Assembly: GCA_028822675.1 (NCBI GenBank)
Contig: JAPKDE010000033.1
Location: 1-17,128 of the forward strand
Length of the DNA: 17,128 bases
Source: Dehalococcoidia bacterium
GTDB taxonomy: Bacteria; Chloroflexota; Dehalococcoidia; UBA3495
Reading direction: 5' to 3'
Under the pieces are notes generated by a model. The model searched no databases. It saw nothing but the letters and a program-made list of their open reading frames with translations, and was not told the DNA's origin. Shown in pieces: positions 1 through 17,128 of the stretch. The first letter of the stretch is position 1. Every line of letters starts with the position of its first letter. A program made the translations under genes and the position numbers.

Positions 1-146
1 AACGCTACGAGGCAATGGGCGTGGAGCAGGTGTTCTTGCTGTCAGCCATCGGCCCACAGAAGCATGAAGAGGTGATGAACACGCTGACAATGTTTGGGAA
101 GCATGTCATTCCCCACTTCAGGGCCAAGGAAAAAGCCAACGCCTAG
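1..146 (+). CDS. Luciferase-like flavin oxidoreductase, C-terminal fragment
   Basis: The window opens inside a gene read from base 3 (first full codon CGC) to a TAG at 144-146. The 47 visible residues, beginning RYEAMGVEQVFLL and ending FRAKEKANA, resemble the C-terminal helix region of LLM-class (bacterial luciferase-like) flavin-dependent oxidoreductases, where a 'GVEQ/GATH + hydrophobic strand' is followed by 'F...V.P.F'. The N-terminal domain and flavin-binding part lie outside the window, so cofactor (FMN or F420) and substrate cannot be judged. The next luciferase-like gene begins 76 bp downstream on the same strand, so the two may be a co-transcribed paralogous pair. The family call rests on a short tail only. 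Confidence 0.6.
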   Translation, partial: RYEAMGVEQVFLLSAIGPQKHEEVMNTLTMFGKHVIPHFRAKEKANA

Positions 147-222
147 CCCCGCCGATACAAATCAGGCGACACCCAGGCTCAGACGACACACGACAGTCAC
201 CCTAATTAGCCGGAGAGTACCC

Positions 223-1107
223 ATGAAACTAGGGGTTGTATTTCCACAAACTGAGATCGGATCTGACCCAGCCGCCGTGCGTGATTACGTGCAGGCGGTG
301 GAAGCGATGGGCTATTCCCACATGATGGCCTATGACCATGTACTGGGAGCTGACACCAGCCACCATGCCAACTGGGAGGGCAGCTACACCTCCGAGTCCA
401 TGTTCCACGAGCCGTTTGTGCTTTTTGGCTACCTGGCTGGCGTCACTACCACGCTGGAGTTGGTCACTGCAGTGCTGATTCTCAGCCAACGGCAAACTGC
501 GCTGGTTGCCAAACAGGCCGCAGAAGTGGACCTGCTAACTGGTGGGCGGCTCAGGCTTGGAGTGGGCGTGGGCTGGAACCAAGTGGAATATGAAGCCCTA
601 AACCAGGACTTTTCTAATCGCGGCAGTCGCTACGCCGAGCAGATAGAGCTGCTGAGAGAGTTCTGGACCAAGGACACGATCGGGTTCGAGGGTCGGTACC
701 ACAAAGTTGATCATGCTGGTATTAACCCACAACCGATACAAAAGCCCATTCCCATTTGGATGGGCGCTGGAGCCAGGGCTAACCCGGTACCAACAGACCG
801 TGTTCTCAAGCGTGTGGCACGGCTGTCCGACGGCTGGTTTCCCCAGATGCAACCTGGCGACGATGCCAAAGCCACCGTCGAGAGGCTGAAAATATTCGCC
901 GGCGAGGCCGGCCGTGACGGGGAAAGCATTGGGATGGAGCCCAGGATTAACTTGGCGGACGGCAATCCTGAACTTTGGCAGTCTCAGGCAAGAGCCTGGG
1001 AGGAAATGGGTGCCACTCACGTGTCGGTGAACACGATGCGGGCCGGGTTAAGCTCGCCTCAAGACCACATCAATGCAATTCAGCAGTTCAAAGAGGTAAT
1101 CGGCTAG
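223..1107 (+). CDS. LLM-class flavin-dependent oxidoreductase (F420/FMN type)
   Basis: This 294-residue protein belongs to the luciferase-like monooxygenase superfamily, TIM-barrel enzymes using FMN or F420 to oxidise or reduce small organic substrates in the cytoplasm. The N-terminus MKLGVVFPQTEIG is the classic first strand. The stretch DLLTGGRLRLGVGVGWN at about residues 104-120, followed by E-x4-G-x-R-x2-E-x2-E, is the core family signature, and a PIWMGAGA segment follows. The same frame is open back to an ATG at 94, but that would overlap the preceding gene. ATG 223 is preceded by GGAGAG at 212-217 and gives the normal family N-terminus. The length is typical. The stop (TAG) lies 6 bp from the converging kinase pseudogene. 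Cofactor choice and substrate are unknown; the GGRLRLGVGVGWN form is common in F420-dependent subfamilies. Confidence 0.9.
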   Translation: MKLGVVFPQTEIGSDPAAVRDYVQAVEAMGYSHMMAYDHVLGADTSHHANWEGSYTSESMFHEPFVLFGYLAGVTTTLELVTAVLILSQRQTALVAKQAAEVDLLTGGRLRLGVGVGWNQVEYEALNQDFSNRGSRYAEQIELLREFWTKDTIGFEGRYHKVDHAGINPQPIQKPIPIWMGAGARANPVPTDRVLKRVARLSDGWFPQMQPGDDAKATVERLKIFAGEAGRDGESIGMEPRINLADGNPELWQSQARAWEEMGATHVSVNTMRAGLSSPQDHINAIQQFKEVIG

Positions 1108-1113
1108 CAAAGC

Positions 1114-3097
1114 CTATTCGGGCCACCCGGTGGTGCTTGCTACAGCCTCACTGGCGTGGTCTGCTGGAATCGGTTCTTCCATTGTGAGCTGAAGTCTGAC
1201 CGTGAAAGTAGTGCCCGCTTCCGCTTTGCTGTGAACGTCCAGCCTGCCATTGTGTTTGGTCAGCACTTGCTGACAAACGGCCAAGCCCAGCCCGGTGCCT
1301 TGGATTTTAGTCGTGTAGAGCGGCTCAAATATCTTTTCCAGCTCTTGAGAGTTCATCCCTGGTCCGGTGTCGGTGATGGTGACTTCTGCCATTGGATCCA
1401 CTTTTTGCACGGCAATGGTCCATCTGCCACCGTCCACCATCGCCTCATTGGCGTTGACGATTAGGTTGGTAAACACTCGGCTCAGTTGGTCGGAGTCCGC
1501 CTGAACGTTCACCGGCTTCAGTCCAAATCTGTTGTTCACTGTGATTCCATTTGGGATGTCGATACCCCCAAGTGTGGTCTTCAGAACCTCGCCAAGGTTC
1601 ACTGCCGTGTATGAAGGCAACGAAATTCTGGTGAATGAGATCAGGTCTTCAATGATCTTGTCGCATTGAGTGATCCGGTCATCCATTACTTGCAGGTATT
1701 CGGTAACTCGGGGTTCGGGAGTGATCTGACCAGCCTTTGCTAGCCGTGATTTCAGGAAAATATCCCGTTTCTGATTGCCCCACGTGGATTTCGTATATCG
1801 TGGGCAACCCCAGTAGACAACTCGCCAAGGGCTCCAAATTTCTCCGTCCGGACCAACTGGCTCTGGGCATCAAGGAGTTGCACGTTGGCCTGTTGCAACT
1901 CCTCGGTCCGTTCAAGAACGCGGTGCTCCAGGTCCCGGTTGGCCTGCTTCAGTTGATTATTCTTCTCTTTAAGCCGGTCAGACATGCGATTGAACTCGCG
2001 GGCTAGCGTACCCATCTCATCGTTGGTGTTCTCTTCAATCCTGAAAGAAAGATTGCCGTTTCCGATTTCAACTGCACCGTCTCTCAAGCGCAACAGCTTC
2101 CGGGTGATGGCCCGGGTGACCATGTAGCCGACGCCCAATACCAACAGTGACAACGCAGCGGTTACCATAAGGAGATTGGCTACCAGGCTGTCTCGGAGTC
2201 CCACAACTGGCGATTTGGTCAACGACACTAAGAAAGCACTGCGGGATACATTCCCCAGTGCCACCGGCACGTAAGCGGTTTTCAATTTCTTGCCGTTAAT
2301 TATCGCTGAACCGACCACCACCAGGCCGCTTCGGGCTCCCATCACCGATTAATTGTCTGGGATTATAGAGAAATGCGTGGGCGGATCAGTGGATGTATAC
2401 GATACGGATGCCGCTTCTCCGCTTTGGTTCAGCAGGGCCAAGATGGGGTATTTACGTTCAAAGTTCGTCTCTGCCAATGCATTGGAGTCGATCAATTTTC
2501 CAACACCGATCGACCCAATGAAAGTTCCAGAGTCCATTAGCGGTCGGAGGGAAACCAATAACCCTCCCTCAGGTGTCCGCACCATCTTGGTTGGCTGCTG
2601 CTCAGACATACCCAAGGATTTCAGTTCGTTGATCTGTTGCTGATCAACTTCCATTCCGGTCCGGTGTTCGTGACCAAGCTTCAGGCCATTACGGTCTACT
2701 ACTTCCAGGTGTTGCAGCTCAAATCTCATCCTTGAATCTGCAAGATTGACCTGACGACCAGGGAATCTGATTCAAGCACTGATTCGAGAAGTATTCGGTT
2801 TTCAGCCAGAGTAGATGCTGATTTTTCCAAGTCATCGCCGAAGAGTTTAAGGCGCTTATCAACCAGAAGAATCTCATCTTCCAGCCGCTCCGTGCCGGTG
2901 ACCGACGCCAATTGGTTCAACCCAGTGACTGTGAGCGGTAGGGTTACTGCAAGAGTCAGGGCCAGGGGTATTACCACCAGTAAGGTCAGCTTGGTCGACA
3001 GCGAAAAACCCCTCCGAACGGAGAAGCCCGGGAGACTGAGTCCTTCGAGTCCGATCGATTTACGGGGTTCGCGATGTAGTAATCGTGGAATATTCAT
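1114..3097 (-). pseudogene. Disrupted membrane sensor histidine kinase (two frameshifts, one in-frame stop)
   Basis: Read together, the pieces form one sensor kinase of about 660 residues. Fragment 3097-2726 has a transmembrane helix (LTLLVVIPLALTLAVTLPL) and the start of an extracytoplasmic sensor region. Fragment 2729-2352 continues that sensor and ends at an in-frame TAA (2349-2351). The same frame resumes to 1752 with a second transmembrane helix, a HAMP linker, a coiled coil and the phospho-acceptor box STGVAHDIRNP (His codon 1800-1802). The last part, to 1114, holds the ATPase domain with N box NLIVNANEA, G1 DTGPGM, F box FEPLYTT and G2 GTGLGL. The first frameshift lies near 2727-2735. 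The second is at the A4 run 1757-1760, where one missing base separates GIFS-stop from FLKSRLAKAG. Arg replaces the usual Leu after the H-box NP. No response regulator gene is adjacent. Decay is more likely than sequencing error because the lesions are confined to this gene, but errors are possible. Confidence 0.85.
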
Positions 3098-3357
3098 CGG
3101 TTTGCTTGGAATTTCAGTTGTTTAGCCGCTGAAACAGGTGCCATGGTGAGTATTAGAACCACTGACTACAGGCAGCGCCGGTAACCGTTGTGATACAACC
3201 TTACCTTTGGCTAATGATTGGAAAATACGAATGCCGGATTGAAACTGAAGGCCAATATCCGCCCTTCAACTTAATTGGACAAATCTCTCAAATATAATCA
3301 TGGCACCTTCAGTTGATAGACCTAAGTGCCGCTAGACTCGATTGTTCGTCCACTAGT

Positions 3358-3372
3358 GTCTAATTATTAGAC
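3358..3372. promoter_or_regulatory. Perfect 7-bp palindrome, candidate operator
   Basis: GTCTAAT and ATTAGAC flank a single central T, giving a 15-bp perfect inverted repeat. A third copy of the GTCTAAT half-site occurs at 3439-3445, about 110 bp before the SRAP start. The position between divergent genes would suit a dimeric regulator site. No regulator gene is nearby and the site could be coincidental in A+T-rich DNA. Confidence 0.35.
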
Positions 3373-3404
3373 CCACCGGGCCATAACCTCGGCCAATGTG
3401 GGTC
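3370..3404. repeat. Interrupted inverted repeat able to form a hairpin
   Basis: GACCCAC (3370-3376) pairs with GTGGGTC (3398-3404). Inside it GGCC (3379-3382) pairs with GGCC (3391-3394) around an 8-nt loop, with a small CG/AAT internal loop between the two stems. No T-run follows on either strand, so it does not look like an intrinsic terminator. It overlaps the end of the palindrome at 3358-3372. It could be a leader structure or protein-binding site, but the function is unknown. Confidence 0.4.
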
Positions 3405-3552
3405 ATCAGGTAGTTTCTGGCTTGGAGTAACGCCCTCGGTCTAATACAGAATTGATTACTGAGTTGATTATGGGGCCCGTCGAGATTATTATTTTTAGAC
3501 GTCTGGTTTTCATCAGTTTGGTTCGGTTATTTGGTTCGGAGAATTTGACATT

Positions 3553-4326
3553 ATGTGTGGACGATTTACGCTCACATCCAATATGGACGACCTTCAGGGA
3601 AGGTTTGGTTTTTTGTCCCAATACGCGGAATCCAAAAGCACGGGATCTGAATACTTTGAACACGGCCCCCTGTATAACATCGCGCCCACCCAGCAGGTGC
3701 TAACCGTGACTAACGACGGCCAAAAACGAGGGGAGCCGATGCGCTGGGGGTTGGTTCCGTTCTGGGCCAAAGACCTGAAGGTAGGCGCGCGCATGATCAA
3801 TGCCGTTGGTGAAACAATCGCGACCAAGCCAGCCTTCAGGGCGGCGTTCAAAAAACGCCGCTGCCTGGTTCTGGCCAACGGCTTCTACGAATGGAAGAAG
3901 GATGGCAACAGAAAGCTGCCCACCTATTTTTACCCAAGCAACGGCGAACCCATGGCCTTTGCCGGATTATGGGAAGCCTGGAAATCCCCGGAGGGCCAGG
4001 TGGTCCAGTCATGCACCATCATTACAACGTCGGCAAACCCCACGATTGAGCCACTGCACAACCGGATGCCGGTCATCCTGTCTGACGAGACCCAAGCCTT
4101 GTGGCTGGACCCGCTGACCGAAGACGCAAAAATCCTTGAGCCGTTACTGATTCCCGCACCTGTGGAGCTGCTGGCCTCCCATCCCGTGGCAGAGATAGTA
4201 AACTCCGTGAGAAATCAGGGTCCGGAATGCATCGTGCCGCTTTCGGAACGATTAGAAACCGCGACAGAAAATGCGACAGAAAACGACCCAGAAAACGGGG
4301 CTGCGAGCGGTCGTCTGTTTCCCTAG
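3553..4326 (+). CDS. SRAP-domain protein (YedK/HMCES family), abasic-site DNA-protein crosslinker
   Basis: Proteins of this family protect abasic sites in single-stranded DNA by forming a covalent thiazolidine link through Cys2, which becomes N-terminal after the initiator Met is removed. The sequence opens MCGRFTL, with Cys2 in place. The other active-site residues are recognisable: Asn83 in RMINAVGETI, Glu113 in NGFYEWKK and His169 in EPLHNRMPVIL. The motifs NIAPTQQVL (about 42-50) and MRWGLVPFWA (63-72) are also diagnostic. At 257 residues it is slightly longer than E. coli YedK, because the C-terminal tail carries a short acidic/Asn repeat (TEN-TEN-PEN) before GRLFP. GGAGA at 3538-3542 lies 10 nt before the ATG. 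The MFS gene starts 13 bp after the stop, so the two may share a transcript, although their functions are not obviously linked. No LexA-type operator was identified upstream. Confidence 0.95.
   Translation: MCGRFTLTSNMDDLQGRFGFLSQYAESKSTGSEYFEHGPLYNIAPTQQVLTVTNDGQKRGEPMRWGLVPFWAKDLKVGARMINAVGETIATKPAFRAAFKKRRCLVLANGFYEWKKDGNRKLPTYFYPSNGEPMAFAGLWEAWKSPEGQVVQSCTIITTSANPTIEPLHNRMPVILSDETQALWLDPLTEDAKILEPLLIPAPVELLASHPVAEIVNSVRNQGPECIVPLSERLETATENATENDPENGAASGRLFP
4261..4296 (+). repeat. Three in-frame 12-bp tandem repeats in the SRAP tail
   Basis: Units at 4261-4272, 4273-4284 and 4285-4296 read GCGACAGAAAAT, GCGACAGAAAAC and GACCCAGAAAAC. They encode ATEN, ATEN and DPEN. The period is a multiple of three, so copy-number change would lengthen or shorten the disordered tail without breaking the frame. 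Confidence 0.75.
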
Positions 4327-4339
4327 TCCCTATCCAACT

Positions 4340-5563
4340 ATGGCCACTCCCCAACAAAACACACCCAACCAGGACACTCCCCCCTACAGCAGATACCGTC
4401 TGGTGATGGCGGTCTTGGTCTTGGCCGGTCACTTGAGCGTTGGCCTCAACGTCTTTGCGGTTTCACCTCTACTCACTCTGGCTATTGACGACTACGACAT
4501 CAACCGGGCGACTGCCGGACTACTGGTTGCCCTGCCTTTACTGGTGGCGGCAGCCGTGGGCTTGCCCAGCGGAATACTAATCTCCCGTATCGGCCTGCGT
4601 CGTTCTTTCATGATTGGCTGGGCGACCATTGCCCTAGTTTCTCTTTCCGGATTCGCGCCCAACTTCATCACATTGTTGTTGCTACGGTCTGGCATCGGCG
4701 TGGGGTTCGCCTTCGTGCTAACCGGAACCGGGCCATTGTTGATGCAGTGGTTCCGGCCCAAAGAAGTAACGGTGATGAACGCCCTCACCACGGCGGCGTT
4801 GAGCCTGGGCATCGCCCTGTCGGTGGCCACAGCCGCGCCATTGTCCAAGATGGTCGACTGGCAGATGGTATTAACTATCTTTGGCCTACCCGGAGTTGTC
4901 GGCTTGGTGGCCTGGATTGTCTGGGGTCGGGCCACCGGCGGTACGCCCATGAAGTCTGGCGGCATATCCCTGAGTGAGGTTGGCATGGTGCTGCGCAACC
5001 GCGCAGTGGTGCTGCTATTAATCGCCGACGCTGGAATTTTGGTCCAGTACTCTGCCTTCACAGGATGGCTGCCGACTTTTTACAACGAAGACCGGGGTAT
5101 CTCCCTGTCCCAGGCTGGCTTCATCACTGGGTTGCTGCCCCTCGTAGGCGTGTTTGCCGTGTTAGCAGGCGGGGCCATTGCCCTGCGGGTAACCTCGGCC
5201 CGGACTTTATTCGTTAGCTCCGGTTTGCTGGCCGGAACGGGCGGGTTGGGCGCATTTTTGCTTCCCAACCCCGAATGGATCTACCTGGCGGTGGTCGTTA
5301 TGGGCATTGGGTCTTGGCTTTACGTCCCCACTCTGCTCACATTGCCCATGCAGATGGAGGGAATGACCCCGGAACGGGTGGCGGTGGTCTGGGGTTCTCT
5401 GCTGACATTTGGCGGGTTTGCCATGTTTGTCGCGCCCATCTTGGTGGGCGCACTGCGTGACGTCACCGGATCATTCTTCCCCGGATTGGCCATCTGCGCC
5501 GCCGCATCGTGGGCGCTTCTGTTTGCCGGCTTCCTGCTGCCCGGCAATGTCGAAGAAACCTAG
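4340..5563 (+). CDS. MFS transporter
   Basis: This 407-residue protein is a major facilitator superfamily carrier in the inner membrane with about twelve hydrophobic helices. After a hydrophilic, Pro/Gln-rich N-terminus (MATPQQNTPN), helix 1 starts near residue 22. The loop between helices 2 and 3 carries a motif-A-like stretch, SGILISRIGLRRSFMIG, and the basic loop after helix 6 (WGRATGGTP) marks the centre of the protein. The length is typical of 12-helix MFS proteins. The frame is open back to 4271, but that would overlap the SRAP gene. ATG 4340 follows the SRAP stop by 13 bp. No clear Shine-Dalgarno precedes it, so translation may be coupled to the upstream gene; ATG 4406 is a possible alternative start. 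The pattern is reminiscent of the CynX/NimT-like anion-carrier branch, but the substrate cannot be assigned. Confidence 0.88.
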   Translation: MATPQQNTPNQDTPPYSRYRLVMAVLVLAGHLSVGLNVFAVSPLLTLAIDDYDINRATAGLLVALPLLVAAAVGLPSGILISRIGLRRSFMIGWATIALVSLSGFAPNFITLLLLRSGIGVGFAFVLTGTGPLLMQWFRPKEVTVMNALTTAALSLGIALSVATAAPLSKMVDWQMVLTIFGLPGVVGLVAWIVWGRATGGTPMKSGGISLSEVGMVLRNRAVVLLLIADAGILVQYSAFTGWLPTFYNEDRGISLSQAGFITGLLPLVGVFAVLAGGAIALRVTSARTLFVSSGLLAGTGGLGAFLLPNPEWIYLAVVVMGIGSWLYVPTLLTLPMQMEGMTPERVAVVWGSLLTFGGFAMFVAPILVGALRDVTGSFFPGLAICAAASWALLFAGFLLPGNVEET

Positions 5564-5620
5564 GCACGAACTAGGCCGACCACAATCCGATTGACAACCC
5601 AAATCGCGGCGCGTACCTTA

Positions 5621-5690
5621 AAGCCGTCACGCCCACGACCACGTTTGATCTAGGTAAGCCCGTCACTCCCACGACCGAGTTTGGTCCAGG
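5621..5690 (+). repeat. Two imperfect tandem copies of a 35-bp unit before the CMD-like gene
   Basis: Copies at 5621-5655 and 5656-5690 share AAGCC(C)GTCAC, CCCACGACC and GTTTG-type blocks with scattered mismatches and one single-base insertion. They lie in the 157-bp gap before the AhpD/CMD-fold gene, ending 30 bp before its ATG. They might be duplicated regulator sites or simply a recent slippage duplication. Confidence 0.55.
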
Positions 5691-5720
5691 GCACAAATCC
5701 GCACATTTTAGGAGACTGAC

Positions 5721-6278
5721 ATGGGTAGAATTCCAGCCGCGACTCGTGAGACTGTTCCCAGCGACCAGACCGCCGAATTTGACCAGTTGCTTGCCGGTGC
5801 GGGCTCCGTGCCCCTGGTAGGACCTGGTTCAATATTCTGGCACGTCCCAAAGGCTCAGCAAGCGGTCACGGCCCTGAACAATTACCTGCGCAACGATTCG
5901 TCTCTGTCCGATAAGACCTTGGAACTCACAATGCTGGTCACAGCCCGCGAGAATGACTGCATGTACGTCTGGAACGCCCATGCCGCCTCCGCCCGCGCCG
6001 CCGGAGTGCCCGACGCCGTGGTGGACGCCGTTAGAGACCGGAAGGAGCTTCCCGCACTGGCGCCCGACGAAGCAGCCGTCATCAACTACGTCCAGGAGTT
6101 CTATCGCACGCACCGGGTGAGCCGCGGCGCCTACCAATCAGCAATCGAAGTGTTCGGCAAGCAGGGCTTGATAGAACTGTCGCTGGTCATGGGCAACTAT
6201 GCCCTTATCGCCGTTGCGGTCAACTCATTTGACTCTGAGCTACCAGCCAACCGCACCGAGCCGGTGCTGCCCATTTAA
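5721..6278 (+). CDS. Carboxymuconolactone decarboxylase/AhpD-fold protein with one motif cysteine
   Basis: This 185-residue all-helical protein has the CMD/AhpD fold. Members are either lactone-pathway decarboxylases or thiol redox partners of peroxidases. The core reads TLELTMLVTARENDCMYVWNAH. Relative to AhpD (Glu-x11-Cys-x2-Cys-x3-His) it keeps Glu68, Cys80 and His87, but the second, peroxidatic Cys position is Val83. It therefore cannot form the usual CxxC disulfide and is more likely a CMD-type enzyme or a binding protein than a peroxidase partner. AGGAG at 5710-5714 sits 6 nt before the ATG, a strong start. The epoxide hydrolase gene begins 23 bp after the stop on the same strand, so the two are probably an operon, which suggests a shared catabolic route. 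The two TGA-containing AhpD-like genes at 14923-16807 are distant relatives with a different active site. Confidence 0.88.
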   Translation: MGRIPAATRETVPSDQTAEFDQLLAGAGSVPLVGPGSIFWHVPKAQQAVTALNNYLRNDSSLSDKTLELTMLVTARENDCMYVWNAHAASARAAGVPDAVVDAVRDRKELPALAPDEAAVINYVQEFYRTHRVSRGAYQSAIEVFGKQGLIELSLVMGNYALIAVAVNSFDSELPANRTEPVLPI

Positions 6279-6301
6279 CCCGATTATATGAGAGAGTTAT
6301 C

Positions 6302-7453
6302 ATGGCTGTTGAACCGTTCAAGATAGATGTTTCAGACTCAGTCCTCGACGATTTGCGAGCGAGGCTGGAGCGTACCCGGTGGCCGGACGAATTACCCGGC
6401 ACCGGTTGGGATTACGGGAGCAATCTTGACTACATCAAGGAATTGGTGGAGTACTGGCGCACCAAGTTTGATTGGCGCGCCCAGGAAAAGCTGATTAACT
6501 CATTTTCCCATTTCAAGACGGAAGTAGACGGCCTGGGGATTCACTTCATCCACGAGAAGGGCAAGGGGCCAAATCCCATGCCTTTGATCGTGACCCATGG
6601 TTGGCCTGGCACGTTCTTTGAGATGCACAAAATCATCCCGTTTCTGAGCGACCCGGCCAACCACGGCGGCAACCCCGCAGACTCTTTTGATGTCATTGTC
6701 CCGTCGATGCCTGGTTACGGGTTTTCAGACCCCACCACCGAGCGTGGTCTGGACGTGCTCAGCGTTGGCGACCTCTGGGCCAAACTGATGTTAGAGAACC
6801 TTGGTTACCCACGTTTTGGCGCTCAAGGTGGTGACTGGGGTGCCAGCGTCACCGCCAAATTGGGTTTCTCCCATCCCGACAAGGTAATTGGCATCCACTC
6901 TACTTCCGTAACTAGACCCACTCCCTACATGGGCCCCGGCTCCAGGGAATTGTCCGATGCCGAAAAGGCAATCATTCGACACCGGACCGATTGGCAGGCA
7001 TCCGAGGGCGGCTATGCCCACATCCAGGGCACTAAACCTCAGACACTTTCCTATGGACTGAATGACTCGCCCGCCGGATTGGCCGCTTGGATCGTGGAGA
7101 AGTACCGCACGTGGAGCGACTGCGGCGGCGACGTTGAGTCTCGGTTCACCAAGGACGAATTACTGACCACCGTCATGATCTACTGGGTGACCCAGTCCAT
7201 TGGCTCATCCACCAGGCTCTATTACGAGACCAACCGCAAACCCTGGGACCTGAAACAGGGCGAGCGAATAGAAGTCCCCTGCGGCATTGCGTCGTTCCCC
7301 GGCGAGAACACAGTCCCACTCCGGGAATGGGCTGAGCGCTCCTACAACGTGCAGCATTGGACCGACATGCCCAGCGGCGGACATTTTGCCGCCCTGGAAG
7401 AACCGGTAAATCTGGTGGCGGACATCCGCGACTTCTTCCGGCCTTTACGGTAG
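6302..7453 (+). CDS. Epoxide hydrolase, EHN-domain alpha/beta hydrolase
   Basis: The 383-residue protein opens epoxides to diols through a covalent ester intermediate. The first roughly 105 residues are the EHN N-terminal domain typical of microsomal-type and fungal epoxide hydrolases (FKIDVSDSVLDDLRARL, TRWPDE, then YWRTKFDWRAQE). The hydrolase core follows: oxyanion motif HGWPG at 99-103, nucleophile Asp178 in QGGDWGA, acid Glu335 in FPGENTV and base His361 in PSGGHFAALEEP. The 26-residue acid-to-His spacing is that of the family. A Tyr pair at 307-308 (LYYE) is a good candidate for a ring-polarising tyrosine. The triad is complete and the length is normal, so it should be active. No signal peptide is seen, so it is cytoplasmic. 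GAGAG at 6290-6296 precedes the ATG, and it follows the CMD-like gene by 23 bp. The natural epoxide is unknown; it could accept products of the monooxygenases nearby. Confidence 0.95.
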   Translation: MAVEPFKIDVSDSVLDDLRARLERTRWPDELPGTGWDYGSNLDYIKELVEYWRTKFDWRAQEKLINSFSHFKTEVDGLGIHFIHEKGKGPNPMPLIVTHGWPGTFFEMHKIIPFLSDPANHGGNPADSFDVIVPSMPGYGFSDPTTERGLDVLSVGDLWAKLMLENLGYPRFGAQGGDWGASVTAKLGFSHPDKVIGIHSTSVTRPTPYMGPGSRELSDAEKAIIRHRTDWQASEGGYAHIQGTKPQTLSYGLNDSPAGLAAWIVEKYRTWSDCGGDVESRFTKDELLTTVMIYWVTQSIGSSTRLYYETNRKPWDLKQGERIEVPCGIASFPGENTVPLREWAERSYNVQHWTDMPSGGHFAALEEPVNLVADIRDFFRPLR

Positions 7454-7555
7454 CCAAGAATCTCGATTCGTCTCGTATGAAACGCTGTATATTCTGGAAT
7501 ATTATCCACATAAAAATTGGCTGCAACGACCCTACGCATCTGACAGCGTACTAGC

Positions 7556-8818
7556 ATGAGACTACCCCAGCCCCGTTTAACTCCAGACTGGTTGTTCACC
7601 TACACCGGCGTAATGTTGTTGTTGGGCGTGGCCGTGAACTGGGGCGCGGGATTCACTCAGTTTGCCCACAGCCTGACACTGCCATCCATGGAAGTGGATT
7701 TGGGCTTGTCCCACACCAAGGCTGGCTTGGTCATAACCGTGGCCAACCTGGTACGCATCTGCAGCACTTTCACGGCTGGCACTCTAGCTCCACGTTACGG
7801 CAGTCGTTTCATCATTGGCGTAGGCACGGTGGCAGCCGGCAGTTCCATGATCATGCTGGGCTTATCCCAAACTTACCTGCTGGTATTGTTGTCGTCCGCA
7901 TTCATGGGCGTCGGCACTGGCATGGCCCTGGCTCCCATGATGGGTCTGCTGTCCCGGTTTTTCCGAGTTGGTGATCGGGGCCTGGCCGCTGGCTTGGCGT
8001 CCATGGGCGGCAGTTTCGCCTTCATTTTCGCCGGCGTATTAGTGCCGTGGTTGGTGGGAAAAGACGCTGATGAGGGCTGGCGTAATAGCTGGTTTGTCTT
8101 CGGAGCCTTGGCCATTGGCATCGGGCTTACCGCTCTGATTTTCCTCAAGGAACAGCCCAAGTCAGCCGAGGGCGGAGTTAGTGCCAATCAAGCTGCTCCG
8201 CGTGTTCGGGGCGCCTGGCCCATGGCTGCCTACAAGAGCCCTATGATCTGGCTGGCGACTTTCCTAGCCTTCAACACCGGTTGGTCCCAGGGTGTGTTCA
8301 ACGCCTTCTTCGGCGTTTATCTCTCCCAGGAAAACAGCATCAGCCTGGGCACCGTCGGGCAATTGGTGGTTCTCATTGGCGTGATTAGTATCAGCAGCGG
8401 CACTTTCTGGGGAGCATTGTCAGACCGGGTCAGCCGAGGTCAGGCATTTTTCTACTCGTACGTGTTACAGGCCATCGCCTTTGCCTTAATGGCCCTGTTC
8501 CCCGGAATAGTCAGTTTCATCATCGCCGCCGTTTTGATTGGTTTCACGCTCCGGGCGGCGTACACCATCTGCGCGGCCTGCTCCGGGGATTACGTGGCGG
8601 TGCAGTTTTCGGCGGCGGCATTCGGGTTGATTTCTGTGGGGGCCGGACTGGGCAATGCCCTGTCTCCCACCGTTGGTGGTCTCATCGCCGATAGCTTTGG
8701 TATGCATTGGTCATTTGCCCTGGCCATGATTGGTGCAATTGTTGGAATGGCAGCATCGGTGGTGATGATCAAAAACCCGGCAAGTAGACAAGCAACTCTG
8801 CCAGCCCCATCTACTTAA
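7556..8818 (+). CDS. MFS transporter
   Basis: This 420-residue inner-membrane carrier has about twelve hydrophobic segments. Helix 1 begins near residue 13 (LFTYTGVMLLLGVAVNWGAG). The cytoplasmic loop after helix 2 reads AGTLAPRYGSRFIIG, a motif-A-like element. A polar central loop (KEQPKSAEGGVSANQAAPRVRG, about residues 197-218) splits the two six-helix bundles, and the second half repeats the pattern (WGALSDRVSRGQAF). It resembles monocarboxylate-type MFS proteins, but I would not assign a substrate. The ATG follows the epoxide hydrolase stop by 102 bp and has no clear Shine-Dalgarno; the A+T-rich gap contains several TATATT/TATTAT-like hexamers and may hold its own promoter. The gene converges on the methyltransferase gene with only 8 bp between stops. 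Confidence 0.88.
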   Translation: MRLPQPRLTPDWLFTYTGVMLLLGVAVNWGAGFTQFAHSLTLPSMEVDLGLSHTKAGLVITVANLVRICSTFTAGTLAPRYGSRFIIGVGTVAAGSSMIMLGLSQTYLLVLLSSAFMGVGTGMALAPMMGLLSRFFRVGDRGLAAGLASMGGSFAFIFAGVLVPWLVGKDADEGWRNSWFVFGALAIGIGLTALIFLKEQPKSAEGGVSANQAAPRVRGAWPMAAYKSPMIWLATFLAFNTGWSQGVFNAFFGVYLSQENSISLGTVGQLVVLIGVISISSGTFWGALSDRVSRGQAFFYSYVLQAIAFALMALFPGIVSFIIAAVLIGFTLRAAYTICAACSGDYVAVQFSAAAFGLISVGAGLGNALSPTVGGLIADSFGMHWSFALAMIGAIVGMAASVVMIKNPASRQATLPAPST

Positions 8819-8826
8819 AATCCAGG

Positions 8827-9642
8827 CTAAGAACCGGTCTGCCAGGAAACAACTCGCGGCTCCAGGTTCACCGAGCCCTTGATCGAGAATCCCCCATCTT
8901 TTTCTTCTAGGACATCAGGCAGCAACTCCTCCAGGCGCTCCATCTCCGCCGAATTGGGCGTTACGTAAAGGCGACGGGCCAGTTGATCCTTGGCTGCCTC
9001 CAGGCTCTCAAAACCCCGATTACGCTCCGTATGGACCACATGGATGTCAGGCTCAACCCCCAACTGCGTCAGTACCTCTAAAAACTCGGGCAGGCTGGGC
9101 AACGGCGAACGTGGAACGCCGTGCATCGGCTCCCACAGCGGGTATATCTGTGACTGTGGCGGAGCTTGGTAGACGATGACCAGTACCTGCTTGGCATGCT
9201 GCTCAAGTTTTCTGACAAACGCCTCAATGTCTTGAATCACGTATAAGACGTGGCAGCAGATGGCCAGGTCCGCCTGGGGAGCTTGGGCGTCCAGCCATCC
9301 CGACTCGATGACTTCAACGTTTGGCACATTGAATTCTGACGCAACTTCACGCAACACCCGGCACATGCTGGGTGACGGCTCCACAGCAAACACTTTTTGG
9401 GCCTCCAGCGCCAACGGCAGCGCCAGTCGTCCGCCACCGGCCCCAACGTCCAGCACCACCTGCTCTGGCGTGACCAACTGCCGCAGATAATTTACCAGCG
9501 GGTCGTCAATACGCCGTGGGTCAGCCCTGAATTGCTGGGCAAAATTACTCCACGAGTCAGCCGGTGGGTCTTCTTTCCGCATGCTGTCAGACTGAGCATG
9601 CTCCACGCGTACCATCTCGTTCCAATGTTCGGTTGCGCTCAT
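8827..9642 (-). CDS. Class I SAM-dependent methyltransferase
   Basis: This 271-residue cytoplasmic protein has a Rossmann methyltransferase core. Motif I is VVLDVGAGGGR at about residues 62-72, followed by the acidic end of strand 2 (VFAVEPS, Glu88), a ribose-binding position, and motif IV-like DLAICCHVLYVI. The acceptor substrate cannot be predicted. I chose ATG 9640-9642 because AAAGGGG (9647-9653) precedes it and it yields MSATEHWNEM. An open extension back to 9696 exists only because the start region has been duplicated: the extension repeats SATEHW, and its copy of the start codon is ATA. The gene is divergent from the lipoprotein dehydrogenase gene, with 115 bp between their starts. Its stop lies 8 bp from that of the converging MFS gene. 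Confidence 0.88.
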   Translation of the reverse strand: MSATEHWNEMVRVEHAQSDSMRKEDPPADSWSNFAQQFRADPRRIDDPLVNYLRQLVTPEQVVLDVGAGGGRLALPLALEAQKVFAVEPSPSMCRVLREVASEFNVPNVEVIESGWLDAQAPQADLAICCHVLYVIQDIEAFVRKLEQHAKQVLVIVYQAPPQSQIYPLWEPMHGVPRSPLPSLPEFLEVLTQLGVEPDIHVVHTERNRGFESLEAAKDQLARRLYVTPNSAEMERLEELLPDVLEEKDGGFSIKGSVNLEPRVVSWQTGS

Positions 9643-9686
9643 GATTCCCCTTTGCCAATGTTCAGTTGCGCTTATAAGTCGCCTTT
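9622..9686 (-). repeat. 33-bp tandem duplication of the methyltransferase translation start
   Basis: On the minus strand, 9686-9655 and 9653-9622 are two 32-nt copies matching at 27 positions, with period 33. Each covers a Shine-Dalgarno-like block, the start position and the first codons. The downstream copy has AAAGGGG, ATG and SATEHW codons. The upstream copy has AAAGGCG, ATA and the same SATEHW codons. The upstream copy therefore has a weakened ribosome site and no start codon, leaving only the inner copy functional. Confidence 0.85.
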
Positions 9687-9757
9687 GAATGAACAATTCT
9701 GCTTTAGCTGTCGTATAAATTTTAAATCAGAAACACAGTACGGGTAAAATACGATCT

Positions 9758-11044
9758 ATGACCTGCCGGAGCCATCACGTTTGCTTAGTCACAGCTATCA
9801 TAATTGCCACATTTTTTATTGTGGCTTGTGGCGGTGCTGGTTCTCCTACGCCGCCGGGACTAACTAGTACCACCTTTGTTCCAATCGCAACTACACAGTC
9901 CAATCCCACGGCGAACCCGCTAACAATTGCCACACCCGCCCGAGAATCCACGCCTCCGGCCAAGCTGCCAGAGCTGGCTTTACCCATGGTGTTCACACAA
10001 TTCAGGTTAGGCCGACTCACGAATCTGGTGCAGTCTGGTGAGCGCATTTTTGTGACCGAGCAGACTGGCCGAATTGTGTCATTCCCAAGAAACCCTGACG
10101 CATCCGCACCAACCTCATTCTTGGACATCCGAGACCGGGTGAGCGATTCCGGAAACGAGGAAGGACTGCTGGGGTTTGTCTTTGATCCAGAATTTGACTC
10201 CAACGGCCATTTTTTCGTCTACTACTCAGCCGCCAGCCCGAGACGTTCAGTCATTTCGCGGTTCACGGCAACTGATTCGTCGGGCCAAAGCGTGGCTGAC
10301 CCGGATAGTGAATTGGTCGTTCTGCAAGTGCCGCAACCATTCTCGAACCACAACGGCGGACAACTGGCCTTTGGACCGGACGGCATGCTGTACATTTCCC
10401 TGGGTGACGGCGGCTCAGGCGGCGACCCCAACGGCAACGGTCAGAACAAGTCCACTCTGCTGGGTTCCATCCTGCGTATTGACGTTTCCAGCCCATCGGC
10501 CGAGAAAGCGTACGCAGTACCTGCCGACAACCCATTTGTTGGCTCCAGCAGCGCCAAAGGAGAGGTCTGGGCCTACGGACTGAGGAATCCTTGGCGTTTC
10601 TCCTTTGATCAGCAGAACGGCAACCTGTGGGCCGGAGACGTGGGCCAAAATAGCTTTGAAGAGATCAACCTTATCGAAAAGGGCGGAAATTACGGCTGGA
10701 ACACCCTAGAGGGCAAGCACTGTTACTCTCCCATGGCCAACTGTGATCCTTCCGGCACAACCCTGCCGGTGGTTGAATACGGCGCGAGTAATGGCTGCTC
10801 GGTAATCGGTGGCTACGTATACCGAGGCTTGGCAATTCCTGAACTAGCCGGAAACTATATTTACGGCGATTATTGCTCTGGGTTGGTGCGTGGTTTCCGG
10901 TACGAAACCGGCGAAGCCGTTGGGGACTTATTGCTGGTGAATTCAGGCGTGAATATCACATCATTTGCCGAGGACGGCAGCGGCGAGATTTATGCGCTTT
11001 CCCAGGACGGGCGCATCTACTTGCTGACCTCCATGGCCCCCTAG
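9758..11044 (+). CDS. PQQ-dependent glucose/sorbosone-type sugar dehydrogenase, lipoprotein
   Basis: The 428-residue protein is an exported six-bladed beta-propeller of the soluble quinoprotein sugar dehydrogenase family (YliI/Asd-like), which oxidises aldose sugars with PQQ. Residues 1-24 form a lipoprotein signal with a hydrophobic core (LVTAIIIATFFIVAC) and lipobox Cys24. A Pro/Thr-rich linker to about residue 68 tethers the domain. The key blade motif NHNGG with candidate base His198 is followed by DGMLYISLGDGG, then LGSILRIDV, WAYGLRNPWRFSFD, AGDVGQNSFEEI, GGNYGWNTLEG and YVYRG...YIYGDYCSG, all diagnostic. Several Cys (322, 329, 347, 373) could form disulfides outside the membrane. The length is as expected including the linker. 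The ATG has only a poor ribosome site (GGGTAAAA upstream). The gene is divergent from the methyltransferase and has its own transcription start region. Whether PQQ is made by this organism is not visible here. Confidence 0.93.
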   Translation: MTCRSHHVCLVTAIIIATFFIVACGGAGSPTPPGLTSTTFVPIATTQSNPTANPLTIATPARESTPPAKLPELALPMVFTQFRLGRLTNLVQSGERIFVTEQTGRIVSFPRNPDASAPTSFLDIRDRVSDSGNEEGLLGFVFDPEFDSNGHFFVYYSAASPRRSVISRFTATDSSGQSVADPDSELVVLQVPQPFSNHNGGQLAFGPDGMLYISLGDGGSGGDPNGNGQNKSTLLGSILRIDVSSPSAEKAYAVPADNPFVGSSSAKGEVWAYGLRNPWRFSFDQQNGNLWAGDVGQNSFEEINLIEKGGNYGWNTLEGKHCYSPMANCDPSGTTLPVVEYGASNGCSVIGGYVYRGLAIPELAGNYIYGDYCSGLVRGFRYETGEAVGDLLLVNSGVNITSFAEDGSGEIYALSQDGRIYLLTSMAP

Positions 11045-11098
11045 TTGTAATATAAGTCGGTATTTCCCGGCCCTAGCAGTAATTCTGTAGTTAATCGC

Positions 11099-11124
11099 GG
11101 TTCCGGAAATTGACTCCGGAGACC
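11099..11124. repeat. Imperfect inverted repeat upstream of the acyl-CoA-dehydrogenase-like gene
   Basis: TCCGGA occurs at 11102-11107 and 11115-11120. With the flanking GGT (11099-11101) and GACC (11121-11124) it forms an inverted repeat around a 7-nt AATTGAC loop with one unpaired base. It ends 17 bp before the ATG, just upstream of the AGGAG ribosome site. It may be an operator or leader hairpin; there is no independent support. Confidence 0.3.
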
Positions 11125-11141
11125 AAATTTCAGGAGCAAGC

Positions 11142-12302
11142 ATGACCTATTTCCCATTAACCAAGCATCAACTTGACTGGCAGGAGCGTGCCAGAGACAT
11201 CGCCGCACGCGAGTTGGCCCACCGGGCCGACGAAACTGACCGTCTGGGACGATTTCCCACCGAATCGCTGGACGCCCTACGCAAAGAAGGACTCTGGGGC
11301 CTGCGGGTTCCCAAGGAGTACGGCGGCATGGGTGAGGACATGGTCACCACCTGCGTTATCGTTGAAGAACTCTCCAAGAAGTGCCCATCCACCGCCATGT
11401 GCTACAAGATGCACCTAGAGGGCGCCGAAATTATCTCCATGATTCCCACGCCTTATCAGGTAGAACATTATGTTGAGCCACTGGCCAAAGGTGAGATATT
11501 CACGGCGGCGGCGGGCGGGGAATCGGCCGGTGCTGGCGACGACTGGACGCCCGTCAACACCGTCTCCGCAGTAACCAAGGTCCCCGGCGGCTACCAACTG
11601 GACGGCGTCCGCAAGGCTTACGTGACTTCAGCCGGACACTGCACGCACTACGAGTTCCGGACCCGCGTCGGCGAGGACACACCCCAAACGAATGGAACCA
11701 AGTTGTTTTTCAAAGAGGACCAGGTTGAATGGGAGATACTCGCTCCTTGGGACGGTCTGGGCATGCGCGGCAACAGCAGTTCGCCAGTCAAGTTCACCGG
11801 TTTCGTGCCTGATGAAGGACTTCTCGGGTCGGAACACACCATCTACCCTGACACGGACAAGTTCCTGCGACCCATGCTAGGGCTCACTTACGCTGCTGCC
11901 TACCTGGGAATCGCCTCCGGTGCTTATGAGATCGCGCTGGAGGAGATGCCACGCGAGTACCGCAGCGGCGCTCGTCGAATCGACAACATAATTTACCAGC
12001 GCCGCATGGCTGAGATGTCCACTCAGATCGAAGCTGCCCGGACGCTCATGTTCTCAACCGCCCTCTGGTTTGACCAAAACCGAGGCAACAATGACCTGCC
12101 GTACCTGCAGGCCAAGGTTAACTGCTCAGAGGCAGCGACGAGAGTCACACAGGACCTGATGACCTGCTTCACCGGCACGGCGTTTGCCCGTCGTTTGCCC
12201 TTGGAGCGTTATTTCCGGGATGCCCGCGCTGGGCTGGTCATGGGCATGGCCAACGACGTGGCCTACCAGAACATGATCCCTCACCTATTTCCAGGGAAAT
12301 AA
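11142..12302 (+). CDS. Acyl-CoA dehydrogenase-fold flavoprotein, catalytic Glu not conserved
   Basis: This 386-residue protein has the whole acyl-CoA dehydrogenase fold. There is an N-terminal helical domain with LRKEGLWGLRVPKEYGGMG (about 46-64), then a middle beta domain (GESAGAGDDW at 126-135, GYQLDGVRKAYVTSAG, WDGLGMRGNSSSPVKF at 203-218). The C-terminal helical domain carries R-x-DNIIYQRRMAEMS and the end motif FRDARAGLVMGMANDVAYQN. At the position of the medium-chain enzyme's base (seven residues after the Ala of RDA) there is Gly368, not Glu. The RDARAG...ND form is common in actinobacterial and Chloroflexota relatives of unknown chemistry, some of which may be flavin monooxygenases or use a different base. 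AGGAG precedes the ATG by 6-7 nt. It is followed 41 bp later by a luciferase-like gene and then a GMC gene, a probable flavoenzyme operon. Confidence 0.88.
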   Translation: MTYFPLTKHQLDWQERARDIAARELAHRADETDRLGRFPTESLDALRKEGLWGLRVPKEYGGMGEDMVTTCVIVEELSKKCPSTAMCYKMHLEGAEIISMIPTPYQVEHYVEPLAKGEIFTAAAGGESAGAGDDWTPVNTVSAVTKVPGGYQLDGVRKAYVTSAGHCTHYEFRTRVGEDTPQTNGTKLFFKEDQVEWEILAPWDGLGMRGNSSSPVKFTGFVPDEGLLGSEHTIYPDTDKFLRPMLGLTYAAAYLGIASGAYEIALEEMPREYRSGARRIDNIIYQRRMAEMSTQIEAARTLMFSTALWFDQNRGNNDLPYLQAKVNCSEAATRVTQDLMTCFTGTAFARRLPLERYFRDARAGLVMGMANDVAYQNMIPHLFPGK

Positions 12303-12343
12303 TCGTCTTCAACTGAATCCATTCATCAAAACAGGATGTAAAT

Positions 12344-13300
12344 ATGCCAGATAAGTTAGTCGGAGCAGTCGTCAGGGGTAGCACTATTGCTGAAATACAA
12401 GCGAACATCGCCCGCGCTGAAGAACTGGGCGTTCATGCCGCGTGGATGACCGCCGGAGGGGCCAGCTTGGACAGCTTAACCGCCTTTGCAGCGTCGGCGG
12501 CTGCTGTTGGTCCTTCAGGAAGAATCAAGCTAGGGACGTCGATCATACCCACCTACCCGCGCCACCCACTGGTGGTAGCGCAGCAAGCCCAGGTTGTAGC
12601 CCAACTGGCGCCGGGTCGTCTCCGGCTAGGAGTTGGCCCCAGTCACCGGCCGACCATCGAGTCCATGGGCATCGATTTCAACAAGCCCCTGGCACACCTG
12701 AGGGAATACATCCAAATCTTGAAAGGCATCCTGCAAACGGGGTCGGTGGACTTCAAGGGCGAGCATTACTCCGCCACCGCCACCATCGCGGGGCCGTTAG
12801 ACGTCCCGGTCATGGGCTCGGCCCTCAGAACTGGTTCATTTGAACTCTGCGGGGCCGTGGCCGACGGCGCAATCAGTTGGATTTGCCCCGGTGTCTATCT
12901 GCGTGATGTGGCATTACCGGCCATGGAAAAGGGCGCTAAAGAAGCGGGCAGGCCGGTGCCACCACTCATCGCCCACGCTCCGGTCTGTGTCCATGACAAA
13001 CCGGACGAGGTGCGCGCTGCCGTGCGTGAACAGTTCGGCCACCCAGGCTTGCCGTTCTACCGGAACATGCTGATCGCGTCCGGCTACCCTGAGGCGTCAA
13101 GTGGAGAGTGGAGCGACGCTATGATTGACGGAGTGGTTATCCTGGGCGATGAAGAAACCTGTGCCCAGCGAATCCAAGAATTATTTGACCTGGGCGCAAC
13201 TGAAGTCCTGGCCTCGCCCGTAATCACCGGGCCAGACCGGGCGGCGTCACTAGACCGGACCATGAGACTACTCGGACAGGCTGCAGGCGCAGTCAGATAA
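12344..13300 (+). CDS. LLM-class flavin-dependent oxidoreductase
   Basis: This 318-residue luciferase-like TIM-barrel enzyme starts MPDKLVGAVVRGSTIAEI. The family core is clear: IKLGTSIIPTYPRHPLVVAQQA (about residues 66-87), then LAPGRLRLGVGPSHRPTIE (about 94-112) and the helix YIQILKGIL. The pattern of PTYPRHP plus GVGPSHRP is typical of F420-dependent oxidoreductases related to methylene-tetrahydromethanopterin reductase-like proteins, so F420 is a reasonable guess for the cofactor. It is only distantly similar to the luciferase-like protein at 223-1107, so it is a separate subfamily and not a recent duplicate. AGGATG lies just upstream of the ATG. It sits 41 bp after the acyl-CoA-dehydrogenase-like gene and 37 bp before the GMC gene. 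Substrate unknown. Confidence 0.92.
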   Translation: MPDKLVGAVVRGSTIAEIQANIARAEELGVHAAWMTAGGASLDSLTAFAASAAAVGPSGRIKLGTSIIPTYPRHPLVVAQQAQVVAQLAPGRLRLGVGPSHRPTIESMGIDFNKPLAHLREYIQILKGILQTGSVDFKGEHYSATATIAGPLDVPVMGSALRTGSFELCGAVADGAISWICPGVYLRDVALPAMEKGAKEAGRPVPPLIAHAPVCVHDKPDEVRAAVREQFGHPGLPFYRNMLIASGYPEASSGEWSDAMIDGVVILGDEETCAQRIQELFDLGATEVLASPVITGPDRAASLDRTMRLLGQAAGAVR

Positions 13301-13337
13301 CCGCTCTGGCGGCAATTTCGGCACTAAAAGGGAGAAC

Positions 13338-14888
13338 ATGAGATACGACGTTGTCATTGTTGGTGGTGGATCTGCCGGTTGCACGCTGGCCACTCGCCTG
13401 AGCGAAGACCCCAACCGCTCGGTTCTGCTGCTGGAAGCCGGGCCGGATTACACGACCCTGGAGCAAACGCCTGACGAGTTGAAGCTGGGGCACCGTCAGG
13501 AAGCGTCCGACAGTGAATCGCGGTTCAACTGGGCCTACAAGGGCCAGGGTACTACCGACCAGACCGTGCCCATGCAGGTGGCGCGGGGCAAAGTCATTGG
13601 CGGCTCGGGTTCGGTCAACGGGCAGGTCTTCCTTCGGGGTGTGCCCGAGGACTACGACTACTGGGCCGCCGAGGGCAACGACCAGTGGAGTTTCATAAAT
13701 CTGCTGCCCTTCTTCCGCAAATTAGAGACCGACCTAGACGTAAAAGACGATTTTCACGGCACCGACGGACCCATCCCCGTAAGGCGACTCGCCCGGGCAG
13801 ATTTCATGCCGGTAAATGAAGCCTTTCACCAAGCAACTATTGAGGAAGGTTTTCCCGAAGACCCAGACATGAACAACCCAGACTCCACGGGAACCGGCCC
13901 GGTGCCGATGAATAACCCTGAAGGCATCCGCACCAGCGCTGCCCTGGCCTACCTGAACCCCAACCGCCACCGCCTGAATTTGACCGTCAAAGCCAATGTC
14001 CTAGCGCATCGGATAGTCTTTGACGGCGACCAGGCAATCGGAGTGGAAGTAGAAAGCGGCGGCGAGACGTTCACCGTGGAAGGGTCAGAGATAATTCTCT
14101 GCGCCGGCGGTATCGCATCGCCCCAATTACTACTGCTATCCGGGGTTGGGCCGGCTGCTCACCTAAGCGAATTTGGCATCCCAGTGATCAAAGACCTACC
14201 CGGCGTGGGGCAAAACCTGCGCGACCACCCGCTGGTCACAGTAGAACTTGAGCCCAGAAACGGGGTTAAACTGGCCACGATTGAGCCTAGAATCCAGAGC
14301 GGGCTGCGTTACACCGCCGATGGGTCGTACACCAGAAACGACATGCAGCTTTTCCCATCGTCATTCACCGGGCTGCGGGCTGGCGACCCGCTACAGGGCC
14401 GGAGTCCCGACCGCCCCCAGGGTATGAGAATCACCTGCATACTGAAGCTGGCCGATAGCTCTGGTGAGCTGACACTCAACTCGGCTGACCCCGCCGACTC
14501 GCCCCACTTGGAATACCGGTATTTTGAGACTGAGTGGGATCGGCAGCGAATGCGCGAGGCGATTCATCTGTCGCTGGACTTACTGGAACACCCATCGTTT
14601 GGGCCGCTGATAGAGCGTCGCATCTCGCCCACTGACGACGATGTAGCCACCGACGATGCCCTGGACGCCTGGCTGCGGCAGAATGTCGCCACCACTCAGC
14701 ACACTTCGGGCACCTGCAAGATGGGTCCGGAGTCAGACTCCATGGCCGTGGTTGACCAGTACTGCCGTGTTCGCGGGCTGCAAAATCTGCGGGTGGTTGA
14801 CCTATCCATCTGCCCCAACGTCGTCCGCGCCAACACCAACGCCACGGCGATCGTAATCGCAGAAAGGGCCGCCGGCTGGATCAGCTAG
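13338..14888 (+). CDS. GMC family oxidoreductase (choline/alcohol dehydrogenase-like)
   Basis: This 516-residue FAD enzyme oxidises an alcohol group of a small organic substrate. The N-terminal ADP-binding motif is VVIVGGGSAGCTLATRLSED (GxGxxG at 9-14), followed by the acidic ribose binder in LLLEAGP. GMC signature 1 is ARGKVIGGSGSVNGQVFLRG at about 82-101, and signature 2 lies around ILCAGGIASPQLLLLSGVGP. The active-site His455 is in TTQHTSGTCKMG, and its partner is an Asn in RANTNATA (Asn499 by the usual 44-residue spacing), giving the His/Asn pair of the choline-oxidase type. The length is slightly short for the family but complete. There is no signal peptide, so it is cytoplasmic. AGGGAG precedes the ATG. 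It is the last gene of the flavoenzyme run, and its final codons form the 5' arm of an intrinsic terminator. Confidence 0.95.
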   Translation: MRYDVVIVGGGSAGCTLATRLSEDPNRSVLLLEAGPDYTTLEQTPDELKLGHRQEASDSESRFNWAYKGQGTTDQTVPMQVARGKVIGGSGSVNGQVFLRGVPEDYDYWAAEGNDQWSFINLLPFFRKLETDLDVKDDFHGTDGPIPVRRLARADFMPVNEAFHQATIEEGFPEDPDMNNPDSTGTGPVPMNNPEGIRTSAALAYLNPNRHRLNLTVKANVLAHRIVFDGDQAIGVEVESGGETFTVEGSEIILCAGGIASPQLLLLSGVGPAAHLSEFGIPVIKDLPGVGQNLRDHPLVTVELEPRNGVKLATIEPRIQSGLRYTADGSYTRNDMQLFPSSFTGLRAGDPLQGRSPDRPQGMRITCILKLADSSGELTLNSADPADSPHLEYRYFETEWDRQRMREAIHLSLDLLEHPSFGPLIERRISPTDDDVATDDALDAWLRQNVATTQHTSGTCKMGPESDSMAVVDQYCRVRGLQNLRVVDLSICPNVVRANTNATAIVIAERAAGWIS

Positions 14889-14906
14889 CGGCCCTTTTGG
14901 TTTTTT
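14863..14906 (+). terminator. Intrinsic terminator overlapping the GMC stop codon
   Basis: AAAGGGCCGC (14863-14872) pairs perfectly with GCGGCCCTTT (14888-14897). An inner GCTG/CAGC stem (14875-14878 with 14882-14885) closes a 3-nt loop. The run TTTTGGTTTTTT follows. The GMC stop TAG (14886-14888) lies in the hairpin. There is no equivalent T-run on the minus strand, so it should work only for rightward transcription, ending the flavoenzyme operon before the convergent selenoprotein gene. Confidence 0.9.
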
Positions 14907-14922
14907 AGAACGTTGTTGCGGG

Positions 14923-15558
14923 TTAGGTAACTGGAGACTCAGGCATCTGAGCAATCTTGCCAAACACCTTGGGCGCGGTCTCGTCCTTGAATGACAGTTT
15001 TTGCGATTGTTCCTGCCAGCCTCGATCGGTGTCCAGATCAACGCCCAGACCGTCGGCGACGCGGCACATGTAATTGAACAGTGCCACCACGTGAACAATG
15101 TCCACCACGTCGGCGTCTTCCCAGCCAACGCTGCGGAGTTCCTCCACCCAGTCTTCTGTGACTGATGATGGGGTTGTTGTTAGAAATTCGGCAAACTCCA
15201 GCATGGCGATCTGCTTGGCTGGTAGTCCGGCGTCATGGTAGTTCTCGCCCAGTTGCTCGGCTAGCTGCGATTCGGGGTCCTCACCACGGAGGGCATGTGC
15301 GTGAGCAAGGGTTCAATACTGGCACTTGTTGGTGGCTGACACCACCGCGACCACCATCTCGCGTTCGGCTCGGGACACGCCGGACTTGCCAAACATGACT
15401 GACGAAACGTGCGCCATTAGGGTTTTCATGATGCCCGGCTTGAGGCTACTCACCGCTTGGACGTTGGGAATACGTCCGCGCGATTTAATCATCGTGTCGT
15501 AGGCTTCTTTCAGTTCACCTTGGGAATCCTCATACGGAATAGTTTTCACGTACGGCAT
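14923..15558 (-). CDS. AhpD-like selenoprotein, CxxU (in-frame TGA read as selenocysteine)
   Basis: Read through one TGA (15313-15315), this is a 211-residue AhpD/peroxidase-related protein. The catalytic stretch is E67-x11-C79-Q-Y-U82-x3-H86, exactly the Glu/Cys/Cys/His spacing of AhpD, with TGA at the peroxidatic Cys. The frame stays open from 15312 to the TAA at 14923. The downstream half holds helical elements and the motif FNYMCRVADGLGVD, matched by FNFMTRLADGLGVE in the gene at 16304. The N-terminus (MPYVKTIPYEDSQGELKEAYD) is a normal family N-terminus. GGAGG (15565-15569) sits 6 nt before the ATG. Family members reduce disulfides or peroxides; selenocysteine would raise reactivity. CxxU AhpD-like proteins are known from microbial and marine metagenome surveys. 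The alternative is a Cys-to-stop mutation, but the second gene with the same TGA position argues against it. No selenocysteine machinery gene lies in the window. Confidence 0.85.
15280..15305 (-). promoter_or_regulatory. Candidate bacterial SECIS hairpin of the minus-strand selenoprotein gene
   Basis: Starting 7 nt after the TGA, CTCAC pairs with GTGAG. After one bulged G, CAC pairs with GTG, closing a 9-nt loop (ATGCCCTCC) that starts 20 nt from the U of UGA. The placement and the single bulge suit bacterial SECIS elements. An alternative smaller fold, CCTC/GAGG with loop CGTGGT, is possible. The sequence is inside the coding frame, as bacterial SECIS elements are. Confidence 0.5.
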
Positions 15559-15684
15559 TTTGTGCCTCCGTTTTAAGTTTTAGTCTTGCCGGTTTAATGT
15601 TGGGGAATGGCAGCACCGTCATTACCCGCAAGCCAACGGTAGGTTCCATTAGATGGCTCCAATAAAGGGTTAATTTGGTGTCGT

Positions 15685-15708
15685 TTGACAGTATTCGGCT
15701 GATATACT
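15685..15708 (+). promoter_or_regulatory. Candidate extended -10 promoter for the PPOX-like gene
   Basis: TGATATACT at 15700-15708 is an extended -10 (TG-N-TATACT), 44 bp before the ATG. A perfect TTGACA at 15685-15690 lies only 12 bp upstream, too close for a standard sigma-70 spacing, so the promoter would rely on the extended -10. It lies in the 194-bp gap between this gene and the divergent selenoprotein gene. Confidence 0.4.
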
Positions 15709-15752
15709 GGCGTCCAATTTCCCGCCTAATAGCGGCTTCAAAAGGGGTAGAC

Positions 15753-16229
15753 ATGGGAATTCTAAACGAAGATATGAAACGGGTGATCCGGCAGCAGCGG
15801 ATGGGCTTCATGGCCACCGTGTGCCCTGACGGCTCCCCCAACCTCTCGCCCAAGGGCACGGCCACAGTCTGGGACGACGACCACCTAGTATTCGCCAACC
15901 TCGGGTCTCCGGGCACAATCGAAAACCTGAGCCACAACTCGGCCTGCGAGCTGAACATAATCGATTACTACCTCCGCAAGGGCTACCGGTTCAAGGGCAC
16001 GGCAGAGTTGCTGACCAGCGGCCCCCGGTTCGAAGAGATTAAAGAGGCCTACACCACCGGCAGCCGGGGCATCAACCGGTCTGGGAATCCGGCCCAAGGG
16101 TACGTCCTCATAACCGTAACTAAGACCGCGCCGCTCATGTCTCCGGGCTACACACCAGGGAAGACTGAATCCGCGATGCGGGAAGAGTGGACCGGGTATT
16201 GGGCTGAGGTCCAAGAATCCAACGGGTAA
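15753..16229 (+). CDS. Pyridoxamine 5'-phosphate oxidase-family flavin protein
   Basis: This 158-residue protein has the split-barrel FMN/F420-binding fold. The opening MKRVIRQQRMGFMATVCPDGSPNLSPKGTATVWDDDHLVFANLGSPGTIENL is the usual N-terminal half of the family: strand, turn, S/P-K-G cofactor-phosphate contact, then the N-to-dimer helix. It continues with YRFKGTAELLTSGPRFEE (strand and helix). Such proteins act as small flavin reductases, oxidases or F420-dependent reductases. It is not the true pyridoxal-phosphate enzyme PdxH, which is longer. The frame is open back to 15675, but ATG 15753 has AAAGGGG at 15741-15747 and a family-like start. It lies between two AhpD-like selenoprotein genes, divergent from one and 74 bp upstream of the other. 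This points to redox partnership or detoxification, but no specific function can be given. Confidence 0.88.
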   Translation: MGILNEDMKRVIRQQRMGFMATVCPDGSPNLSPKGTATVWDDDHLVFANLGSPGTIENLSHNSACELNIIDYYLRKGYRFKGTAELLTSGPRFEEIKEAYTTGSRGINRSGNPAQGYVLITVTKTAPLMSPGYTPGKTESAMREEWTGYWAEVQESNG

Positions 16230-16303
16230 TAACTCAGTTCGGACTCACCGCATCCATGGACTAGACCTGGTACCGCATCACTGCATAATCTAGGGGTTAA
16301 CCC

Positions 16304-16807
16304 ATGTCTTGGATCGAACAAGATGAGGAAGCCACAAAGAACCTTCCGCCGGTAATTTCAGTCATCTCCATCAATAAGCAGGCCATGGAGGCCGTGCGGA
16401 ACCTGAACGCCAATATCACCTTTGGCGCCTCAGCCCTCACCAGTGTGCAGGAAGAGGCCATAGCTACAGCCGTGTCCGCCACCAACCGGTGCCGGTATTG
16501 AACCATGTCTCACGGAGGGTTCCTCCGTCAGCATTCCGACGACACCGAGTTAGCCAACCACATCATGCACGACTACACTCAGGCTGATCTGGACGACCAG
16601 ACCAAGGGCATGTTGGACTTCGCCGTTAACCTGACCAAAGACCCATCAGCCCACCGCAAGGCCGACATCGAGCGGCTACGCGGCCTGGGTCTGAGCGAAC
16701 AACGAATTCTCTCAACAGTCCTGATTACCTGTAACTTCAACTTCATGACCCGGCTGGCCGACGGCCTGGGCGTGGAAGTTCCAGAAGCACGATTTGATGA
16801 CGCCTAA
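16304..16807 (+). CDS. AhpD-like selenoprotein, CxxU (second, shorter paralogue)
   Basis: Read through TGA 16499-16501, this is a 167-residue AhpD-like protein. The active site is E51-x11-C63-R-Y-U66-x3-H70, again with TGA in place of the peroxidatic Cys and perfect AhpD spacing. The context around the TGA, VSATN-R-C-R-Y-U-T, is almost the same as in the minus-strand gene (VSATN-K-C-Q-Y-U-T). The following region stays open to a TAA at 16805-16807 and contains FNFMTRLADGLGVE, the counterpart of FNYMCRVADGLGVD. The protein is about 44 residues shorter, partly at the N-terminus (MSWIEQDEEATKNLPP). AGGGG at 16292-16296 precedes the ATG. An ATG two codons after the TGA could start a separate protein, but it lacks a ribosome site and would begin after the catalytic Cys. 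The gene follows the PPOX-like gene by 74 bp on the same strand and converges on the arylsulfotransferase-like gene. Confidence 0.85.
16512..16528 (+). promoter_or_regulatory. Candidate bacterial SECIS hairpin of the plus-strand selenoprotein gene
   Basis: ACGGAGG (16512-16518) pairs without mismatch with CCTCCGT (16522-16528) around a GTT loop. The stem starts 10 nt after the TGA and the loop lies at nt 21-23 counting from the U of UGA. A short stem with a G/U-containing apical loop at this distance is what SelB recognises in bacterial SECIS elements. It is the clearer of the two candidates here. Confidence 0.65.
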
Positions 16808-16883
16808 CGTTGGATGTCAGACAACGTCCAAGCCATGTCCTGGCTGATGGACCGCAAAGAGACTTAGTCAGCAGCCTGATCGA

Positions 16884-17128
16884 CTATCTATAGAGTCGGT
16901 TCAGGTTGGCGTGTGTGTCCGGGTTAAGGTCTTTGCCGGTAAACGCTGCATGGTCGGCGGCATACCGGTGGGCGCGGAACACTGCGTTGGCGTAACCGAA
17001 CCTACTACCACCGGCCGTTGGCGGGTTCCCCTCGAAAAATGGGCTGATGTACTCCCAGACTATCTCGCCGCTTGGAGTTACCTCAAACACCCTGCCCGGA
17101 GCGCCCTCACAGATCAGAGTGTTTCCGT
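16884..17128 (-). CDS. Arylsulfotransferase (ASST)-like protein, C-terminal fragment
   Basis: The gene enters from the right edge and ends at a TAG (16884-16886), leaving 80 residues. They read GNTLICEGAPGRVFEVTPSGEIVWEY, then SPFFEG, NAVFRAHRYAADHAAF and HANLNRLYR. The N-T-L-I-C-E-G...G-R-V-F-E-V-T-P-x-G-E-I-V-W-E-Y block is the last blade of the beta-propeller found in arylsulfotransferase/ASST-like proteins, and FRAHRYA...G-x-DL-x-P is the usual ending. Whether it is a real sulfotransferase cannot be judged, because the catalytic His/Arg residues lie in the missing part. A GTG at 17088-17090 is not the start; the frame is open to the edge. It converges on the second selenoprotein gene with 76 bp between stops. 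Confidence 0.75.
   Translation of the reverse strand, partial: GNTLICEGAPGRVFEVTPSGEIVWEYISPFFEGNPPTAGGSRFGYANAVFRAHRYAADHAAFTGKDLNPDTHANLNRLYR

What the first reader, a model, noticed from the sequence alone, without database searches (positions are those of the whole stretch)
16499..16501. Second AhpD-like gene with TGA at the same catalytic position, plus strand
Seen: C63-R-Y-TGA-T-M-S-H with Glu51 and His70 in AhpD register, and an open frame of 101 further codons to a TAA. The downstream parts of both genes share FN-[FY]-M-x-R-[LV]-ADGLGV. The two TGAs are in separate genes on opposite strands, so a chance nonsense mutation at the same codon in both is unlikely. Together they form a paired selenoprotein locus around a PPOX-like gene.
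Basis: partly seen in the sequence, partly recalled or inferred. Interest (0 to 1): 0.92.

Follow-up and report, generated by a model that had tools for sequence, protein, structure and literature searches.

The report
Selenoprotein gene read through stop codon
An apparently interrupted gene in an uncultured bacterium related to the marine SAR202 group is almost certainly read through its stop codon by inserting selenocysteine, making a selenium version of a known peroxidase-like enzyme family; it is a well-supported new member of a known kind rather than a new kind.

Summary
Gene B (16304-16807, +) has TGA at 16499-16501 exactly where AhpD-like "peroxidase-related" proteins (TIGR01926) carry their second catalytic Cys. 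It is not a chance nonsense mutation: 56 of 59 related loci keep TGA there, both sides are under purifying selection, and a hairpin just downstream fits the published bacterial SECIS model. In the homologues compared, 70 of 77 TGA genes have at least 6 of the 7 stem pairs, against 2 of 21 non-TGA genes. The stem covaries and forces rare synonymous codons. The window's own genome is not held, but the two nearest genomes have SelA, SelB, SelD and tRNA-Sec. B is therefore a selenoprotein of a family already in print (AhpD-like, CxxU). The "paired selenoprotein locus" is weaker. PPOX-B adjacency was seen in 10 of 59 loci. Gene A is near it in 7 of these 10, but is broken in 3 and lacks a model-conforming SECIS in the window's clade. 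B in this window also ends about 20 codons earlier than the relatives seen. The reaction it catalyses is inferred, not shown.

The parts
16304..16807 (+). Gene B: AhpD-like/peroxidase-related (TIGR01926, PF02627) selenoprotein gene, read through TGA; E51, C63, U66, H70
   Evidence: 56 of 59 related loci keep the TGA
16499..16501 (+). TGA read as selenocysteine (position of the second catalytic Cys of AhpD-like proteins)
   Evidence: Cys (TGC/TGT) in 18 distinct homologues at the same position
16512..16528 (+). bSECIS hairpin: 7 bp stem, 3-nt loop GUU, 17 nt from TGA to loop
16808..16867 (+). In-frame continuation (19 codons and TAG) that is part of the protein in the relatives seen but lies behind the window's TAA 16805-16807
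15753..16229 (+). PPOX/PNPOx-like oxidoreductase gene directly upstream of B
   Evidence: PF01243 63.0 bits (scanned as 15756-16226); upstream of B in 10 of 59 loci
14923..15558 (-). Gene A: second AhpD-like (TIGR01926) gene with TGA at the same catalytic position; unstable in relatives
15313..15315 (-). TGA of gene A (predicted Sec, weaker SECIS support)
13338..14888 (+). GMC-family oxidoreductase gene (MftG model) next to A; part of the neighbourhood in the close clade
   Evidence: TIGR03970 448.8 bits, cut-off 387.45

Best explanation
Gene B encodes a selenoprotein of the AhpD-like 'peroxidase-related enzyme' family. The ribosome reaches UGA at codon 66. SelB, bound to the hairpin whose stem begins at the 11th base after the UGA, delivers Sec-tRNA(Sec), and translation goes on to complete the all-helical AhpD fold with a C63-x-x-U66 active site, E51 and H70. 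Most likely it reduces (organic) peroxides or a similar substrate with the selenol, forming a selenenylsulfide with C63 that a cellular thiol donor reduces. Shown here by comparison: conservation of the TGA, the SECIS, the fold prediction, and Sec machinery in sister genomes. Inferred: actual Sec insertion in this organism, the substrate and the electron donor. Gene A is a second, older-diverged member that is being lost in this clade.
For: TGA at the same codon in 56 of 59 loci at 28-87% identity. Hairpin: 97.4% of cells paired, 3 pairs with two-sided changes, 15 such cells against 3.1 in shuffles (0 of 500 as high), slid controls 40-58% paired (39 of the 57 TGA-bearing B sequences aligned). 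At least 6 of 7 pairs in 70 of 77 TGA genes against 2 of 21 non-TGA homologues. Stem codons are fixed to rare synonyms: GGG 37/37 (gene-wide 0.18), CTC 49/50 (0.24), CGT 48/50 (0.11), GGA 41/50 (0.12). It fits the bSECIS constraints printed in PMC13188914. SelA over cut-off in 31 of 34 genomes (1 of 14 controls), SelB in 28 of 34 (2 of 14 controls), tRNA-Sec at 63 bits or more in 30 of 34; TCA anticodon in 7 of 7 checked; SelD over cut-off in 10 of 10 (2 of 14 controls), itself with a TGA. The one B locus with Cys (L058/G033) lies in a genome without SelA or SelB over cut-off. dN/dS is 0.06-0.29 upstream and 0.06-0.23 downstream against 12 loci, one upstream value saturated. AF2 pLDDT 83.6; best PDB match 2pfx, TM 0.81.
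Against: The window's own genome is not held, so its Sec machinery is inferred from relatives; 3 of the 34 searched genomes lack SelA over cut-off, two of them (G007, G009) with a TGA-bearing B, and both are small assemblies. The full-length environmental relatives nearest to B have Leu, Trp or Arg at the position (P0001-P0003, one sequence each), and the next clade has Gly/Thr/Ala/Glu, not Cys, so Sec is dispensable for some relatives' function. B in this window is about 20 residues shorter than the relatives seen. The window hairpin's fold energy alone is not exceptional (z -0.6 to -1.5). No experiment.
Confidence: 0.93

Rival explanations
1. Nonsense mutation or sequencing error: B is a pseudogene, or the TGA is an artefact.
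For: The window has other lesions (in-frame TAA and a frame change in a kinase-like gene at 1114-3097; B's early TAA 16805).
Against: The same TGA is in 56 of 59 loci, with purifying selection on both sides and a covarying hairpin.
Confidence: 0.02
2. Two separate proteins: a 65-aa upstream peptide and a 100-aa downstream protein started at ATG 16505.
For: An ATG lies two codons after the TGA in the window, and database entries hold the downstream half alone (119-120-aa proteins).
Against: The codon at that place is ATG in only 28 of 50 B genes. I see no ribosome-binding-like sequence before it. Read as one, the product covers positions 19-174 of the 178 of TIGR01926. The hairpin would have no role.
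Confidence: 0.01
3. UGA is read as another amino acid (code change or general read-through).
For: None of the 15 window genes listed ends in TGA; P0002 has Trp at the position.
Against: RF2 is over cut-off in 9 of 10 nearest genomes. TGA ends 16 of 58 long ORFs in L001-L009 (my sum). SECIS plus SelA/SelB/tRNA-Sec point to Sec.
Confidence: 0.02
4. Selenoprotein, but working as a reductive dehalogenase-like enzyme rather than a peroxidase.
For: The model also matches debrominase Bmp8 (6ohj TM 0.78, E 1.2e-3; 6ohi TM 0.77, E 1.5e-3). Deiodinases are Sec dehalogenases (general knowledge).
Against: Matches to peroxidase-related proteins are much better by E-value (2pfx, 3c1l, 6k40). Nothing in the window's annotated neighbours points to dehalogenation.
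Confidence: 0.08

Closest known systems
AhpD-like selenoprotein, TIGR01926, motif CxxU (table of PMC13188914, its reference 59; AhpD-like 1 and 2 in PMC2398784; AhpD-like in PMC1088965)
   Same: Same family model, same CxxU motif, SECIS directly downstream
   Different: Here in a SAR202-type contig, beside a PPOX gene and a second, decaying AhpD selenoprotein gene; a related clade lacks both Cys and Sec at the position
NF041238 AhpD_rel_CFYUT (seleno)protein
   Same: AhpD domain with a C-x-Y-U-T motif
   Different: B scores 59.0 bits against a cut-off of 175 and matches only positions 215-338 of 357
Peroxidase-related AhpD-like proteins 2pfx, 3c1l, 6k40
   Same: Fold and catalytic register
   Different: Cys where B has TGA (2pfx and 3c1l seen in the alignments; 6k40 not looked at)

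Membership tests
TIGR01926 peroxidase-related (AhpD-like) | Score over curated cut-off | tested here: met
   B 112.5, A 141.6, cut-off 81.8
TIGR01926 peroxidase-related (AhpD-like) | E...CxxC/U...H catalytic register | tested here: met
   E51, C63, U66, H70; comparison spacing of M. tuberculosis AhpD recalled
TIGR01926 peroxidase-related (AhpD-like) | AhpD all-helical fold | tested here: met
   AF2 pLDDT 83.6, Foldseek 2pfx E 1.3e-8
TIGR01926 peroxidase-related (AhpD-like) | Peroxidase activity | not testable with these tools
   needs purified protein
Bacterial selenoprotein | In-frame UGA conserved, aligned with Cys in homologues | tested here: met
   56 of 59 B loci TGA; 18 distinct Cys homologues at the position
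Bacterial selenoprotein | bSECIS (stem 4-16 bp, loop 3-9 nt, G in first two, spacing 16-37, MFE -7.5 or lower) | tested here: met
   B: 7 bp, loop GUU, spacing 17, -9.8 kcal/mol (constraints)
Bacterial selenoprotein (gene A) | bSECIS by the same model | tested here: not met
   best model-type hairpin in the window's A 4 bp, -3.2 kcal/mol; L047 has 7 bp but -5.9 for the hairpin alone; L107-L109 show a 7-bp or longer hairpin at the usual place
Bacterial selenoprotein | Sec machinery in the same genome | tested here: inconclusive
   own genome not held; present in nearest genomes G001, G002
Bacterial selenoprotein | Sec shown in the protein | not testable with these tools
   needs mass spectrometry or 75Se
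NF041238 AhpD_rel_CFYUT | Score over curated cut-off | tested here: not met
   59.0 against 175

The most novel reading that the evidence does not exclude
SAR202-type Chloroflexota hold a lineage-specific radiation of selenium-dependent AhpD-like enzymes, in tandem arrays in places, in which Sec has been lost to non-redox residues (Gly, Thr, Ala, Glu) as well as exchanged with Cys. That would mean the selenol serves a particular chemistry, for example reductive dehalogenation or handling of recalcitrant organics, and that paralogues without it took up another job.
Probability: 0.12. Interest if true: 0.6.

Novelty: new member of a known kind. Interest (0 to 1): 0.36.

Why it matters
These genes are cut in two in sequence databases: the closest relatives of B appear as 119-120-aa downstream fragments, so a selenoprotein widespread in uncultured Chloroflexota is easy to overlook. 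No paper in the searched library holds both 'SAR202' and 'selenoprotein'; two hold 'SAR202' and 'selenocysteine' (listing only). Selenocysteine in Dehalococcoidia as such is in print (12 papers hold the three terms, listing only). The case also gives a natural test of SECIS function: a related protein motif with the hairpin when TGA, mostly without it when Cys.

Tried and rejected
Viral contigs: no relative confirmed. No tRNA gene in the window. Full reassignment of UGA was considered because none of 15 listed window genes ends in TGA (pieces of the broken kinase gene, two of which end in TGA, were not in that list); rejected since relatives use TGA stops and have RF2. The hairpin as a transcription terminator was considered; no run of T follows it. 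Folding z-scores of the single window sequences were not informative. Neighbours of B in distant loci were scanned (10 proteins from 8 loci): SDR in 3 of 10, otherwise mixed, so no partner emerged. RF01852 hits near the cut-off were not counted, because 5 of 14 control genomes also pass it; I counted hits of 63 bits or more, a line I drew after seeing the scores. P0001-P0003 (Leu, Trp, Arg at the position) are single sequences on short contigs; a search that needs full-length proteins favours such variants, so I gave them little weight. The deep-Sep paper (PMC12013277) holds none of the terms AhpD, Chloroflex, Binat, peroxidase-related or alkylhydroperoxidase (find only). The 7 stem pairs were taken from B itself, and related sequences are not independent.

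Full report
OBSERVATION. Gene B begins at ATG 16304 and runs 65 codons to TGA 16499-16501, then 101 codons to TAA 16805-16807. With TGA read as a residue the product scores 112.5 bits against TIGR01926 (cut-off 81.8); gene A on the other strand scores 141.6. E51-C63-U66-H70 in B and E67-C79-U82-H86 in A have the same spacing. Both have FN[FY]MxR[LV]ADGLGV.

CONSERVATION. A scan of the genome-contig collection with an alignment of B and 11 relatives gave 59 loci. The codon at the position is TGA in 56 of 59; the others are GAG (L050), GGC (L051) and TGT (L058, a cyanobacterium). By record title the hosts are mostly Chloroflexi/Dehalococcoidia/SAR202, with Binatia (L052-L056, one labelled Desulfurellaceae), SAR324 (L057) and one Anaerolineae (L059, 28% identity). 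In 50 genomes of the family of the nearest species G001, a TGA-bearing B at 61% identity or more is in 29 genomes, 31 places (my count from the rows). dN/dS against the window is 0.06-0.29 upstream and 0.06-0.23 downstream of the TGA for 12 loci; one upstream value could not be computed and several dS values are high.

SECIS. A hairpin of the form ACGGAG[G/A/C]GUU[C/U/G]CUCCGU, whose stem begins at the 11th base after the TGA, is seen in the B loci. On 39 of the 57 TGA-bearing B sequences (56 loci and the window; I chose 39), 97.4% of cells pair, three pairs change on both sides (for example G-C to C-G in Binatia), and 15 cells show two-sided change against a shuffled mean of 3.1; slid controls pair in 40-58% of cells. 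In 50 sequences (window and L001-L049) the stem codons are GGG 37/37, CTC 49/50, CGT 48/50, CAC 50/50 and GGA 41/50, against gene-wide fractions 0.18, 0.24, 0.11, 0.76 and 0.12. In 98 distinct homologous genes of both types, 70 of 77 TGA genes have at least 6 of the 7 pairs; of 21 without TGA only L050 (GAG) and L097 (Cys) do. Of the seven TGA exceptions, five are gene A copies of the window's clade (the window's own included), one (L059) has a hairpin in another register, and one is L076. B meets all four constraints of the bSECIS model as printed in PMC13188914 (passages read): 7 bp, 3-nt loop beginning with G, spacing 17, -9.8 kcal/mol.

MACHINERY. No whole genome is held for the window. 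In 34 genomes that hold 37 of the 59 loci, SelA is over cut-off in 31, SelB in 28, and tRNA-Sec at 63 bits or more in 30; among 14 control genomes SelA is over cut-off in 1, SelB in 2, and tRNA-Sec (at the family's lower cut-off) in 5. SelA is missing in G007 and G009 (small assemblies, 1.9 and 1.6 Mb, both with a TGA-bearing B) and in G033, the cyanobacterium with Cys. SelB is missing in G007-G010, G033 and G034; tRNA-Sec in G005, G007, G010 and G033. ARAGORN reads a TCA anticodon in 7 of 7 tRNA loci looked at. SelD is over cut-off in 10 of 10 nearest genomes (2 of 14 controls) and itself carries a TGA in each. RF2 is over cut-off in 9 of 10, so UGA also remains a stop.

WHAT REPLACES SEC. 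At this position 18 distinct homologues have Cys. The full-length database relatives nearest to B are three single sequences with Leu, Trp and Arg (P0001-P0003, 65-67% identity). The next ones, 47-58%, have Gly, Thr, Ala or Glu in those I could see. Of the 21 rows with other residues in a tree of 117 proteins, 17 form one clade (support 100/98; its bootstrap had not settled and it holds several long branches). So one paralogue lineage lacks the redox residue altogether.

GENE A AND THE PAIR. PPOX lies upstream of B in 10 of 59 loci (L001-L009, L047); A lies upstream of it in 7 of these 10. Some loci hold only a few hundred bases before B (for example L014, L042, L029), so these are lower bounds. 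No A was found in L002, L005 and L008 or in their genomes G002, G005 and G007 at E 1e-25. A carries extra stops or losses in L001 (TTA in place of TGA, and a TAG), L007 and L009, and is cut by the contig end in L004; it is open apart from the TGA in the window, L003, L006 and L047, and in L105, L107 and L109. In 50 genomes of the family, A at 60% identity or more is in 9 (my count). A hairpin of 7 bp or more sits at the usual place in L107-L109 (L108 is the A of L047), but not in the window's clade, where a longer-looped stem is predicted instead. I read A as a selenoprotein gene on the way out here, not a stable partner of B.

ALTERNATIVES. An independent downstream start is unlikely: the codon two after the TGA is ATG in 28 of 50 only, with no ribosome-binding-like sequence that I can see. 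A pseudogene is excluded by conservation and selection. A code change is made unlikely by RF2 and TGA stops in relatives.

FUNCTION. The AF2 model of the 167-aa product (pLDDT 83.6) matches peroxidase-related AhpD-like structures 2pfx, 6k40 and 3c1l best; debrominase Bmp8 is a weaker match. I infer a selenol-based peroxidase-type reaction with C63 as partner; substrate and donor are unknown. Neighbour genes in distant loci gave no clear partner.

NOVELTY. 'AhpD-like protein, TIGR01926, CxxU' is in the table of known selenoproteins in PMC13188914 (passages), and AhpD-like families are in PMC2398784 and PMC1088965 (passages). [quoted passage not shown] Searches for SAR202 with selenoprotein gave no paper, with selenocysteine two (listing only); selenocysteine with Chloroflexi and Dehalococcoidia gave 12 (listing only), and selenoproteome with Chloroflex 10 (listing only). 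Whether any of these, or the metagenomic AhpD-like sequences in print, already include this clade I did not establish. This is a new member of a known kind with useful evolutionary detail.

Noticed in passing
16805-16807 (+): TAA ends B about 20 codons before the stop of the relatives seen; the lost end holds a conserved W..WLM. Window-specific lesion or sequence error.
   Followed up: partly
15313-15315 (-); L001/L072: Gene A orthologue of the nearest genome has TTA in place of TGA and an upstream TAG; environmental proteins P0121-P0124 also have Leu there: selenoprotein gene decay in progress.
   Followed up: partly
1114-3097 (-): Histidine-kinase-like gene appears broken by an in-frame TAA at 2349-2351 and at least one frame change; its family was not tested.
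   Followed up: no
L077 (G273:C22:19376-22541); L091 (G039:C124): Tandem AhpD-like genes with TGA: four in a row in G273, two in G039; the TGA is at the catalytic codon in the three of L077 and two of L091 looked at.
   Followed up: partly
16496-16498 (+) and B relatives: The Tyr codon before the TGA is TAT in 32 of 39 B genes with Tyr, against 0.13 gene-wide: a possible 5' context for Sec insertion.
   Followed up: no
5721-6278 (+): Third CMD/AhpD-like gene with CMYVWNAH: no second Cys or TGA at the catalytic position.
   Followed up: no
whole window: None of 15 listed genes ends in TGA, though close relatives use TGA stops.
   Followed up: partly
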